From assembly GCA_902500745.1 (NCBI GenBank), contig CABVRS010000004.1, positions 1 through 64,000 on the forward strand: a DNA stretch of 64,000 nucleotides, given 5' to 3'. The translations under genes were made by a program, and so were the position numbers. The notes below the pieces were generated by a model. The model ran no database searches and had not been told where the DNA came from. It saw only the letters and a list, made by a program, of their open reading frames with translations. Below are positions 1-64,000 of this stretch, piece after piece. Numbering within the stretch: position 1 is the first letter of the stretch; each line of letters starts with the position of its first letter. This DNA is from an uncultured Nitrospira sp. Lineage in GTDB: Bacteria > Nitrospirota > Nitrospiria > Nitrospirales > Nitrospiraceae.

Positions 1-2
1 TG

Positions 3-767
3 TTTGAAGGCTGGCAATTTCCGGACGTGACGATCTATTTAGTGGGCATTCTCGGACTTCTGGTGGTGTGGCAATACTACCAGATGCAAATTATGGCCGG
101 GCGCATCCTGGCTGTCGACATCTTCGATCGTTCCGGGATTCGTATGTATCTCTATGTCACTCCTGATGATGACCACATCTGTGAGGTGTGTGCGGAGTCG
201 AATGGCCGCGTGTATTTGCCGTCCCAGGTGGCGAAGAAAAATTTTTCACCCCTCGATGGGAAATGTCAACGACCAACTCCCTGTATCGGCGTGCTGATTG
301 GACTCTACGGGGCATGGTTGGAAGCCAGAGGGGTGCTGGAGAATCTTCGTCGAAATATTAAAAATGGGGGTATCCAACTATCGGCGGAGGAAGTGCGAGC
401 CTTGGTCAACGGGCAATGGGAACGGTGCATCAGCGCCGATACAGATCGGTTGGGAATCCAGATGATTGAGGCACTCTCCTATGAAAAGATCAATCAGGAC
501 ATCGCGATCACGGGGTATCGCTATGTTGTGGAAGAAGCCAGAGAGGTCCGGCATCTGTTGCTCCTGGTCCCGGCCTATCTTCGACTCATGCAACTGCTCC
601 TTCGGGCCGGCGAAGAGGCTGAAGCGCTTGAAATGATCGAGCGCTTTGAAAACCGTTTCCCATCCACGAAACGGGGTGCACACTTTCCATCGGAGAAACA
701 GCGGGAAGTGATGAAAACAAAAAAAGCTCAATTGATGAAAAGCCTGCCGTTGAAAATGTCGGCCTAG
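3..767 (+). CDS. Membrane-anchored protein of unknown function, 5' end at window edge
   Basis: I do not recognise this family. The frame is open to the first base of the window. A GTG at 27 is the first start codon inside, but the frame continues upstream as FEGWQFPD, and the first two bases (TG) could end an ATG lying one base outside. The N-terminus is one hydrophobic segment (about residues 4-20 from the GTG), so the protein is probably anchored in the inner membrane. Next comes a cysteine-rich patch (CEVC, then two further Cys near KCQRPTPC) that could bind a metal. The C-terminal third is helical with an alternating Leu/Ala pattern like a TPR-type repeat. It converges on the HD gene with a 33-base gap. 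Confidence 0.6.
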   Translation, partial: FEGWQFPDVTIYLVGILGLLVVWQYYQMQIMAGRILAVDIFDRSGIRMYLYVTPDDDHICEVCAESNGRVYLPSQVAKKNFSPLDGKCQRPTPCIGVLIGLYGAWLEARGVLENLRRNIKNGGIQLSAEEVRALVNGQWERCISADTDRLGIQMIEALSYEKINQDIAITGYRYVVEEAREVRHLLLLVPAYLRLMQLLLRAGEEAEALEMIERFENRFPSTKRGAHFPSEKQREVMKTKKAQLMKSLPLKMSA

Positions 768-800
768 CAAGAGTCGTGGGTCTATAGGCGAGGGGCTCCG

Positions 801-2219
801 CTAGTAGTTGGTTTCCAGACTAGTGGGTGTTTTATTCAACACAGTTGCGGCTGCTTGAGACAGAGCAGCATCATGGGTATGGTCCGGCGAATAGATTCGA
901 AACTGAATGAGTCGTGTCGGCAGCAGATCCAGGAACTCTTCGAGCGGTTCGGCGGAGACTTGGCCCGTGCCGGGATCATAGACGTATAAGGGATTCCCGC
1001 GATGATCTTTCGGATCGGGTCGTGGGTCTAAAAGGGCCATGTCTACCCGGAGTGGGAGTCGTCTCAAACCCGCCGGCAATTCTTTGATAATTTGTTGCTC
1101 AAAGTGCCGATGGCTGGGAAACGCCATTCCGCGCTCCTGCCCTTTTTCTTTCAGGGTCGTGCTGTAGGCCATCTTCCACTTCACATCGCGGTCCAAGATT
1201 CTTGCCCACTCCTGTCCCAACTGCCGGCGGAGTTTGTGGCGAGAGTGTTTCCAGCCTCGAACTGCTTCCAAGAGTGACCAATCAGTCAACGTGCGATAGT
1301 CTTCCATCTTCTTTCGTGGGTCGCGTGGACACAGCAGCGGCATCGTCTGGCCGAAAATATCCCGCAGATGGATGTCGATGGCTCTCGTCGTACGATGATA
1401 ATACACATTGGAGTAGAGGTACATTCTAGTGTTCAAGAACATTTGGAGCGCCGGAAGCCCTGTTTTGTGAATAGTGAATCCCTTGTCGGTCACGATCGTA
1501 TAATGAATTAACCGTGTCAGATCGACCGGGCCCACAGCGACGCCGCACATGTAGGAATCTCGCAAGACGTAGTCCAGATTGTCTCCGGTATAACTTCCGG
1601 AGATTACCGGCTGGAGCATGTTCAGCCACCTGGGTAACCGGGAATTATCCTTGCCTTTTTCTTTGAGAATCAGGTGGGCGATCTGATCCGGATTGAGTTC
1701 TTCGCCCTTCGCGAAGGGCCCTGACGGGCTTCGGCGGATTTTCCGGATCACCGGAGCCAAGTGCTCACGGATGATGATTTGTCCCAAGCGTTCGTGAGAG
1801 AGACCAAGGGCATGGAGGAAATTGTCGTCGAAAAAATGGCAAAACGGACCGTGCCCGATATCGTGTACCAAGGCCGTCACCCGTAAGAGCTCCTCTACGT
1901 AATTGGCCGACGGCACCTCCTTGACCACTTTCTTGAGGAAGGGATACAGATGTCGGGCGAATCGTCCTGCCACGTGCATGGTTCCCAAAGAATGGACGAA
2001 GCGGGTATGCTCGGCTGACGGATAGACCCAGCGGGCGCTTTGAAGCTGATAGATGTATCGTAATCGCTGGATCCACGGAGAATCGATCAGATCTTTCTCC
2101 GTGAGCTCGTGAGGGTCAGGCGTCGCGTAGGGAACGGTGAAGGTGACGTACTTGTGAATCGGATCAGCGATGAGTGCCGAGCCATCATACGGAGCGTTTG
2201 GTCGATCTGGAGGTTCCAT
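801..2219 (-). CDS. HD-domain phosphohydrolase (dGTPase/SpoT-like superfamily)
   Basis: Predicted metal-dependent HD-superfamily phosphohydrolase of 472 residues, probably cytosolic and acting on a nucleotide or similar phosphoester. The core is visible as EHTRFVHSLGT at 70-80 and LVHDIGHGPFCH at 117-128, which supplies the metal-binding His-Asp pair at 119-120. The order matches the YdhJ/dNTP triphosphohydrolase-like group, but the substrate cannot be read from sequence. The frame extends about 119 codons further upstream (to 2576), but that part overlaps the DUF2062 gene in another frame and looks non-coding. ATG at 2219, preceded by a GGTGG-type ribosome site, begins MEPPDRPNAP, where family similarity starts. 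It lies 14 bases after the DUF2062 gene, probably as last gene of a lon-thiL-DUF2062-HD unit. Confidence 0.85.
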   Translation of the reverse strand: MEPPDRPNAPYDGSALIADPIHKYVTFTVPYATPDPHELTEKDLIDSPWIQRLRYIYQLQSARWVYPSAEHTRFVHSLGTMHVAGRFARHLYPFLKKVVKEVPSANYVEELLRVTALVHDIGHGPFCHFFDDNFLHALGLSHERLGQIIIREHLAPVIRKIRRSPSGPFAKGEELNPDQIAHLILKEKGKDNSRLPRWLNMLQPVISGSYTGDNLDYVLRDSYMCGVAVGPVDLTRLIHYTIVTDKGFTIHKTGLPALQMFLNTRMYLYSNVYYHRTTRAIDIHLRDIFGQTMPLLCPRDPRKKMEDYRTLTDWSLLEAVRGWKHSRHKLRRQLGQEWARILDRDVKWKMAYSTTLKEKGQERGMAFPSHRHFEQQIIKELPAGLRRLPLRVDMALLDPRPDPKDHRGNPLYVYDPGTGQVSAEPLEEFLDLLPTRLIQFRIYSPDHTHDAALSQAAATVLNKTPTSLETNY

Positions 2220-2233
2220 GACCACCGGATATC

Positions 2234-2749
2234 TTAGCCCACTGAGTCTGAGGGCGGCAATGGTGCAGCGGTGGGATCCGCTGAGTGATGGCGATATTTC
2301 ACAAGGAAAAAATACGCGGCAGGATAGGACAGCAGTGCGCCGAGCACACTGAGGACGAGTCCTCCCAGCACAAAGGGACCTGCGTATGGAAGGACCTGGT
2401 CGTAGATGCCGTTGAAGCTCAAATCGTGCCAATCGAATGTCGGCACGTCCGTACGACCTAACAACAAGGCACCGGTCCAATAGGTCGCGCCCAATATCGG
2501 AATGATCGTCCAGGGGTTGTTGACAAATGCCCCCGCCAATAACGCTAAAAAGTTGAGACCGAACAGCCATGTGCACAGCGCGACCATCGCGGTGTGAAGA
2601 CCATAGGCCGGTGAAAAGGCGATGAAGATGCCCAGCGCAAAGGCTAACGCTGTGCGCTGTGGCGATTCTTGCAAATGGAGCACCTGGCGAAGTAGCGCGC
2701 GGAATGATCGAGTTCCTCCGGCAGAGGGATGTTTGCCTGCGTCGGTCAT
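2234..2749 (-). CDS. DUF2062 domain membrane protein
   Basis: Small integral membrane protein of 171 residues. The DUF2062 signature is clear: an amphipathic N-terminus, then the helix ALGIFIAFSPAYGLHT at about 37-52, a second hydrophobic stretch with NNPWTIIP, and a last membrane segment around 125-150. Members of this family have no settled biochemical role; several sit beside glycosyltransferase or cell-envelope genes. The start codon overlaps the thiL stop (TGATG), which points to translational coupling. The C-terminal tail is polar and Pro-rich. Confidence 0.85.
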   Translation of the reverse strand: MTDAGKHPSAGGTRSFRALLRQVLHLQESPQRTALAFALGIFIAFSPAYGLHTAMVALCTWLFGLNFLALLAGAFVNNPWTIIPILGATYWTGALLLGRTDVPTFDWHDLSFNGIYDQVLPYAGPFVLGGLVLSVLGALLSYPAAYFFLVKYRHHSADPTAAPLPPSDSVG

Positions 2750-3789
2750 CAGCGGAAATGCTCGTAGCTGGTGAGCGGTAGGGGCCGCGTTCGACCCTGG
2801 GACGTCATCTGGATTCCAAATTTCTGCGGGCGAATGGTCCCGATGCGGGTAATCCGATAGCCTCGTGCCCGCGCTTGTCGTTCAAGCGCGCTGCGAGATC
2901 TCGGCGATGCGGTAAACAGAAGTTCGTAGTCTTCACCTCCGGTGATCGCCAGTTGAGTCGGCGAGACATGATAGGCTTTCGCGTATGCGTGGCAGGCTGG
3001 TGAAAGTGGGATATTGTCGCTCTCCACCTCTGCTCCGACGCCGCTTTCCTTGCAGAGGTGTCGAAGATCTCCGGAAAGGCCGTCGGACAGATCGATGGCG
3101 GCAGTAGCCAGCCGTCCGTGGTTGAGCCACAGGCCCTCGGCGACTCGCGCGGTAGGGTGAACGTGGCGGCGTATCAAAAACTGTCGATGGGAACGAGACA
3201 ATTGTGACCGTCTGGGTGTGGATGATCGAGCGATCGTACTCTTTGTAAGCAGTTGTAGCCCAGCGAGTGAGTCTCCCAGTGTGCCGGAGACATAAATCTG
3301 GTCTCCTACCTTTGCGCCGTGGCGAAACAGTGCCCGGCGTTTGGCGGTGGTTCCCATTAATGTGATGCTGAGAAAGAGTCCGGCTTTAGATGCTGAGGTA
3401 TCTCCACCGATCAACGCCACGCCATAAGGTCGACAAGCCCGCATCAATCCTCTGTACAAGTCGTAGACTTGTGGCTGACGTATCGTTTTAGGGATGGCGA
3501 GCGCGATGAGCAGATACCGGGGGACTGCTCCCATTGCGGCAAGATCGCTGAGGTTGGCCATTGCGGCCCGGTATCCGATTGACTCAGGTGCGGCCGTTTT
3601 CAGGTCGAAGTGGATTCCTTCGGCGAGCAAGTCCGTCGTCAGATGCCACCATCTTGATGAGCTAGTTTCCACGACGGCTGCGTCGTCACCGATGCCGTGA
3701 ACGAGACCCGGAGCATGACGGGCATATCGGTGTTGCAACCCTTGAATCAGAGCGAATTCCTGAAGGGGTTTGTCCGTAGGCAGCGCCAC
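2749..3789 (-). CDS. thiL: Thiamine-monophosphate kinase ThiL
   Basis: ThiL phosphorylates thiamine monophosphate with ATP to the active cofactor thiamine diphosphate. The 346 residues show the PurM/AIR-synthase-like fold signatures: EFALIQGL at the start, GIGDDAAVV at about 32-40 (metal/ATP Asp residues), TTDLLAEGIHF, a YRAAMANLSDLAAMGA helix, and GGDTSAS for the second metal site. Length is normal for the family. The start is GTG, nine bases downstream of the lon stop, so it is probably co-transcribed with lon. The stop overlaps the next start (TGATG). Confidence 0.95.
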   Translation of the reverse strand: MALPTDKPLQEFALIQGLQHRYARHAPGLVHGIGDDAAVVETSSSRWWHLTTDLLAEGIHFDLKTAAPESIGYRAAMANLSDLAAMGAVPRYLLIALAIPKTIRQPQVYDLYRGLMRACRPYGVALIGGDTSASKAGLFLSITLMGTTAKRRALFRHGAKVGDQIYVSGTLGDSLAGLQLLTKSTIARSSTPRRSQLSRSHRQFLIRRHVHPTARVAEGLWLNHGRLATAAIDLSDGLSGDLRHLCKESGVGAEVESDNIPLSPACHAYAKAYHVSPTQLAITGGEDYELLFTASPRSRSALERQARARGYRITRIGTIRPQKFGIQMTSQGRTRPLPLTSYEHFR

Positions 3790-3798
3790 AGCGCGACT

Positions 3799-6297
3799 CT
3801 ACGAGCGAGTTGGCACGCGCCTGGCCCTCAACGTGGCAGGGAGCTCGTGCGGTCGTCGGCCTTTTCCGGATCGTAAGGGCCGGATACGGGTGGGCGCTGG
3901 AGGCGTCGACGGCTTGTTCGAAGTCGACGAAGCCTTAGCGCGTCGCCGAAGGGCAATCTTCATGACGTCGTCCATGGTATCGACGAACGCTAATTGGATG
4001 CCTTTCAGGAGATGTTTCGGAATTTCCTCGAGGTCCTTTTTATTTCGACGTGGGAGAATGACGGTGGTGAGCTTGGCCCGTTTCGCCGCCAAGATCTTTT
4101 CTTTGAGTCCTCCGATCGGGAGCACACGACCACGCAAGGTGATCTCTCCGGTCATAGCTAGATCTCGCCTTGCCGGTGTGCCTGAAAACGCCGACGCAAT
4201 GGCCGTGGCCATCGTGATGCCGGCCGAGGGACCGTCTTTGGGGATGGCGCCGGCCGGGACATGGATATGGAGGTCCTGCTTGCTGAACATCGCGGGATTG
4301 AGGTTTAATGTCTTTTCTCGTGAACGGACGTAACTGAGTGCGGCCTGTGCGGATTCCTTCATCACATCGCCAAGGTGTCCGGTGAGGGTCAATTGGCCTT
4401 TCCCCTTCATCACCGTCGCCTCGATATATAGCACGTCGCCACCCGCTTCGGTCCAGGCAAGGCCGGTTGCCACTCCGATCTCGTCTTTCTCGAGTTCCGC
4501 TTCCGGGACATATTTCGACACGCCCAAATATTTGTGGAGATTGGCCTGATCGATGGGAAACCCCTGTCCCTTGCCCTCTGCAACTTTCTTCGCCACCTTG
4601 CGCATGACATTGGCAATTTCACGTTCAAGGTTTCGTACTCCGGCTTCCCTGGTATAGTGGGAGATAATCTGCCTGATCGCCGCTTCGGTCAGCCGGACAT
4701 GTTTATTCGTGATGCCGTGTTCTTCGAGCTGACGTGGGATCAGGTATTTCTGCGCAATACCGAGTTTCTCCTCTTCCGTGTAACCAGGAATTTCAATGAC
4801 CTCCATGCGATCACGGAGTGCGGGCAAGATGGGATCAATCAAGTTGGCCGTGGTGATGAACATGACCTCAGTCAGGTCGAAGGGAACTCCGAGATAGTGG
4901 TCGGTGAAGGCGCTGTTCTGTTCCGGGTCGAGAACTTCCAGTAAGGCCGCGGAGGGATCGCCGCGAAAGTCCATTCCGACTTTATCCACTTCATCAAGCA
5001 TGAATATCGGGTTGCTGGTGCCTGCTTGCTTCATCCCTTGGATGATGCGTCCGGGGAGCGCGCCGACATAGGTCCGACGGTGTCCGCGGATTTCTGCCTC
5101 GTCGCGGACGCCCCCTAGACTAATCCGCACAAATTCTCGACCCAATGCGCGGGCAATCGATTTGCCTAACGAGGTCTTGCCTACGCCGGGCGGGCCGACG
5201 AAACAGAGGATCGGGCCTTTCATTTTTTCTTTCAGTTTTCGGACGGCCAGATATTCCAGAATCCGTTCCTTGACCTTCTCGAGGTCATAGTGATCGTCGT
5301 TCAATACCTTCGCAGCTGCCTTCAGCTCTAGATTGTCCTTCGACCGTTTCGACCACGGCAATTCGACCATCCACTCGAGATAGGTCCGCACGGTCGCGGA
5401 TTCGGCGGTATCCGGGTGCATTTTTTCGAGCCGTTTGAGCTGTTTTTCCGTTTCTTTCAACACCTTCTCGGGCATCTTGGCGTCTTTGATGCGTTTGCGG
5501 AATTCGGTGATTTCCTCCGCCCGTTCATCAAGCTCGCCCAACTCTTTTTGGATGGCCTTCAGTTGTTCCCGAAGAAAGTATTCGCGCTGGGTCTTGTCCA
5601 TCTCGCCTTTGGCTTGTGCCTGAATCTTTTGCTGCATCGAGAGGACTTCGATCTCTTTTCCAAGAATGTCGCTGACTTGGCGAAGGCGCTGGATCGGATC
5701 GGAAATTTCCAAGACGGCTTGGGTGGCGTCGACTTTCAGCCCAAGATTTGAAGCCACCATGTCGGCCAATCGGCCCGGCTCTTCGAGGTTTTCAATGACG
5801 ACCATGACATCGGGGATTAAGACCTTCCCCAAGCTCACGATCCGTTCGATCTGTTCTTTGACGGTCCGCATGACGGCTTCCGCCTCAAGCGTGGTCGCCG
5901 TTGGTTTCGAATCGATCATCTTGTCGATTCGGACAGAGTAATAGGGATCGGTCTGAATGTATTTCGTGATTTTTGCTTTGGCGATCCCCTGGACCAAAAT
6001 CTTGATGCGCTCATCCGGCAGTTTCAGCATCCGCATGATGATGCCGACAGTGCCGATCGTATGGATATCCTTGGGAGAAGGATTCTCAACGTCGAGCGCC
6101 TTTTGAGTGGCAAGGAAGATCATTCGATTTCCAGCGAGGGCCGCTTCGATGGCCTTAATCGACATGTCGCGTCCGACGAAGAGCGGGAGCACCATGTATG
6201 GAAACACGACGATATCCCGAACCGGCAAAAGCGGAAGCTGGCTTGGGACTTCAATATTTTGAGGAGGCTGAATATCTTGCTCGTTTGGGTCAGTCAT
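3799..6297 (-). CDS. lon: ATP-dependent protease Lon (LonA)
   Basis: Cytosolic AAA+ serine protease that degrades misfolded and regulatory proteins. The 832 residues have the full LonA order: N-terminal substrate domain (about 20-215), coiled-coil linker (215-300), AAA+ module with Walker A GPPGVGKT at 368-375 and Walker B MLDEVD at 433-438, and the protease domain with catalytic Ser691 in KDGPSAG and Lys734 in GGLKEK, 43 residues apart as in E. coli. The last 50 residues are a basic, Pro-rich tail absent from E. coli Lon. The gene heads the minus-strand unit with thiL. No CIRCE-like element is visible upstream; a TATGAT hexamer on the minus strand near 6365-6370 could be a -10, but no good -35 accompanies it. 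Confidence 0.98.
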
Positions 6298-6535
6298 GTG
6301 TATGCCTGTTCGTTAAGCCGAAGATCGGCGCGCCGACTACATAGCCACGTTGAGCACCGAGCATATCATAGGACGTCTCTTTTCCTAATCGTTCAACCAT
6401 TTTATTTGGAGCTATCTGGTTCACCGAGGTTTATGTGTCGATATGAGTTTGAACCGTCCGGCCACTCCCATGCCGGGGTGGAGTCGCGATGTCGACAGAT
6501 TTTTAGCGACAGAGCGCACATCCGGGCTGCTGAGA

Positions 6536-7432
6536 TCAACTCCGTCGATTATTCGGTGTGGTACGCATTCGGGTCGAAAGGTAGTCGCGGAATTCCGCTC
6601 CTAATGCCGGATTTTTCAGCGCGAACTCAACAGTGGCAATGAGAAAGCCCAGTTTGTCTCCCGCGTCATGACGTTGCCCCTCGACTTCTAGCGCATACAT
6701 TGGAGATCTTCTCGCAAGTTCTTTCAGTGCGTCGGTCAGCTGAATTTCTCCGTTCTTGCCGGGCCGAGTCTTCCTCAGAATGGGAAAGATTTCCGGAGGA
6801 AGCACGTAACGCCCGATGACGGCCAAGGTGGAGGGTGCATCCGTTGGAGACGGTTTTTCCACCAAGCCCTCGACCCGATGGAGACCATGTGCGAGGTGTT
6901 TGGGAGTGACAATCCCGTATCGGCTGACGTCGGCTTTCGGGACGTCCTGCACGCCCAGAACAGCTCCATGCCGCTTTTTGTAGACATGGATCAATTGCGC
7001 GAGTGCCGGTACATCGGCGTCAATAATCTCATCTCCCAAGATCACGGCAAATGGCTCATCACCGATCAGATGTTGCGCGCATAAGACAGCATGGCCGAGC
7101 CCGAGTGCCTCTGCTTGCCTGACATAGCAGAAATTGGCCAAGTTTGAAATCTGTCGAATTTGGTGGAGAACCTGACTCTTTCCGGTGCCTTTCAGATTCT
7201 CTTCGAGCTCGACGGATCGGTCAAAGTGGTCTTCGATGGCTCGCTTGCCGCGCCCAGTGACGACGATAATGTCTTCGATGCCCGAGGCGACGGCTTCTTC
7301 GACGGTATATTGAATGAGCGGCTTGTCCACCAAGGGTAACATCTCTTTGGGAGAGGCCTTCGTGGCAGGAAGGAATCGTGTTCCCAGACCAGCAGCAGGG
7401 ATAACGGCTTTTCTCACAGTATAACGGGACAT
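6536..7432 (-). CDS. galU: UTP-glucose-1-phosphate uridylyltransferase GalU
   Basis: GalU makes UDP-glucose from UTP and glucose-1-phosphate, a precursor for LPS core, capsule and other glycans. The 298 residues carry the nucleotidyltransferase signature AAGLGTRFLPATKASPKEML near 13-32, the DKPLIQYTVEEA segment, and LGDEIID for the metal-binding Asp at about 130. Length is typical. The start gives MSRYTVRKAVIPAAGLG, in register with the family, although no convincing Shine-Dalgarno precedes it. It lies between lon (237 bases away, same strand) and the divergent bamA region, so it probably has its own promoter. Its product would feed the polysaccharide genes further along. Confidence 0.96.
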   Translation of the reverse strand: MSRYTVRKAVIPAAGLGTRFLPATKASPKEMLPLVDKPLIQYTVEEAVASGIEDIIVVTGRGKRAIEDHFDRSVELEENLKGTGKSQVLHQIRQISNLANFCYVRQAEALGLGHAVLCAQHLIGDEPFAVILGDEIIDADVPALAQLIHVYKKRHGAVLGVQDVPKADVSRYGIVTPKHLAHGLHRVEGLVEKPSPTDAPSTLAVIGRYVLPPEIFPILRKTRPGKNGEIQLTDALKELARRSPMYALEVEGQRHDAGDKLGFLIATVEFALKNPALGAEFRDYLSTRMRTTPNNRRS

Positions 7433-8023
7433 GAGGGAATACTATGTGATGGGTTGTGTGAAGTCAAGAAACGGGTGAACTGATCGCGGTGAATCCATGC
7501 GTCTGAGGCGTTGTTCCAGCTCTCGTCTTCATCAAGACTCAGCGATCGTAGATGAACCGTCACTCTCATCGTCGATAGGAGTGTTGCTGTGTCGAGTGAC
7601 GTGGTCGAATTCTTTTAATATTTATGGCGTGTATCGCCTGAATAACGTTTGTGGGAGTGACCCCATAATGAGTTTGATCGATAATCACAGCCGGTGGTAT
7701 GGCGGCAACATCATGACGAAAGTCAGATAGACAACGTATTCGTTTATCTCGCATTCGGACCACCATCGACTCCTTTACAATGTTGGATGAGCTCAATATA
7801 ATCCGGAAGTTTCGCATGGGTAAGTCGTAAGCCATGTCTTCGTGTTGATTTGGTGTGGGCGAGAGCTTTTCCCGAGGACTTCCATGCGTGTTGATGGACC
7901 ATGCATTGCGGAATGTCACGGATGAGAGGGGTTTGGCTCGGACGGTCGGACTAAGGTGAGGAATTATGGGATGAGTCCAATCAAGCCCCCCAGCGTGACA
8001 TGTTTCCCTAGGAATTCTCATCG
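7433..8023. other. Gene-free interval between galU and bamA
   Basis: A 591-base divergent intergenic region. Reading frames here have no recognisable protein character. The right part holds a strong plus-strand promoter (7774-7802) followed by a leader of about 215 bases to the bamA GTG. The left part should hold the galU promoter, but I see no clear consensus there. I found no tRNA or known riboswitch core. Confidence 0.6.
7774..7802 (+). promoter_or_regulatory. Sigma70-type promoter upstream of bamA
   Basis: TTTACA at 7774-7779 (5 of 6 matches to the -35 consensus), a spacer of exactly 17 bases, then a perfect TATAAT at 7797-7802. Transcription would start near 7809, leaving about 215 untranslated bases before the bamA GTG. 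It faces the bamA-skp-fabZ-lpx series and is the best candidate for its main promoter. Sequence match only; not proven. Confidence 0.65.
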
Positions 8024-10345
8024 GTGACCCTGCATGCCGTCTACAGGCGTCGATCGTTCATCATCGCGGCTCTGGTCGTCTCGGTGGTCTGGAGCGTGTG
8101 TGAAGCAGTTGCCCAGGTCCCTGAGCCAACGGTGGCATCGATCGAAATCCGTGGCGTCAAACGAATCGAAATTCCGGCTATTACCGGACGGCTCACGCTG
8201 AAAGCCAACGACCCGTATACGCCGGACACCGTGCGTGGTCAGGTCAAGATCCTCTACGACACCGGATTTTTTGAGGATGTTCAGGTTGAAACGGAACCCG
8301 TTGCCAAGGGAATGGCCGTGACCTTTGTTGTGCAGGAAAAGCCGTTCATCACCGAGATTGTTTTTGACGGCAATGATCACTTGAGCGACGATAAGCTGAA
8401 GGAGAAAACGACGATCAAGAGCCAGACGTTTCTGGATCAGCAGCTGGTGAAAGCGAGTGCGGAGAACATGCGCCAGCTCTACCAGCATGATGGGTATTAC
8501 AATGCGCAAGTCATTCCGGTCATTCAGACGTTGGATGAAGATCGAAAGCGTCTGATGTTCCACGTGACGGAGGGCGACAAAGCGAAAATCAAGACGGTGA
8601 TGTTCGAGGGGCTGCGCGCGGCCACGAAAGCCGAGATGTTCGCCGCCATGTCAACCAGAGAATGGATTCCGTGGTACGGCTTCTTTACCAAGATGAAGTT
8701 GCCGTCCATGGTGTCCGATGCCGGTGTGTTGAAGCGTGACGAACTGACGAACGATGTGGAGCGGATCAAAGAAGTGATGCTCAACAAAGGCTACTTCAAT
8801 GTTCGAGTCGGCCAGCCGTCTGTGGAGCTGACCGAAGACAAGAAATGGTTCACGGTGACGTATCATGTTGCGGAAGGTGAGCCTTTTACCATCGGTGAAA
8901 TCGGGTTTCGCGGGCATACGGTGTTTGAGGAACCTGAACTTCGAGAAGGAGTGAAGATCAAAGAAGGAGAGATCTTTCAACGGGCGAAAATTCGAGATGA
9001 GATCACGCGTCTGACGGATCTCTATGGGAGCAAGGGGTACTCCTTTGTCGAAGTGGTGCCCACAGTCAATCCGAACAATGAAGAACGGACGGTCAACATC
9101 GTCTTCAGCCTGAAAGAAGGGGAGATGATGAGAATCCGGCAGATCAACATTTATGGAAACGACAAAACGCGAGACAATGTCATTCGTCGAGAAATCCGTG
9201 TGGACGAACAGGATGTAATCGATACCGCTTCGTTGAAACGAAGTTTTCAGCGATTGAACAACTTGAATTTTTTTGAGACGGTCGAGATCCTGCCGGCGCA
9301 GGTCGCTCCTGATAAGGTCGACCTCAATGTGCGGGTCAAAGAAAAGCCGACCGGCATGTTCAGCATCGGTGGCGGGTTCAGTACGTTGGATCGACTCGTG
9401 GCGATCGCCGATATCACGCAGGGAAACTTGGGAGGGTATGGCTATCTTGGGCGTATCCGTGGGCAGCTCGGCCAACGACGAAGCCTTGGGCACATCACAT
9501 TTCGTAACCCCTATCTGAACGATTCGTTGACGTCACTGCAGGTGGATGGCTATCGCAGCCTGACAAATTTCCTGTCCTATTTTGAGGAACGAACCGGTGG
9601 GAATGTGACACTCGGTCGCTGGTTGTCGGAGTACGTTACGGGCAGTATCGGCATTTTTGGGGAACAAATTACGTTTCGAGATCCTCAATTTGGTATTTGC
9701 CCGGATCTCGTCCCGATCGTCTGTCGACAGTTGGGGACCCGATCGTCCACGGGATTTCGGACCACGCTATTCAGAGACACCAGGGACTACTACATTGATC
9801 CCAGAAGCGGCTGGCGGTTCGGTGGCGGATTCGATGTTGGAACTCCGTATATGGGTGGGACCAACAACTTCATCAAGTACTACGTGGATGTGGTCAAGGT
9901 CACACCGCTTCCGCTGGATTTGAGGATTTCAGTCCGGGCACGTTACGGAGAGGTCCATGCGCTCGGCGGAACACAGATCCCGCTGAATGAGCGATTCTTT
10001 GTGGGTGGGATCAATACCATGCGTGGGTTTGCCTTCGGTCGTGCCGGTCCTGTGGTTCCCACAACGCGCGCCCCATTCGGCGCGGCCAAGCAATTGATCT
10101 TTAATACGGAATTGATCTTTACGATCTCTGCAGAAGCCAAGCTGAACGGAGTCCTCTTTTTCGACTACGGAAAAGGTTTTGATGACGATGAGCCCGTGTC
10201 GTTCAACTTACGACCCGCTGCGGGACTCGAGGGGCGCTGGATCTCTCCCTTTGGTCCGTTGCGTGTCGCCTATGGGATCAATCTTGATGCACGAACCGGT
10301 GAGCGTTTTGGTGTGTTCGAATTTACGATCGGGACGCTGTTTTAG
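8024..10345 (+). CDS. bamA: Outer membrane assembly factor BamA
   Basis: Central subunit of the BAM complex, which inserts beta-barrel proteins into the outer membrane. The 773 residues begin with a signal peptide (RRR, then a hydrophobic core, predicted cleavage after AVA at 30). Five POTRA domains follow (about 35-415; each has the pattern of a short strand with IxIxG), then a 16-strand barrel from about 440 to the C-terminal Phe, the usual beta-signal ending. The VRGF/IRGF-type motif of the Omp85 family appears as MRGFAFGRAGP. The start is GTG with TAGGA upstream; an in-frame stop at 8009-8011 excludes longer versions. It is followed by two skp-like genes, the standard order. Confidence 0.97.
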   Translation: MTLHAVYRRRSFIIAALVVSVVWSVCEAVAQVPEPTVASIEIRGVKRIEIPAITGRLTLKANDPYTPDTVRGQVKILYDTGFFEDVQVETEPVAKGMAVTFVVQEKPFITEIVFDGNDHLSDDKLKEKTTIKSQTFLDQQLVKASAENMRQLYQHDGYYNAQVIPVIQTLDEDRKRLMFHVTEGDKAKIKTVMFEGLRAATKAEMFAAMSTREWIPWYGFFTKMKLPSMVSDAGVLKRDELTNDVERIKEVMLNKGYFNVRVGQPSVELTEDKKWFTVTYHVAEGEPFTIGEIGFRGHTVFEEPELREGVKIKEGEIFQRAKIRDEITRLTDLYGSKGYSFVEVVPTVNPNNEERTVNIVFSLKEGEMMRIRQINIYGNDKTRDNVIRREIRVDEQDVIDTASLKRSFQRLNNLNFFETVEILPAQVAPDKVDLNVRVKEKPTGMFSIGGGFSTLDRLVAIADITQGNLGGYGYLGRIRGQLGQRRSLGHITFRNPYLNDSLTSLQVDGYRSLTNFLSYFEERTGGNVTLGRWLSEYVTGSIGIFGEQITFRDPQFGICPDLVPIVCRQLGTRSSTGFRTTLFRDTRDYYIDPRSGWRFGGGFDVGTPYMGGTNNFIKYYVDVVKVTPLPLDLRISVRARYGEVHALGGTQIPLNERFFVGGINTMRGFAFGRAGPVVPTTRAPFGAAKQLIFNTELIFTISAEAKLNGVLFFDYGKGFDDDEPVSFNLRPAAGLEGRWISPFGPLRVAYGINLDARTGERFGVFEFTIGTLF

Positions 10346-10361
10346 TCGGAGCAATGATGTG

Positions 10362-10928
10362 ATGGGTCTGAATGCGAATAGGCGGAAATATCGGCTGCGG
10401 GGCATGGAATGGATCGGACTCGTGGGTGTGGTGGTCATGATGTTGAGTGGGTGTGCCGGATCGGTCGCCAGAGTCGATGGGAAGGTCGGGGTGATCAATT
10501 CACAGCGTTTGCTCAACGATACGCATGCAGGGAAGCGGGCCAAAGAGAGCCTGACCGCCTACTCGAAAAATCGACAGGCGCTGATGGAATTGGAAGAGCG
10601 AGAGTTGCGGCGAATGGAAGAGGACTTTGTCAAACAGTCGTCCATTCTGAGCCCTACCGCCAAGCGTGATCGGGAAGAGCAATTTCGACGGCGCATGCAA
10701 GAATATCAGCAGAAAGCGGCGGAGTTGAATCGAGAGGTTCAAGAAAAGCAAAAAGACGTGCTGGAAGGATTTCGTGACAAAATTGAAACGGTCGTCGGGA
10801 AGGTGGCGAAACGTCTGGGCTTGCAGGTCGTCATCGATAAGAGCAAGGGCGGGCCGACGATCTATCACGAAGAAGGGCTCGATATTTCGAGCGAGGTCAT
10901 CGAAGAGTTCAACCGCGAATATCCCTAG
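10362..10928 (+). CDS. Skp/OmpH family periplasmic chaperone, lipoprotein form
   Basis: OmpH/Skp-type holdase that carries unfolded outer-membrane proteins to BAM. The frame is open into bamA, but the sensible start is ATG 10362 (or the adjacent GTG 10359) after GGAG, giving a basic n-region (NRRKYRLR), a hydrophobic stretch and the lipobox LSGC ending at Cys31. This copy is therefore predicted to be lipid-anchored, unlike soluble E. coli Skp. The body has the Skp pattern: VGVINSQRLL strand, a long charged coiled-coil arm (about 60-130), then VAKRLGLQVVIDKS and a short C-terminal helix. 188 residues. It lies 16 bases after bamA and 20 before a second Skp-like gene. Confidence 0.85.
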   Translation: MGLNANRRKYRLRGMEWIGLVGVVVMMLSGCAGSVARVDGKVGVINSQRLLNDTHAGKRAKESLTAYSKNRQALMELEERELRRMEEDFVKQSSILSPTAKRDREEQFRRRMQEYQQKAAELNREVQEKQKDVLEGFRDKIETVVGKVAKRLGLQVVIDKSKGGPTIYHEEGLDISSEVIEEFNREYP

Positions 10929-10948
10929 GAGCTGTGAGAGGAGAGGCT

Positions 10949-11491
10949 ATGACGAATGCGGTGAGAGCGTTAGTGGTAGGCATTGCGTTATTGCTTGGGC
11001 AGTGGACAGAACTGCTCTACGCAGGAGAGTCCGTGCGTGTTGGTGTCATCGATCAGCAGATGATCATGGAACGAACGAAGGCCGGGAAATTGGCCTTGGA
11101 AGACATGAAAGGCTATTCGATGACCAGGCAAAAGATCATCAATTCCGATGAACAAGAGCTCAAAGAGTTGCAGCTGTCTCTCGAAGATGCGAATGGGAAG
11201 CTGACCGACGCGGCGCGGCAAGAAAAAGAGGAACAGTTCCGGGGCAAAGCCGAAGCCTTTCAGCACCGTCTTCAAGAGTTCAACCGAGAAGTGCAGCTGA
11301 AGCAGCGCGAGCTGGTCGCGGAGTATTCGCGTAAGATCGCCGCCGCGGCGCAAGCTGTGGCGCAGAAGGAAGGCTATGTCGCCATTGTTGACAAAGGCAG
11401 CGATGCATTAATGCGGATCGTCCTCTATCACCAGCCCGCGTTGGATATCACGCAGTCAGTCATCAAGGAATTCGATCGACAGAACCCTTAA
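10949..11491 (+). CDS. Skp/OmpH family periplasmic chaperone
   Basis: Second OmpH/Skp-like chaperone, 180 residues. ATG 10949 is chosen over GTG 10934 because GAGGAG sits just before it and it gives a clean signal peptide (MTNAVRALVVGIALLLG, cleavage near LYA-G at 25). The mature part follows the Skp order: VRVGVIDQQMIMERT, long charged coiled coil, then VAQKEGYVAIVDKGSDAL and a C-terminal helix. It lacks a lipobox Cys, so it should be soluble in the periplasm. It shares the same architecture as the preceding gene, which suggests a tandem duplication with one copy becoming a lipoprotein. Confidence 0.9.
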   Translation: MTNAVRALVVGIALLLGQWTELLYAGESVRVGVIDQQMIMERTKAGKLALEDMKGYSMTRQKIINSDEQELKELQLSLEDANGKLTDAARQEKEEQFRGKAEAFQHRLQEFNREVQLKQRELVAEYSRKIAAAAQAVAQKEGYVAIVDKGSDALMRIVLYHQPALDITQSVIKEFDRQNP

Positions 11492-11529
11492 CCGTCTGAG
11501 CTGTCTGGGAGTGAGAGGAGGCAACGTCA

Positions 11530-11988
11530 ATGGCATCGGTCGAGCAGGATGAAATCCAAACATTACTTCCGCATCGGTATCCCTTTTTGTTGGTGGATCG
11601 AGTCAAGGAGTTTGAACCGCATAAGAGCATCGTTGGGATCAAGAATGTGACGGTCAATGAACCGTTCTTTCAAGGCCATTTTCCTGGTCGTCCGGTGATG
11701 CCTGGTGTCCTGATTATTGAAGCGATGGCACAAGTGGGTGGGGTGCTGGTGTTCAAGTCTGGGGGGACGGTGGGAAAAACCATCCTGTATTTGACTGGGA
11801 TTGATGAAGCCAAATTTCGGAAGCCGGTGGTCCCTGGCGACCAACTGCGGTTTGAGATCGAAGTGATCAAGAAGCGCCCACCGTTCTGGAAAATGCAAGG
11901 AAAAGCCTTTGTTGAGAATGAAGTGGTGTGCGAAGCCATGGTGACGGCAATGGTCATGGAAGAGAAAACGGAGCAAAGCAAGAAATAG
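11530..11988 (+). CDS. fabZ: 3-hydroxyacyl-ACP dehydratase FabZ
   Basis: Removes water from (3R)-hydroxyacyl-ACP in fatty acid elongation; it competes with LpxA for the same substrate, which explains why the two genes are neighbours in many genomes. The 152 residues show [14 protein letters not shown] at 12-25 and the active-site tunnel motif [20 protein letters not shown] at 49-68, with catalytic His50 and Glu64. AGGAGG lies upstream of ATG 11530. In many Gram-negatives lpxD stands between skp and fabZ; here it does not. Confidence 0.97.
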
Positions 11989-12093
11989 CCGTCATGCTTC
12001 AACTGCGGCCACAGGAGTCCGCATTGTCCGCTAGGCACTGACTTGGCGGCCGACAACTCACCAGTGACGTATAGGCATGTAAAGGGGGCACGT

Positions 12094-12912
12094 GTGAAGA
12101 TACATCCAACAGCGATCGTGGATCCCAAGGCAAAGCTCGATGGTGACGTGGAGGTCGGGCCGTTCTGTGTCATCGGGGAACACGTGACGATCGGCAAGGG
12201 AACCAGACTGATTTCTCATGTCACAGTCGATGGATGGACAGAGATCGGGGAGCGGAATGAAGTGCACCCATTTGCATCGATCGGGGGGCCGCCTCAGCAC
12301 CTTGGGTATAAGGGAGAGCCGACCAAAGTTCTCATCGGCGATGACAACATTATCCGTGAGTATGTGACGATCAACCGAGGGACGGTTCAGGGGGGAGGAG
12401 TGACGTCCTTAGCGTCAAAGGGCATTCTCATGGCGTATGTGCATGTGGCACACGATTGTCGGCTCGGCAACCACATTATTATGGCCAATGCGGCAAGCCT
12501 GGCTGGGCACATCACGATTGGAGATCATTCCGTCATCGGAGGGTTGACCGGTGTGCTTCAGTTCGTGCGCATTGGAGAGTATGTGATGGTCGGTGGGTGT
12601 TGTGCGATCGGTCAAGATATTCCTCCATTTGCGTTCGCAGCCGGTGGATATCGAGCACATCTGTATGGTCTGAACACTGTCGGATTACAACGGCACGGCT
12701 TCTCGGTAGACCGTATTGGTGCGCTCAGGAAGGCGTTTGATCTCCTCTTTCGATCGGGCCATCGTACGGCAGAAGCGATACGACTGGCGAAAAAGGAATT
12801 CAAGGGACAGGCTGATGTGGCGAAGGTGCTGGCGTTTATGGAGGGCACCAAACGCGGAATCTCACGGGCTGTCAACGTCGATACGGAACGCGAGTTCGAT
12901 CAACAAGTGTGA
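12094..12912 (+). CDS. lpxA: UDP-N-acetylglucosamine acyltransferase LpxA
   Basis: First committed acyl transfer of lipid A synthesis: moves an R-3-hydroxyacyl chain from ACP to the 3-position of UDP-GlcNAc. The 272 residues are a left-handed beta-helix (hexapeptide repeats about 2-185) plus a helical C-terminus with GLQRHGFS. Catalytic His is 120 (VAHDCRLGN). Gly168 aligns with E. coli Gly173, the acyl-chain ruler, which favours a long chain (near C14). GTG 12094 is preferred over an upstream TTG (12043) because it has GGGGG six bases upstream and starts at the conserved KIHPTAIVDP. The stop overlaps lpxI (TGATG). Confidence 0.95.
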   Translation: MKIHPTAIVDPKAKLDGDVEVGPFCVIGEHVTIGKGTRLISHVTVDGWTEIGERNEVHPFASIGGPPQHLGYKGEPTKVLIGDDNIIREYVTINRGTVQGGGVTSLASKGILMAYVHVAHDCRLGNHIIMANAASLAGHITIGDHSVIGGLTGVLQFVRIGEYVMVGGCCAIGQDIPPFAFAAGGYRAHLYGLNTVGLQRHGFSVDRIGALRKAFDLLFRSGHRTAEAIRLAKKEFKGQADVAKVLAFMEGTKRGISRAVNVDTEREFDQQV

Positions 12913-13772
12913 TGTCAGCTACGATGCCCATACCTATAGCGGACGGTCGAATCGGGGTCATCGCTGGGAATGGTCGATTCCCGATCATCTTTGCGGACAA
13001 TGCCCGTAAGATGGGTCTGCAAGTCACCGCGGTGGCACACGAGGGTGAAACAGACCCGGAACTTGAGCAGCATGTCGATCGGATTCATTGGGTGAAGATC
13101 GGCCAGCTGAACAAGCTCATCACCGCGTTTAAAACCGACGGCGTTCGAAACGTGGTGATGCTGGGTGGGATCAAGAAGACGCATATCTATAGCCATGCTC
13201 GACCTGACTTTCGCGTGTTGGCGCTTGCCACGAAATTGGTGCTGTGGAAGGATGATGATATTCTCCGGGCACTGGCCGCAGAACTCGAACAGGATGGAAT
13301 CACGATTTGTGAGTCGACGTTCGGTCTCGAAGGAATTTTGGTCACGGAAGGAATCTTGACGTCTCGTCAACCGACCAAGAAGGAGTGGACCGATATCCGG
13401 TACGGTTGGGATGTCGCCAAGGAGACTGGGCGTCTGGACATCGGCCAATGTGTGGTCATCAAAGATCGTGTCGTTGTGGCGGTTGAAGCAGTCGAGGGGA
13501 CTGATGAGGCGATCAAGCGCGGAGGCACACTCGCCAACGATGGAGCGGTCGTCGTCAAACGGAGCAAACCACAACAGGACCTGCGATTTGATCTGCCCGC
13601 GGTCGGTCCCAAGACGATCGAGGTGATGCGATCGGTGAAGGCATCGGTCCTCGCGGTCGAGGCGGGTCGCTCCGTGATGCTGGATCGAGAACTGTTGATC
13701 AGTCAGGCGGAGGAGGCAGGGATCGCCGTTGTTGGCCTCACACGTGAAGCGGAGCCGAGCTATGGGACCTGA
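12912..13772 (+). CDS. lpxI: UDP-2,3-diacylglucosamine pyrophosphatase LpxI
   Basis: LpxI (formerly DUF1009) hydrolyses UDP-2,3-diacylglucosamine to lipid X, doing the job of LpxH in bacteria that lack it. The N-terminal domain starts IGVIAGNGRFPIIFADNAR and shows VVMLGGIKKTH near 80-90. The C-terminal domain has the conserved LTSRQPTKKEW, GLDIGQ-like LDIGQCVVIKD, AVEAVEGTDEAI and KRSKPQQDLRFDLPAVGP stretches. 286 residues is standard. ATG 12912 shares its A with the lpxA stop. A GTG at 12909 and an ATG at 12924 are less likely alternatives. Confidence 0.95.
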   Translation: MSATMPIPIADGRIGVIAGNGRFPIIFADNARKMGLQVTAVAHEGETDPELEQHVDRIHWVKIGQLNKLITAFKTDGVRNVVMLGGIKKTHIYSHARPDFRVLALATKLVLWKDDDILRALAAELEQDGITICESTFGLEGILVTEGILTSRQPTKKEWTDIRYGWDVAKETGRLDIGQCVVIKDRVVVAVEAVEGTDEAIKRGGTLANDGAVVVKRSKPQQDLRFDLPAVGPKTIEVMRSVKASVLAVEAGRSVMLDRELLISQAEEAGIAVVGLTREAEPSYGT

Positions 13773-13799
13773 GTCAGTGAAGCAGTTTCGGAATCTGAC

Positions 13800-13849
13800 G
13801 ATCTGTTGATCTATTGATTTCCGGAATTCAACAGATCTTCCGATCAACA
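13800..13849 (+). promoter_or_regulatory. Inverted repeats with alternative pairing between lpxI and the oxidoreductase gene
   Basis: GATCTGTTGA (13800-13809) is the perfect reverse complement of TCAACAGATC (13828-13837). The overlapping TGTTGATC (13804-13811) also pairs with GATCAACA (13842-13849), so two mutually exclusive stems are possible. A TATAAT at 13854-13859 follows directly, ten bases before the next ATG, with no good -35. This could be an operator, an attenuator-like switch or an mRNA processing site. Confidence 0.4.
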
Positions 13850-13869
13850 AATTTATAATTCAGAAGGCT

Positions 13870-14817
13870 ATGGTCAAACTGCGTGCTGGTGTTATCGGGG
13901 TCGGGCATCTCGGACAACACCATGCGCGTCTCTATGCGTCGTCTCCGAACTCGATACTGGTTGGTGTGGTTGACCACGACCATGGTCGAGCATCGGTCAT
14001 TGCCGAGCAATATGGCGGGCGGGTCTTCGGGGACCTGCGGGATTTGTTGAAGCAGGTCGATGTGGTGACCATCGCCGTCCCGACATCCGGTCATTATCCC
14101 CTTGCCAAAACCTGTCTCCAAGCTGGAAAGCATGTCTTGATCGAGAAACCGATTGCCGTACTGCCGATGGAAGCACAGGAGCTTGTGGAGTTGGGAAAGC
14201 ATAATGGATGCACGGTCCAAGTCGGGCATAGCGAGCGCTTCAACCCTATCATGCCGTTGATGCGGCCTTACATTCGCGAGACGATGCTGTTCGAGTGTCA
14301 TCGATTGGGGAGCTATAATGAACGTGGCGTCGATGTCGATGTGGTTTTGGATTTGATGATTCACGATCTTGACCTGCTGTTGTCGTGCAATCCTGGCCCC
14401 ATCGAGGATGTGAGGGCGGTCGGGGTCTCTGTGCTTTCTTCGACGAATGATGTCGCCAACGTGCGAATTCAGTTTCAGGGCGGGTGTGTCGCGAACCTCA
14501 CCGCAAGTCGAATCTCACCGAAGGCCATGCGACAATGGCGTCTCTTTCAATCCGATGGGTGTGTGTCCATCGATTTCCACTCGCGTCAAGGCCTGATCGG
14601 CCGTCGATTGGCTGAGCACGACCTCAAGCCGATGGTTGCGGTCGAAGAGATTCGAGCCGGCGATGGAGAACCGTTGAAGTTGCAGCTTGAGTCGTTCCTC
14701 CACGCGATTCGTACCAAATCTCGCCCCGTCGTATCCGGAGAAGATGGAGCAGCGGCTCTGGAGCTGGCTCATCGTGTGCTGTCTGCCATGAATGTGTTTG
14801 AACAGCAGAAGATATAA
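13870..14817 (+). CDS. Gfo/Idh/MocA family NAD(P)-dependent oxidoreductase
   Basis: Sugar oxidoreductase of 315 residues with an N-terminal Rossmann fold (GVIGVGHLGQHHARLY at 7-22), the EKPIAV motif carrying the catalytic Lys near 97, and a C-terminal alpha/beta domain. The DLMIHDLDLLL stretch is the family's second signature. Its place between lpxI and lpxB suggests a lipid A role. Known precedent: GnnA, a Gfo/Idh enzyme, oxidises the 3-OH of UDP-GlcNAc so that GnnB can aminate it, giving amide-linked lipid A. No GnnB-type aminotransferase is adjacent here, so a GnnA role is only a possibility. It follows a 97-base gap that contains inverted repeats. Confidence 0.85.
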   Translation: MVKLRAGVIGVGHLGQHHARLYASSPNSILVGVVDHDHGRASVIAEQYGGRVFGDLRDLLKQVDVVTIAVPTSGHYPLAKTCLQAGKHVLIEKPIAVLPMEAQELVELGKHNGCTVQVGHSERFNPIMPLMRPYIRETMLFECHRLGSYNERGVDVDVVLDLMIHDLDLLLSCNPGPIEDVRAVGVSVLSSTNDVANVRIQFQGGCVANLTASRISPKAMRQWRLFQSDGCVSIDFHSRQGLIGRRLAEHDLKPMVAVEEIRAGDGEPLKLQLESFLHAIRTKSRPVVSGEDGAAALELAHRVLSAMNVFEQQKI

Positions 14818-14902
14818 GAACCACATACTCCTTGACGGGTGTGAGCACTCGCAACCTCATGAATCAACAGTGCCGGCAGGACATGTATTCCCATAGATCA
14901 TC

Positions 14903-16033
14903 ATGACACGCATCTTAATCATTACCGGTGAAGCTTCAGGCGATCTCCATGGAGCCAATCTTGCCAAGGCACTCAAAGCATGTGATCCCCAAGTGTCATT
15001 GGCTGGAATTGGCGGACGTGCGATGGAGGCGGCCGGTGTGCAGTTGGTCTGCAAGATGGGACAGTTCGACGTGATGGGTATGGTCGGGCCGTTGGCATTG
15101 GTGGCCATCGTTCGACGCTTTTTCTTCATGCGGCGATTGTTTCGATCCGAACCATGGAATGTGGTCATCTTTGTCGATAACCCCGGATTGAACCTGCGCT
15201 ATGCCTATTTTGCCAAGGGGGCTGGGTTGCGCGTGTTCTATTATATTGCCCCGCAGATCTGGGCCTGGGGGGGCTGGCGGATGTACTGGATCAAGAAACG
15301 AGTCGATCGGGTGTTGGTGATATTGCCATTTGAGAAATCCCTCTATGACAACGCGGAGATGCCCTGCACGTTTGTCGGCCACCCCATACTGGACGCAGTC
15401 GAAAAATCCTACGATCGGACGGCGCTTCGAGCCAAGTTCGGATTTTCGCATGATGAGCGTGTAATTGCGTTGTTGCCGGGGAGCCGGACGCATGAAGTGC
15501 AGGGTCTGCTGCCGATCCTGATCGAAGCGGCTGAGAAATTAGCCAGCCGGGATCCAAAAACAAAGTTTGTCTTGGCGCAGGCCTCTACTATTGAGGATAA
15601 TCTGCTGCAGCCACTCTTGCGGCAAGGTTCGCTTCCAGTCACCTTGGTCAAAGAACAAGCCAGTGAAGTCATGGCCGTGTCGGACGTGGTGCTGGTTGCG
15701 TCGGGTACGGCCACGCTGCAAGCGGCGGTCGTGGGCATTCCCATGGTGTTGTTCTATCGAACGACGGCATGGGAATTTTGGATCGCGAGTTTCTTTCTCC
15801 GAGTCAAATGGATCGGGCTGGTGAATTTGGTGGCCGGTCGATCGATCGTACCGGAGTTATTACAGGATGAGGCAACCGGTCAGCGATTGTACGAAGAGGC
15901 GATTAGAATCTTGGAAGATCAATCTGTCTATGATGAGATGAAACGAGATTTGGCCGAGGTGCGGGCTGCGTTGGGAGAGCCGGGCGCTTCGACGAGGGCC
16001 GCGGAGGCAGTGTTAGCAGGATGTCGGGCCTAG
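14903..16033 (+). CDS. lpxB: Lipid-A-disaccharide synthase LpxB
   Basis: GT19 glycosyltransferase that joins lipid X and UDP-2,3-diacylglucosamine into the lipid A disaccharide at the inner face of the inner membrane. The 376 residues start ILIITGEASGDLHGANLAK, the family hallmark. Further signatures are YYIAPQIWAWGGWR near 115-128, FVGHPILD, and LLPGSRTHEV near 190. The C-terminal half has the nucleotide-binding SGTATLQAAVVGIPMVLFYR. The last 13 bases overlap msbA, so translation is probably coupled. Confidence 0.97.
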   Translation: MTRILIITGEASGDLHGANLAKALKACDPQVSLAGIGGRAMEAAGVQLVCKMGQFDVMGMVGPLALVAIVRRFFFMRRLFRSEPWNVVIFVDNPGLNLRYAYFAKGAGLRVFYYIAPQIWAWGGWRMYWIKKRVDRVLVILPFEKSLYDNAEMPCTFVGHPILDAVEKSYDRTALRAKFGFSHDERVIALLPGSRTHEVQGLLPILIEAAEKLASRDPKTKFVLAQASTIEDNLLQPLLRQGSLPVTLVKEQASEVMAVSDVVLVASGTATLQAAVVGIPMVLFYRTTAWEFWIASFFLRVKWIGLVNLVAGRSIVPELLQDEATGQRLYEEAIRILEDQSVYDEMKRDLAEVRAALGEPGASTRAAEAVLAGCRA

Positions 16034-17766
16034 AACGATTTACGCGACTCATGCGGTATGTCCGTCCCTATCGGACAAGATTTGTCTCGGCATTCGTCTG
16101 TTCCGGGTTTGTCGCCATCCTGACCGGGGTGTACGCGTGGCTTGCGCGTCCAGTTCTCGACGGGATCTTCATCGAAAAAAATGAGCGGCTGCTATTAGTC
16201 CTGCCGCTGGTGATCCTTGGGGTCGCCACGTTGAAGGCGGTCTTTAGTTATGGCGTGGGATATTTGATGGCCTACGTGGGCAATCGGGTCGTGGCAGACA
16301 TTCGGCAAGAATTATTTCAACGGCTGATGCGGCTCTCGGTCGGATTTCATGATGCGAATACGTCGGGGCGTCTCGTCTCGCGGGTCGTGAATGATGTCGG
16401 CGTCATGGCGAACGCCGCATCGAGCGTCGTCAAAGATATTTTTCAGAACGGCCTCACGTTTGTGGCGATGATCGGTGTCATCATCTATCAGAATTGGAAA
16501 TTGGCCGGGCTGTCTCTCATTGTGATTCCGCTCTCGGGGCTTACGATGGTGCGGGTCGGACAGAGATTGAAACGCCTGGCCACAAGCACTCAAGAGCAAC
16601 TGGGCGATATGTCGTCGACGCTTCAAGAAATATTTTCCGGTATCAGAATGGTGAAAGCGTTTGGGCGGGAAGATGCGGAGGCAGAGCGATTTGGAGAACG
16701 GAACCGGAAGGTGCTCTCGACCACCCTCAAGAGCAATCAGGTCTGGTCGATCGGCCATTCGCAGATGGAAGTGATCGGCGTGATCGGTGTTGCGACGATT
16801 ATCTGGTACGGCGGCTACTTGGTCATTCAGGAGATGATGACTCCCGGCGCATTTTTCTCGTTTATGGCGGCGATGTTTATGGCCTATACCCCGATTCGTA
16901 AGCTCTCGGGGTCGAATAACCTCATTCAGCAAGCGCTCGCGGCGGCTGAACGAGTGTTCGACGTCTTGGATCTCAACACCGAACAATCTCAAGATCACGG
17001 GACTACTCCACTGATGGGGATCAATCAGGCCATCGAATTCCAGGGGGTTTCCTTGAGGTATGAGAATCATACCGTACCGGCGCTGACCGAGATCGATCTG
17101 CTCATTCGTCCGGGTGAGGTGATTGCGCTCGTTGGGAGCAGCGGCAGTGGGAAGACCACGTTGGTCAGTCTCCTGCCGCGGTTCTATGAGCCGACGGCGG
17201 GACGTATTCTGGTGGACGGCGTTCCGTTGGCCTCCTATGACTTGCGATCACTGCGGGCGCATATCGGAATTGTGTCGCAAGAAATTTTCCTGTTCGATGA
17301 CAGCGTCCAACACAACATCGCGTTCGGACGATCCGGCGCCTCCCCTGCCGATGTGGAGCAGGCGGCGAAGCTGGCCTATGCCCATGACTTTATTCTGAGG
17401 CTTCCGGAAGGGTACGATACAGTCATCGGAGAGCGTGGAGTCAAACTGTCGGGCGGCGAGCGGCAACGCGTGGCTATTGCTCGGGCTATCCTTCGCGATC
17501 CGCCGCTGTTGATTCTCGATGAAGCAACGTCAGCGCTCGACACTGAATCCGAACGGATCGTGCAGCTGGCGTTGGCCAATTTGATGAAAAACCGAACGAC
17601 GTTGGTGATTGCGCATCGGCTTTCCACCATACAGAATGCCGATCGAATCATCGTCTTAGATCGAGGGGCCATTGTCGAAGTGGGATCACATGAGGAACTG
17701 TTGCGGCAAGGAGGCAACTACCACAAGCTGCACGCGATGCAATTTCAGGATGTCACCAGTGTCTGA
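16021..17766 (+). CDS. msbA: Lipid A export ABC transporter MsbA
   Basis: Inner-membrane half-transporter that flips core-lipid A from the cytoplasmic to the periplasmic leaflet. The 581 residues match MsbA length and order: six membrane helices (about 1-315), then the ATPase domain with Walker A GSSGSGKTTL near 372, the signature LSGGERQR near 476, Walker B LLILDEATSALD near 496 and the switch His in IAHRLSTIQNA. Starting inside the end of lpxB supports a lipid A substrate over a general multidrug role. Confidence 0.95.
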   Translation: MSGLERFTRLMRYVRPYRTRFVSAFVCSGFVAILTGVYAWLARPVLDGIFIEKNERLLLVLPLVILGVATLKAVFSYGVGYLMAYVGNRVVADIRQELFQRLMRLSVGFHDANTSGRLVSRVVNDVGVMANAASSVVKDIFQNGLTFVAMIGVIIYQNWKLAGLSLIVIPLSGLTMVRVGQRLKRLATSTQEQLGDMSSTLQEIFSGIRMVKAFGREDAEAERFGERNRKVLSTTLKSNQVWSIGHSQMEVIGVIGVATIIWYGGYLVIQEMMTPGAFFSFMAAMFMAYTPIRKLSGSNNLIQQALAAAERVFDVLDLNTEQSQDHGTTPLMGINQAIEFQGVSLRYENHTVPALTEIDLLIRPGEVIALVGSSGSGKTTLVSLLPRFYEPTAGRILVDGVPLASYDLRSLRAHIGIVSQEIFLFDDSVQHNIAFGRSGASPADVEQAAKLAYAHDFILRLPEGYDTVIGERGVKLSGGERQRVAIARAILRDPPLLILDEATSALDTESERIVQLALANLMKNRTTLVIAHRLSTIQNADRIIVLDRGAIVEVGSHEELLRQGGNYHKLHAMQFQDVTSV

Positions 17767-18492
17767 TTTCATCAAGTCGTGCGAGCGGTGGGCGAAGTGT
17801 TCACTGCTACCTCCGATTGCTGCGGTTGCCATTCGGAGCACCGCACGCTCGATACGCTATGAGACGCGTGGCCACGAAGCGGTTGATGGGTTATATCGTA
17901 AGGGGCGTCACATCATTCTGGCGTTTTGGCATGCCCAGCAGTTGATGGTTCCGTTTGGCTATCGAGGAGCCGGGGCTCATGTCTTAATAAGCCAGCATGG
18001 CGATGGGGAGATCATCGCACGGATTATCGCTCGATTTGGGCATGGCGCGGTTCGTGGGTCGAGTACGCGGGGAGGTGCCGGCGCGCTTCGGGCTCTGATT
18101 AAGCTGGGACGTTCTGGCCGGGATATAGCGGTGACACCCGATGGTCCCAAGGGGCCTCGTCACGTTGCAAAGCTCGGCGTGATTCATTTGGCCAAGGCGA
18201 CAGGCCTTCCGATCGTGCCGTTGGCCTTTGCCTGCTCAAAAAAAAACTCTTTGCGAGCTGGGATCGCTACATGGTCCCGTTTCCCTTTTCGACAGGCGTG
18301 TTTCTCTACGGACATCCGATCTGGGTCTCACGCGAAGCCGATGAGGCCTCACTGGAAGAGGCGCGTGTGCAGCTCGAGGTGACCCTCAATCGATTGACGG
18401 ATGAGGCCGAGCAAGCCGTCACCCGCCAGCCACCAGCCATCAGGCGTGACTCGGGGACAGGTCGTTCGAGCGATTCAACGGCTGAGGTCTAG
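17750..18492 (+). CDS. DUF374 (LPLAT-type) acyltransferase, interrupted by a frameshift
   Basis: Lysophospholipid/Kdo-lipid-type acyltransferase of the DUF374 family, expected to act on lipid A or a precursor at the inner membrane. The first frame (17750 to a stop at 18382) encodes the family core: LAFWHAQQLMVPFGYRG, SQHGDGEIIARI, RGSSTRGG and TPDGPKGPRH. After a run of nine A (18238-18246) it loses all family similarity. The missing end continues in the -1 frame to a TAG at 18492 (LFASWDRY, then VPFPFSTGVFLYG and a charged helix). One more A, or a -1 slip, rejoins them. It may be a real break, a homopolymer sequencing error or recoding. Start ATG 17750 or GTG 17759, inside the msbA end, using AGGA. 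Confidence 0.8.
18238..18247 (+). other. Nine-A run forming an A AAA AAC slippery heptamer
   Basis: The zero frame reads TCA AAA AAA AAC, so the last seven bases fit the X XXY YYZ pattern in register. A -1 slip places the ribosome on CTC TTT GCG, which is exactly the frame that encodes the rest of the acyltransferase. Nine A is also long enough for RNA polymerase slippage. Downstream bases show no obvious strong stem. Confidence 0.6.
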
Positions 18493-18495
18493 CGA

Positions 18496-19854
18496 TTGGC
18501 GGTCGACGGGTCTTTCATGTGGCGATTCTTCTATAATGGCCTTCTCATCCTTGCTGCTCCGGTTGTGATCGGCATCTTGCTAGCCAAACCACGCTGCCGA
18601 CCAGGATTTTTCCAGCGGATGGGCTGGCGAGTACACTCCTCCGATGGGAGGAGATCATCTCAGCCGCTGATCTGGATTCATGCCGTTTCGCTGGGGGAGG
18701 TGGTGGCGGTATCGCCACTCGTGAAGGCGCTCCACACTCGCCATCCGGAGTTTCGCTATATCGTCACGACGGTCACTGAAACCGGACGGGAGGCTGTCGA
18801 GCAGCGCTTATCGGGCATTGCCGAACATCGGTATGCTCCACTTGATTTTTTCTGGGCTGTGACCGGGATGATCCGGGGAGTGCGGCCTACACTCTACATC
18901 TTCGTCGAAACCGAACTGTGGCCCAATCTTCTGTGGTCGTTACGAGACGAAGGCGTGCCGTCCGTGTTGGTGAATGGACGGTTGTCCTCGCGTTCGTTTC
19001 GACGTCAGGACCTTCCCCTGATTCGTTCCTTGTATCGGTCGGTGTTGCAAACGCTGACGCTCTGTTTGATGCAATCTGAGCGTGACAAACAACGTATTGT
19101 CGCGCTGGGAGCTGAACCGGATCGTGTGCACGTCACCGGTAATCTCAAGTTCGATCAGCCTCCACCGGTCGTACGCTCTGATGAGACCCTCCGACGGAGC
19201 TTCGGGCTCCATGAGCATGAACAACTCATTCTCGCTGGCAGTACTCATCCCGGAGAAGAGGAAATGCTGGTTGCGGCCTATGGCCAGATTGCAAAGGCCT
19301 ATCCTTCAACGGTGTTGATGCTGGCGCCTCGCCACATTGAACGAACAGACCGAGTAGAAGCCATGCTTCGAGAGGCCGGGTTCGTGGTACAACGAAAGAG
19401 CGAGATATTGGAGAAACGAACCGGCCCACGCGTGATCATTTTAGATACGCGAGGAGAGTTGGCCCTCGCGTACCGCGAAGCCGTTGTGGCGTTTGTTGGT
19501 GGGACGCTCGTTCCGGTAGGGGGACATAATTTGCTGGAGCCGGCAGTGTGGGGCACCCCAGTGATCTTTGGACCCTATACGGACCATTGTGCTGAAGTGG
19601 CCACGCTGTTGCAGGAGGCTGGTGGAGGGTGCCGTGTGGTGGGAGGTGAAGAGTTGGCCACCGTGTTGGGAGAGTGGCTGGCGCAACCGGACACCCGAGC
19701 TCGAATAGGGCAGGCTGCGAAACGTATGGTGCTGGACAACCAAGGTGCGCTCGCTCTGAGTGTGGAGCTCATAGAATCCTGCCTCTATGCAACTCCAACC
19801 TACTCCGATCGGTATGCGGCGACAGGGCCAAGACCGCTCATGGCCAAACGCTAA
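18496..19854 (+). CDS. waaA: 3-deoxy-D-manno-octulosonic acid transferase WaaA (KdtA)
   Basis: Transfers Kdo from CMP-Kdo to the lipid A precursor, the first core step, at the inner membrane. The family features are an N-terminal membrane anchor (FFYNGLLILAAPVVIGILL), the acceptor motif WIHAVSLGEVVAVSPLV, FVETELWPNLLW near 140, and the GT30 nucleotide-sugar region VGGTLVPVGGHNLLEPAVWG near 335-354. TTG 18496 has an excellent GAGGT seven bases upstream. ATG 18517 would drop seven residues and aligns better with family N-termini; either is possible. About 452 residues, slightly longer than E. coli. It begins 3 bases after the acyltransferase stop and ends 1 base before lpxK. Confidence 0.93.
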   Translation: MAVDGSFMWRFFYNGLLILAAPVVIGILLAKPRCRPGFFQRMGWRVHSSDGRRSSQPLIWIHAVSLGEVVAVSPLVKALHTRHPEFRYIVTTVTETGREAVEQRLSGIAEHRYAPLDFFWAVTGMIRGVRPTLYIFVETELWPNLLWSLRDEGVPSVLVNGRLSSRSFRRQDLPLIRSLYRSVLQTLTLCLMQSERDKQRIVALGAEPDRVHVTGNLKFDQPPPVVRSDETLRRSFGLHEHEQLILAGSTHPGEEEMLVAAYGQIAKAYPSTVLMLAPRHIERTDRVEAMLREAGFVVQRKSEILEKRTGPRVIILDTRGELALAYREAVVAFVGGTLVPVGGHNLLEPAVWGTPVIFGPYTDHCAEVATLLQEAGGGCRVVGGEELATVLGEWLAQPDTRARIGQAAKRMVLDNQGALALSVELIESCLYATPTYSDRYAATGPRPLMAKR

Positions 19855-19855
19855 T

Positions 19856-20947
19856 ATGGCATTGTTGCAACCTGGACAGCCGGTCCGCCATGGACTTCAA
19901 TGGGTTGCTGGGTTATACGGGGTCGTCACTCGTTTGCGACTGTGGTGCTACCGGCAGGGGTGGTGTTCAATAACTCGCTTACCCTGTCGGGTCGTGAGTG
20001 TGGGCAATCTTACAGTCGGGGGAACGGGAAAAACTCCTATCGTCATTCTTCTTGCGCAGTGGTTGTTGGCTAACGGACAGCGAGTGGCGATCTTGAGCCG
20101 AGGGTACAAACGGACGAGCACGGGACGGCATCTTCTCGTGTCCAGCGGGTCAGGACTCCTGGCCGACCCATCGGAAGCGGGAGATGAGCCGTTTCTTATC
20201 GCACAACGGTGTCCTCAAGCCATTGTCGCGGTGGGTGCTGATCGGGTTGCTCTCGGTCAATGGGTCTTGCAACAGCATCCCGTTGATTGCATCGTTCTTG
20301 ACGATGGCTTTCAACATCGGGCGCTTCATCGCGATGTTGATCTGGTATTGCTGGATGCGACCGATGGAGCCGGACTGGATGCGCTGCTTCCGGCGGGGAG
20401 GTTACGGGAGCCGTTGACAGGCCTGGATCGAGCGAGTGCGATCATCATCACTCGAGCCGAGGTTCGTCAGGATGTCGACGCAATTCGGAGCCGATTGCGA
20501 GAGGTTGCTGGTTCGCCCCCGGCTATTGTGGAGGTGGTGTTCAGACCCGCTTCGCTTGTCGCGATTCTCACAAGCGAACAATTACCGGTAGGGTGGGGTC
20601 TGAGGAAAAAAACGTGGTTGGTGAGTGGGATCGGCAATAGCCGATCATTTCGCCGATCCGCGGAGTCTATCGGGGTCGAAATTATGGGCGAATCCTCGTT
20701 TGAAGACCATCATCGCTATACGCACCATGAGATCGAGCAGATTCGGAGTACCATGCAGATCACGGGGAGTGAGTTCGTTCTGACGACGGAAAAAGACGGG
20801 GGAAAACTCATTCCATTTCTGACGCCCAACGATCCTTGGTGGATGCTTCAGCTTGGAGCGGAAGTGGTGCATGGAGAAGAACAGCTGCGCAAGCTGATCA
20901 CTGTGCCGTTATCAGGGGGGAGTCACCAATCGGAGGCCCATGCATAA
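19856..20947 (+). CDS. lpxK: Tetraacyldisaccharide 4'-kinase LpxK
   Basis: Phosphorylates the 4'-position of the lipid A disaccharide to give lipid IVA. The P-loop is visible as VGNLTVGGTGKTP at about 49-61, after an N-terminal membrane-associated helix. Further signatures are LSRGYKR, GDEPFLIA and VDCIVLDDGFQHR (catalytic Asp cluster). The frame is open further upstream into waaA, but ATG 19856 just after the waaA stop gives the normal 363 residues. The last eight bases overlap the waaF-gmhB fusion. Confidence 0.95.
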   Translation: MALLQPGQPVRHGLQWVAGLYGVVTRLRLWCYRQGWCSITRLPCRVVSVGNLTVGGTGKTPIVILLAQWLLANGQRVAILSRGYKRTSTGRHLLVSSGSGLLADPSEAGDEPFLIAQRCPQAIVAVGADRVALGQWVLQQHPVDCIVLDDGFQHRALHRDVDLVLLDATDGAGLDALLPAGRLREPLTGLDRASAIIITRAEVRQDVDAIRSRLREVAGSPPAIVEVVFRPASLVAILTSEQLPVGWGLRKKTWLVSGIGNSRSFRRSAESIGVEIMGESSFEDHHRYTHHEIEQIRSTMQITGSEFVLTTEKDGGKLIPFLTPNDPWWMLQLGAEVVHGEEQLRKLITVPLSGGSHQSEAHA

Positions 20948-22694
20948 GGCTCTCCCGCGAAAAATCCTTGTACGGGCGCCGAATTGGATCGGCGATGCTG
21001 TCATGTGCGAGCCGGCACTTCGCGGGCTTCGATCGCTGTTTCCTGCGGCAGAGTTGACGCTGCTTGCCAAGCCCACCATCACGGAATTGTTCACTGCGTA
21101 CTCAGGCCTAGATCGGGTGCTGGTCTACGATGACAAGGTCACGCACGCCGGGATTGCAGGAAAATGGTCGCTCGCAGGATCGTTGCGACGGCAGAGCTTC
21201 GATTTGGCCGTCTTGTTTCAGAACGCCTTCGAAGCCGCATTTGTCGCATGGCTTGCCGGTATTCCACGTCGATATGGCTATGCTACCGATGGGCGAGTCC
21301 TTTTTCTTACTGAGCCTGTCGCGATTCCTCGTCGTGATAGGCCGGTGCATCAAGTTGAGTACTATTGGAACATGTTGAAACCGCTCGGGTTGTCCGGAGA
21401 ACCTCCCTCACCGACACTCCACGTTTCATCCGATGAAGACCGCATGGCCGATGCGAAATTCGTATCAGCCGGTATTGACTCGTCGGACCTCATTATCGGC
21501 GTCAATCCCGGCTCGACATACGGCGGGGCCAAGCGATGGTTGCCCGAGCGATTTGCCGATGTCGCACGCCAATTAACTGAACGTATGGAGAAGGACGACC
21601 GCGCACATGTGGCCGTGGTTCTTCTTGGAGCAAAGGGAGAAGAGTCTCTCGGGAAGGACATTGCATCTCGGATCGACCGTCGATCACTTGTCCTATCCGG
21701 AGCCACGAGCATTCGTGAACTCATGGCGGTGGTCAAGCGTTGTCGGTTGCTTATTACGAACGATACAGGTCCGATGCATATTGCTGCCGCCTTCGGTGTT
21801 CCAATTGTTGCGGTCTTCGGCCCAACAGACTCGCGTACCACGGCTCCTTATCGGCAAGAACGATCGGTGGTACGAGAGGTTGTCGATTGTGCGCCCTGTC
21901 TTCTCCGAGAATGCCCGATCGACCACCGGTGTATGACTCGGGTTTCAGTCGATCGAGTGTATGGTGCAGCCATGAACCAGATACGTGCGGACACGCTCAC
22001 AGGAAACAAGCTGGCCGGTGACACGCTGATGAGTCAAGAGGCGGCTCCCTCCGCGCCGAATCTATCAGCTTGTCACTCTGCGAACGTGTCGGCCGTCCTT
22101 GTCGGCTACACCATCTTTCTTGATCGCGATGGGACCCTGAACGCAGATCCCGGTTATATCAAATCTCCTGATCAGCTCGAGTTATTTCCAGGGGTTCCGG
22201 AGGCTCTGGCAAGGTTAAAGCAGGCTGGTGCCCGATTAATCCTCGTGACGAATCAATCCGGGGTGGCTCGGGGATTGCTGTCGCACGACGACCTTGCAGC
22301 AGTTCACGCCAAACTGAAGCATATCCTTGATGACGCAGGCGCATCACTGGATGCCATCTATTTCTGTCCTCATCATCCTGACGAAGGGTGTGGCTGCCGA
22401 AAGCCGAATCCAGGGATGATAGACCAAGCGGTACGTGAACAACGCGTGGATCTTGAGCGCGCCTATCTCATCGGCGATCATGTTCGAGATATCGAGCTTG
22501 CGAAACGGATCGGAGTACGGAGCGTGTTAGTGACGACCGGAGTGGTTTGTCCGCAAGAGAGTGAAAGGCTGAAGGCGACGGCGCTGGCTCCAGATTGGAT
22601 CGCACCCTCGATGACGGCGGCAGCGGACTGGCTCTTGTGCGATGCAGGTCGGTCGCCGGTCCAAATGAACGACGGGCGAGTGATGCATCGATGA
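20940..22694 (+). CDS. waaF-gmhB: Heptosyltransferase II fused to heptose-bisphosphate phosphatase (WaaF-GmhB)
   Basis: Two enzymes in one 584-residue chain. Residues 1 to about 345 are a GT9 ADP-heptose:LPS heptosyltransferase (VRAPNWIGDAVMCEPALRG at 11-29; NDTGPMHIAAAFGVPIVAVF at 274-293). A low-complexity linker (about 346-385) leads to a HAD phosphatase of the GmhB type: DRDGT at 395-399 with Asp395/Asp397, TNQS at 437-440, a zinc loop with Cys476, His478, Cys484 and Cys486, and GDHVRD at 512-517. GmhB removes the 7-phosphate from heptose 1,7-bisphosphate, upstream of the ADP-heptose used by WaaF. No stop or frameshift separates them. It overlaps lpxK by 8 bases. The other heptose genes (gmhA, hldE, hldD) are not in the window. 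Confidence 0.93.
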   Translation: MHKALPRKILVRAPNWIGDAVMCEPALRGLRSLFPAAELTLLAKPTITELFTAYSGLDRVLVYDDKVTHAGIAGKWSLAGSLRRQSFDLAVLFQNAFEAAFVAWLAGIPRRYGYATDGRVLFLTEPVAIPRRDRPVHQVEYYWNMLKPLGLSGEPPSPTLHVSSDEDRMADAKFVSAGIDSSDLIIGVNPGSTYGGAKRWLPERFADVARQLTERMEKDDRAHVAVVLLGAKGEESLGKDIASRIDRRSLVLSGATSIRELMAVVKRCRLLITNDTGPMHIAAAFGVPIVAVFGPTDSRTTAPYRQERSVVREVVDCAPCLLRECPIDHRCMTRVSVDRVYGAAMNQIRADTLTGNKLAGDTLMSQEAAPSAPNLSACHSANVSAVLVGYTIFLDRDGTLNADPGYIKSPDQLELFPGVPEALARLKQAGARLILVTNQSGVARGLLSHDDLAAVHAKLKHILDDAGASLDAIYFCPHHPDEGCGCRKPNPGMIDQAVREQRVDLERAYLIGDHVRDIELAKRIGVRSVLVTTGVVCPQESERLKATALAPDWIAPSMTAAADWLLCDAGRSPVQMNDGRVMHR

Positions 22695-22829
22695 GTTATG
22701 TGCGTGGGGTTAAGGGGCTGGTCATGGTTGTAAGGTGTTGATGGATTAGATCATGAGCGGCGGCCGCTTTGATGGAGATCCAATGAATAAGCGAGACGAT
22801 GATATTTCTTAGGTGCGAGGAAACGGGCG

Positions 22830-23825
22830 ATGAGCCAACAGGTCAGTTCGTGTTCGATCCCATGTAACCTCTGCGGTGGGAAAGAGGTTGCGATTCTGTC
22901 GAACAGAAGTCGAAGCGGGAAGCCCTTGCAGACCGTCATTTGCCGTGCCTGTGGACTCGTATGGTCGGATCCTCGGCCGTACGAAGCCAGGCAGTTTTAC
23001 GAGGAAGAATATCGCCTAGCGTATAAACAGACCTACAGCCCGAGACCGAAGCATGTGCTGCGTGCCGGCAAGGTCGCGCTGTCACGATTCGAGAAAATTG
23101 CGCAGCTACTGTCGTGTCGCAAAACAGTGCTCGATGTCGGAACCGGCGGAGGAGAGTTTGCCTACCTGCTTCAAGCGTTAGGACATTCTGTTAGCGGGGT
23201 CGAGCCGAATAGAGGCTATGCCGATCATTCGATACGAAACTATGGTCTGAACGTTCAGGTCGGATTCGTACAAGATGCAGCATTTCAACCTGAATCATTC
23301 GATGTGGTGACGATTTGGCACGTGCTTGAGCACACTGAAGACCCAGGTCATGTCTTGGCGTTGTTGCGGTCATGGCTGAAAGTGGATGGGATGCTTGTCG
23401 TGGAGGTTCCTAATGTTGAATCAACCTGCCAGTCCCCGAAGAACACATTTCATGAGGCGCATCTCTACAATTTTAACGTAGTGTCATTGCGCAGGTTGGC
23501 GAAAAAGCACGGGATGCATGAAGCCTGGCATTTGATCTCGCGTGACGGAGGCAACATCACGATGTTTTTCACGCCCAGTCAGCCTCCACTCGAAGGACCA
23601 TGCGAAACGGTGATCCCAGGGAACTACGAGTGGGTGTCTAGGATTGTGCGTGGACACAGCAACGTGCGCCGCCATCTGACGCCGCTGCCTTATCTGAGGG
23701 CGTGGCAACGTCTCCACCGGTCATTGATGGAACGGCGGGAAACAGCAGGTGCAACAAGCGGTAAGGCCCTCCTTGACCAGCTCTATGCCCCTCAGCTGAG
23801 GAGTTGTTCTGTGAGTCAGACCTGA
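22830..23825 (+). CDS. Class I SAM-dependent methyltransferase with N-terminal zinc-binding motif
   Basis: Predicted methyltransferase of 331 residues. An N-terminal zinc-ribbon-like region has CNLCGG near 12-17 and CRACGLVWSDPRP near 38-50, common in sugar- or glycolipid-modifying methyltransferases. The SAM motif I is VLDVGTGGGEFAYLL near 90-104, and IWHVLEHTEDPG near 150 is the post-motif II region of Methyltransf_11/23 proteins. GAGGAAA precedes ATG 22830. It stands alone between two heptosyltransferase genes, so an LPS-core substrate is plausible but unproven. A 135-base gap separates it from the fusion gene. Confidence 0.85.
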   Translation: MSQQVSSCSIPCNLCGGKEVAILSNRSRSGKPLQTVICRACGLVWSDPRPYEARQFYEEEYRLAYKQTYSPRPKHVLRAGKVALSRFEKIAQLLSCRKTVLDVGTGGGEFAYLLQALGHSVSGVEPNRGYADHSIRNYGLNVQVGFVQDAAFQPESFDVVTIWHVLEHTEDPGHVLALLRSWLKVDGMLVVEVPNVESTCQSPKNTFHEAHLYNFNVVSLRRLAKKHGMHEAWHLISRDGGNITMFFTPSQPPLEGPCETVIPGNYEWVSRIVRGHSNVRRHLTPLPYLRAWQRLHRSLMERRETAGATSGKALLDQLYAPQLRSCSVSQT

Positions 23826-23889
23826 GCCGACTCCGTATTGGGAGGAATATGCAGGTGGATGCTTTGAGTGTTGAGCTGCTCTTCAATGG

Positions 23890-24987
23890 ATGGGTTCGGT
23901 GGAAGGTCCTGCGGTGTCATCTGTAACTCCGATCAATGATGGCTCCTCTTCAGTGCCACACTACACGCGTATTCTCCTGATCAAACCCAGTTCGCTTGGA
24001 GATATCATTCATACGCTTCCGGTCGTGTCGGCGATCAAAGCGCAATGGCCAGAATCGCATATCACCTGGCTGGTCAAGCGTCAATGGGCCGAGGTTGTTG
24101 AGCGGGTCGAAGGTATCGATCGTGTGTGGGCGGTTGACCCGACGGTGAGGAGTTGGGTCACGCAAGGTTTGGCACTGCGAGCGGAACGATTTGATCTTGC
24201 TCTAGACCTTCAAGGACTGTTTCGCAGTGCCATGCTCGCTCGTGTGAGCGCGGCGCCGATGCGAATCGGGTTTGCCAATGGACGCGAGGGGAGTCCATGG
24301 TTCTATACGCATCGGGTGTCAGTTCCCGATTCGGATCTCCATGCGGTAGACCGATATCTTCTGCTTGCGGCGGCATTGGGTATCGCGCTCCCTAGAGATC
24401 CACGGTTTGTGTTCAGGATGCTGGATGAAGATCTGACGGCTGTTCGAGGGGTATTTCAACATCATGGCTACTCCATCGATAACCCTTGGGTCGCCATGAA
24501 TGTTGGGGCACGGTGGTTGACAAAACGGTGGCCCCTCACGTCTTTTGCTGCAGTGGCAGATCAGCTGTCGGAGTCCCATCGTGCTCCGGTCGTCATCATA
24601 GGAAGCGCAGAGGACCGGCTTTATGCGAATAAACTTCAATCTCTGCTGACGCGTCCCTGTGTGAATGTGAGCGGAGAGGTCCCTTTGAAATGCCTGCCGG
24701 CACTGCTTTCAAAAGCGACGGTCATGATCACCAATGATTCCGGACCCATGCACATCGCCGCAGCCTGTGGGGTTCCGGTGGTTGCGATGTTTGGGCCGAC
24801 CAGCGCGACTCGGACAGGTCCGTATGGGGCCGGACATCATGTCCTCACTGGGCAGGTTTCCTGTAGCCCATGTTTCAGTCGGGTCTGCCGGCATAACCCT
24901 GAGATGGAATGCCTCATGCGTATTACTCCTACTCATGTAGTGGATGTAGTGCGGCCACTGTTGGCAGCACAGGCACCATGTCGATGA
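23890..24987 (+). CDS. waaC: LPS heptosyltransferase I (WaaC-like, GT9)
   Basis: GT9 enzyme expected to add the first heptose to Kdo2-lipid A. The IKPSSLGDIIHTLPVV stretch near 31-46 is the WaaC-type N-terminus, distinct from the WaaF-type PNWIGD motif in the fusion gene upstream. LDLQGLFRSAMLA and the C-terminal NDSGPMHIAAACGVPVVAMF confirm the family. 365 residues, including about 25 extra at the start that are poorly conserved and might be removed by a later start. A four-Cys patch near the C-terminus (CSPCFSRVC) is usual for the family. The stop overlaps the next GT9 gene. Confidence 0.88.
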   Translation: MGSVEGPAVSSVTPINDGSSSVPHYTRILLIKPSSLGDIIHTLPVVSAIKAQWPESHITWLVKRQWAEVVERVEGIDRVWAVDPTVRSWVTQGLALRAERFDLALDLQGLFRSAMLARVSAAPMRIGFANGREGSPWFYTHRVSVPDSDLHAVDRYLLLAAALGIALPRDPRFVFRMLDEDLTAVRGVFQHHGYSIDNPWVAMNVGARWLTKRWPLTSFAAVADQLSESHRAPVVIIGSAEDRLYANKLQSLLTRPCVNVSGEVPLKCLPALLSKATVMITNDSGPMHIAAACGVPVVAMFGPTSATRTGPYGAGHHVLTGQVSCSPCFSRVCRHNPEMECLMRITPTHVVDVVRPLLAAQAPCR

Positions 24988-26000
24988 ATGTCTTAATCGT
25001 TCGTCCCGACGGCATCGGCGATGTGCTCTTGTCTCTCCCGGTCGCGACGCAACTGAGAAACGTTCTGCCGAATGTCACGATAGGGTTTCTCACCAGTCCG
25101 ACGGTAGCGCCTCTGCTTGAGCGCCATCCCGATGTGGACTATGTCCGCACCATTCGGTTCACCGATCCCTTGAACGAATTACGTCGTGCGTTTTCGCAGG
25201 GAGTGGAGGCGGCGATCTTCCTGAAACCATTTCGGCGTCTGATGTGGGCGGCCTGGTTGGCTCGAGTGCCAATTCGTGTGGCCACAGGGTATCGATGGTA
25301 TAGCCTCCTGGCTAATCGGCGTGTGTACGAACATCGGAGTGAGTTTTCCAGGCATGAATCTGAGTACAACACAGAGATGATCCGAGCTCTCGGATTGACT
25401 CCTCAAAGAGTCACGCGTCCCACATTGGTCCTGACGGATGAGGAGCGAGGCGCCGCAGAGTCAAGTTGGGCACACTTGCCGAGCCCCCGAGTCGTGATAC
25501 ATCCAGGGGGTCTTTCCGCACGTCGCTGGCGGCCGGAACACTATCGGGATGTAGTCATTGAATTGGCACGAATTGGCTACGGGGTGGTGTTGACTGGTAG
25601 CCAACTGGAACAGAGCCAATTCGATCAGGATGTGTTCTCTCCTGCATCAATTCCAGCGGGGATTCGAAACCAGATGGGCAAACTTTCACTTCGTGAACTT
25701 ATGGCTGTCATTGCCACTGCTCAGGTGGTGGTATCTGGCGCCACAGGGCCCGCGCACATCGCAGCAGCCCTCAATGTACCCACCGTCAGCCTCTTTGATC
25801 CTCGACGGAATAATTTACCGGTCAGATGGAAACCGTTGGGGACGGGATTCTTGCTTCGGCCAGATGTTCCGACCTGTGGGAAATGTATTGGGGAGGTATG
25901 CCCGTACTGGGATTGTCTTGATCGGATTACCAGAGACAAGGTGGTGGCCGTTATCGATCAGGCCATAAAGGCTTCCTCACTCACCATTCTCCACATTTAA
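24978..26000 (+). CDS. GT9 family glycosyltransferase (heptosyltransferase-like)
   Basis: Third heptosyltransferase-type gene in the core cluster, 340 residues. It has VLIVRPDGIGDVLLSLPVA near the start and GATGPAHIAAALNVPTVSLF in the C-terminal nucleotide-sugar domain, followed by CGKCIGEVCPYWDC. The frame opens 23 codons earlier, but the start fits ATG 24978 (or ATG 24984, which overlaps the waaC stop as ATGA). It probably adds a further heptose or related sugar to the inner core; acceptor unknown. The gene is the last before a 107-base gap that leads into the polysaccharide island. Confidence 0.85.
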   Translation: MSMNVLIVRPDGIGDVLLSLPVATQLRNVLPNVTIGFLTSPTVAPLLERHPDVDYVRTIRFTDPLNELRRAFSQGVEAAIFLKPFRRLMWAAWLARVPIRVATGYRWYSLLANRRVYEHRSEFSRHESEYNTEMIRALGLTPQRVTRPTLVLTDEERGAAESSWAHLPSPRVVIHPGGLSARRWRPEHYRDVVIELARIGYGVVLTGSQLEQSQFDQDVFSPASIPAGIRNQMGKLSLRELMAVIATAQVVVSGATGPAHIAAALNVPTVSLFDPRRNNLPVRWKPLGTGFLLRPDVPTCGKCIGEVCPYWDCLDRITRDKVVAVIDQAIKASSLTILHI

Positions 26001-26047
26001 GAAGGATAGCTAATAAAAATAAATTCAGGCCGTATCAGTTTTCGAGC

Positions 26048-26077
26048 TTGACTCCACTTCCTTTCTGTGTTCATATT
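26048..26077 (+). promoter_or_regulatory. Possible sigma70 promoter for the island's first regulator
   Basis: TTGACT at 26048-26053 (5 of 6 to -35), an 18-base spacer and CATATT at 26072-26077 (4 of 6 to -10). It lies about 30 bases before ATG 26108. Moderate match only. Confidence 0.35.
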
Positions 26078-26107
26078 CTGAACGAAAGAGAGATTGGCCA
26101 TAACTGT

Positions 26108-26695
26108 ATGAATCTTCAGGGCCAACGCGACCTTCTTTTACTTACCGAGGTAGAGCGAGATGGGGCCGTTACCCAACGATCTCTCGCGACAAAACTCGGA
26201 GTTGCGCTCGGTCTGACCAATCTCTACCTCAAGCGTCTTGCTCGAAAAGGGTACATTAAAATCACCACCATCCCTTCGCAGCGGATTCGATATTTGCTGA
26301 CGCCACAAGGGTTTACCGAAAAATCACGGCTCACGTATCTCTATATGCAGTACTCTCTCTCTCACTACCGAGACATGCGGGCGCGGCTTCGGGAAACGCT
26401 TTCTCTGGCGACACAAACCGGGATGAAACGAGTGGTGATTTATGGAACTGGAGAGTTAGCGGAGATGGCCTATCTCTCACTTCGGGAAATGCATTTGACG
26501 TTGGTCGGGTTCGTTGGTGATGGTCAACAGGAGTCGTTTTTATCCTATCCCGTATGGCAGCCAGAGGTCTTTGCCAAGTGGGAGTTTGATGCGGTGCTGT
26601 TGGCGGATATCGAACAGGCTTCGCAGCATCGAGAAGTACTGAGGCGCCAGCAGGTTCCTGACGCCAAAGTGCTCGTGCTAGGTCCGTCGGTCTAA
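26108..26695 (+). CDS. EPS-associated winged-helix (MarR-type) regulator with Rossmann-like C-terminus
   Basis: Predicted DNA-binding regulator of surface polysaccharide genes, 195 residues from ATG 26108 (a TTG at 26048 would add 20 residues that match nothing). Residues 8-75 form the winged helix seen in EPS-associated MarR-type regulators (VTQRSLATKLGVALG, then LYLKRLARKGYIKI and a wing). Residues 106-195 are a separate nucleotide-binding-like fold: RVVIYGTGELAEMAYLSL with a GxGxxA loop and LVGFVGDG, as in the N-terminal domain of PglD-type proteins. The second domain may sense a nucleotide-sugar or similar ligand. Its position at the head of the island supports local control. Confidence 0.75.
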   Translation: MNLQGQRDLLLLTEVERDGAVTQRSLATKLGVALGLTNLYLKRLARKGYIKITTIPSQRIRYLLTPQGFTEKSRLTYLYMQYSLSHYRDMRARLRETLSLATQTGMKRVVIYGTGELAEMAYLSLREMHLTLVGFVGDGQQESFLSYPVWQPEVFAKWEFDAVLLADIEQASQHREVLRRQQVPDAKVLVLGPSV

Positions 26696-26760
26696 GTGCT
26701 TGAAAAATAGCAGTGCTTTTTGTCTTCTGTAAGTGAGAGGGCGAAGCTGTGTCTGAAACG

Positions 26761-26846
26761 GTCTGTCTGGTTGAGAGAGGTCTATCTTGTCTATCTGGTA
26801 ACAGACGGACCAGATCGACGAGATAGACCAAATAGACCAGACGGAC
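26761..26846 (+). repeat. Long imperfect inverted repeat upstream of the four-helix-bundle gene
   Basis: Three nested arm pairs: 26761-26771 with 26836-26846 (10 of 11), GGTCTATCT at 26779-26787 with AGATAGACC at 26821-26829 (perfect), and ATCTGGT at 26793-26799 with ACCAGAT at 26809-26815 (perfect), with a 9-base apical loop. The RNA would fold into a long hairpin directly before the gene. The exact reverse complement of the outer left arm also occurs past the gene, at 27253-27263. Confidence 0.7.
26819..26830 (+). repeat. Direct repeat, left copy (flanks four-helix-bundle gene)
   Basis: CGAGATAGACCA occurs here and again at 27236-27247, bracketing the four-helix-bundle gene. In both places it is followed by a related GACCAGAC-rich stretch. 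Confidence 0.65.
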
Positions 26847-26853
26847 CACTATC

Positions 26854-27243
26854 ATGAAATTCACGCGTTTTGAAGATCTCGATTGCTGGAACGAAGCTCG
26901 GAAACTCACGCGGCAGATCTATGAAGCGATAAGTCGAAATCCGATCTGGCAACGTGATGTCAGACTGTGTGGGCAGATACAATCGGCATCTGTATCAGTG
27001 ATGTCGAATATCGCCGAAGGATTCGTCCGACATTCTGACAAGGAATTCGTGCAATTTCTGTTCATTGCTATGTCTTCCGCAGCGGAAGTCCAGAGTCATC
27101 TTTATGTCGCGATTGACCAAAAGTATCTTTCCCAAGAGAGCTTCGATGAGATTTATGCACAAGCGGAGAAGACCGGTAAGATCATCTCCGGACTCATCAA
27201 ATACCTCCGAACCAAGACGAAACAGACCGGACAAACGAGATAG
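26854..27243 (+). CDS. Four-helix bundle protein (23S rRNA intervening-sequence family)
   Basis: Small four-helix bundle protein of 129 residues, of the S23/TIGR02436 family first found in intervening sequences of spirochaete 23S rRNA and now seen scattered across bacterial chromosomes. Hallmarks are FEDLDCWNEARKLTRQIYE at the start, QIQSASVSVMSNIAEGFVR in the middle (the SIxxNIAEG core) and EVQSHLYVA. The molecular function is unknown. The gene is bracketed by repeats and its stop codon lies inside the right-hand copy, so it looks like an inserted cassette between the regulator and the antiterminator. Reading in the same direction and only 5 bases from upxY, it could still be co-transcribed. 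Confidence 0.9.
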   Translation: MKFTRFEDLDCWNEARKLTRQIYEAISRNPIWQRDVRLCGQIQSASVSVMSNIAEGFVRHSDKEFVQFLFIAMSSAAEVQSHLYVAIDQKYLSQESFDEIYAQAEKTGKIISGLIKYLRTKTKQTGQTR

Positions 27244-27247
27244 ACCA
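27236..27247 (+). repeat. Direct repeat, right copy (flanks four-helix-bundle gene)
   Basis: Second copy of CGAGATAGACCA. It spans the stop codon of the four-helix-bundle gene, and the related bases that follow encode the first residues of the antiterminator (MDQTDN). Confidence 0.65.
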
Positions 27248-27248
27248 G

Positions 27249-27752
27249 ATGGACCAGACAGACAATCTGCATTGGTATGCCCTACGTACGAAGTCTCGTC
27301 ATGAAAAATTGGTAAGGGATCAGCTTGAAAAACAGGGAATTGAGCCGTTGCTTCCGACAGTCAAGCGGTTGAGTCAATGGAAGGACCGAAAGAAGGAAAT
27401 CGAGGTCCCGTTGTTTTCCGGGTATTGTTTCGTTCGATTCTCTCAGCAGAAAAAGACACCAGTACAGAAAATCACGGGTGTCGTAGGAATCGTCGGCAGC
27501 GGAAGCCGACCTGAACCGATTCCGGAGCAAGAAATCGATGCGTTGCACCGCCTCATGGACAGCGTTCTTCCGTATGATCCGCACCCCTACCTCCATGAAG
27601 GAATGAACGTGGAAGTTGTTCGTGGCCCCTTGCAAGGAGTGCATGGAATTCTGCTGCGGAAGGAAAAACGGCATCGACTGGTATTGGGCGTTCGACTCAT
27701 TCAACAAGCCGCGGCGGTGGAGATCGATGTTAATGATGTGGTGCCGGTGTGA
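27249..27752 (+). CDS. NusG-like transcription antiterminator (UpxY/RfaH type)
   Basis: Specialised NusG paralogue of 167 residues, expected to bind RNA polymerase and let it read through long polysaccharide operons. The NGN domain begins WYALRTKSRHEKLVRDQL, followed by LLPTVKRLSQWKDRKKEIEVPLFSGYCFVRF, the pattern of UpxY/RfaH proteins. The C-terminal KOW-like segment is MNVEVVRGPLQGVHGILL. Its place right before the first exporter genes fits an operon-specific role. I see no E. coli-type ops element in the 190 bases downstream, so the recruitment signal, if any, is different. The N-terminal codons lie in the repeat that flanks the previous gene. Confidence 0.9.
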   Translation: MDQTDNLHWYALRTKSRHEKLVRDQLEKQGIEPLLPTVKRLSQWKDRKKEIEVPLFSGYCFVRFSQQKKTPVQKITGVVGIVGSGSRPEPIPEQEIDALHRLMDSVLPYDPHPYLHEGMNVEVVRGPLQGVHGILLRKEKRHRLVLGVRLIQQAAAVEIDVNDVVPV

Positions 27753-27779
27753 AGAACTCCATGACTCTGAGGAGCGACG

Positions 27780-27953
27780 TTGAAAGAAGCAGTTGAGGAA
27801 TTGGTAGGCGAACTCTCACGGCTATTCCAAAGGGATGGAGCAGTCCCAGCTACCCATAATTGCTATCATTCTGCACCTCTCAAAGGAGCGCTCTCCTCGT
27901 ATTCCCCTTCAATGAGAGAAAGGACACAGCAAGCCCTACCAAATGCAAACTGA
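27780..27953 (+). CDS. Small ORF (57 aa) between antiterminator and first exporter
   Basis: Unrecognised small ORF starting with TTG 27780. It has GAGGAG at 27769-27774, ideally spaced. The N-terminus (LKEAVEELVGELSRLFQRDG) looks like an amphipathic helix; the rest is polar and without family resemblance. It ends 11 bases inside the wzm gene, a coupling arrangement. It could be a small regulator paired with the antiterminator, as UpxZ is with UpxY in Bacteroides, or simply a leader peptide. Weak codon evidence. Confidence 0.35.
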   Translation: MKEAVEELVGELSRLFQRDGAVPATHNCYHSAPLKGALSSYSPSMRERTQQALPNAN

Positions 27954-28767
27954 TGAGCTGATCATTGAGGCAGATAGTACAGAGCGCCACTATTGGAAAG
28001 ACCTGTGGCGATACCGAGAACTGTTCTATTTTTTGGCTTGGCGGGACGTTCTGGTTCGGTACAAGCAGACTGCCATCGGAATCGCGTGGGCCCTGATTCG
28101 CCCATTACTAATTACCGTCGCTTTTGTATTCGTCTTCGGCAAATTGGCCAAGCTACCTTCCGATGGCGTGCCCTATCCCATTTTGGTGTTTGCCGCCCTG
28201 CTACCCTGGCAGTTTTTTGCCAATGCCTTTGCCGAAGCGGGCAACAGCTTGATCGCCAATGCGAATATGATTTCTAAGGTGTATTTCCCCCGGTTGGTCG
28301 TTCCTGCCAGCGCGGTGATTGTGTGCCTCGTGGATGTTCTGATATCAGGCGTATTGTTGATCGGGTTGATGCTCTGGTACGGCATGGTCCCGGATTGGAG
28401 GATCGTGACTCTGCCTCTGTTTCTGGCCCATGCAGTCGTGGCTGCCATGGGGACCGGTCTATGGATTGCGGCACTGAATGTTCAATACCGGGATTTCCGC
28501 TATATCATCCCCTTCGTCGTCCAATTCGGATTGTATGTCTCGCCGGTCGGATTCAGCAGTGCCATTGTCCCAGATCAGTGGCGATTATTGTATTCCCTGA
28601 ATCCGATGGTGGGAGTGATCGATGGATTTCGCTGGGCGATCCTGGGTGGAGAGAACCATTTGTACTGGCCCGGCATGGCGCTCTCCCTGGCGCTGGTGTT
28701 GGTGATTGCGATCACCGGTGTTTGGTACTTCCGGAAGATGGAAAAAAGCTTTGCGGACGTGATCTGA
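27943..28767 (+). CDS. wzm: ABC-2 type polysaccharide export permease (Wzm-like), first copy
   Basis: Membrane subunit of an ABC exporter for a lipid-linked glycan. The 274 residues have the Wzm/TagG order: cytoplasmic start with LFYFLAWRDVLVRYKQTAIGIAWALIRPLL near 29-58, six membrane segments, and the C-terminal GVWYFRKMEKSFADVI typical of these permeases. It pairs with the ATPase that follows (TGATG overlap). With no Wzx flippase in view, export through this pair is the likely route for one of the island's glycans. Confidence 0.93.
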   Translation: MQTDELIIEADSTERHYWKDLWRYRELFYFLAWRDVLVRYKQTAIGIAWALIRPLLITVAFVFVFGKLAKLPSDGVPYPILVFAALLPWQFFANAFAEAGNSLIANANMISKVYFPRLVVPASAVIVCLVDVLISGVLLIGLMLWYGMVPDWRIVTLPLFLAHAVVAAMGTGLWIAALNVQYRDFRYIIPFVVQFGLYVSPVGFSSAIVPDQWRLLYSLNPMVGVIDGFRWAILGGENHLYWPGMALSLALVLVIAITGVWYFRKMEKSFADVI

Positions 28768-30035
28768 TGGCCGTTGCCATAGCCGTCGAAAATCTGTCGA
28801 AGAAATACATCATCAGCCATCAACCGCGCGAACGTTACACGGCGCTGCGGGATGTGCTGACTAACGGGGCAAAGCGTTTTGCGAAGAAGCTGGCCCATCC
28901 TTTTGCCCGACCGGAAGACGATGCGACACAGGAAACCTTCTGGGCGCTCAAGGATATCAATTTCCACATCCAGCAAGGGGATCGGGTCGGAATCATCGGT
29001 CGGAACGGTGCAGGCAAATCGACCCTGCTGAAGATTCTGAGTCGTATCACCGCGCCGACATCCGGTCGGATCAAAATTCGAGGCCGCGTGTCCAGCCTGC
29101 TGGAAGTGGGCACGGGTTTTCATCCGGAGCTGACCGGGCGAGAAAATATTTATCTCAACGGTGCCATACTCGGTATGGGTAACGCCGAGATCGTCCGTAA
29201 GTTCGACGAAATCGTCGCTTTCGCTGAAGTCGAACAATTCCTTGATACACCCGTTAAACGATACTCCAGCGGCATGTATGTCCGGCTCGCTTTCGCCGTG
29301 GCTGCGCATCTGGAACCGGAAATTCTCATCGTAGATGAAGTGTTGGCCGTCGGCGACGCGCAGTTTCAGAAGAAGTGTCTAGGCAAGATGGAGGATGTAG
29401 GCAGAGAAGGCCGGACCGTGCTGTTTGTGAGCCATAACATGGGGGTCATCTCCCAGCTCTGTCCGACGTGCGTCTGGCTGGAAAAAGGACGTATCAGGGA
29501 CATTGGACAAACTGAGTCGGTTGTGAATGCTTATATGCTGAACGGAGTAGCCAGCCTTAACGGGGAGATGGCATTCCCGGACGATCTGAAGAAAGCGGCC
29601 CAATTGAAGAATATTTCTCTGCTGGATCGTAACGGAAATGTTGCCCAGAAATTCGATTGCGATAATCCGATCCATATCAAGTTTGAGATAGAGATTCGCA
29701 AGCAACTGCCAGGTTTGTATGGGTATCTTGCGATTTTCAAGCCAGACGGTACGCACGTGCTAGAGTCGGACAGTTTCGATGCCATGACCGTCAACCCCCT
29801 GGATAACCTGCCCATCGGCATCAACACCTTCAAGGTGACCATGCCGCCAAGAATTTTGGGACATGGGGAGTACGTGATTTACTTTTCTATGGCCTGCCCC
29901 TCAGCGGACAATTTTAATGTGGATGTGCCAGGCATTGTCTGTGGCTTCACCTTGGATGACTTCAGCTCGAAACGGGGCAATCAGAGGCTCGGGTTTTTCA
30001 GTACCTTGCTAGTATGGAGTAAACCTGAACGTTAA
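28767..30035 (+). CDS. wzt: ABC polysaccharide export ATPase (Wzt-like) with C-terminal extension, first copy
   Basis: ATPase partner of the preceding permease, 422 residues from ATG 28767, whose A is the last base of the wzm stop. The frame is open 148 codons upstream, but that part lies antisense-free inside wzm and has no family match. Walker A GRNGAGKST is at 78-86, the signature YSSGMYVRLAFAVAAH near 170, Walker B EILIVDEVLAVGD near 190, and the switch His in FVSHNM. Residues from about 265 form a beta-rich Wzt-C-type domain (IHIKFEIEI, YLAIFKPDG), which in known systems binds the finished end of the O-chain. pseB follows after 16 bases. Confidence 0.93.
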   Translation: MAVAIAVENLSKKYIISHQPRERYTALRDVLTNGAKRFAKKLAHPFARPEDDATQETFWALKDINFHIQQGDRVGIIGRNGAGKSTLLKILSRITAPTSGRIKIRGRVSSLLEVGTGFHPELTGRENIYLNGAILGMGNAEIVRKFDEIVAFAEVEQFLDTPVKRYSSGMYVRLAFAVAAHLEPEILIVDEVLAVGDAQFQKKCLGKMEDVGREGRTVLFVSHNMGVISQLCPTCVWLEKGRIRDIGQTESVVNAYMLNGVASLNGEMAFPDDLKKAAQLKNISLLDRNGNVAQKFDCDNPIHIKFEIEIRKQLPGLYGYLAIFKPDGTHVLESDSFDAMTVNPLDNLPIGINTFKVTMPPRILGHGEYVIYFSMACPSADNFNVDVPGIVCGFTLDDFSSKRGNQRLGFFSTLLVWSKPER

Positions 30036-30051
30036 ACATCAGGGGCCCAGT

Positions 30052-31050
30052 ATGTTGGGAAATTCATCGATCCTCATCACCGGCGGTACCGGATCTTTTG
30101 GCCACACCTTCGTGCCTATGACGCTGGCGAAATACAATCCACGCCGTTTGGTCATATATTCGCGCGATGAAATGAAGCAATGGGAAATGGCCAAACTCTT
30201 TACCAGTGACCCACGCGTTCGCTTCTTTATCGGTGATGTGCGTGACAAGGATCGTCTGTCCCGTGCGCTTGATGGTATCGATTATGTAGTTCACGCAGCT
30301 GCAACCAAAATCGTTCCTACCGCCGAGTACAACCCATTCGAGTGTGTCAAAACCAATGTGATCGGCGCAATGAATTTGATTGATGCATGTATAGATCGAG
30401 GTGTCAAACGAGTCGTTGCACTCTCGACAGACAAAGCGAGTAGTCCAGCCAATCTCTATGGTGCAACAAAACTTGCGTCCGACAAACTATTTGTTGCAGG
30501 GAACTCTTATGCGGGGGCACAGGGGACGCGCTTTGGTGTGGTGCGCTATGGCAATGTAATGGGGTCACGCGGCTCCGTTATCCCATTTTTTCTCTCCATT
30601 GCAGGCGAAGGCAAGCTGCCTATTACGGATAGTCGCATGACCCGCTTCATGATCACCTTAACGCTGGGCGTCGAGTTGGTTTGGCATGCCGTTGAAGACA
30701 TGGTGGGCGGAGAAATTTACGTCAAAAAAATTCCTTCAATGAAAGTAACCGATATCGCACGTGCCTGTGTACCTGGTGCCAAACACGAGATCGTTGGAAT
30801 CCGTCCCGGTGAGAAGCTGCACGAGCAGATGATCGGTACGGAAGATGCTCCTTACACCTACGAGTACACCGAGCATTTCAAAATATTACCTGCCATACAT
30901 AGCTGGAGCGATGACCCGCACCGTATCAAGAATGGCAAGAGAGTCTCCGAGGATTTTACCTACTGTTCGGACAACAATGCCGAGTGGATGAGCGTTGAAA
31001 CGCTGCAAGCGTGGATTGCACAAAACCGTGAAATAGTCGGCAAGATATGA
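30052..31050 (+). CDS. pseB: UDP-GlcNAc 4,6-dehydratase (inverting) PseB
   Basis: First enzyme of pseudaminic acid synthesis: converts UDP-GlcNAc to the 4-keto-6-deoxy-L-arabino sugar. The 332 residues show the SDR nucleotide motif TGGTGSFGHTF at 10-20, the FlaA1-type RDEMKQWEM segment, and the catalytic STDKASSPANLYGATK near 125-140 with Tyr and Lys. MIGTEDAPYTYEY near the C-terminus is a PseB marker. The last four bases overlap pseC (ATGA). Confidence 0.95.
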   Translation: MLGNSSILITGGTGSFGHTFVPMTLAKYNPRRLVIYSRDEMKQWEMAKLFTSDPRVRFFIGDVRDKDRLSRALDGIDYVVHAAATKIVPTAEYNPFECVKTNVIGAMNLIDACIDRGVKRVVALSTDKASSPANLYGATKLASDKLFVAGNSYAGAQGTRFGVVRYGNVMGSRGSVIPFFLSIAGEGKLPITDSRMTRFMITLTLGVELVWHAVEDMVGGEIYVKKIPSMKVTDIARACVPGAKHEIVGIRPGEKLHEQMIGTEDAPYTYEYTEHFKILPAIHSWSDDPHRIKNGKRVSEDFTYCSDNNAEWMSVETLQAWIAQNREIVGKI

Positions 31051-32219
31051 CGGCAATGATCCCTTATGGGCGGCAAGATATTTCCGAGTCCGATATCGAT
31101 CAAGTCGTCCAGGTATTGCGGTCTGATTATCTGACCCAGGGTCCAATCGTTCCACGATTTGAGGAGGAGGTGGCTCGTTATTGTGGGGCGAAGCACGCCG
31201 TCGCCACCAATAGCGCAACGGCGGCACTTCATGTGGCGTGTCTGGCATTGAGGGTGGGGCCTGGTGACAGTGTCTGGACGAGTCCTACGACTTTTGTTGC
31301 GAGTGCGAACTGTGCTCTGTATTGCGGTGCCCAGGTCGATTTTGTGGATATTGATCCTTATACGTACAACATGAGCGTTCCGTGTCTTACAAAGAAGCTA
31401 GTGAGAGCAAGGATCGACGGAACGCTACCAAAGGTGGTGATTCCCGTTCACCTATGTGGTCAGAGTTGCGACATGGAGGCTATCCATTCCCTTGCTCAGG
31501 AATATGGGTTTCGTATTGTTGAGGATGCGTCTCACGCTATCGGGGGCAAGTATAGAGGCCAGCCAGTCGGCAATTGTCGCTTCAGCGATGTTACGGTGTT
31601 CAGTTTTCATCCCGTAAAAGTCATTACGACGGGCGAGGGCGGCATGGCGCTCACGAATGACCCGCTTTTGGCTCGTAGCATGCAGCAATATCGCAGTCAT
31701 GGTGTGACGAATGATTCGAGTGAGATGAAACCGCGTCCAGAAGATGAGATCTGGAACTATCAGCAGATTCGGATCGGCTATAACTATCGAATGACGGATA
31801 TTCTAGCAGCGCTCGGGGTGAGCCAACTTTCACGCTTGAATGAGTTTGTCTGTGTTCGCCATGCCATTGCTGATTATTATGACCGAGCGTTGGCGGACTT
31901 TCCCCTGACAATCCCTGGGCAGCATCCCGACGCCTACTCCAGCTATCACTTGTACCCGATCCGCGTCACCGCGAAGCGATGCGGGAAGACACAGCAACAA
32001 ATTTATCGGGGGCTGCATGCGGCAGGTGTCCTGGTGAACCTGCACTACATTCCGGTCTATCGACAGCCTTTCTACGAACAAATGGGATTCGGTGCCGGCT
32101 ATTGCCCTGAAGCGGAGCGCTACTACAAGGAGACACTCAGTTTGCCCATGTTCCCATCGCTGTCATGTCAGCAGCAGCAACGAGTCGTGAGTGCGTTGGC
32201 CGAAGTGCTTTCCCTATGA
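31047..32219 (+). CDS. pseC: UDP-4-keto sugar aminotransferase PseC
   Basis: PLP-dependent transaminase that puts an amino group at C4 of the PseB product to give UDP-4-amino-4,6-dideoxy-AltNAc. The 390 residues have the DegT/DnrJ fold: IPYGRQDISESDIDQVV at the start, ATNSATAALHVACLAL near 53-68 for phosphate binding, and the Schiff-base Lys in FSFHPVKVITTGEGG near 190. EDASHAIGGKYRG supplies the Asp that holds the PLP nitrogen. ATGA overlaps on both sides tie it to pseB and pseF. Confidence 0.95.
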   Translation: MTAMIPYGRQDISESDIDQVVQVLRSDYLTQGPIVPRFEEEVARYCGAKHAVATNSATAALHVACLALRVGPGDSVWTSPTTFVASANCALYCGAQVDFVDIDPYTYNMSVPCLTKKLVRARIDGTLPKVVIPVHLCGQSCDMEAIHSLAQEYGFRIVEDASHAIGGKYRGQPVGNCRFSDVTVFSFHPVKVITTGEGGMALTNDPLLARSMQQYRSHGVTNDSSEMKPRPEDEIWNYQQIRIGYNYRMTDILAALGVSQLSRLNEFVCVRHAIADYYDRALADFPLTIPGQHPDAYSSYHLYPIRVTAKRCGKTQQQIYRGLHAAGVLVNLHYIPVYRQPFYEQMGFGAGYCPEAERYYKETLSLPMFPSLSCQQQQRVVSALAEVLSL

Positions 32220-32908
32220 ATATTGCCGTCATTCCTGCGAGAGGGGGTAGTAAGCGAATTCCGCGCAAGAATATCAGGCTTTTTGCAGGAAAGCCCATGA
32301 TTGCCTATGCCATAGAGGCCGCCACACAGTGCGGGCTGTTCGCCCATGTGGTCGTTTCGACCGATGATGAGGAAATCGCCGCAACTGCCAGGGCATTAGG
32401 GGCGGAAACTCCATTTTCACGACCTCTCCATCTGGCCGACGACCATACCCCGACCGTACCTGTGATTGCTCATGCTGTCACGGCCTGTGACAATTTGGGG
32501 TGGCGATTCGACCATGTCTGTTGTATCTATCCGGGCGTCCCATTCATCCAGCAGGACGATGTGAAATCAGCTCTGAACTTGTTGCAGAACATAGCTTCGG
32601 CAGAGTACAGCTTCCCCATCACCAAATTTCCTTCGGCCATTCAACGAGCGCTCCGGCGTATGGAATCGGGACGTATCGCTTCCTTTCATCCAGAACATGA
32701 GTTGACGAGAACTCAGGATCTGGAGCCCGCGTACTATGATGCGGGGCAGTTTTATTGGGGGCATAGATATGCGTGGTTGAATAATCCAAACATTCACAAT
32801 AGCGGTGTTGGCCTGGTGATTCCCAATTGGCGGGTTGTGGATATTGACACTCCGGAAGATTGGCGCCGCGCGGAAACGATTCACCGGACCTTTTTAAATC
32901 AACCTTGA
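32216..32908 (+). CDS. pseF: Pseudaminic acid cytidylyltransferase PseF
   Basis: Activates the nonulosonic acid with CTP, the last step before transfer. ATG 32216 overlaps the pseC stop (ATGA) and begins MNIAVIPARGGSKRIPRKN, the invariant CMP-sugar synthetase motif. STDDEEIAATARALGAETPF and the late DIDTPEDWRRAE are typical of the family. 230 residues is normal for PseF. The frame opens 17 codons earlier inside pseC, which is unlikely to be used. Confidence 0.95.
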   Translation: MNIAVIPARGGSKRIPRKNIRLFAGKPMIAYAIEAATQCGLFAHVVVSTDDEEIAATARALGAETPFSRPLHLADDHTPTVPVIAHAVTACDNLGWRFDHVCCIYPGVPFIQQDDVKSALNLLQNIASAEYSFPITKFPSAIQRALRRMESGRIASFHPEHELTRTQDLEPAYYDAGQFYWGHRYAWLNNPNIHNSGVGLVIPNWRVVDIDTPEDWRRAETIHRTFLNQP

Positions 32909-32924
32909 CGGATGGGTAACCGAA

Positions 32925-33557
32925 ATGAGCACACCTGATTATGCGACACCTCAGGAAAGTTTCTGGGCGGGGCAATTTGGTTCCGACTACATCGGTCGGA
33001 ACAACAGTGATCAGCTGCTGGCCTCCAACTTGAGCTTTTTTTCAAAAGCGCTCAAGCATGCAGGCAGGCTCTCCTCATGCATTGAATTCGGTGCCAACGT
33101 CGGGATGAATTTGAAAGCATTGCAACTGCTCTATCCCGGCATCGGACTGAGGGGAGTCGAGATCAACCCCGATGCAGCAAGATTGTTGAAAGCTCTTATC
33201 GGGGACGAGAATGTATATGAAGGGTCGATTTTTGATTGTTCGGTTGACCGTGGGGCCGATCTCAGCCTGATCAAGGGTGTCTTGATCCATATCAATCCGG
33301 AAATGCTACCCATCGTATATGAGAAGCTCTATCGTGCCTCCCAGCGGTTTATGCTTGTCTGCGAATACTACAATCCATCACCCGTGTCCGTTTCTTATCG
33401 CGGCCATGCAGAGCGATTATTCAAGCGGGATTTCGCCGGAGAACTGATGGATAAGTACCCCGACTTGTCTCTCATTGATTATGGCTTTACGTATCGTCGT
33501 GATCCTGCATTCCCACAAGACGATGCCACTTGGTTTTTGTTGGAAAAGAGGCACTGA
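32925..33557 (+). CDS. Pseudaminic acid biosynthesis-associated methyltransferase
   Basis: SAM-dependent methyltransferase of the small family regularly encoded in Pse clusters (TIGR03587-like). The 210 residues include QESFWAGQFGSDYIGRN at 11-27, the SAM motif I CIEFGANVGMNLKAL, and GVLIHINPEMLPIVYEKL, all characteristic. It probably methylates a Pse intermediate or the finished sugar; position unknown. ATG 32925 follows pseF by 16 bases. Confidence 0.88.
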   Translation: MSTPDYATPQESFWAGQFGSDYIGRNNSDQLLASNLSFFSKALKHAGRLSSCIEFGANVGMNLKALQLLYPGIGLRGVEINPDAARLLKALIGDENVYEGSIFDCSVDRGADLSLIKGVLIHINPEMLPIVYEKLYRASQRFMLVCEYYNPSPVSVSYRGHAERLFKRDFAGELMDKYPDLSLIDYGFTYRRDPAFPQDDATWFLLEKRH

Positions 33558-33653
33558 GTGCCGGGCATTGCGTTAGTGCTGTGAAGCTGCTCAGGTGAAA
33601 CTGTTGATGCGCGCAGCTGAATTCCCGTAATCCGCAGTCGTGCAAGTACTCAG

Positions 33654-34784
33654 ATGAAGATCACGATTCGTGTTGATGCATCGTATGCAATGGGCCATGG
33701 GCATGTCATGCGGTGCCTAACCTTGGCTGAAGCCTTTCGTAAACGTGGCGCTCAGGTGGTGTTTGTGTGTCGTGAACATGAAGGGCATTTGTGTGGCCGA
33801 ATTGAGGAACGGGGATTTTCCACCTTCCGGTTGCCGAAGATAAATATTCAATGCAACGACAGATCATCCTATGCGGCTTGGATTGGGGCTTCTTGGCAAG
33901 AGGATTTCGAACAAACACGTGCTGCTATCCAGGCCACGGGACAGCGATCTGACTGGCTAGTGGCCGATCATTATGGGCTCGATGAGAGGTGGGAGAGCAG
34001 CCTCCGCTCATGCGTCGCAAGGATTATGGTGATCGATGATTTGGCGGATAGGGTACACGACTGCGATTTGCTCCTCGATCAAAACCTGGTAGCACAAATG
34101 CAGCATCGTTACGCCAGCAAAGTACCGCTATCCTGTGCGTTGTTGTTAGGGCCAGAATACGCGCTGCTTCAGCCTCTCTATGCGGAGCTACACGATCGGG
34201 TACTTCCACGCGAAGGCCCAATCAGGCGTATTCTCATCTATTTTGGCGGGGCTGATAGTACGAATATGACAGGGCGAAGTCTCGCAGCATTCATTCACCT
34301 GAACCGACCGGACATCACTGTCGACGTGGTCTTTGCCGCCGACAGTCCTCATGCTACGAATATTCACAAGCAGGTAGCGGGTCATAGCAATATCCATATC
34401 CACAGCAATCTGCCGTCACTGGCACCGCTGATGGCAAAGGCTGATCTGGCGATTGGTGCCGGCGGGGCGACTAGCTGGGAGCGGCTCTGCTTGGGCCTGC
34501 CAAGCCTCGTTGTAACATTGGCAGAGAATCAACGGCCTGTTGCTCAATATTTACATGAGTCAGGTTTGATTCATTGGATAGGTGATGAGGGGCAGGTTGA
34601 TCAGCAAGCTATTGCCGCCACATTGGTGCGCGTTCTAAGCATGAATTCCCTCATTGATTGGTCACAGCAATGTTCGCGGATATGTAATGGGCAAGGGGCT
34701 TCCTTGACAATAAATGCTATGGAAATTGCAAGCGACAATATGGCGGGTGCGGGGCCATGTGCCGCCAATGCACCGCAGTCGTGA
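33654..34784 (+). CDS. pseG: UDP-2,4-diamino-type sugar hydrolase PseG
   Basis: Removes UDP from UDP-2,4-diacetamido-2,4,6-trideoxy-altropyranose to release the free sugar for PseI. GT-B-like fold without transfer activity. Markers are IRVDASYAMGHGHVMRCLTLA near 5-25 with the catalytic His region, VADHYGLDERWE, and IGAGGATSWERLCLGLPSLV near 262-281. The 376 residues are longer than Campylobacter PseG (about 274) but contain no GNAT acetyltransferase module that would stand in for PseH. A 96-base gap separates it from the methyltransferase before it. Confidence 0.92.
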   Translation: MKITIRVDASYAMGHGHVMRCLTLAEAFRKRGAQVVFVCREHEGHLCGRIEERGFSTFRLPKINIQCNDRSSYAAWIGASWQEDFEQTRAAIQATGQRSDWLVADHYGLDERWESSLRSCVARIMVIDDLADRVHDCDLLLDQNLVAQMQHRYASKVPLSCALLLGPEYALLQPLYAELHDRVLPREGPIRRILIYFGGADSTNMTGRSLAAFIHLNRPDITVDVVFAADSPHATNIHKQVAGHSNIHIHSNLPSLAPLMAKADLAIGAGGATSWERLCLGLPSLVVTLAENQRPVAQYLHESGLIHWIGDEGQVDQQAIAATLVRVLSMNSLIDWSQQCSRICNGQGASLTINAMEIASDNMAGAGPCAANAPQS

Positions 34785-34818
34785 TTGCTTTTCTCACAGT
34801 TGAAGAGGGAGAGTTTCC

Positions 34819-35709
34819 ATGGATGAGCGCCTCAAGCAACATGCCCTTGGTTTTTGGGAAATTATCAATAAGCCCAAGAAAGAAGAACTACAGCAGTACT
34901 ATGCCGACAAGTACTACCAGGAAGCTAAAGGTAGCTATGAGTTGGAGTACACGCAAGAGGAACTTTCATATTTTCGAGCCAAACTAGAACAGCGTATGGC
35001 TATTCTCAGCCGGTATTTTCCCCATGCGTGTAGCGGAAGGAGGCTGTTGGATGTTGGCTGCGGTGAAGGATATGCACTGGCATTTTTTCAGGAGCAAGGT
35101 TGGTCGGTCACTGGACTTGATTTCAGTGCCGCGGGTGTTCGGTCTAAAAATCCTGGCTGCCAAGATGATTTGGTGACGGGCGACATCTTTGCGCTTTTAG
35201 AAGCCAAAATATCGGCTGGAGAAACCTACGATGTGGTCTGGTCGCAAAATGTATTGGAACACGTGATTGATCCCCTTAATCTTTTGAAGTCACTACGGAC
35301 ATTGGTTTCACTTGACGGGATTGCTGTGATAACGGTGCCGAATGATTGCTCGATCACTCAGCGTGCAGCGTTGGACAAGCAGCATATCGACAACGCGTTT
35401 TGGGTGCTACCGCCTGACCATTTGAACTATTTTGACCGCAAAAGCCTCTCGAGAACTCTCACTGCAACGGGGTGGGAATGTCTAGAGGTCCTCGCGGACT
35501 TTCCAGTGGACTGGTTCCTTTTTCATCCAGGTTCGAATTACGTACGCGACAAATCTGTTGGCAAAGCTGTGCATAAAGCCCGTGTGCAAATTGAAAACGT
35601 TCTCCATCAACAGCCGATTGAGGATGTAGTCGAATTTTGGTCGTCTGCTGCCAAGCTGGGCATCGGGAGGAATATTACGGCTTTCTTACGTCGAGGCAAA
35701 GCGGGATAA
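34819..35709 (+). CDS. Class I SAM-dependent methyltransferase
   Basis: Second methyltransferase in the Pse cluster, 296 residues. SAM motif I is LLDVGCGEGYALAFF near 75-89 and WSQNVLEHVIDPLNLL follows at the acceptor-side strand. The C-terminal half has an LNYFDRKSLSRTL segment common in methyltransferases of surface-glycan loci. A GGGAG precedes ATG 34819. Base composition is a little more AT-rich than the core genes. The substrate is unknown; N- or O-methylation of the Pse-like sugar would fit the setting. Confidence 0.82.
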   Translation: MDERLKQHALGFWEIINKPKKEELQQYYADKYYQEAKGSYELEYTQEELSYFRAKLEQRMAILSRYFPHACSGRRLLDVGCGEGYALAFFQEQGWSVTGLDFSAAGVRSKNPGCQDDLVTGDIFALLEAKISAGETYDVVWSQNVLEHVIDPLNLLKSLRTLVSLDGIAVITVPNDCSITQRAALDKQHIDNAFWVLPPDHLNYFDRKSLSRTLTATGWECLEVLADFPVDWFLFHPGSNYVRDKSVGKAVHKARVQIENVLHQQPIEDVVEFWSSAAKLGIGRNITAFLRRGKAG

Positions 35710-35802
35710 ATTGGAGATGATAAAAAACCGTCTGGGTAAAGCTTCGCCTTGTCATTACAAACTTGCTTTGATGCCATCGTTTACCTTGGCGCGTAAGTTG
35801 TT

Positions 35803-36021
35803 TTGGTGGATGTGCCTGAGCCAGAGCTATTTGTCGAGAATGTATTATCGATTGGCCAAGTGATGCGTACGTATTGCGGAGTGTTCGTTTCGGGCGCGAC
35901 GCCTCTCATGGCGACTGGTTTGGAGGCTACGAGCCAGGTAATAGCTCCCTTGCCTGATTTGCCAGCGACGTGTTTTTTTCAAGCCGCATTGCTCGATCTG
36001 CGTGAAGAGGTCTGTCGTTGA
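35803..36021 (+). CDS. Small ORF of unknown function (72 aa), possible gene remnant
   Basis: I do not recognise it. TTG 35803 starts a 72-residue frame of mixed polar and hydrophobic composition. The stop overlaps the TTG of the metallophosphoesterase (TTGA), the same coupling used throughout this cluster, which is the main reason to list it. It lies in 308 bases otherwise without a gene (35710-36017) and could be the 3' end of a decayed gene. No ribosome site of note precedes it. Confidence 0.35.
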   Translation: MVDVPEPELFVENVLSIGQVMRTYCGVFVSGATPLMATGLEATSQVIAPLPDLPATCFFQAALLDLREEVCR

Positions 36022-36716
36022 AGGTGGCATTGCTAGGTGATATTCATGGGAATGCCCTCGCTTTGAGTGCAGTTCTATCGGCAGCCAAGGCTGTCGAGGT
36101 TGAGCGATTGTTGATTACTGGTGATCTTGTTGGGTACTACTTCGAGCCGCTTAACGTGCTCGAACAATTGGGTCACTGGCAGAAGCATGTCGTGCGTGGC
36201 AACCATGAGGAGATGTTGAGTGCAGCTCGAAACGACCCTGGCTTCCTGGCCTCTGTGAGTGCGCGTTACGGTTCTGGTTTATGCGTGGCGCTTGAGCAGC
36301 TGAATGAACAACAATTAAACGAGGTCTGTGGGTTGCCTCATCCACTGGAGCTAACTATCGGTGGCTCGCATATACTACTGTGTCACGGCGCGCCGTGGGA
36401 TATTAACCAATATGTCTATCCTGATGCATCAGAGGAGCTGTTTGGGCGATGTGCCAAATCGAACTTCGATCTTGTTGTCATGGGACATACGCACTATCCA
36501 ATGATCCGACGTATGGGGAACACTCTGCTTGTCAATCCTGGGTCCGTTGGCCAACCCAGAAACCGAAAGCCAGGCGCTAGTTGGGCGTTGTTTGATACCA
36601 AGAGTGGCGCGGTCGATCTACGAACGGAACAGTATGATGTCGCCTATCTAGTAAACGAGTGTCGTCGTCGTCATTCAGAGTTGCCTTATTTATCCGAGGT
36701 TCTCTTGCGAGTATGA
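36018..36716 (+). CDS. Metallophosphoesterase (YfcE/MJ0936-like)
   Basis: Calcineurin-type metal-dependent phosphoesterase of 232 residues. All metal motifs are seen in order: DIHGN near 9, GDLVGYY near 34, GNHE near 61, a CHGAPWD His, and GHTHYP near 155. The start is TTG, overlapping the upstream small ORF; KVALLGDIHGNALAL fits family N-termini exactly. Within the Pse cluster it could hydrolyse a phosphorylated sugar or nucleotide by-product; Pse synthesis as known does not need it. The stop overlaps the ATP-grasp gene (ATGA). Confidence 0.88.
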   Translation: MKVALLGDIHGNALALSAVLSAAKAVEVERLLITGDLVGYYFEPLNVLEQLGHWQKHVVRGNHEEMLSAARNDPGFLASVSARYGSGLCVALEQLNEQQLNEVCGLPHPLELTIGGSHILLCHGAPWDINQYVYPDASEELFGRCAKSNFDLVVMGHTHYPMIRRMGNTLLVNPGSVGQPRNRKPGASWALFDTKSGAVDLRTEQYDVAYLVNECRRRHSELPYLSEVLLRV

Positions 36717-37666
36717 GCAGGACAGTGCTGATTACAGGAATCGGAGGCGATGTGTCTCAGGGGGTGGCTACTATTCTGCGGGAGTGCCGGCCGGATCTGT
36801 GCTTGGTTGGTGTGGATGTTCATATGCAACACGGTGGCCACAAATTTGTGGATCATTTTTCTAGGGTTCCACGTGCGGGTGACGCTGGTTATCTAGGTGC
36901 AATCCAGGCACTCGTACGCGTGCATTCGGTGGATGTGGTCATCCCGATGTCGGAGCCGGAATTGGAGGCGGCGCGACCCTTCATTGAAATCGCGCCTGGT
37001 ATCCGATGGATTACTTCTGGAAATCAGGTGGTTGATACCGGTCTGGATAAGCTTGAAACCGCTCGAGTACTTGCCAGGTTAGGTCTCTCGGTTCCCTGGA
37101 CCATTCCTGTCAGCGAAGGTCCTCCGATTTCTCTTCCTTGCGTGCTAAAGAGTCGGTTCGGTTCGGGATCCCGATCCGTTGTTGTTGTGCAAACCGAAGA
37201 AGACGTTAGGTACTTCGCAAAGCGCTATCCGGATTCCATATTTCAGGAGATGTTGCTGCCTGAGAACCGTGAGGTCACCTGCGCTGTTTACCGGAGGTGT
37301 GATGGTCAGGTGGCTACTCTTCAGATGCTGAGGCGATTGACTGGAGGGCTTACCGGGTGGGCTAAAGTGATTGACGATGAGCGGATATCTCACGTGTGCG
37401 AGCAGATTGCCAAAGAACTTGATTTGCGGGGCAGTATGAATGTGCAGTTACGCCTGACGGACAAGGGACCGCGTGTATTTGAAATCAATCCGCGCTTTTC
37501 ATCGACGGTACTGATGCGACACCGTATCGGCTATACGGATGTCCTCTGGGCGCTTGCTGAGACGGAAGGCAAATCCATCGAATTTCCGGTAAGCCCTGTG
37601 AACAAAATCATGGTTCGCGTGCAGGCGGCGTTGGTTTTTGACGATGAATCGGGTGACGTGCAATGA
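36713..37666 (+). CDS. ATP-grasp ligase in the pseudaminic acid cluster
   Basis: ATP-grasp enzyme of 317 residues. It begins with a pre-ATP-grasp Rossmann-like domain (VLITGIGGDVSQGVATIL), then the central ATP-binding part (LKSRFGSGSRSVVVV near 135-150, FQEMLLPENREVTC), and the metal/ATP end motif VFEINPRFSSTV near 256-267. ATP-grasp enzymes activate a carboxylate as acyl-phosphate and join it to an amine or thiol. ATG 36713 (ATGA overlap) is preferred to the earlier in-frame GTG. It is translationally coupled to the metallophosphoesterase and to pseI. Together with the absence of pseH, it may acylate the 4-amino group of the Pse precursor by another route (inference). Confidence 0.85.
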   Translation: MSRTVLITGIGGDVSQGVATILRECRPDLCLVGVDVHMQHGGHKFVDHFSRVPRAGDAGYLGAIQALVRVHSVDVVIPMSEPELEAARPFIEIAPGIRWITSGNQVVDTGLDKLETARVLARLGLSVPWTIPVSEGPPISLPCVLKSRFGSGSRSVVVVQTEEDVRYFAKRYPDSIFQEMLLPENREVTCAVYRRCDGQVATLQMLRRLTGGLTGWAKVIDDERISHVCEQIAKELDLRGSMNVQLRLTDKGPRVFEINPRFSSTVLMRHRIGYTDVLWALAETEGKSIEFPVSPVNKIMVRVQAALVFDDESGDVQ

Positions 37667-38709
37667 TTGACATCGGCGGGCGCATAGTCGGCACTGGCAA
37701 TAAGCCGTTTGTGATTGCGGAGATGTCCGGTAATCACAATCAATCGCTGGAGCGGGCGCTGGCGATCGTCGAGGCCGCTGCGAAGTCAGGTGCCCATGCG
37801 CTGAAAATCCAGACCTACACGCCCGCCACGATGACCCTCGATTTAGATGAGCGAGAGTTTCACATTAGTGACTCCAAGAGCTTGTGGGCTGGGGCATCTC
37901 TCTACGAGCTTTACGGCAAGGCCTATACCCCGTGGGAATGGCACAAACCGATCTTTGATCGAGCACATGAGTTGGGCCTTGTCGCTTTCAGCACCCCGTT
38001 CGACGACTCGGCCGTCGACCTTCTCGAAGGACTGGATGTCCCGTGTTACAAGATCGCATCCTTTGAAAATACGGACCTCCCTCTGATTCGCCGTGTAGCA
38101 GTAACAGGAAAACCTCTCATTATTTCAACCGGAATGGCATCCGTGGCTGAATTGGATGAGGCGGTACGGACTGCCCGCGAGGCTGGTTGCTTAGATTTGG
38201 TGCTGCTCAAGTGCACGAGTACCTATCCGGCCTCTCCTGAGAATACCAACATTCTGACCATTCCACATCTGCGCGAGCTGTTTGGGTGCGAAGTGGGTCT
38301 CTCAGACCATACGATGGGTATTGGAGTATCGGTAGCCAGCGTGGCATTGGGTGCGACGGTGATCGAAAAGCATTTTACTCTCCTTCGTGCGGATGGAGGA
38401 GTGGACAGTGCTTTCTCAATGGAACCCGTTGAAATGGCACAACTGGTGCTGGAAACTGAACGTGCTTGGCAGGCACTTGGTCAAGTGAGGTACGGTCCGA
38501 CTGAAGCAGAGAAGGAGTCCATCCGGTATCGCCGATCGTTATATGTGGTGAAGGACCTCAAGGCTGGTGATGTCCTGACTCGTGATAACGTTCGTGCGAT
38601 CAGGCCAGGACTGGGGCTGCCGCCAAAGTTTTATTCGCAGGTGTTGGGCAAGGCCGTGAAACAGGAGGTTAAGCAGGGGACGGCGTTGGGTTGGGAATTG
38701 CTGGGATGA
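37663..38709 (+). CDS. pseI: Pseudaminic acid synthase PseI
   Basis: Condenses the PseG product with phosphoenolpyruvate to the nine-carbon acid. The 348 residues have the NeuB-type barrel (FVIAEMSGNHNQSLERAL near 18-35, HALKIQTYTPATMTL, YKIASFENTDLPLI) and a C-terminal antifreeze-like SAF domain (YRRSLYVVKDLKAGDVLT). NHNQS and the KIQTYTP run are PseI-type rather than NeuB sialic-acid type. It closes the coupled run that begins with the small ORF at 35803. Confidence 0.95.
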   Translation: MIDIGGRIVGTGNKPFVIAEMSGNHNQSLERALAIVEAAAKSGAHALKIQTYTPATMTLDLDEREFHISDSKSLWAGASLYELYGKAYTPWEWHKPIFDRAHELGLVAFSTPFDDSAVDLLEGLDVPCYKIASFENTDLPLIRRVAVTGKPLIISTGMASVAELDEAVRTAREAGCLDLVLLKCTSTYPASPENTNILTIPHLRELFGCEVGLSDHTMGIGVSVASVALGATVIEKHFTLLRADGGVDSAFSMEPVEMAQLVLETERAWQALGQVRYGPTEAEKESIRYRRSLYVVKDLKAGDVLTRDNVRAIRPGLGLPPKFYSQVLGKAVKQEVKQGTALGWELLG

Positions 38710-38882
38710 AGATGTCCATGAGGTGGTCCAATCAGTTGGCAGGATATTCCATCCCTTTCGTGTGACCTGTGGTGTCCTGACTATATGAGAATGAGCCGTG
38801 TCATCAGGATGGCGTAGCACAATAGAACCATCGGAATCGTCAATCCTGCGTAGTAGATGTTTAGATTGGTGAGGTATGAGGA

Positions 38883-39749
38883 ATGTATGCAGGTGCTGGG
38901 TTCTATGGAATTAGAGAAACTTTGCTTGCGTACGCAAAGCTTCCTAGTTTTTTGCCGCTTCCTGTAGCAGTACAACATGGTTGGCTGCGGTACGCGACCA
39001 CGTTTGAGACATCTGGGAGCCCTCCTGAAATTTGGGTCTACTCGCAAAGAATCGCATCAGAACTCGAAGCGTTTTACCCAAAGAGGAAAATTAGAATTGT
39101 CGGTTCATCTTATTGCTACTTAATGGCTCTGCTTCAGAGTGAGTTGCCGCTGGTCGTGAAGAGTGGAAGTATTTGCATTGTCCCGCATTCATCGCACTTT
39201 GTCTCTACCGGGTACTGTGTGGAGGATTTCGCACGTAGGCTAAATGAATTGGGAAGCGAGTACAAACCTATTACTGTCATGTTGTATTTCTTGGACATGA
39301 TTAACAGCACGATTGCAGTGTACGAAAAATATGGGTTCAAAGTAGTCTCAAACGGTTCCTTGTTTGAGGTAAATTTCATGAAGAACTTTGTGCGCAATGT
39401 TCACGGTAAGCGGCACTGTATTTTTAGCGATCTCGGAAGTGGGGTCTTGTTCGCTGCGGATATGGGACTCAATCTTGTCCGTATTGACATTGAACCTCGG
39501 TACATAAATGTAGGGCAGGAACATGTAACTGATGAACAGCGCTCGGGCGCAAAAGTGTTCGACGAAAAGTTTTTTCAGTCTTTGGATAAAGATCGGGTTT
39601 CTTCGGAGCTGGGGAAGCCATATCTGCTTTCCCCAAACGAGCTAAGAAGGGCAATCCTTCGAAACTATTGTACGTGGATTTTTGTCAAGCGATTCACTCT
39701 TGGCGTTTTAAGGCGCATTTTCCGTGTCAGGAGCAAGGCTGGGGCATAG
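38883..39749 (+). CDS. Protein of unknown function in the polysaccharide island
   Basis: 288 residues, not recognised with confidence. No signal peptide is evident. PVAVQHGWLRYATTF near 27-41 and IWVYSQRIASELEAFYP resemble the opening of GT-B type polysaccharide transferases, with SGSICIVPHSSHF in the middle, so it may be a glycosyltransferase of an undescribed family. The C-terminus is basic. The gene and its flanks (38710-39916) are clearly more AT-rich than the core genes, a sign of transfer. GAGG lies just before ATG 38883. The 173 bases before it hold no clear gene. Confidence 0.6.
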   Translation: MYAGAGFYGIRETLLAYAKLPSFLPLPVAVQHGWLRYATTFETSGSPPEIWVYSQRIASELEAFYPKRKIRIVGSSYCYLMALLQSELPLVVKSGSICIVPHSSHFVSTGYCVEDFARRLNELGSEYKPITVMLYFLDMINSTIAVYEKYGFKVVSNGSLFEVNFMKNFVRNVHGKRHCIFSDLGSGVLFAADMGLNLVRIDIEPRYINVGQEHVTDEQRSGAKVFDEKFFQSLDKDRVSSELGKPYLLSPNELRRAILRNYCTWIFVKRFTLGVLRRIFRVRSKAGA

Positions 39750-39916
39750 TTGAAGAGCATATTTAGGCGTGATGTCTAAGCCGTATCCCCAAGGGGTATA
39801 ACTAGCTTTGCGATGGACACTATTGCTGGGGCCCTTGCTTAGGCGGTCTGGGTGAGATTCGTGGAATTTAGCAAGATGGGCATCATCGGTAATCTAGTTA
39901 TTTGGGGAAAGCCCAA

Positions 39917-40798
39917 ATGGGCATCGTAAGCAAAGTAAGGCAGTTCTATGGTCTGATGCGGTCAATGGATAGCCGTCTGCAAAAGGTTCAGCAATCTCTC
40001 GGGAGGATTGAGAATGTGCAGCTTGCAATGCTGAACCCAAGGAGCTTGTGCGAGTATGAATGCCAAGTCTATTCTCAGTGGGGTGAAGATGGCTTAATCC
40101 AGTACCTCATTCGACAAGTTGTTATCGAACATCCGATATTTGTTGAGTTTGGTGTGGAGAATTACACTGAGTCCAATACACGGTTCTTGCTGATGAACAA
40201 TCATTGGTCCGGGCTGGTTATTGATGGAGCAGATCGGAATATTGAATTCATCAAGCGCGACCCAATTTATTGGCGGCACAATCTCAAGGCCGAGTGTGCT
40301 TTTGTCACGGCGGAGAATATCAACGAGTTACTAAAAGCCAGTGGAGTAGATGGTGACATTGGGCTACTTTCGATTGATATCGATGGAAACGATTATTGGG
40401 TGTGGGATGCCGTCAAGGTCGTCTCGCCTCGGATTGTGATCGTTGAATACAATGCGCGCTTTGGTCCCCATCGTGCCGTGACTGTCCCCTACGATCCGGC
40501 GTTTAACCGGGCGGAAGCGCACTACTCAAGGATTTACTATGGGGCCTCACTGGCTGCCCTCGTCTCGCTTGGATCTCGGAAGGGGTACGACTTTGTCGGT
40601 TGCAATTCAGCAGGCAACAATGCTTTTTGGGTACGCCGCGATGTCCGATCATCGGCTCTCCCAATCATGACAGCTTCGGAGGGATTCGTGCCGTCGCAGT
40701 TTCGGGAATCGCGACGGCGGGATGGAACTTTGGCATTCCTGTCGATGGATGAAGAACAGCGGATTTTGAACGATCTTCCGCTCGTCGATATTCCATGA
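39917..40798 (+). CDS. FkbM-like methyltransferase family protein
   Basis: Probable SAM-dependent methyltransferase of 293 residues. Signature pieces are YSQWGEDGLIQYLI near 52-65, FVEFGVENYTESNTRFLL near 77-94 (motif I with acidic residues), GLVIDGADRN and LLSIDIDGNDYWVWDAV near 147-163. This set is found in FkbM-related proteins of glycan loci, whose acceptors are mostly unknown. ATG 39917 is chosen over TTG 39902 because GGGGA precedes it. The stop overlaps the next gene (ATGA). Confidence 0.7.
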   Translation: MGIVSKVRQFYGLMRSMDSRLQKVQQSLGRIENVQLAMLNPRSLCEYECQVYSQWGEDGLIQYLIRQVVIEHPIFVEFGVENYTESNTRFLLMNNHWSGLVIDGADRNIEFIKRDPIYWRHNLKAECAFVTAENINELLKASGVDGDIGLLSIDIDGNDYWVWDAVKVVSPRIVIVEYNARFGPHRAVTVPYDPAFNRAEAHYSRIYYGASLAALVSLGSRKGYDFVGCNSAGNNAFWVRRDVRSSALPIMTASEGFVPSQFRESRRRDGTLAFLSMDEEQRILNDLPLVDIP

Positions 40799-41715
40799 AA
40801 GTCAGGCGCGTTTTCATTACTGGATCGGCAGGATTTATCGGGCGACACGCTGCGCTTCGATTTGCCGAGGCAGGATGGGCAGTAATTGGTTTGGGACATG
40901 GCACGTGGTCTGCGGATGAAGCGAAGCTGTGGGGGCTTGCTGAGTGGCACGCCACAGATATTTCTTTCGATGCACTTTCCAATTTAGGCGTGGTTCCTGA
41001 TGCTATTGTGCACTGTGCCGGTAGCGGGTCCGTCGGGTATTCACTGTTTCACCCTTTTCAGGATTTTCACCGGAGTGCCGGGACGGTGGCTGCGGTACTT
41101 GAATATATGAGGCTGCGAGCTCCTGCGGCTCGATTGGTCTACCTATCGAGTGCTGCTGTATATGGACACGCTAGAGAGTTGCCCATTCGCGAAGATGCCC
41201 CTCTCGATCCGGTTTCACCGTATGGAGTCCACAAGGTAATCGGGGAATCTTTGTGCCGATTGTACGGGGAACAGTATAAAGTCTCCTCAACAGTTATTCG
41301 GCTCTTTTCTGTCTATGGGTGCGGTCTTGCAAAACAACTGTGGTGGGACGCCTGTATGAAACTATGTTCCGGAAATTGTGTATTCGATGGCACCGGAGAG
41401 GAGACGCGCGACTGGTTGAATGTGGAAGATGCAGCGGAGCTTATCCAGCAGGCGGTCGATCATGCCTCCCCGGATCGGCCAGTGGTAAACGGAGGAACCG
41501 GCGTCGCATCATCGATCGGTCAGGTTCTCCACGAACTGGCTCATGCACTTGGTGCGAGATCACCCGTGACATTTTCTGGCATAATTCGAAAAGGTGATCC
41601 CAGGCACTATGCTGCGGACATCTCAGCTGCTCGGACATGGGGCTGGTTTCCCAGAACGGATTGGACGGAGGGAGTTCGCGCCTATGCGGAATGGTTCAAG
41701 GCTCGGAGACCGTGA
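40795..41715 (+). CDS. NAD-dependent epimerase/dehydratase (extended SDR)
   Basis: Nucleotide-sugar-modifying SDR of 306 residues. The Rossmann loop is ITGSAGFIGRHAAL at 8-21, LSSAAVYGH gives the catalytic Ser and SPYGVHK the Tyr-Lys pair near 142-148. It resembles the UDP-glucose/GlcNAc 4-epimerase and GDP/dTDP-sugar reductase group, but the exact reaction cannot be read from sequence. It is coupled to the genes on both sides (ATGA before, GTGA after), pointing to a shared pathway with the glycosyltransferase that follows. Confidence 0.85.
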   Translation: MKVRRVFITGSAGFIGRHAALRFAEAGWAVIGLGHGTWSADEAKLWGLAEWHATDISFDALSNLGVVPDAIVHCAGSGSVGYSLFHPFQDFHRSAGTVAAVLEYMRLRAPAARLVYLSSAAVYGHARELPIREDAPLDPVSPYGVHKVIGESLCRLYGEQYKVSSTVIRLFSVYGCGLAKQLWWDACMKLCSGNCVFDGTGEETRDWLNVEDAAELIQQAVDHASPDRPVVNGGTGVASSIGQVLHELAHALGARSPVTFSGIIRKGDPRHYAADISAARTWGWFPRTDWTEGVRAYAEWFKARRP

Positions 41716-42881
41716 TTCGTGTCGGCTTTATTTTACCGGTTAACGGACAAGGTTGGTTAGGAGGTGTGAGTTACTTTCGAAACCTATTGAGTGCGCTCGT
41801 TGCCCTGCCTCGACCTCGAATCACACCCATTATCCTTGCCGGCACCAAAATGAACGAGGCCTTTTCCGATCAGTTTCCCACTGTGCCTCTTATTCGGTCA
41901 CCTCTTCTGGACTGGAGGAAGCCCGCCTGGATAGTGCGGCGGATTACGGCGGAGCTGCTTGGGAGAGATATCGGACTTGAAAAGATCCTTCGATGTCACA
42001 ATATCCAGGTGCTGTCGCATCAAGGTTTTTTCGGGAGCTTGGGGGCTATTCCAGTTCTGGGCTGGATTCCAGATTTTCAAGAGCATCATCTCCCGCAATT
42101 TTTTTCTAGTGCGGAGATCCAGGCCCGCAGAAAGGTTCGGTCGCTCTTTTGCCGAGTGTGCTCGAGTCTGATCTTATCCAGCTCAGATGCTCAGCATGAT
42201 CTCAACGAGCTGAACCCTCAATGCGCAAAGAAAGCGAGGCTTCTCCACTTTGTCGCCAATATTAAGGCTCCTCGGCAGGAAGAGATTGCACAAGCCATCA
42301 ATCGGTTCCGAGTGAACACTCCATATTTTTTTCTACCTAACCAATTTTGGCGACACAAGAACCATGGCCTCGTTGTAGAAGCGCTTCGCATTTTGAAGGA
42401 TCGGGGTATATTTGCATGCGTCATAGCATCCGGCAATGCTTCGGATTCGCGCCAGCCAAGCTACTTTGGTCAGCTGATGAAGCATGTGCAACAAGCGAAG
42501 GTCGAAGATCGTTTTCTTACGATCGGAGTAATCGCGTACGCGGAGGTGTTAGCGCTTATGGCAGGGGCGCTTGCGGTGATCAATCCCTCCCTTTTTGAAG
42601 GATGGAGTACGACCGTGGAAGAAGCAAAGTCGATGGGCAAAGTCGTTCTTCTCTCCGATATCGCCGTGCATAGAGAGCAGGCTCCTGAACGTGGATATTA
42701 TTTCTCTCCCGATTGTGCTGAGGACCTTGCAGACATAATGGCAGATGTGCTTGCCAGCCATGACTCCGCTGTTGATCAGAAACATATGTCTGAAGCTCAA
42801 GAATCCTTACCTGTTCGGCTTCAGAAGTTTGCTCTGGAGTATGAGGGTATCGTCTTGGAGCAGATGGGTGAACGCAGGTGA
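41712..42881 (+). CDS. Glycosyltransferase family 4 (GT-B)
   Basis: Retaining GT-B glycosyltransferase of 389 residues. The N-terminal domain starts VGFILPVNGQGWLGGVSYFRNLL. The C-terminal nucleotide-sugar domain has FLPNQFWRHKNHGLVVEAL and NPSLFEGWSTTVEEAKSMGK near 300-320, the E-x7-E signature of GT4. GTG 41712 overlaps the preceding stop (GTGA); ATG 41691 is an alternative seven codons earlier. Donor and acceptor are unknown. Confidence 0.85.
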   Translation: MIRVGFILPVNGQGWLGGVSYFRNLLSALVALPRPRITPIILAGTKMNEAFSDQFPTVPLIRSPLLDWRKPAWIVRRITAELLGRDIGLEKILRCHNIQVLSHQGFFGSLGAIPVLGWIPDFQEHHLPQFFSSAEIQARRKVRSLFCRVCSSLILSSSDAQHDLNELNPQCAKKARLLHFVANIKAPRQEEIAQAINRFRVNTPYFFLPNQFWRHKNHGLVVEALRILKDRGIFACVIASGNASDSRQPSYFGQLMKHVQQAKVEDRFLTIGVIAYAEVLALMAGALAVINPSLFEGWSTTVEEAKSMGKVVLLSDIAVHREQAPERGYYFSPDCAEDLADIMADVLASHDSAVDQKHMSEAQESLPVRLQKFALEYEGIVLEQMGERR

Positions 42882-43116
42882 TCCGTACGGTTTTCAGTGT
42901 TACTGAGGAGAACGCTAAATAGTGCGTATCTTGATTCTTAGAACGCCTATGAATAAAGAGTTTTACGACATTGCCCGCTGAACATTGCGCACCATTTGGT
43001 GGTCGGCTCAGTATGAGCAATACTAACTCACAAAACTACATTAGGTGACGAGCGATCCGCTGGTTGTCGAGGTGCCGACTTCTCACGTAACCTCAATAGA
43101 GGCTCCTGCAGGAACG

Positions 43117-43953
43117 ATGTCCTTCGCCTTCACTATTATTGTGGCGACATTTAACAATGAAGGAACTGTGCAGCAGTGTATCGACAGTGTGGCACAGCAG
43201 ACCTATCCACACAAAGAGCTGATTGTCATTGATGGAGGTTCGAAAGATGGAACCGTCGAAGTATTAGAAGCTAATGCTTCAAAAATCAGCTATTGGATTT
43301 CTGAACCCGATCGGGGAATTTATCACGCCTGGAATAAGGGTTTAGACAGGGTCGGGGGCGAATGGATCTGCTTCCTTGGGGCAGATGATATTTTTTGGGA
43401 CTTAACCGTTTTGGCACAAATCAGCGAACAATTAAAAACCCGGTTACCCGGCATTCGGGTGGTGTATGGACAGAACATGCTGGTGAACGGGAGCGGCGTA
43501 AGCCTTTATCCAATGGGAGCCTCATGGGACACCGTGAAAGATAAATTTTGGGCCGGTATGTGCCTTCCTCACCCCGGCATGATGCATCACCGCAGTTTGT
43601 TTGAGCAGCACGGAAAATTCGATGAATCGTTCCGAATAGCCGGGGATTATGAGATGTTGCTGCGTGAACTCAAACACGCAGAGGCACTGTTCATCCCAGA
43701 CCTCATCATTGCTGGCGTTAGACAGGGAGGAATCAGCAGCAATCCAAATTCATCCATGCTCGTCTTGGCTGAGGCTCGACGAGCTCAACGAATGCATGGG
43801 CGGAGACTCCCTCCTCTTCGTTGGATATGGTCACTGATGAAGGTGTATCTGCGGTTTCTATTGTGGCGCTGCTTCGGAGAGCGGGTGGCCCGGAGTGCGC
43901 TTGACATCGGGAGACGAATGCTCGATCAACCAAGTCACTGGACGAAAACGTAG
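43117..43953 (+). CDS. Glycosyltransferase family 2 (GT-A)
   Basis: Inverting GT2 enzyme of 278 residues. It has FTIIVATFNNEGTVQQCIDS at the N-terminus, VIDGGSKDGTVEVL, and the ISEPDRGIYHAWNKGL and LGADD segments typical of the WcaA/colanic-acid-like group; Asp-Asp near 88 would bind the metal. ATG 43117 follows AGGA and starts at the conserved fold. GTG 43045 would add 24 residues that match nothing. The 235 bases before it include a possible truncated gene start (GTG 42922, then a stop at 42981). Confidence 0.85.
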   Translation: MSFAFTIIVATFNNEGTVQQCIDSVAQQTYPHKELIVIDGGSKDGTVEVLEANASKISYWISEPDRGIYHAWNKGLDRVGGEWICFLGADDIFWDLTVLAQISEQLKTRLPGIRVVYGQNMLVNGSGVSLYPMGASWDTVKDKFWAGMCLPHPGMMHHRSLFEQHGKFDESFRIAGDYEMLLRELKHAEALFIPDLIIAGVRQGGISSNPNSSMLVLAEARRAQRMHGRRLPPLRWIWSLMKVYLRFLLWRCFGERVARSALDIGRRMLDQPSHWTKT

Positions 43954-43983
43954 ATGGCAATCGGAGAGGAGTAGTAGGGAAGC

Positions 43984-44871
43984 GTGGAGCAACCGCTCAT
44001 CACCGTTGCAATGTCCGCCCACAATGCATCCGCAACTGTCGGGTTAGCCGTGCAGTCGATTCTTACTCAAACCTATCAACACTGGGAGCTGATCATAGTC
44101 GATGATGGCTCGACTGATCGGACGGCAGAAATCCTATCGGAAATGCAAGATCCCAGAATCCGATTAATTCAAGAACCATTGGGGAACTTTGGCTTAGCGT
44201 CACGGTTGAATCAATGTGTGCGTCTTGCCAGAGGTCAGTATATTGCCAGGATGGATGCCGACGATGTTGCGTATCCTGATCGACTTGAACGGCAGGTTCA
44301 GTATCTTGAGGAGCATCGTGACATTGATCTCTTGGGAACCGGCGCTGTGATATTCAAGGGGGACGGGGAGATGGTCGGCCGTTATCCGACGGCATGCTCT
44401 CACGAGACCATTTGCCGGAGACCGTGGTGGGGATTTCCCCTTGCGCATCCCACGTGGATGGGCAAGCGGACATGGTTTGTCGCTCATCCGTACTCTGAGC
44501 GAGATGTGCGGTGTGAAGACCAAGTGGTCCTTCTTCAGAGCTTTTCACACAGTCGCTTTGCGACAATAGCGGACGTGCTCTTGGGGTATCGGGTGAGTGA
44601 AATTGTAGCCGGGAGATTAGGACGAGGCAGGCTCAATTATTGTCGTCGGCTCCTTGCGAGGGTGAATGACTTCTCCTCTTTAGGATGGGCGCTGATGGGG
44701 ATTGGTGCGCATAGCGTTGCATTGGCAAGAGATGTCATTCTCCAGATGAGCGGCACTGTCGAGGTGGGATCTCGCACGTCCTGGGTCTCGGTTGATCGAA
44801 CCGAGAGAGAACGGTGGCAATCTGTGTGGACCGGCTTAGTTGCCGAGCAATCAGTCTTCAGACATGCATGA
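43984..44871 (+). CDS. Glycosyltransferase family 2 (GT-A)
   Basis: Second GT2 enzyme, 295 residues. LITVAMSAHNASATVGLAVQ and IIVDDGSTDRTAEIL mark the nucleotide-binding domain, and ARMDADDVAYPDRL holds the DxD motif near 82. The acceptor region has a WWGFPLAHPTWMGKR segment of the kind seen in related glycan transferases. The start is GTG 43984 with GGGA upstream; 30 bases separate it from the preceding GT2. A 37-codon ORF begins at its stop codon (ATGA). Confidence 0.87.
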   Translation: MEQPLITVAMSAHNASATVGLAVQSILTQTYQHWELIIVDDGSTDRTAEILSEMQDPRIRLIQEPLGNFGLASRLNQCVRLARGQYIARMDADDVAYPDRLERQVQYLEEHRDIDLLGTGAVIFKGDGEMVGRYPTACSHETICRRPWWGFPLAHPTWMGKRTWFVAHPYSERDVRCEDQVVLLQSFSHSRFATIADVLLGYRVSEIVAGRLGRGRLNYCRRLLARVNDFSSLGWALMGIGAHSVALARDVILQMSGTVEVGSRTSWVSVDRTERERWQSVWTGLVAEQSVFRHA

Positions 44872-44981
44872 CAGTCCGTGCGTTCAGTACAGGGATGTGG
44901 GGCACGACCGTTGTGTTGAAGGACACAGAGGCAGATCTTCTACGCGTTGCGTTTGCGATGATCGAGGCGGCTCGCTCGTGA
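44868..44981 (+). CDS. Very small ORF (37 aa) coupled to the GT2 gene
   Basis: ATG 44868 overlaps the GT2 stop (ATGA). The 37 residues end in an amphipathic stretch (EADLLRVAFAMIEAARS). It matches nothing I know and may be a remnant of a glycosyltransferase C-terminus. Listed because the overlap type repeats across this island. Confidence 0.25.
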   Translation: MTVRAFSTGMWGTTVVLKDTEADLLRVAFAMIEAARS

Positions 44982-45006
44982 GAACGCATATCCTGACACG
45001 GACTTT

Positions 45007-46146
45007 ATGAAATCTGCTCCACGCATACTATTTCTCGTCACTGAGGATTGGTACTTCTGGTTGCATTGGCTCGATTTAGCGCGTAGGGCGCGAGATGCGG
45101 GTTTTGAAGTACTCCTTGCAATGCGTGTTCAGGACTATGGGCAGCAAATTAGTCAACAAGGTTTTAAACTGTTTCCCATCCGTCTCCTCCGTCGGAGCCG
45201 GAATCCGATCCGGGAGGCTCTTGCCGTTTTGGAATTGGTCCAGCTCTACCGTTCTGAAAAGCCAGACATCGTCTATCATGTCGCGGCCAAACCGATTCTT
45301 TATGGGTCCACGGCCGCACGTCTCGCCGGTGTTCGGCACATCATAAATGTGTTTGCAGGATTGGGGTATGCCTATACGAGTAACAGTGTTACGGCAAAAC
45401 TGCTTCGGCTGTGTTTAGGGGTTGGGCTGAAGACAGCATGTGCTCACTCGGGGGCGATTGCCGTCTTTCAAAACGAAGAGGATCGAGCGCAGTTGACCCG
45501 TGACCGCATCGTGCATGAACGCCGAACCAAGGTTATTCCCGGGACGGGAGTTGATATCGAAAGGTTCCAGCCCACCTCTGATGCGGCTCAAGAGCCCATC
45601 GTTCTTCTGGCGGGCCGAATGTTATGGGATAAGGGTGTGGGTGAATTTGTCGGAGCTGCCAGGGTGATGAGACAGGCGAAAGCGAATGCCCGTTTTGTGC
45701 TGGTCGGACGCTGTGATGATGATAACCCGGCGAGTATTGGGCTCAAGCAGTTGCAGCGATGGCAAGAAGAAGAAGTTGTCGAGTGGTGGGGGCATCACGA
45801 TGATATGCCGATGGTGTACAGTCGGGCTGCTATTGTCGTATTGCCGTCTTATCGGGAAGGGCTTCCGGTGAGTCTCTTGGAGGCGGCCGCCTGTGGCAAG
45901 CCTATCATTGCTACTGATGTTCCTGGTTGCCGCGAAGTCGTCCGCCATCGCATCAATGGGTTGCTTGTTCCCCCCAAGGATGCGAATGCCTTAGCCGAAG
46001 CGGTCACGATGCTGCTGGGCAATGAAGAATTGCGGGACGAGCTGGGTCGTAGTGGCCGGGGAATTGTGGTCAAAGAGTTTTCGACGGAAGCAGTGACCTC
46101 GCAAACACTGGCGCTGTACCGTGAATTGCTGTACGACACTGCCTAA
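45007..46146 (+). CDS. Glycosyltransferase family 4 (PglA/WbnH-like)
   Basis: GT-B enzyme of 379 residues. The N-terminal part, ILFLVTEDWYFWLHWLDLARRA, with VYHVAAKPILYGSTAARLAG near 90-109 and VFAGLGYAYTS, matches transferases that add GalNAc or a similar sugar to an undecaprenyl-linked acceptor. The C-terminal signature is LPSYREGLPVSLLEAAACGKP near 280-300, with Glu-x7-Glu, then VPPKDANALAEAV. Likely an early step of O-unit assembly, before the epimerase and WecA-like genes that follow. It starts at ATG 45007 after a 135-base gap. Confidence 0.87.
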   Translation: MKSAPRILFLVTEDWYFWLHWLDLARRARDAGFEVLLAMRVQDYGQQISQQGFKLFPIRLLRRSRNPIREALAVLELVQLYRSEKPDIVYHVAAKPILYGSTAARLAGVRHIINVFAGLGYAYTSNSVTAKLLRLCLGVGLKTACAHSGAIAVFQNEEDRAQLTRDRIVHERRTKVIPGTGVDIERFQPTSDAAQEPIVLLAGRMLWDKGVGEFVGAARVMRQAKANARFVLVGRCDDDNPASIGLKQLQRWQEEEVVEWWGHHDDMPMVYSRAAIVVLPSYREGLPVSLLEAAACGKPIIATDVPGCREVVRHRINGLLVPPKDANALAEAVTMLLGNEELRDELGRSGRGIVVKEFSTEAVTSQTLALYRELLYDTA

Positions 46147-46217
46147 GCTCTGTAATGATCTCCGCTTGCAAGCAATAGTTATGTCCGCTTTCACGATGGC
46201 AGTTTGATTTTTGAAAC

Positions 46218-47204
46218 ATGCGAGTGTTGGTGACAGGTGCGTCGGGTTTCTTAGGGTCGGCCCTTATTCGAGAATTATGCCGGTCTGGATTCCACGTGCG
46301 AGCCATGGTGCACAGTCAGAGCAGTGTTGCGTCGTTCGTGCCGGAGGTTGCGACGGTGGCTACCGATATTGGCGATCCTGCAACGGTCAGGCAGGCGGTC
46401 ATCGACTCTGAAGCCGTGGTGCATCTGGCAGCCAAGGTCCATGCGATGGATGATTCTGTGGCAGACAAAGATTATGAAGCCGTCAATGTTGAAGGTACGA
46501 AGCATATCCTCGATGCTGCAGTGGGTTCTGGTGTGACCCGATTCGTGTTTGCGAGTTCAGTTAAAGTGTTCGGTGAAGAGACGAGCGGGTGTGTGGATGA
46601 AACACAAGCTCCTAACCCACAAACTGCCTATGGTCGATCAAAATGGCAGGCAGAACAACTTGTTTCGGAATACGCAGGGCAACATGGTCTCACCACTGTC
46701 TCGCTCCGCCTGCCGATGGTATATGGGCCGACGAAGAAGGGTAATCTCTATCGAATGATTGAGGCGATCGATCGTGGGCGGTTTCCTGCCTTGCCTCGTC
46801 TTCCGGCAATTCGAAGCCTCTTGCATGTCGAGAATTTTGTGCAGGCAGTGAAACTGTGCCTTGGTGCCTCGCATTTAAAGCGACAGACATACATCGTCGC
46901 CGACGCTGAGCCGTATTCAGTGACCGACCTCTATGATTGGTTGCACGCTGGATTAGGAAACCCAGCACTCCGATGGCGAGTACCGCTTTGGGCATTGAAA
47001 GGCGCCGCTCGGTGTGGTGACTTACTCCAAGTGGTCTATGGGCAGCGGACTCCCTTAACGACAGAGCATTTGACAAAGCTCGTCGGAAGAGCTTGTTTCA
47101 GTACCACAGCTATCACGCGTGATTTAGGCTATCAGGCGGTGCATTCCTTTCGAGAAACAGTTCCTGAGTTGGTTGCGTTCTACCGAAAAACGAAGAGTGC
47201 GTGA
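46218..47204 (+). CDS. NAD-dependent sugar reductase/epimerase (WbpV-like SDR)
   Basis: Extended SDR of 328 residues with VTGASGFLGSALIRELCRSG at 5-24, ASSVKVFGE with the catalytic Ser and TAYGRSKWQAEQL with Tyr-Lys near 140. It sits directly upstream of a WecA/WbpL-type transferase. That pairing is known for WbpV-WbpL in Pseudomonas and the equivalent in Rhizobium, where the reductase makes UDP-QuiNAc from the 4-keto sugar produced by WbpM. A WbpM-like gene lies 5 kb downstream, so this is the likely role. A UDP-GlcNAc 4-epimerase is the alternative. Confidence 0.8.
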   Translation: MRVLVTGASGFLGSALIRELCRSGFHVRAMVHSQSSVASFVPEVATVATDIGDPATVRQAVIDSEAVVHLAAKVHAMDDSVADKDYEAVNVEGTKHILDAAVGSGVTRFVFASSVKVFGEETSGCVDETQAPNPQTAYGRSKWQAEQLVSEYAGQHGLTTVSLRLPMVYGPTKKGNLYRMIEAIDRGRFPALPRLPAIRSLLHVENFVQAVKLCLGASHLKRQTYIVADAEPYSVTDLYDWLHAGLGNPALRWRVPLWALKGAARCGDLLQVVYGQRTPLTTEHLTKLVGRACFSTTAITRDLGYQAVHSFRETVPELVAFYRKTKSA

Positions 47205-47227
47205 TGTTGAGTACATTGGGTATATAG

Positions 47228-48415
47228 ATGCCTGGGTCAGGTAATACTTTCACCATAAACATTATGATGGTCATCTTGCCAGCGGTAGTGGCCTTCGTAT
47301 CCGCTTTGATGATCACAAAAAGGTTATCTTCACAGAAATCGTTTGGCTCAATACTTGCTCACCCTAACGAACGAACGCTCCATTCTAGCCCGACTCCCCA
47401 GACTGGAGGGTTAGCGATCATTGTAAGTGTAGTCGTTGCTCTTGTCGTGGCTGCAAGTGTGCTTGCCCTCAGCCAACCGTCTAAACCGTTGCTGCCGAAG
47501 GGGATGGCGTCGGGGAGTCTTTGGATTGTCATGTCCATGCTCCTTGTTTTTGCGGTGTCCTTTATTGACGATTGTATAGGTCTTCCCGCCAGTCTTCGCT
47601 TAGGCGTGCAAGCGGTTGCAGCCTTCATCATCATTGGTGGTGTGGGGCTAAAAATATCTTCCATCCCGCTACCTGACGGGCTTTCGATTCAGCTCGGGTT
47701 GGCGACTATTCCCGTGAGCGCGCTCTTCCTGATATGGATGGCCAATCTGTACAACTTCATGGACGGCATGGATGGATTTGCCGGCGGGATGACGCTGATC
47801 GGGTTTAGCTTTCTTGCGTATTTCGGATGGGAAGCACATTTCCCAGTGATGCTCATCATCGCTACGTTCGTTGCCATGGGCGCACTTGGTTTTCTCGTCT
47901 ATAATTTTCCCCCGGCACGTATTTTTATGGGTGATGCCGGGAGTATCACCGTCGGTTTCTTGGCTGGGACGTTGGTGCTTCTTGGGGTTCGGGACCGGAT
48001 ATTCGAATTGTGGGTACCGATAATTGTTTTTTCTCCATTTATTATCGATGCGACGGTGACACTCATGCGGCGAGCGCTCCGTCTAGAAAAAGTATGGAAC
48101 GCGCATCGTGAACACTATTATCAACGATTGGTTTTGAGTGGATGGAGCCATCGCCGGGCCGTGCTTGCAGAGTATGGAATCATGATTCTATGCGGAGGAC
48201 TGGCTGTTCTCTATCATCACTCAACTGAAAATTGGAAGCTCGTCATTCTTGGGGCGTGGCTGGTCATGTTTCTTGTCATGGGCATGTCCGTGAGTAGGCT
48301 GGAACGGCAGATGATGCACGCATGTCCAGCTCCGGATGCTTGCGTAGCAGATGAGGAGAATCCGGTACGGCCGGTCTCAGCACCGGCTCCTGCGAGAGAG
48401 ACGGTAAAAGCCTAG
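47228..48415 (+). CDS. Undecaprenyl-phosphate sugar-1-phosphate transferase (WecA/WbpL family)
   Basis: Polyprenyl-phosphate glycosyl-1-phosphate transferase that starts glycan assembly on the lipid carrier in the inner membrane. The 395 residues have about ten or eleven hydrophobic segments. MraY/WecA signatures are HPNERTLHSSPTPQTGG near 45-61, SFIDDCIGLP with the Asp-Asp pair near 115, NLYNFMDGMDG near 171-181, FPPARIFMGDAGS near 227-239 and HREHYYQRL near 291-299. The C-terminal tail is polar. Likely substrate is UDP-QuiNAc or UDP-GlcNAc. Confidence 0.93.
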   Translation: MPGSGNTFTINIMMVILPAVVAFVSALMITKRLSSQKSFGSILAHPNERTLHSSPTPQTGGLAIIVSVVVALVVAASVLALSQPSKPLLPKGMASGSLWIVMSMLLVFAVSFIDDCIGLPASLRLGVQAVAAFIIIGGVGLKISSIPLPDGLSIQLGLATIPVSALFLIWMANLYNFMDGMDGFAGGMTLIGFSFLAYFGWEAHFPVMLIIATFVAMGALGFLVYNFPPARIFMGDAGSITVGFLAGTLVLLGVRDRIFELWVPIIVFSPFIIDATVTLMRRALRLEKVWNAHREHYYQRLVLSGWSHRRAVLAEYGIMILCGGLAVLYHHSTENWKLVILGAWLVMFLVMGMSVSRLERQMMHACPAPDACVADEENPVRPVSAPAPARETVKA

Positions 48416-48457
48416 CGTGATCTTGCCGAACCCTGTCTCGTACCTCACTAATTGGTT

Positions 48458-49735
48458 ATGTCCACTCCAGGGCAGGTTTTGGATAGCAATCTGACCGTCA
48501 ATTCGCCTTCTGGGTGGGGCAATCGTCTTCAGACGGAGGCGAGACGAGCCGCAGGTTGGACGACGACTGCGCTCGGGTTCACCATTCCCATCTGGGTAGT
48601 GGCAGACAGCATTCTCGTCGTTCTGCTTGTCGCGTGTTGGGCTGTTAGTGGGGAGTGGAGGGAACGGCTTCGGCGAATCACGGCGAACCCTGTGGCGATA
48701 AGCGTCTTGTTGTTGTTTGGGTGGGTACTGTTGGGAACGCTGTGGGGAATGGGTTCTCCAGAAGAGCGACTACATGCACTGAAAAAGTATGTCGATCTCT
48801 TGCTCATTCCTCTGTTGATTTCTATGGCGATCGACGTTGAAGAGCGAAATCGCGCGCTTCTTAGTTTGGCGGCTTCGTTAGGAGTGACCTTGGTGTTGTC
48901 GATCATGTCGAGTTTGGGAATTCTCTCAATTAGTGGGGTTATCGATTGTGACTTGTCGGACCCCTGTGTATTCAAAAAACACACGACCCATAATGTCCTG
49001 ATGGCATTCGGCGCGTTACTGTTTGCTGTGTTGGCATGGAAGTCCTCGCAGAGGTGGAGACGATGGGGGTGGGGATGTGCGTCAGTCTTGGCCGTCGGTA
49101 ATGTGTTATTGATGGTCCAGGGCCGAACCGGGTATATGGTCTTAGCCGGACTTGCCGTCCTGGCTTTTCAGATGATCTTTGGGTGGCGAGGAATACTTGC
49201 AGCAGTTGTGGCGCTCAGCTTCTGCTTCTCGACCGCATACCAGGTTTCGTCTTCATTCCATGAACGGGTAAATTTGGCTGTTGCGAGTGTCACACAGTGG
49301 AATCCAAATGTCGCTGTCGTGGAGGATCCAATAGGCTGGCGATTGGAATATTACTATCACACAAGCAAAATCATTCAGGAGCATCCCTTGATGGGGGTCG
49401 GTACCGGAGGGTTTATCCAAGCCTATCGGGCGCGCACGGAACAAGCCAGGCTCGATGTTCCTCCTCATCCTCATAATCAATATCTCTTCATCATGGCACA
49501 AGTCGGAATAGTCGGACTCGGTATGTTGCTTTGGTTGTTTGTGCAGCAGTGGCGATCAGCTTCTCTTGCAGGTGACAAAACATATGAGTTGCTCGCCAAA
49601 GGGTTAGTAGTCACCATCGCGATTACCTGTCTTTTTCAACCTGGGCTTGTCGACCATACGGAGAAACTATTTTATTGTCTGTTTTCCGGCCTCTTGTATT
49701 CTGGGGTTGATTCACGACTTGGTACCACGACATGA
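48458..49735 (+). CDS. O-antigen ligase / Wzy_C family membrane protein (WaaL-like)
   Basis: Polytopic membrane protein of 425 residues with about a dozen hydrophobic segments. The Wzy_C signature is HPLMGVGTGGFIQAYRAR near 308, followed by a periplasmic loop with PPHPHNQYLFIMAQVG, whose His is essential in WaaL proteins. It may join O-chains to lipid A-core in the periplasm. Wzy polymerase would be the other reading; with two ABC exporters nearby, ligase is more likely. ATG 48458 is preferred to TTG 48452. The stop overlaps the next gene (ATGA). Confidence 0.82.
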   Translation: MSTPGQVLDSNLTVNSPSGWGNRLQTEARRAAGWTTTALGFTIPIWVVADSILVVLLVACWAVSGEWRERLRRITANPVAISVLLLFGWVLLGTLWGMGSPEERLHALKKYVDLLLIPLLISMAIDVEERNRALLSLAASLGVTLVLSIMSSLGILSISGVIDCDLSDPCVFKKHTTHNVLMAFGALLFAVLAWKSSQRWRRWGWGCASVLAVGNVLLMVQGRTGYMVLAGLAVLAFQMIFGWRGILAAVVALSFCFSTAYQVSSSFHERVNLAVASVTQWNPNVAVVEDPIGWRLEYYYHTSKIIQEHPLMGVGTGGFIQAYRARTEQARLDVPPHPHNQYLFIMAQVGIVGLGMLLWLFVQQWRSASLAGDKTYELLAKGLVVTIAITCLFQPGLVDHTEKLFYCLFSGLLYSGVDSRLGTTT

Positions 49736-50532
49736 GTCTGTCTGTTTATATCATCGCTTACAATGAGGCGAAGAAAATTTCCGATGCCATTAATAGCGTA
49801 CTCTGGGCAGACGAAATCATCGTGGCCGATTCAGCGAGCACCGACGAAACGGCTCAGATTGCCATGGACTTGGGAGCTCGGGTCGTCCAGATCCCGTTCC
49901 ATGGATTTGGCCATCTTCGAAATCAGGCCATCAAGGCCTGTACCCATGAATGGATCTTGAGTCTCGACACAGATGAACAATGTACGCCGGAAGTTCGCGA
50001 CGAAATCTTGGCGATTATTTCCGAAACTCCTAGCCATGACGCCTATCTTGTGCCGAGGCGGAACTACTTCATGGGACGTTGGATCAAGCATTCCGGCTGG
50101 TATCCCAACTTCCGCCAGCCGCAACTGTTTCGAAAAGGGAGCATGAGGTATATGGAGTCTCCCGTCCATGAAGGATACGAACTCTTGACTGCCAAATCGG
50201 CTGGTCGCCTGAAGCATGCCATTTGGCAAATCCCATTCAGAGACTTTGAAGAAGTCGTCAAAAAAGCGAATCGCTATTCATCCCTTGGAGCACTGAAGCT
50301 TGTAGATCAACGGGTGTCCATGGGTACTGCTCTCTTTCACGGTTTCTGGTCGTTTCTGAAACATTACGTGGCAAAGCTGGGATTTCTGGATGGCTGGCCG
50401 GGGTTTGTCATCGCCTTTGGAAATTTTGAAGGCACGTTCTACCGGTATGCCAAGCGGTTCGAGCAACAGGAAATGTGGACGCTGCCTAAACAGGCTCCCA
50501 TCCGAAGACCTGATAACGCACCTTCGAAATGA
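49732..50532 (+). CDS. LPS core GT2 glycosyltransferase (WaaE/KdtX-like)
   Basis: GT2 enzyme of 266 residues, in the family that adds a beta-1,4-glucose to inner-core heptose (WaaE). Markers are VYIIAYNEAKKISDAINS at 5-22, DEIIVADSASTDET, LSLDTDEQCTPEV near 76-88 with DxD, and the acceptor loop WIKHSGWYPNFRQPQLFRK near 118-136. The Ser-Leu-Gly-Ala-Leu-Lys helix near the end is also typical. Coupled to genes on both sides by ATGA overlaps, so it belongs to one unit running from the ligase to the WbpM-like gene. Confidence 0.88.
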   Translation: MSLSVYIIAYNEAKKISDAINSVLWADEIIVADSASTDETAQIAMDLGARVVQIPFHGFGHLRNQAIKACTHEWILSLDTDEQCTPEVRDEILAIISETPSHDAYLVPRRNYFMGRWIKHSGWYPNFRQPQLFRKGSMRYMESPVHEGYELLTAKSAGRLKHAIWQIPFRDFEEVVKKANRYSSLGALKLVDQRVSMGTALFHGFWSFLKHYVAKLGFLDGWPGFVIAFGNFEGTFYRYAKRFEQQEMWTLPKQAPIRRPDNAPSK

Positions 50533-51386
50533 AAGCAGCCGTGATCGTTACGACTTACAATCGCCCCGATGCGCTGGCGGTTGTGCTGGAAGGTTATTGT
50601 GGGCAAACTGATCAAGATTTCGGGCTGGTGGTTGCGGATGATGGTTCAGGAGAGGAGACGAGAGATGTTGTGCGGCAATTTAGTAGACGCGCCCCCTTTT
50701 CCGTCGAGCATGTCTGGCACGAAGACCGAGGATTCCGAGCCGCGGCAATCCGTAATCGCGCGGTCGCGTCGACGAGTGCCGACTACGTAATTTTTACCGA
50801 CGGCGACTGTGTCCCATCCCGCCACTTCGTACAGGTCCACAAGCAATTGGCCGAGCCTGGGTACTTCCTTGGGTCGAACCGTGCGTTGTTATCGGCTGAG
50901 TTGACGGCGCGTGTGGTATGTGATCGAATTCCAATTCATGCGTGGAGTGGGATTGAGTGGGTACGATGCTGGTCTCGGCGCGAGGTAAATCGCCTGCTTC
51001 CACTGATGCGGCTGCCCGACGGCCCGTTTCGAAAATGGTCGCCGAATCGTTGGGGTGGAATCAAGACCTGCAATCTTTCCGCATGGAGAACCGACTTGGT
51101 TCATGTGAATGGACTGGACGAATCCTACGAAGGATGGGGGCTGGAAGATTCGGACTTGGTTATTCGATTGCTCCATGCCGGCGTGAAGCATAAGAATGCA
51201 CGCTTTGCTGCGACGGTATTTCATTTATGGCATCCCGAGCAGGATCGCATGCAGCTGCCGGTCAATCAGGAACGTCTGGATGCTCTCCTCCGTTCCTCGG
51301 GAGTTCGAGCCGTCGTTGGGCTCGAACAACACTATGGAGCGTTCTTTGATCATCAATCTACGACAACACGACGGACGACAACATGA
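50529..51386 (+). CDS. GT2 glycosyltransferase with galactosyltransferase-like C-terminus
   Basis: GT2 enzyme of 285 residues. AAVIVTTYNRPDALAVVLEG at 3-22 and VVADDGSGEETRDVV form the donor domain, FTDGDCVPSRHFV near 95 holds the metal-binding Asp, and the C-terminal YEGWGLEDSDLVIRLLHAG near 200-218 is the Glyco_transf_7-type motif that contributes the catalytic base. Core or O-unit sugar; the position next to WaaE-like and WaaQ-like genes favours the LPS core. Confidence 0.87.
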   Translation: MKAAVIVTTYNRPDALAVVLEGYCGQTDQDFGLVVADDGSGEETRDVVRQFSRRAPFSVEHVWHEDRGFRAAAIRNRAVASTSADYVIFTDGDCVPSRHFVQVHKQLAEPGYFLGSNRALLSAELTARVVCDRIPIHAWSGIEWVRCWSRREVNRLLPLMRLPDGPFRKWSPNRWGGIKTCNLSAWRTDLVHVNGLDESYEGWGLEDSDLVIRLLHAGVKHKNARFAATVFHLWHPEQDRMQLPVNQERLDALLRSSGVRAVVGLEQHYGAFFDHQSTTTRRTTT

Positions 51387-52495
51387 AGCGGGATCTCCAG
51401 AGTGTGTTAGTCGTATGTACGCGTCGAATTGGAGATGTATTTTTAGCCACTCCGGTCATTCGTTCGCTCAAAGCTGCTTTGCCTCACGTGATGATCGACA
51501 TACTCGTATTCGAAGGGACTGAGGATGTGCTCACTGGCAATGCGGATATTAATCGAGTCTGGACAATTGCCGAACGTCCGGCGATTCGCCCTCATCTCGC
51601 CTTGCTGCGTTTGCTATGGCGACGCTACGATGTCGCTGTGTCGGTCCTCGCGGGGGATCGTCCGACGTTTCATGCCTGGGTTGCAGGACGGTATTGTGTA
51701 GGGACGTTGTTGCCTGACAAAAAGTCCTGGTGGAAGCGGAGGTTGTTGAATCACTGGGTCCCGTTTGACAATCTTTTTACCCATACGGTGGCCATGAATC
51801 TCCAGTTGCTTGCACCGTTGGGCATTACACCACTTGGTACTCCCGTGGTGAGCTGGACAGACAAGGAGGAGCGATCTGTTCAGACCCTGTTTCCTGCTAT
51901 ACGAAGTGCCCATCCCTACGTGGTGCTGCATGTATCGCCAAAGTTTGCCTACAAAACCTGGACTGTCGAGGGATGGGTGGCGCTTGGGCAGTGGTTGATC
52001 GAGCGTGGGCTGATTGTTGCCGTGACCGGAGTCAAATTGGCTGAGCAATCGTATTGTGATCAGATTATTCATGGGCTACCCAAGGCCATCAATTTGATTG
52101 GTCAGGTAACTTTACCGGCTCTTGGTTATCTCTTAAGTCGAGCGGCACTGTATGTTGGGACGGATACGGCCGTCAGTCATATGGCTGCTGCTATCGGCGC
52201 GCCATCCGTTGTGCTGTTTGGCCCTTCCAACCCTGTGAAGTGGGGACCTTGGCCGAAGGACTTTCTCTCAGATGCACAGAGCCCCTGGCATAAACAAGGA
52301 TCGCAGCGGCAGGGGAATGTGGTTTTGCTTCAAGGCGAAGGAGATTGCGTACCGTGCCTTGCAGAAGGATGTGATCGTCATGTGAACAGTCTCAGTGACT
52401 GTCTCCAGCGAATGTCTGTGCATCGGGTCATCGAGGCGGCTGAAGCCATGCTCCGGGAGCGGGAGATCAACGCCGCAGTACAAACCAGCGTATGA
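51383..52495 (+). CDS. GT9 heptosyltransferase (WaaQ-like)
   Basis: Fourth GT9-type heptosyltransferase of the window, 370 residues. It starts VLVVCTRRIGDVFLATPVIR, the WaaQ-type (heptosyltransferase III) pattern, and ends with the VGTDTAVSHMAAAIGAPSVVLF motif and VPCLAEGCDRHVNSLSDC. It would add a side-branch heptose to the inner core. ATGA overlaps on both sides. Confidence 0.87.
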   Translation: MKRDLQSVLVVCTRRIGDVFLATPVIRSLKAALPHVMIDILVFEGTEDVLTGNADINRVWTIAERPAIRPHLALLRLLWRRYDVAVSVLAGDRPTFHAWVAGRYCVGTLLPDKKSWWKRRLLNHWVPFDNLFTHTVAMNLQLLAPLGITPLGTPVVSWTDKEERSVQTLFPAIRSAHPYVVLHVSPKFAYKTWTVEGWVALGQWLIERGLIVAVTGVKLAEQSYCDQIIHGLPKAINLIGQVTLPALGYLLSRAALYVGTDTAVSHMAAAIGAPSVVLFGPSNPVKWGPWPKDFLSDAQSPWHKQGSQRQGNVVLLQGEGDCVPCLAEGCDRHVNSLSDCLQRMSVHRVIEAAEAMLREREINAAVQTSV

Positions 52496-54390
52496 AACAG
52501 TCAGCCGCGAAACTCTTCCATTCCCTCACGAGACGATTTGGAGATCGGGTACTCAGGTACCGGTCGATTCTCGTTATTGGCGTGGAACTGCTGTTGATTT
52601 TCGCAGCGAACCTGACTGCCTTTGCACTGCGATTCGATGCGGATGTTCCTCCCGAATATCGGAGGATCATGTGGGATTTTATGCCAGCCGTGCTGCTGAT
52701 GTACGGTACCGGTTTGTGGCTGTTTGGGATTCAGCGAGGGCTCTGGAGATATGTCGATCTCCGCGATCTCTGGAAAATTCTACTAGCCGCACTGAGCAGC
52801 TCCGCGGTGTTTTATGGGGTGATCCATCAACTTGGCGGCGTGACGCAGTATCCTCGATCCGTGATCATCCTGACGGGGCTGTTAACGGCGCTGTATTTGG
52901 CAGGGATCCGATTGGCTGTGCGGGGGTTTCGGGAGTGGATTCAGATCTTTGACCCGGGCGCGCGCCGGGTATTGATCGTCGGCGCAGGACATGCGGGTGA
53001 GCTGTTAGTCAGGGACATGTTGTACGATGCGAATTATCGCTGCTGCCCGGTTGGGTTTGTCGATGATGATCCAGTCAAGCGCAAGATGAACATTCATGGG
53101 ATTCCTGTTGTGGGTGTCATTTCGGATATCAAGAAGGCCGCCGAACGGCTGACGGTCGACGAGATCATCGTGGCCATTCCTTCCGGTTCCACAACCGTGA
53201 AGCAAAAGATTCTTGCTGCGTCAGAAGGTTGTTCAGTGCCGATCAAGACATTGCCCGATGTCAAACAATTACTCGGTGATCCTGTCTCTCTCCAACAAGT
53301 GCGGCCTATGAGCGTCGACGATTTGCTCCAACGTGAGCCGATCCGGACGGATCCCCAAGCGCTGTCTCCCCACATCAGTGGGCAAACGCTTCTTGTGACG
53401 GGAGCAGGAGGGTCGATCGGATCAGAACTCTGCCGGCAGATCGCACAGTACAATCCCCGGTCGCTCATCTTGTTCGAACGGTATGAAAACGCGCTTCATT
53501 CGCTCATGTTGGAGTTGAAGACAGGGTTCCCATCCGTGAAGATTCTCCCCGTCATCGGAGATGTCACAGTTCCCGACCGTGTGTCGGAGGTGTTCCAACA
53601 GTGCAGACCCGACACCGTGTTTCATGCTGCGGCGCATAAACATGTTCCCCTGATGGAACTGAATCCGAAGGAGGCGATTCGCAACAATGTTCTCGGGACT
53701 CGTGTGGTCGCTGAAGCCGCGTTGAAGGCGGGTGTGGATCGTTTTGTCTTGATTTCCACTGATAAGGCTGTGAATCCATCGAGTATTATGGGAGCGACTA
53801 AGCGGATTGCCGAGCATGTGATGCAGGAGTTTAATCGAACAGGCTTGACCAAGTTTACGGTCGTGCGGTTCGGCAATGTGTTGGGAAGCAACGGGAGTGT
53901 GGTGCCGCTGTTTTCCGAGCAAATCCGTAAGGGCGGCCCGGTGACCGTGACTCATCCAGAAATCAGACGGTATTTCATGACCATTCCTGAGGCCGTACAA
54001 TTGGTTTTGCAAGCGAGTGTTATCGGGAAGGGTGGGGAAGTATTTGTTCTTGATATGGGCGAACAAATCAAAGTCGTCGATCTGGCGAGAAATATGATCG
54101 TACTGGCCGGCCTGGTTCCGGACAAGGATATCCAGATAGTGTTTACCGGTCTGCGGCCGGGAGAGAAGTTGTACGAAGAACTGTTTGAGGACAACGTGCA
54201 AGTTGAGCCGACGGCCCATCCGAAGATTTATCGAGCCGGAGGCCCATCCATCTCGACAGGCGAGCTGGATGACTGGTTAGAGTTGTTGCAGGGCAATCTT
54301 CCGAAATGTGATGAAGGTACGCTGCTCCATGATCTCAAACGGCTTGTGCCGAGCTTTGAATCGGTCTCGACTCAACAGGTGTCTCGATAG
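52492..54390 (+). CDS. Membrane-bound nucleotide-sugar 4,6-dehydratase (WbpM/CapD family)
   Basis: 632-residue WbpM-type enzyme. Four N-terminal membrane helices (about 25-160) lead to a first Rossmann domain (VLIVGAGHAGELLVRDM near 163-179), then the catalytic SDR domain with VTGAGGSIGSELCRQIAQYN near 302-321. The catalytic segment reads STDKAVNPSSIMGATKR near 423-439: Met replaces the usual Tyr of the YxxxK motif, as in WbpM. These enzymes turn UDP-GlcNAc into the 4-keto-6-deoxy-D-xylo sugar. Together with the WbpV-like reductase and WbpL-like transferase upstream this suggests QuiNAc-type O-unit initiation (inference). Confidence 0.9.
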   Translation: MKQSAAKLFHSLTRRFGDRVLRYRSILVIGVELLLIFAANLTAFALRFDADVPPEYRRIMWDFMPAVLLMYGTGLWLFGIQRGLWRYVDLRDLWKILLAALSSSAVFYGVIHQLGGVTQYPRSVIILTGLLTALYLAGIRLAVRGFREWIQIFDPGARRVLIVGAGHAGELLVRDMLYDANYRCCPVGFVDDDPVKRKMNIHGIPVVGVISDIKKAAERLTVDEIIVAIPSGSTTVKQKILAASEGCSVPIKTLPDVKQLLGDPVSLQQVRPMSVDDLLQREPIRTDPQALSPHISGQTLLVTGAGGSIGSELCRQIAQYNPRSLILFERYENALHSLMLELKTGFPSVKILPVIGDVTVPDRVSEVFQQCRPDTVFHAAAHKHVPLMELNPKEAIRNNVLGTRVVAEAALKAGVDRFVLISTDKAVNPSSIMGATKRIAEHVMQEFNRTGLTKFTVVRFGNVLGSNGSVVPLFSEQIRKGGPVTVTHPEIRRYFMTIPEAVQLVLQASVIGKGGEVFVLDMGEQIKVVDLARNMIVLAGLVPDKDIQIVFTGLRPGEKLYEELFEDNVQVEPTAHPKIYRAGGPSISTGELDDWLELLQGNLPKCDEGTLLHDLKRLVPSFESVSTQQVSR

Positions 54391-54460
54391 GCGCTGATAC
54401 CATCGATCGACGCCATTCGCGCCTCGTCCGATTGCGGCGCATAAGGCTCACAAGAGGTAG

Positions 54461-55522
54461 ATGAGTATTCTGGTCACCGGCGGAGCCGGATTTATCGGTG
54501 CGAACTTCGTTCTCGATTGGTTGGCGCAACGCGATGAGCCCGTCATCAATCTCGACAAGCTCACCTACGCGGGGAATCCTGAGAATCTTGCCAGTTTGCA
54601 GGGTGACGCGAGGCATATCTTCGTGCAGGGTGATATCGGTGATACCGCGCTCGTTGACGGACTGTTGAGCAAGCATCGTCCTCGTGCCGTGCTCAATTTT
54701 GCCGCTGAGAGTCACGTCGACCGTTCTATCCATGGTCCAAGCGAATTCATTCAGACCAACATCGTCGGTACCTTTTACTTGCTTGAATCTGTGCGTGCCT
54801 ATTGGGAAGCGCTGGAAGGCAAAGCTAAAGAGGGCTTCCGTTATCTCCATGTGTCCACCGATGAAGTGTATGGCTCATTAACGAAAGATGCTCCGGCGTT
54901 CAGTGAAACAAGTCGCTACGAGCCCAATAGTCCCTATTCAGCCAGCAAGGCGGCGAGCGACCATCTTGTACGTGCCTATCACCATACGTATGGATTGCCG
55001 GTCCTCACCACCAATTGTTCCAATAACTACGGTCCGTACCACTTCCCTGAAAAACTTATTCCACTCTGCATTCTCAATGCGGTGGCAGGCAAAACGCTTC
55101 CAATCTACGGTGATGGCCGGCAAATACGGGACTGGCTCTACGTTAAGGATCACTGTAGTGCCATTTGCCTAGTGCTTGAAATTGGGCGTGTGGGCGAAAC
55201 ATATAACATCGGTGGTTGGAACGAAAAAACCAATCTTGACGTCGTGGAAACCCTCTGTGCCATCTTGGATGAACTAAAGCCTCGGATTGATGGCCGGTCT
55301 TACAAAACACAGATCACATTCGTCAAGGATCGCCCAGGTCATGATCGCCGTTATGCCATCAATGCGGGTAAGCTCGAACAGGAACTTGGCTGGAAGCCCC
55401 AAGAGACTTTTGAAACAGGCCTCCGCAAGACGATTGCATGGTATCTCGATCACGAGCGCTGGGTGACCAATGTCATGAGCGGTGCCTATCTTACGTGGAT
55501 GGACAAGCACTACGGCACCTAA
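54461..55522 (+). CDS. rfbB: dTDP-glucose 4,6-dehydratase RmlB
   Basis: Second enzyme of dTDP-L-rhamnose synthesis: dTDP-glucose to the 4-keto-6-deoxy intermediate. The 353 residues begin [19 protein letters not shown], with [12 protein letters not shown] near 77-88, [10 protein letters not shown] near 130 and [13 protein letters not shown] near 157-169 providing Tyr and Lys. [11 protein letters not shown] near 290 is the substrate-binding Arg-rich loop. AGAGG lies ahead of ATG 54461. A 70-base gap separates it from the WbpM-like gene. Confidence 0.96.
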
Positions 55523-55527
55523 GTGCG

Positions 55528-56424
55528 ATGAGGATACTATTAACGGGTAAGCATGGGCAGGTCGGGTTTGAGCTACAACGTGCACTGGCTCCCTTGGGAG
55601 AGGTCCATGCCGTGGATTACAGTGAGTGTGATTTGGTCGATGCCTCGGCTATTGCTGCTCTGGTCCGGTCGGTCAAACCTGACTTGATCGTCAATCCCGC
55701 AGCGTATACAGCAGTGGACAAGGCAGAATCAGAGACTGATCTGGCTCACGCTGTGAATGCCGTTGCCCCAGGACTCTTTGGTGAAGAGGCGGCGAAACTG
55801 GGTGCCTGGGTCGTGCATTATTCCACCGACTATGTGTTCGATGGTACCAAGGCAGGGGCCTATACAGAAGATGATCTCACGAACCCTCAAAGTATGTATG
55901 GTCGTACCAAAAGGGATGGCGAGATCGCATTACAAGAAAGCGGGGCACGGCACTTGATCTTTCGAACGAGTTGGGTGGTTGGAGCTCATGGGAACAACTT
56001 TGCCAAAACCATACTGCGCTTGGCCCTCGAACGTGAAAGTCTGAATGTTGTGGCTGATCAATATGGTGTGCCGACGTCTGCGGCCTTGCTGGCGGATGTG
56101 ACGGCACAGCTTATTCGGCAGAGGCAGCATGCGGGAGACAAAAACTTTCCGTTCGGCTTATATCATCTTGTGGCAGGCGGGGAGACGAATTGGTGCGACT
56201 ATGCGCGGTTTGTTGTGTCGGAAGCCCTCGCTGCCGGTAAACCACTCAAGCTCTCGCCGGATGCCATTCGACCGATCCCCACGTCAGAATATCCCACTGC
56301 CGCCAAGCGGCCCTCGAATTCACGATTGGATACAAGTAAGCTGCGTAGAACATTTGGCTTGGAATTGCCAAACTGGCAAAGTGGGGTTCAGCACATTCTG
56401 CAACAAATTCTGGTGGCATCATGA
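55528..56424 (+). CDS. rfbD: dTDP-4-dehydrorhamnose reductase RmlD
   Basis: Last enzyme of dTDP-L-rhamnose synthesis, using NAD(P)H. ATG 55528 (five bases after the rmlB stop) begins [20 protein letters not shown]; an earlier in-frame start inside rmlB is not credible. [14 protein letters not shown] near 55, [19 protein letters not shown] near 100-118 and [10 protein letters not shown] with Tyr and Lys near 125 are diagnostic. 298 residues. The 3,5-epimerase gene rmlC, needed between RmlB and RmlD, is not in this window. The stop overlaps rmlA (ATGA). Confidence 0.95.
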
Positions 56425-57305
56425 GCACACGCAAAGGCATCATCCTCGCCGGCGGCTCCGGGAGTCGACTGCATCCGGCCACACTGGCCATCAGCAAGCA
56501 GCTGTTACCGGTGTTCGACAAGCCGATGATCTATTACCCACTTAGCACCCTGATGCTGGCTGGAATTCAGGAGATCCTCATCATTTCCACTCCACAGGAC
56601 ACGCCTAGGTTTGAGCAGCTGCTCGGCACGGGGAAACAGTGGGGCCTGAACCTGCACTATGCTGTGCAGCCCTCGCCTGATGGTCTTGCGCAAGCATTCA
56701 TCATCGGAGAATCCTTCATCGGAAATGGTCTTTCTGCTCTGGTATTGGGCGACAATATATTTTACGGCCATGATTTTCACTGCTTGCTGGGTAATGCCAT
56801 GGCTCGCACCGAAGGCGCAAGCGTGTTTGCTTATCATGTACAGGACCCTGAACGTTATGGAGTTGTCGATTTCGACTCAGACGGTAAGGTGAGATCGTTG
56901 GAAGAAAAGCCAAAACAACCGAAATCAAACTATGCCGTGACTGGTCTGTATTTCTACGATCAACATGTGGTCGATCTGGCCAAAAGCCTGAAGCCTTCCT
57001 TACGCGGTGAACTGGAGATTACGGATCTGAATAACATTTATCTGGATCAAGGCCAGCTGAGCGTCGAGGTCATGGGTCGAGGCTATGCATGGTTGGATAC
57101 TGGTACCCATGAGTCGTTACTTGATGCCAGCCAATTCATCGCCACGTTAGAAAACCGGCAAGGCTTGAAGGTGGCATGTCCGGAAGAAATTGCCTTCAGA
57201 CAACAATGGATCTCTGCCACTCAGCTCCAACAACTCGCACAGCCCTTGACCAAAAATGGTTACGGACAATACTTGCTGCGGGTGCTCAAAGAAAAGCTAC
57301 GGTAG
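56421..57305 (+). CDS. rfbA: Glucose-1-phosphate thymidylyltransferase RmlA
   Basis: First enzyme of dTDP-rhamnose synthesis, from dTTP and glucose-1-phosphate. The 294 residues start [20 protein letters not shown] with [19 protein letters not shown], the classic RmlA signature, and include LGDNIFYG near 109-116 with the metal-binding Asp and [11 protein letters not shown]. Homotetramer in known cases, with dTDP-rhamnose feedback inhibition. It is followed by the second exporter after 26 bases. Confidence 0.96.
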
Positions 57306-57331
57306 TTGAGAGAATCCATGTTATTCCGCTG

Positions 57332-58153
57332 ATGCAACACCTTCCTACAACTCCATTTGAAATGGCAGGTAGCCTTTGGCGTAATCGCATGCTGATTGTG
57401 ACGTTAACCAAGCGAGAGGTGGTTGGTCGATACCGTGGCTCGATCATGGGGCTTGCCTGGTCTTTCTTCAACCCCGTGCTGATGCTTGCTGTCTATACAT
57501 TCGTCTTTTCCGTGGTATTTAAGGCGCGCTGGGGGATGGCGGATGAGGAAAACAAGACCAGTTTCGCCATCATTCTCTTCGTCGGCATGATCGTGCATGG
57601 GTTGTTTGCCGAGTGCGTCAATCGTGCTCCGGGTCTCATCCTCTCCAATGCGAACTACGTCAAGAAGGTGGTGTTTCCACTAGAGATTCTGCCGTGGGTT
57701 ACCATGGGCTCAGCATTGTTTCATGCCATGATTAGCTTGGCGGTGCTGCTGCTCGCGCAACTGATTCTGAATTTCTCGTTGCCCTGGACAGCAGGCTTGT
57801 TTCCGCTGGTAATTCTACCCCTACTGATTGCCACCATGGGGTTTGCCTGGATTCTATCGGCGACCGGGGTGTTTGTTCGTGATATTGCTCAGACCACGGG
57901 GATTATCACCACGGTCCTGCTGTTTCTATCGCCGGTATTTTATCCCGTGTCTGCTCTACCGAAGGAATACCAGGGGTGGCTGCTGCTCAATCCGCTTACC
58001 TTCGTTATTGAAGAAGCACGAAACGTCCTGATATGGGGAAGAATGTTGGACTGGACAGGTTGGGGGCTCTCCTTCATGGTCGGTCTGACCATTGCGTGGG
58101 CAGGATTCTGGTGGTTTCAGAAGACGAGGAAGGGATTTGCTGATGTCCTCTGA
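57332..58153 (+). CDS. wzm: ABC-2 type polysaccharide export permease (Wzm-like), second copy
   Basis: Second Wzm-type permease, 273 residues. TLTKREVVGRYRGSIMGLAW near 25-44 and FNPVLMLAVYTFVFSVVF form the family start; six membrane segments follow, and the C-terminus is FWWFQKTRKGFADVL. It is clearly related to the first copy in pattern but differs in sequence, so it is a separate system rather than a recent duplicate. ATG 57332 is the first reasonable start after rmlA; the frame is open further upstream inside rmlA. It lies between the rhamnose genes and a rhamnosyltransferase-type fusion, suggesting a rhamnose-containing cargo. Confidence 0.93.
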   Translation: MQHLPTTPFEMAGSLWRNRMLIVTLTKREVVGRYRGSIMGLAWSFFNPVLMLAVYTFVFSVVFKARWGMADEENKTSFAIILFVGMIVHGLFAECVNRAPGLILSNANYVKKVVFPLEILPWVTMGSALFHAMISLAVLLLAQLILNFSLPWTAGLFPLVILPLLIATMGFAWILSATGVFVRDIAQTTGIITTVLLFLSPVFYPVSALPKEYQGWLLLNPLTFVIEEARNVLIWGRMLDWTGWGLSFMVGLTIAWAGFWWFQKTRKGFADVL

Positions 58154-59588
58154 GAGTCTCTTAACAGAATCTTTGATTCCCTCTCAGGAGAGGGGCATGG
58201 ACGGTGGGGAAGGCCAGGCCCAGTCGGTGACTGGAGACATTGCGATTCGTGTTCAGAACCTGAGTAAGTGTTACCAGCTCTATGACCGACCAGAGGATCG
58301 CTTGAAGCAGGTGATCTATCCACGCCTTCAGCGTTTCTTACGGAAGGACCCAAAGAGTTATGCTCGCGAATTCTGGGCACTGCGTGATGTGACCTTCGAG
58401 GTGAAGAAGGGGGAAACGATCGGGATTATCGGACGCAACGGATCAGGTAAATCGACACTCCTACAACTCCTCTGTGGGACTCTGACTCCAACGCACGGTG
58501 CGGTAGCCACGAACGGCCGCGTCGCTGCGCTCTTAGAACTCGGCGCAGGTTTCAACCCTGAATTTACTGGCCGGGAAAATGTCTATATGAATGGTGCTTT
58601 GTTGGGACTGAGCCGGCAAGAAATCAACAGTCGGTTTGATGACATTGCCGCCTTTGCCGACATCGGCCAGTTCATCGACCAACCGGTGAAGACGTATTCG
58701 AGTGGAATGTATGTGCGACTGGCTTTTTCAGTGATCGCGCACGTCGATGCGGATGTTCTGGTTGTGGACGAGGCCTTGTCCGTGGGCGATGCTGTATTTA
58801 CGCAGAAGTGCATGCGCTTCATTCGTTCGTATCAGGAACGCGGTACGCTGATATTTGTTAGCCACGATATGAGCGCGGTACAGAACTTGTGTAAAAGGAG
58901 TATTTGGCTGGACAAGGGGCAGATCCGGGGAATAGGTCTCTCAAAAAAGGTAGGCGAAGCGTACCTGCAATATACATTGCAAGAAATCTATGATGAGGAG
59001 GTAGAACTTAGACCCGTTACCGCTATTGCCAGTCCTTCTGGACTTTCAGTGTTTTCTTCTGAAAAAGAATGCACGGGCATTGTTGCCATCGACTATGGCT
59101 CAATGGCATCGGTTCTGGACCACTCCACTCATGCTACCGGCTGGAAAACGGGCGCAGCAGACATCGTGTCTGTCTCACTGGAAAAATTGTGGTCCGGTCC
59201 AAGCGGCGTATTTGCCGGCGGTGAGAAGGTCTGCATGGTCATCCATGCGAAGGCAAACGAAGCACTGGATAGTCCCATCCTAGGTTTTCTAGTGAGAGAC
59301 CGGCTCGGGCAGGACTTATTCGGTGAGAATACTTTGCCGTTTACCGAGAAGACGTCGTGTCCTGTAAAACAGGGTCAACAATTTACGGCCGAGTTCTTTT
59401 TCACGCTCCCTATGTTGCCGAACGGGCAGTACGCCGTCATGGTATCAGTGGCGAACGGCAATCTCCAATACAATGTGCAACATCATTGGCTGCATGATGC
59501 TCTCATCGTAACGGTGTCTTCCAGTAAGGTCAGGTGGGGACTGGTAGGAGTCCCGTTTGAGCGTGTCGTACTGTCGGTAGAGAAATGA
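58143..59588 (+). CDS. wzt: ABC polysaccharide export ATPase (Wzt-like) with long C-terminal domain, second copy
   Basis: ATPase partner of the second permease, 481 residues from ATG 58143, overlapping the permease by 11 bases. Walker A GRNGSGKST is at 97-105, the signature YSSGMYVRLAFSVIAH follows, Walker B reads VLVVDEALSVGD and the switch His is in FVSHDM. The roughly 30-residue N-terminal extension is polar. From about 330 a beta-sandwich region (EKVCMVIHAKANEAL, LGFLVRDRLGQDLFG) is the Wzt-C domain that in E. coli O8/O9a recognises the capped non-reducing end. Coupled by ATGA to the methyltransferase/glycosyltransferase fusion, which could make that cap. Confidence 0.94.
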   Translation: MSSESLLTESLIPSQERGMDGGEGQAQSVTGDIAIRVQNLSKCYQLYDRPEDRLKQVIYPRLQRFLRKDPKSYAREFWALRDVTFEVKKGETIGIIGRNGSGKSTLLQLLCGTLTPTHGAVATNGRVAALLELGAGFNPEFTGRENVYMNGALLGLSRQEINSRFDDIAAFADIGQFIDQPVKTYSSGMYVRLAFSVIAHVDADVLVVDEALSVGDAVFTQKCMRFIRSYQERGTLIFVSHDMSAVQNLCKRSIWLDKGQIRGIGLSKKVGEAYLQYTLQEIYDEEVELRPVTAIASPSGLSVFSSEKECTGIVAIDYGSMASVLDHSTHATGWKTGAADIVSVSLEKLWSGPSGVFAGGEKVCMVIHAKANEALDSPILGFLVRDRLGQDLFGENTLPFTEKTSCPVKQGQQFTAEFFFTLPMLPNGQYAVMVSVANGNLQYNVQHHWLHDALIVTVSSSKVRWGLVGVPFERVVLSVEK

Positions 59589-62572
59589 CTAAAAAGACGT
59601 TGGAACAATTGTATGCGGAGCACGCCGGGAAAGTATCCGACAAGTGGTCAAGCTATCTCGCCGAGTATGACCGAATTCTTAATGAGTACAGAGATAGATC
59701 TGTCAGCGTACTGGAAATTGGGGTGCAGAATGGTGGCTCCCTAGAAATCTGGTCGAAATACTTTCCCCATGCCGTGAAGCTAATTGGGTGTGATATCGAT
59801 CCCCGGTGTGCCGGTTTGAGTTATGAGGATGCTCGCATCGCTGTGGTAGTGGGAGATGCCAATTCAGATGCCCTGCAAACAAGTGTTTTGGAACATGTAC
59901 CAGTGTTTGATGTGATCATTGATGATGGGTCTCATCGCTCCAGTGACATTGTGAAGTCATTTGCTCGGTACTTTCCTCACTTGGCGGATGGTGGTGTCTT
60001 TGTTGCTGAAGACCTGCACTGTAGCTACTGGCAAGAATTTGAAGGGGGTCTGTTTGACCCATTTTCTTCCGTTACGTTCTTCAAACGCCTAGCCGATGTC
60101 GTGAACTACGAGCACTGGGGCATTGAAAAGACCTGCACCGATATCTTTGGCGGAATTTGTTCAAGGCATGGTTTTCAGATAGATGGGGAAGTGCTCAGGC
60201 ATGTTCACTCAGTTCAATTTCTTAATTCAATGTGTGTCATCCGAAAGGCCGATCCTGAAGGCAATAGGCTGGGAACAAGAGTCATCGTCGGATCGATAGA
60301 AAAGGTGGTAGGGCGCCATGTACTGCATTCGAGATCAGAAATCCCAGACCAAACCGATAATGAGTGGACCGCACGCAGTGTGCCACCAGACGAAGAGCTT
60401 TTGCTGCGTATCAAGGAGTTGACCAATTGTGACGGACAGATTGCCGGCCTCAATCAAGCCATAGCGGAGCGTGACGGACAGATTGCCGGCCTCAACCAAG
60501 CCATAGCGGAGCGCGAGGGACAGATTGCGAGCCTAAACCAGACGGTAAGCGAGCGTGCCGAACGAGTTGCCGGTTTGCTTCATGAGCTACAAGATCTGCG
60601 GTTATCGACTAGCTGGCGCGCCACCGCCCCCTTACGGTGGGTCGTGCACCAGGTCAAACGCATAAATCACGTCATGAAGATTGTCCCGTCGGTGGTCCGG
60701 GTGGCTGGGGGGGTGCGCCCCGCGCTGGCGAAGGCCATACGTATCTATTACCGCGACGGCTTCCCCGGCATCCGGCGCGGATTGATTTACGTCCAGACAA
60801 ATGGCCAGGCCGTTCCTGTTTCCAAGTCAGGTTATGTCGACCGGAACGACTACCAGGAGTGGATCAAACGTTACGACACGCTCGATGAGGAGGCTCGCCA
60901 GCGGATTCGAGGCAGCATCAAATCCCTTCCTCGCGTACCCAGAATATCCGTACTCATGCCCGTGTATGACCCGCCGTTGCCCATGCTGGACGAAGCGATC
61001 CGGTCGGTGCGCAATCAGCTTTATCCGGAGTGGGAACTGTGTATCACCGACGACGCTTCAACAAACCCAGCAGTTCGCGAATTGCTCGTGAGGCATGCTG
61101 CCGAAGACGGGCGCATCAGGGTCGCATGCCACAAACAGAATGGCCACATTTCCGTGGCATCAAATACCTCGCTTGAAATGGCCACGGGAGAGTTCGTGGC
61201 ATTGCTGGATCATGACGATCTGCTGAGCGAACAGGCCCTCTTCTGGGTGGCGGAAGCCATTAACTGCCATCCTAACGCCAGCCTTATTTACTCCGATGAA
61301 GATAAGATAAACGAGTCTGGCCTGAGATATGACCCATATTTCAAGTGTGACTGGAACTACGACCTCTTCCTTTCACAAAATATGATTAACCACCTGGGTG
61401 TGTATAGAGCCGAACTATTACGGAGAATAGGCGGATTCAGAGAGGGGCTGGAGGGGAGTCAGGATTACGATCTCGCTCTGCGTTGCATCGAACAGCTTGA
61501 TCCGAGCCAGATTATCCACATTCCCCGCGTGCTCTACCACTGGCGCACACACCCGGACAGCACCGCGCTATGCACGCAGGCAAAGCCCTATGCCTATATA
61601 GCTGCGGAACGCGCGCTGAACGAGCACCTGGTCCGTAAAAATATAGCAGCCCAAGCGGAACGAGATCCGGATATCAGTTTCTACCGTGTGCGCTACGCTC
61701 TGCCGGAGCGACCGCCGCTGGTGACGCTCATCATCCCCACCCGCAACGGCTTACAACTGATTCGTCAATGCCTCTCCAGCATTCTGGAAAGGACGGATTA
61801 TCCGAACTATGAAATCCTGGTTGTCGATAACGGTTCGGACGACCAGCAGACGCTGGCCTATTTCGATACCATCAGAAACGACCCGCGCCTCCGCATTCTG
61901 CGGGACGACCGCCCCTTTAACTATTCGGCTCTCAACAACCGCGCAGTGCAGGTGGCACGGGGTGAATTGGTCGGGCTCATCAATAATGACATTGAAGTGA
62001 TCAGTGGCGAGTGGTTGACCGAGATGGTCAGCATCGCGCTGCAGCCTGGGGTGGGGGCCGTGGGGGCACGACTGTGGTACCCTGACAATACCCTGCAACA
62101 TGGCGGGGTGGTTCTAGGTGTGGGCGGGGTAGCTGGCCACAGTCATAGGCATCTCTCTAAAGGAGACAGTGGATACTTTGCGCGCGCCATGCTGCAGCAG
62201 ACTTTTAGCGCAGTCACTGCCGCCTGTCTGGTGGTGCGCCGGTCTATCTTTTTGGAAGTGGGAGGCCTGGAGGAAAAAAACCTTGCAGTCGCCTTTAACG
62301 ATGTCGATTTCTGTCTCCGGGTTCGTGAGGCGGGTTATCGCAATGTCTGGACGCCTTATGCCGAACTCTACCATCACGAATCCGCCAGCCGCGGTTACGA
62401 AGACACTCCCGAGAAGCAGGCGAGATTCGCGGGTGAGGTGAGATATATGCAAGGGCGTTGGGGGAGCTTGCTACTGAACGACCCAGCCTACAACCCGAAC
62501 CTAACACTAGACCATGAGAACTTTTCCTCTGCCTGGCCGCCGCGTGTCAGTCGGTCCTCTTTGGTGTCCTGA
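59585..62572 (+). CDS. Trifunctional methyltransferase / coiled coil / two GT2 domains (WsaE-like)
   Basis: 995 residues in three parts. (1) Residues 1 to about 240: SAM methyltransferase with VLEIGVQNGGSLEIWSKYF near 39-57, IGCDIDPRC and VIIDDGSHRSSDIVKSF. (2) Residues 283-324: three 14-residue repeats (DGQIAGLNQAIAER type) that should form a coiled coil, followed by a helical linker. (3) Two GT2 domains, from about 453 (RISVLMPVYDPPLPMLDEA, DHDD metal site) and from about 709 (VTLIIPTRNGLQLIRQCL, INNDIEV, FNDVDFCLRVREAGY). The order methyltransferase plus two rhamnosyltransferase domains is that of WsaE of Geobacillus S-layer glycan synthesis. Next to rml genes and Wzm/Wzt it probably extends a rhamnan and methylates its end. 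From about 60600 codon use shifts to more GC-rich, so it may be a mosaic. Confidence 0.88.
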   Translation: MTKKTLEQLYAEHAGKVSDKWSSYLAEYDRILNEYRDRSVSVLEIGVQNGGSLEIWSKYFPHAVKLIGCDIDPRCAGLSYEDARIAVVVGDANSDALQTSVLEHVPVFDVIIDDGSHRSSDIVKSFARYFPHLADGGVFVAEDLHCSYWQEFEGGLFDPFSSVTFFKRLADVVNYEHWGIEKTCTDIFGGICSRHGFQIDGEVLRHVHSVQFLNSMCVIRKADPEGNRLGTRVIVGSIEKVVGRHVLHSRSEIPDQTDNEWTARSVPPDEELLLRIKELTNCDGQIAGLNQAIAERDGQIAGLNQAIAEREGQIASLNQTVSERAERVAGLLHELQDLRLSTSWRATAPLRWVVHQVKRINHVMKIVPSVVRVAGGVRPALAKAIRIYYRDGFPGIRRGLIYVQTNGQAVPVSKSGYVDRNDYQEWIKRYDTLDEEARQRIRGSIKSLPRVPRISVLMPVYDPPLPMLDEAIRSVRNQLYPEWELCITDDASTNPAVRELLVRHAAEDGRIRVACHKQNGHISVASNTSLEMATGEFVALLDHDDLLSEQALFWVAEAINCHPNASLIYSDEDKINESGLRYDPYFKCDWNYDLFLSQNMINHLGVYRAELLRRIGGFREGLEGSQDYDLALRCIEQLDPSQIIHIPRVLYHWRTHPDSTALCTQAKPYAYIAAERALNEHLVRKNIAAQAERDPDISFYRVRYALPERPPLVTLIIPTRNGLQLIRQCLSSILERTDYPNYEILVVDNGSDDQQTLAYFDTIRNDPRLRILRDDRPFNYSALNNRAVQVARGELVGLINNDIEVISGEWLTEMVSIALQPGVGAVGARLWYPDNTLQHGGVVLGVGGVAGHSHRHLSKGDSGYFARAMLQQTFSAVTAACLVVRRSIFLEVGGLEEKNLAVAFNDVDFCLRVREAGYRNVWTPYAELYHHESASRGYEDTPEKQARFAGEVRYMQGRWGSLLLNDPAYNPNLTLDHENFSSAWPPRVSRSSLVS
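60431..60556 (+). repeat. Three 42-bp tandem repeats encoding a coiled-coil heptad pair
   Basis: Units at 60431-60472, 60473-60514 and 60515-60556; the first two are almost identical, the third is diverged. Each unit encodes 14 residues, two heptads, so copy changes keep the frame and coiled-coil register. Lies between the methyltransferase and glycosyltransferase domains. Confidence 0.9.
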
Positions 62573-62770
62573 TGGGAGCGTAGATCCCGAAGATTGTTTT
62601 CCGTCATATCCAGTTCCACGTTGACCCCGTTCCACGGAGTGGGGGCAGCACGATGCGAAGCTCACATTGCTCGGCCCTGAGTATAGCGCATGAGAAGTCA
62701 GCGGCTCTCATCATGCTGAAGAGTAATTTCTCAACGCTGCTGTTTCAGGGCATGCACGAGCACGTTTGTT

Positions 62771-63667
62771 ATGATCGTTGCCATTGTAGTTAGTTATCAC
62801 CCCGATCTAGTCGTGCTCTCAGGTTTACTGGACGCGATTAGGAATCAGGTCGAGCACGTCCTAGTCGTGGATAATGGCTCCACTATTGATGTGAATGGTT
62901 TCCTCGCCGATCGTAATGATCCAAGCATTCACTGCCTGAGTCTCGGCGATAATCATGGTGTAGCAGCGGCGCAGAATGTTGGTATCGCCTGGGCTCGAGA
63001 GCAGGGCGCGGATTTTGTTATTCTATTCGACCAGGATAGCGTTCCTGAGGGTGGCATGGTTGCGCTGCTCCATCGAGCCTATCAATGCAAGACCAATGAA
63101 GGCTTTCAAGTGGCAGCCGTGGGGCCTCGCTATGTCGATAAGCGAAATTGTACCCGTGCATCATTTTCAAGATTGTCTGGAATACGCATACGCACGGAAG
63201 AATGGACGATTCATAATGAAGCAGCTCTGGCTGATTTTGTGATTTCATCTGGGTCCTTGATTTCCCTGAAAGCGTTGAGTCACATAGGCTGCATGAATGA
63301 AGCCTTATTCATCGATCAGATAGATATCGAATGGGGTTTGCGGGCTAAATCACTTGGCTATCAGTCATTCGGCGTGCACAATGCGGTCATGCTCCATTCA
63401 CTTGGTGACGCCCCGCTATTCTTTCTTGGTCGCAAACTCCTACATCACAACCCACTACGCCATTATTATATTATTCGTAATGCGATCTGGTTAATATCCA
63501 GATCTTATACCCCACTCGGGTGGCGATTGTATTTTGGTCGGATGATCCTTGTGAGATGCCTTTTATATCCATTGTGGGTCACTCCTCGTTTCACGTACCT
63601 TCGCATGATGACGAAAGGTCTGTGGCATGCGCTACTTGGTCGGATGGGCAAGTTGGAATCTTACTGA
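62771..63667 (+). CDS. GT2 rhamnosyltransferase-like protein
   Basis: GT2 enzyme of 298 residues of the rhamnosyltransferase type (TIGR01556-like). IVAIVVSYHPDLVVLSGLLDA starts the domain, LVVDNGSTIDVNGFL follows, FDQDSVPEGG near 85-94 carries DxD, and ISSGSLISLKALSHIGCMNEALFIDQIDIEWGLRA (in part) is the acceptor side. The C-terminus is hydrophobic and basic, suggesting membrane association. With the rml genes and the WsaE-like protein it completes a rhamnose-glycan assembly set. It follows a 198-base gap with no clear gene. Confidence 0.88.
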   Translation: MIVAIVVSYHPDLVVLSGLLDAIRNQVEHVLVVDNGSTIDVNGFLADRNDPSIHCLSLGDNHGVAAAQNVGIAWAREQGADFVILFDQDSVPEGGMVALLHRAYQCKTNEGFQVAAVGPRYVDKRNCTRASFSRLSGIRIRTEEWTIHNEAALADFVISSGSLISLKALSHIGCMNEALFIDQIDIEWGLRAKSLGYQSFGVHNAVMLHSLGDAPLFFLGRKLLHHNPLRHYYIIRNAIWLISRSYTPLGWRLYFGRMILVRCLLYPLWVTPRFTYLRMMTKGLWHALLGRMGKLESY

Positions 63668-64000
63668 TCTCGTCAAGCAGGAGTTTCCGTCTTGTGAGGA
63701 TCAGGTGAGAGCAGAGAGCTACGATCGGGCGTTCTTTCACCCGATTTACGGTCAACGCTGTTTCAGTCGGGGCGGTGTGTAGTGACCGATTCCTTTGCCG
63801 TGCCATGCGGATGATGTGTTTGCATGTACCCTGATGACGGCCTAGACAGATTTGAATCCAATTCATCAGTTAGCGTGCTGATGACGATGTACAGGCTGGT
63901 CTCCTCCACGCTCCTTCCTATCACATGCTGGTTTCCCCTTGATCGCAACCATCTGTTGTAAGGATCAGAATCCTTTGGCCAGTACGTTGAGGTTGTTGTA
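63668..64000. other. Gene-free tail of the window
   Basis: No convincing gene, promoter or terminator. A minus-strand frame open to the right edge ends at a TGA at 63965-63967 (last residues NNLNVLAKGF), which could be the very end of a gene beginning outside the window, or chance. Confidence 0.5.

Follow-up and report, generated by a model that had tools for sequence, protein, structure and literature searches.

In the window, by which we mean the whole analysed stretch of 64,000 nucleotides from an uncultured Nitrospira sp., a gene of 129 codons for an S23 protein, i.e., a four-helix bundle, is situated on the forward strand (26854..27243) between a MarR/EPS-type regulator gene (26048..26695) and a UpxY-type antiterminator gene (27249..27752), both in the same orientation, as are all features given below. 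The regulator gene, left neighbour of the cassette, matches PF13412 with 35.8 bits and scores 60.6 bits against TIGR04176 (MarR_EPS), under the cut-off of 88. The antiterminator reaches 122 bits with NF033644 (cut-off 100) and starts at an array-borne ATG at 27249. The S23 gene product belongs to its family according to both PF05635 (106.7 bits, cut-off 33.8) and TIGR02436 (104.2 bits, cut-off 24); its closest solved structure is 2gsc, XCC0516 of Xanthomonas (E 1.2e-10), and PADLOC assigned no family to it. Upstream of the S23 gene, a conserved element (26727..26752) with the core GCG[AG]AGCT contains the ancestral GTG start of the antiterminator (26749), from which a leader frame of 25 codons (26749..26826; translation VSETVCLVERGLSCLSGNRRTRSTR), a remnant of the ancestral antiterminator frame, runs to a stop inside a hairpin. 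The element, CTGTAAGTGAGAGGGCGAAGCTGTGT (26727-26752), occurs as a single copy in the window and is kept with small changes across relatives, its core being present in 42/42 regions; such conservation exceeds the needs of a ribosome site and might reflect a pause or antitermination element.

The hairpin is built from repeat arrays. The 5′ arm (26760..26799; repeat families I1, I9, and I10) is an inverted array of about four 9-nt units, which is complementary to both right copies, the first 3′ arm R1 (26809..26847; families D1, I1, and I10) with GACCAGATA-like 9-nt units, for which the pairing is also predicted by the RNA fold, and the second 3′ arm R2 (27217..27263; families D1, D2, I3, and I9). 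Both array stretches of the cassette are built of the 9-nt unit (family D1, spacing 9). The nested inverted repeat that the first-pass annotation had described ahead of the S23 gene is indeed present and spans 26760-26847, its inner arms (26779-26799/26809-26829) being 90% and its outer arms (26760-26771/26836-26847) 92% complementary. Also present are the reported 12-base direct repeat on both sides of the gene (CGAGATAGACCA at 26819-26830 and 27236-27247) and the exact reverse complement of the outer arm, of which 11 bases (26761-26771) recur at 27253-27263. The right copy supplies, as had been claimed, the stop codon TAG of the S23 gene (27241-27243) and the ATG of the antiterminator (27249), both of which lie inside it. 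RNA folding predicts a single stem-loop for positions 26755-26853 (-55.9 kcal/mol, z -10.1), a stability equalled by 0/200 shuffles; in the predicted fold of the full 514-nt cassette the leader hairpin is present and no enclosing stem is formed around the gene by the arms. When a 13-mer of the unit was searched with up to 2 mismatches, the window gave eight matches, five of them at the locus; 1.26 matches are expected in total, and 0/100 shuffles reach 8.

Comparison of 42 distinct regions corresponding to the window locus (the clean-site counts here and below refer to the best 30 loci per search) reveals 21 clean sites with a gap of 65-113 nt, 7 with a short and 14 with a long insert. Five of the short inserts are array-like by eye (L132, L136, L139, L146, and L152), and 13/14 long regions contain S23, the remaining one (L153) having a run of N. 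From the GTG of the conserved element the antiterminator is in frame in 18/21 clean sites, L105, L109, and L123 being the exceptions; this GTG is kept in 21/21 clean sites and altered in 12/21 inserted sites, namely in 7/7 with short and 5/14 with long inserts (Fisher p 5e-5, related genomes). A clean site that later received an insertion would be the simplest order of events, and the comparison indicates that the window cassette entered directly behind the ancestral GTG of the antiterminator, with the array providing a replacement ATG. As far as the antiterminator is concerned, whose expression the cassette may affect according to the first-pass annotation, what the sequence reveals is limited to a displaced original start and an array-borne ATG in its place. 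At this locus one genome possesses a tandem pair of S23 genes from different clades (L067 and L098; G019:C17). Judged by eye at two loci, array units seem similar to host sequence at clean sites, namely to the UpxY codons AACCAAACG (L099 and L095, EPS locus) and to the gene end GTGATAA; the target may seed the unit or be chosen by it.

Clean, array-only, and filled states are documented over four loci. At a second locus, whose neighbouring genes were identified by eye as glycosyltransferase-like and LAB_N-like, 4/30 of the best sites are filled and 26/30 clean. Among the best 30 sites of a trxB-thiI-type locus, inspection by eye distinguishes 5 with S23, 10 with array-only hairpins of varying units, 6 with one arm, and 9 others. 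For a VOC-type locus the best 30 comprise 11 with S23, 11 array-only (by eye; L318 of the own genome is one of these), and 7 clean sites, with L312 resembling a remnant. In the own genome a heptamer hairpin devoid of S23 lies behind a VOC-type gene (L318, G000:C13), and the trxB-thiI junction is occupied in L269, L279, L288, L292, and L293 by another kind of repeat-like insert, about 150-200 nt long. The first-pass annotation had proposed an insertion at this locus, to be contradicted by a gene conserved in place in all relatives, lacking copies elsewhere and leaving no empty sites; with 21/42 distinct regions clean, movement between species (see below), and other S23 cassettes in the own and related genomes, the insertion is upheld. 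Its further suggestion that the cassette spreads through the window repeat did not hold, as one exact form of the unit is confined to the locus, without a second hit elsewhere in the own genome (80% complete), and the other two S23 genes of this genome use different 7-nt units.

Within the cassette, DNA identity climbs relative to the flanks. Identities at four-fold sites of MarR, S23, and UpxY, respectively, are 27/91, 43/50, and 41/72 between the own genome (G000) and G006, 28/83, 38/50, and 22/62 between G000 and G029, and 22/70, 30/43, and 21/70 between G000 and G003. The reverse pattern is exhibited by G000 and G059 (59/102, 6/30, and 25/63), with G059 and G052 giving 32/88, 30/41, and 31/62, which means that hosts similar in MarR carry different cassettes at one site. 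Judged by synonymous sites, the cassette at the window locus has evidently moved horizontally. The second locus is filled in G016 and clean in G013 and G018, although identity in the neighbouring gene is 97-98%; between the cassettes of G016 and G057 identity amounts to 92%, against 82% for the flanks of G057. An S23 tree of 92 rows requires 24 locus changes, the minimum being 22, indicating that S23 copies mostly descend in place (the tree has few columns and many unresolved forks). Between different locus groups, a cross-arm score of at least 25 is reached by 0% of 793 pairs at 30-35% S23 identity and by 44% of the 82 pairs sharing at least 60%, which indicates that unit similarity between locus groups grows with S23 identity.

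One cassette (L081/L089) occurs at two loci, whose neighbouring genes are unrelated as judged by eye, and is bordered by terminal repeats GTAACTRCTCAGGT plus direct repeats of 8 and 11 bp; perhaps it is an S23 cassette borne by a transposon. The terminal repeat might be akin to an IS66-like end. Across the genomes G041, G069, G000, and G064, it forms a matching pair, with 0 or 1 mismatch, solely at both cassettes, the remaining six matches in these genomes not being above the reversed control. No direct-repeat target duplication exists at the window cassette, and such duplications are absent in 115/117 elements, L081 and L089 being the exceptions. A transposon with target duplications was therefore rejected as a general explanation, since duplications occur in 2/117 elements.

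The arrangement is not restricted to the window. Besides the window S23, the own genome (80% complete) encodes two further PF05635 genes, with inverted flanks of GTGATGG-like and GCTAATG-like 7-mers, and the family is present in 59/79 genomes of the genus with 201 matches in total. From these, 92, mostly the strongest, were taken; they represent 23 groups of related loci, and 90/92 were long enough for scoring of flanks and arrays. Similarity between the upstream and the inverted downstream flank lies above the 99th percentile of random window pairs in 73/90 genus loci, above their maximum in 54/90, and is not significant in 17/90. When flanks from two different loci are paired, the 99th percentile is 39, because loci share units. 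Tandem arrays exceed background on at least one side in 70/90 genus loci; a period of 7 or 14 prevails, the 9-nt period is typical of the window locus, and the unit sequence varies between loci. A scan of public genomes yielded at least 585 confirmed relatives, of which the best 80, distributed over many bacterial phyla and also archaea, were kept, 79 being scored for flanks and 73 included in an open reading frame (ORF) control. Inverted flanks at p<0.01 (shuffles preserving base composition only) are found in 60/79 of these best public loci and are not significant in 19/79. A flank score of at least 26 is attained by 61/87 S23 loci of the genus and 56/73 of the best public loci vs. 12/1156 and 8/176 ORFs of similar size, i.e., 70-77% vs. 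1-4.5%, in a control whose offsets are slightly unlike those of the S23 loci and which counts genomes as independent despite their kinship. In L025 (G043:C194) the S23 frame continues past the array as part of a frame of about 614 codons, and S23 may thus be fused to the next gene.

The arms belong together and have a fixed polarity. Within orthologous groups, the own arms beat the mean cross pair in 63/76 loci. The upstream arm contains more G than C in 61 genus loci vs. 2 with the opposite bias, in 56 vs. 3 of the best public loci, and in 19 vs. 1 when one genus locus per group is considered. Upstream arms are richer in stop than in anti-stop triplets in 47 vs. 14 genus loci and 44 vs. 10 of the best public loci, an excess that per locus group amounts to only 14 vs. 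6 (p 0.12). Both neighbouring genes are oriented as the S23 gene in 65/92 genus and 49/80 best public loci, and both are opposed in 3 and 3, respectively.

Array hairpins are also encountered in the absence of an S23 gene. In 1.2 Mb of the genome G064 (60 blocks, some picked for S23) there are 27 array hairpins, and none in the same sequence shuffled by 3-nt blocks; 4 of them contain S23, and 2/6 S23 genes of the blocks lie outside any detected hairpin. The unit AGTGCTG is common to 12 hairpins, 1 with and 11 without S23, GTCATTG to four (1 with and 3 without), and CGTTAAT to five, none of which contains S23 within the part examined. Blocks not picked for S23 harbour 14 hairpins in 1.0 Mb, unevenly distributed, the first 200 kb having none, and four S23-free genomes have 0 in 0.8 Mb. 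Of 21 hairpins inspected, 13 have predicted ORFs no farther than 30 nt away on each side. Across 79 genomes, CGTGAAG follows its cognate S23 clade: the median number of matches to CGTGAAGCGTGAAGCG (CGTGAAG) is 18 in 11 genomes with a typed cognate-clade S23, 2 in 48 genomes with other S23 genes (where counts rise up to 25 and some S23 genes are untyped), and 0 in 20 S23-free genomes (p 3e-6). AGTSCTG does so weakly and with counterexamples, the medians for AGTSCTGAGTSCTGAG (AGTSCTG) being 4, 1, and 2.5, respectively (p 0.08 vs. S23-free), and the S23-free genomes G053 and G012 holding 17 and 15 matches. Hairpin and unit counts treat genomes as independent, ignoring kinship.

Of the known systems, the intervening sequences (IVSs) of 23S rRNA genes resemble the window cassette in that a sense S23 gene lies inside inverted ends capable of forming a stem. 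In the IVS of Coxiella, two to three tandem GACAGAT heptamers precede the S23 frame, with an RNase III site at the first one; the patchy distribution of IVSs suggests horizontal transfer, and S23 proteins have no known function, according to the accessible part of the source (PMC4990558). In contrast to these IVSs, the window cassette is located between two protein genes and not in a 23S rRNA gene, and four 23S rRNA motifs (up to 3 mismatches) match 0/172 S23 loci. Two-sided arrays, varied units, and S23-less satellites, as seen here, are absent from the IVS description in that accessible part (PMC4990558). The 23S rRNA IVP is named in a figure legend only in the accessible part of another source (PMC10910872).

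The GGGAATC repeats of Xanthomonas and Nostoc are likewise heptamer arrays, often in convergent inverted pairs; for X. campestris 186 repeat sets were counted along with 70 convergent pairs, and the repeats are mainly intergenic, close to where the upstream gene ends (accessible text of PMC4692102). Unlike the S23 arrays, they are connected with no gene in that text, which has 0 occurrences of S23, helix bundle, and hypothetical protein (PMC4692102); S23 also has 0 occurrences in the accessible text on TAACTGA repeats (PMC4679880) and on Geobacter repeats (PMC2700814). By eye, the order accB-like/S23/accC-like occurs in Xanthomonas vasicola (L191), a Rhodanobacter (L196), and Luteimonas (L188), where inverted arrays of the GGGAATC, GGGATTC, and GTGATTG type flank S23, the first two types in X. 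vasicola and the Rhodanobacter. Their genomes hold 94, 68, and 79 matches to GGGAWTCGGGAWTCGG (overlaps counted) and 0 to the reversed pattern; consequently, the abundant unit of Luteimonas (GGGAATC) differs from the unit flanking its S23 gene.

In REP/RAYT systems one gene is flanked by repeats that exist in many further gene-less copies, and RAYT is a single-strand transposase. S23-bearing and S23-less hairpins of one unit in G064 may be comparable for other S23 cassettes, with CGTGAAG tracking its clade and AGTSCTG doing so weakly; for the window unit, the exact pattern gave no second match in the own genome. The cassette differs in encoding no Y1/HUH transposase, its sole gene being S23, a four-helix bundle without a nuclease domain according to Pfam. 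REP/REPIN repeats with a RAYT gene are the subject of PMC3116915. PF05635 resembles Avd of diversity-generating retroelements, which is essential to retrohoming (PMC10053308, accessible part); unlike in these retroelements, no reverse transcriptase was found with Pfam and NCBIfam among S23 and its four neighbours. From insertion sequences and MITEs the window cassette differs by its lack of target-site duplications. S23-coding IVSs and heptamer repeats are thus each known, and their junction, paired arrays, site states, and satellites, like any association of S23 with arrays, were not found in the literature searched, which was mainly open-access text without bioRxiv and provides weak evidence of absence.

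With the architecture, the three site states, the horizontal acquisition at one site, and the S23-less hairpins of the same unit as observations, the evidence leans towards the window element being an IVS-like mobile S23 cassette with satellites, one of a widespread class with inverted 7-9-nt arrays that resides mostly in sense orientation at gene junctions. For RNA cleavage, binding of S23 to arrays, and a part of S23 in movement, we infer the following course. In the transcript, the arrays would form stems that precede or enclose the S23 frame, much as in the IVSs of 23S rRNA, and RNase III would cut there; insertion within an operon might be tolerated because the array stems are cut in this way. 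The cassette would supply stop and start codons, and interrupted genes might therefore remain translated. S23 may bind its own array hairpin and aid the copying or homing of its own cassette and of S23-less hairpins of the same unit. Movement would employ host enzymes of replication or recombination, or else a reverse transcriptase, given that neither a nuclease nor anything else able to cut or join nucleic acid is encoded in the cassette. That it codes for no enzyme able to move it is the strongest objection to a role of S23. Further points against the preferred reading are the lack of an enclosing stem in the predicted whole-cassette fold, target duplications confined to 2/117 elements, the weak tracking by AGTSCTG, the differing abundant and flanking units in Luteimonas, the 2/6 S23 genes of G064 outside detected hairpins, and the loci lacking significant inverted flanks (17/90 and 19/79). 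In a broader proposal, which we put forward tentatively and with some doubt, S23 would be the trans-acting factor of a recombinase-less mobile class with inverted-array ends and a family-specific 7-9-nt unit, which would reach gene junctions by homing through hairpins of RNA or single-stranded DNA and would also mobilise satellites that share its unit and lack S23, with rRNA IVSs and orphan repeats such as GGGAATC as branches.

Alternatively, the arrays could be intergenic control hairpins of the host, serving mRNA processing, stability, or translational coupling, with S23 as an RNA-binding regulator and apparent mobility being allele exchange by homologous recombination. The sense bias, with both neighbours oriented as S23 in 65/92 and 49/80 (best public) loci, the 13/21 inspected hairpins no more than 30 nt from predicted ORFs on both sides, and the persistence of cassettes per locus (24 changes in the S23 tree, at least 22) would fit such a function. 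However, clean sites are common (21/42, 26/30, and 7/30, best 30 loci per search), and between G000 and G029 the cassette is more similar than both flanks, which are near-saturated at synonymous sites, so that a recombination tract would need to end at the arms; we regard this explanation as unlikely.

A less probable alternative still is that the cassettes are passive passengers, whose arrays grew by slippage and whose pieces were moved by recombination between arrays or inside other elements without involvement of S23. L081/L089, one cassette in two unrelated loci with transposon-like terminal and direct repeats, would be such a case, and array-only sites could provide homology for recombination. 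Yet 115/117 elements lack target duplications, four S23-free genomes have 0 hairpins in 0.8 Mb, and arrays that were passengers would not be expected to accompany a single gene family so regularly in different phyla. Slippage does generate tandem repeats, and inheritance of S23 copies is mostly in place, as it would be for an ordinary operon gene with end repeats born by chance or slippage and no element at all, but arm pairing within loci, fixed polarity, the ORF controls, which refute it in part, and cassette transfer without the flanks make this reading very improbable.

If the window element is a mobile S23 cassette of a widespread class, this design ties together several unexplained bacterial repeat families, and rRNA IVSs would become a special case of a class living mainly between protein genes. 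The regular association of gene and repeats across phyla makes the function of S23, and the cause of the catalogued heptamer repeats, testable.
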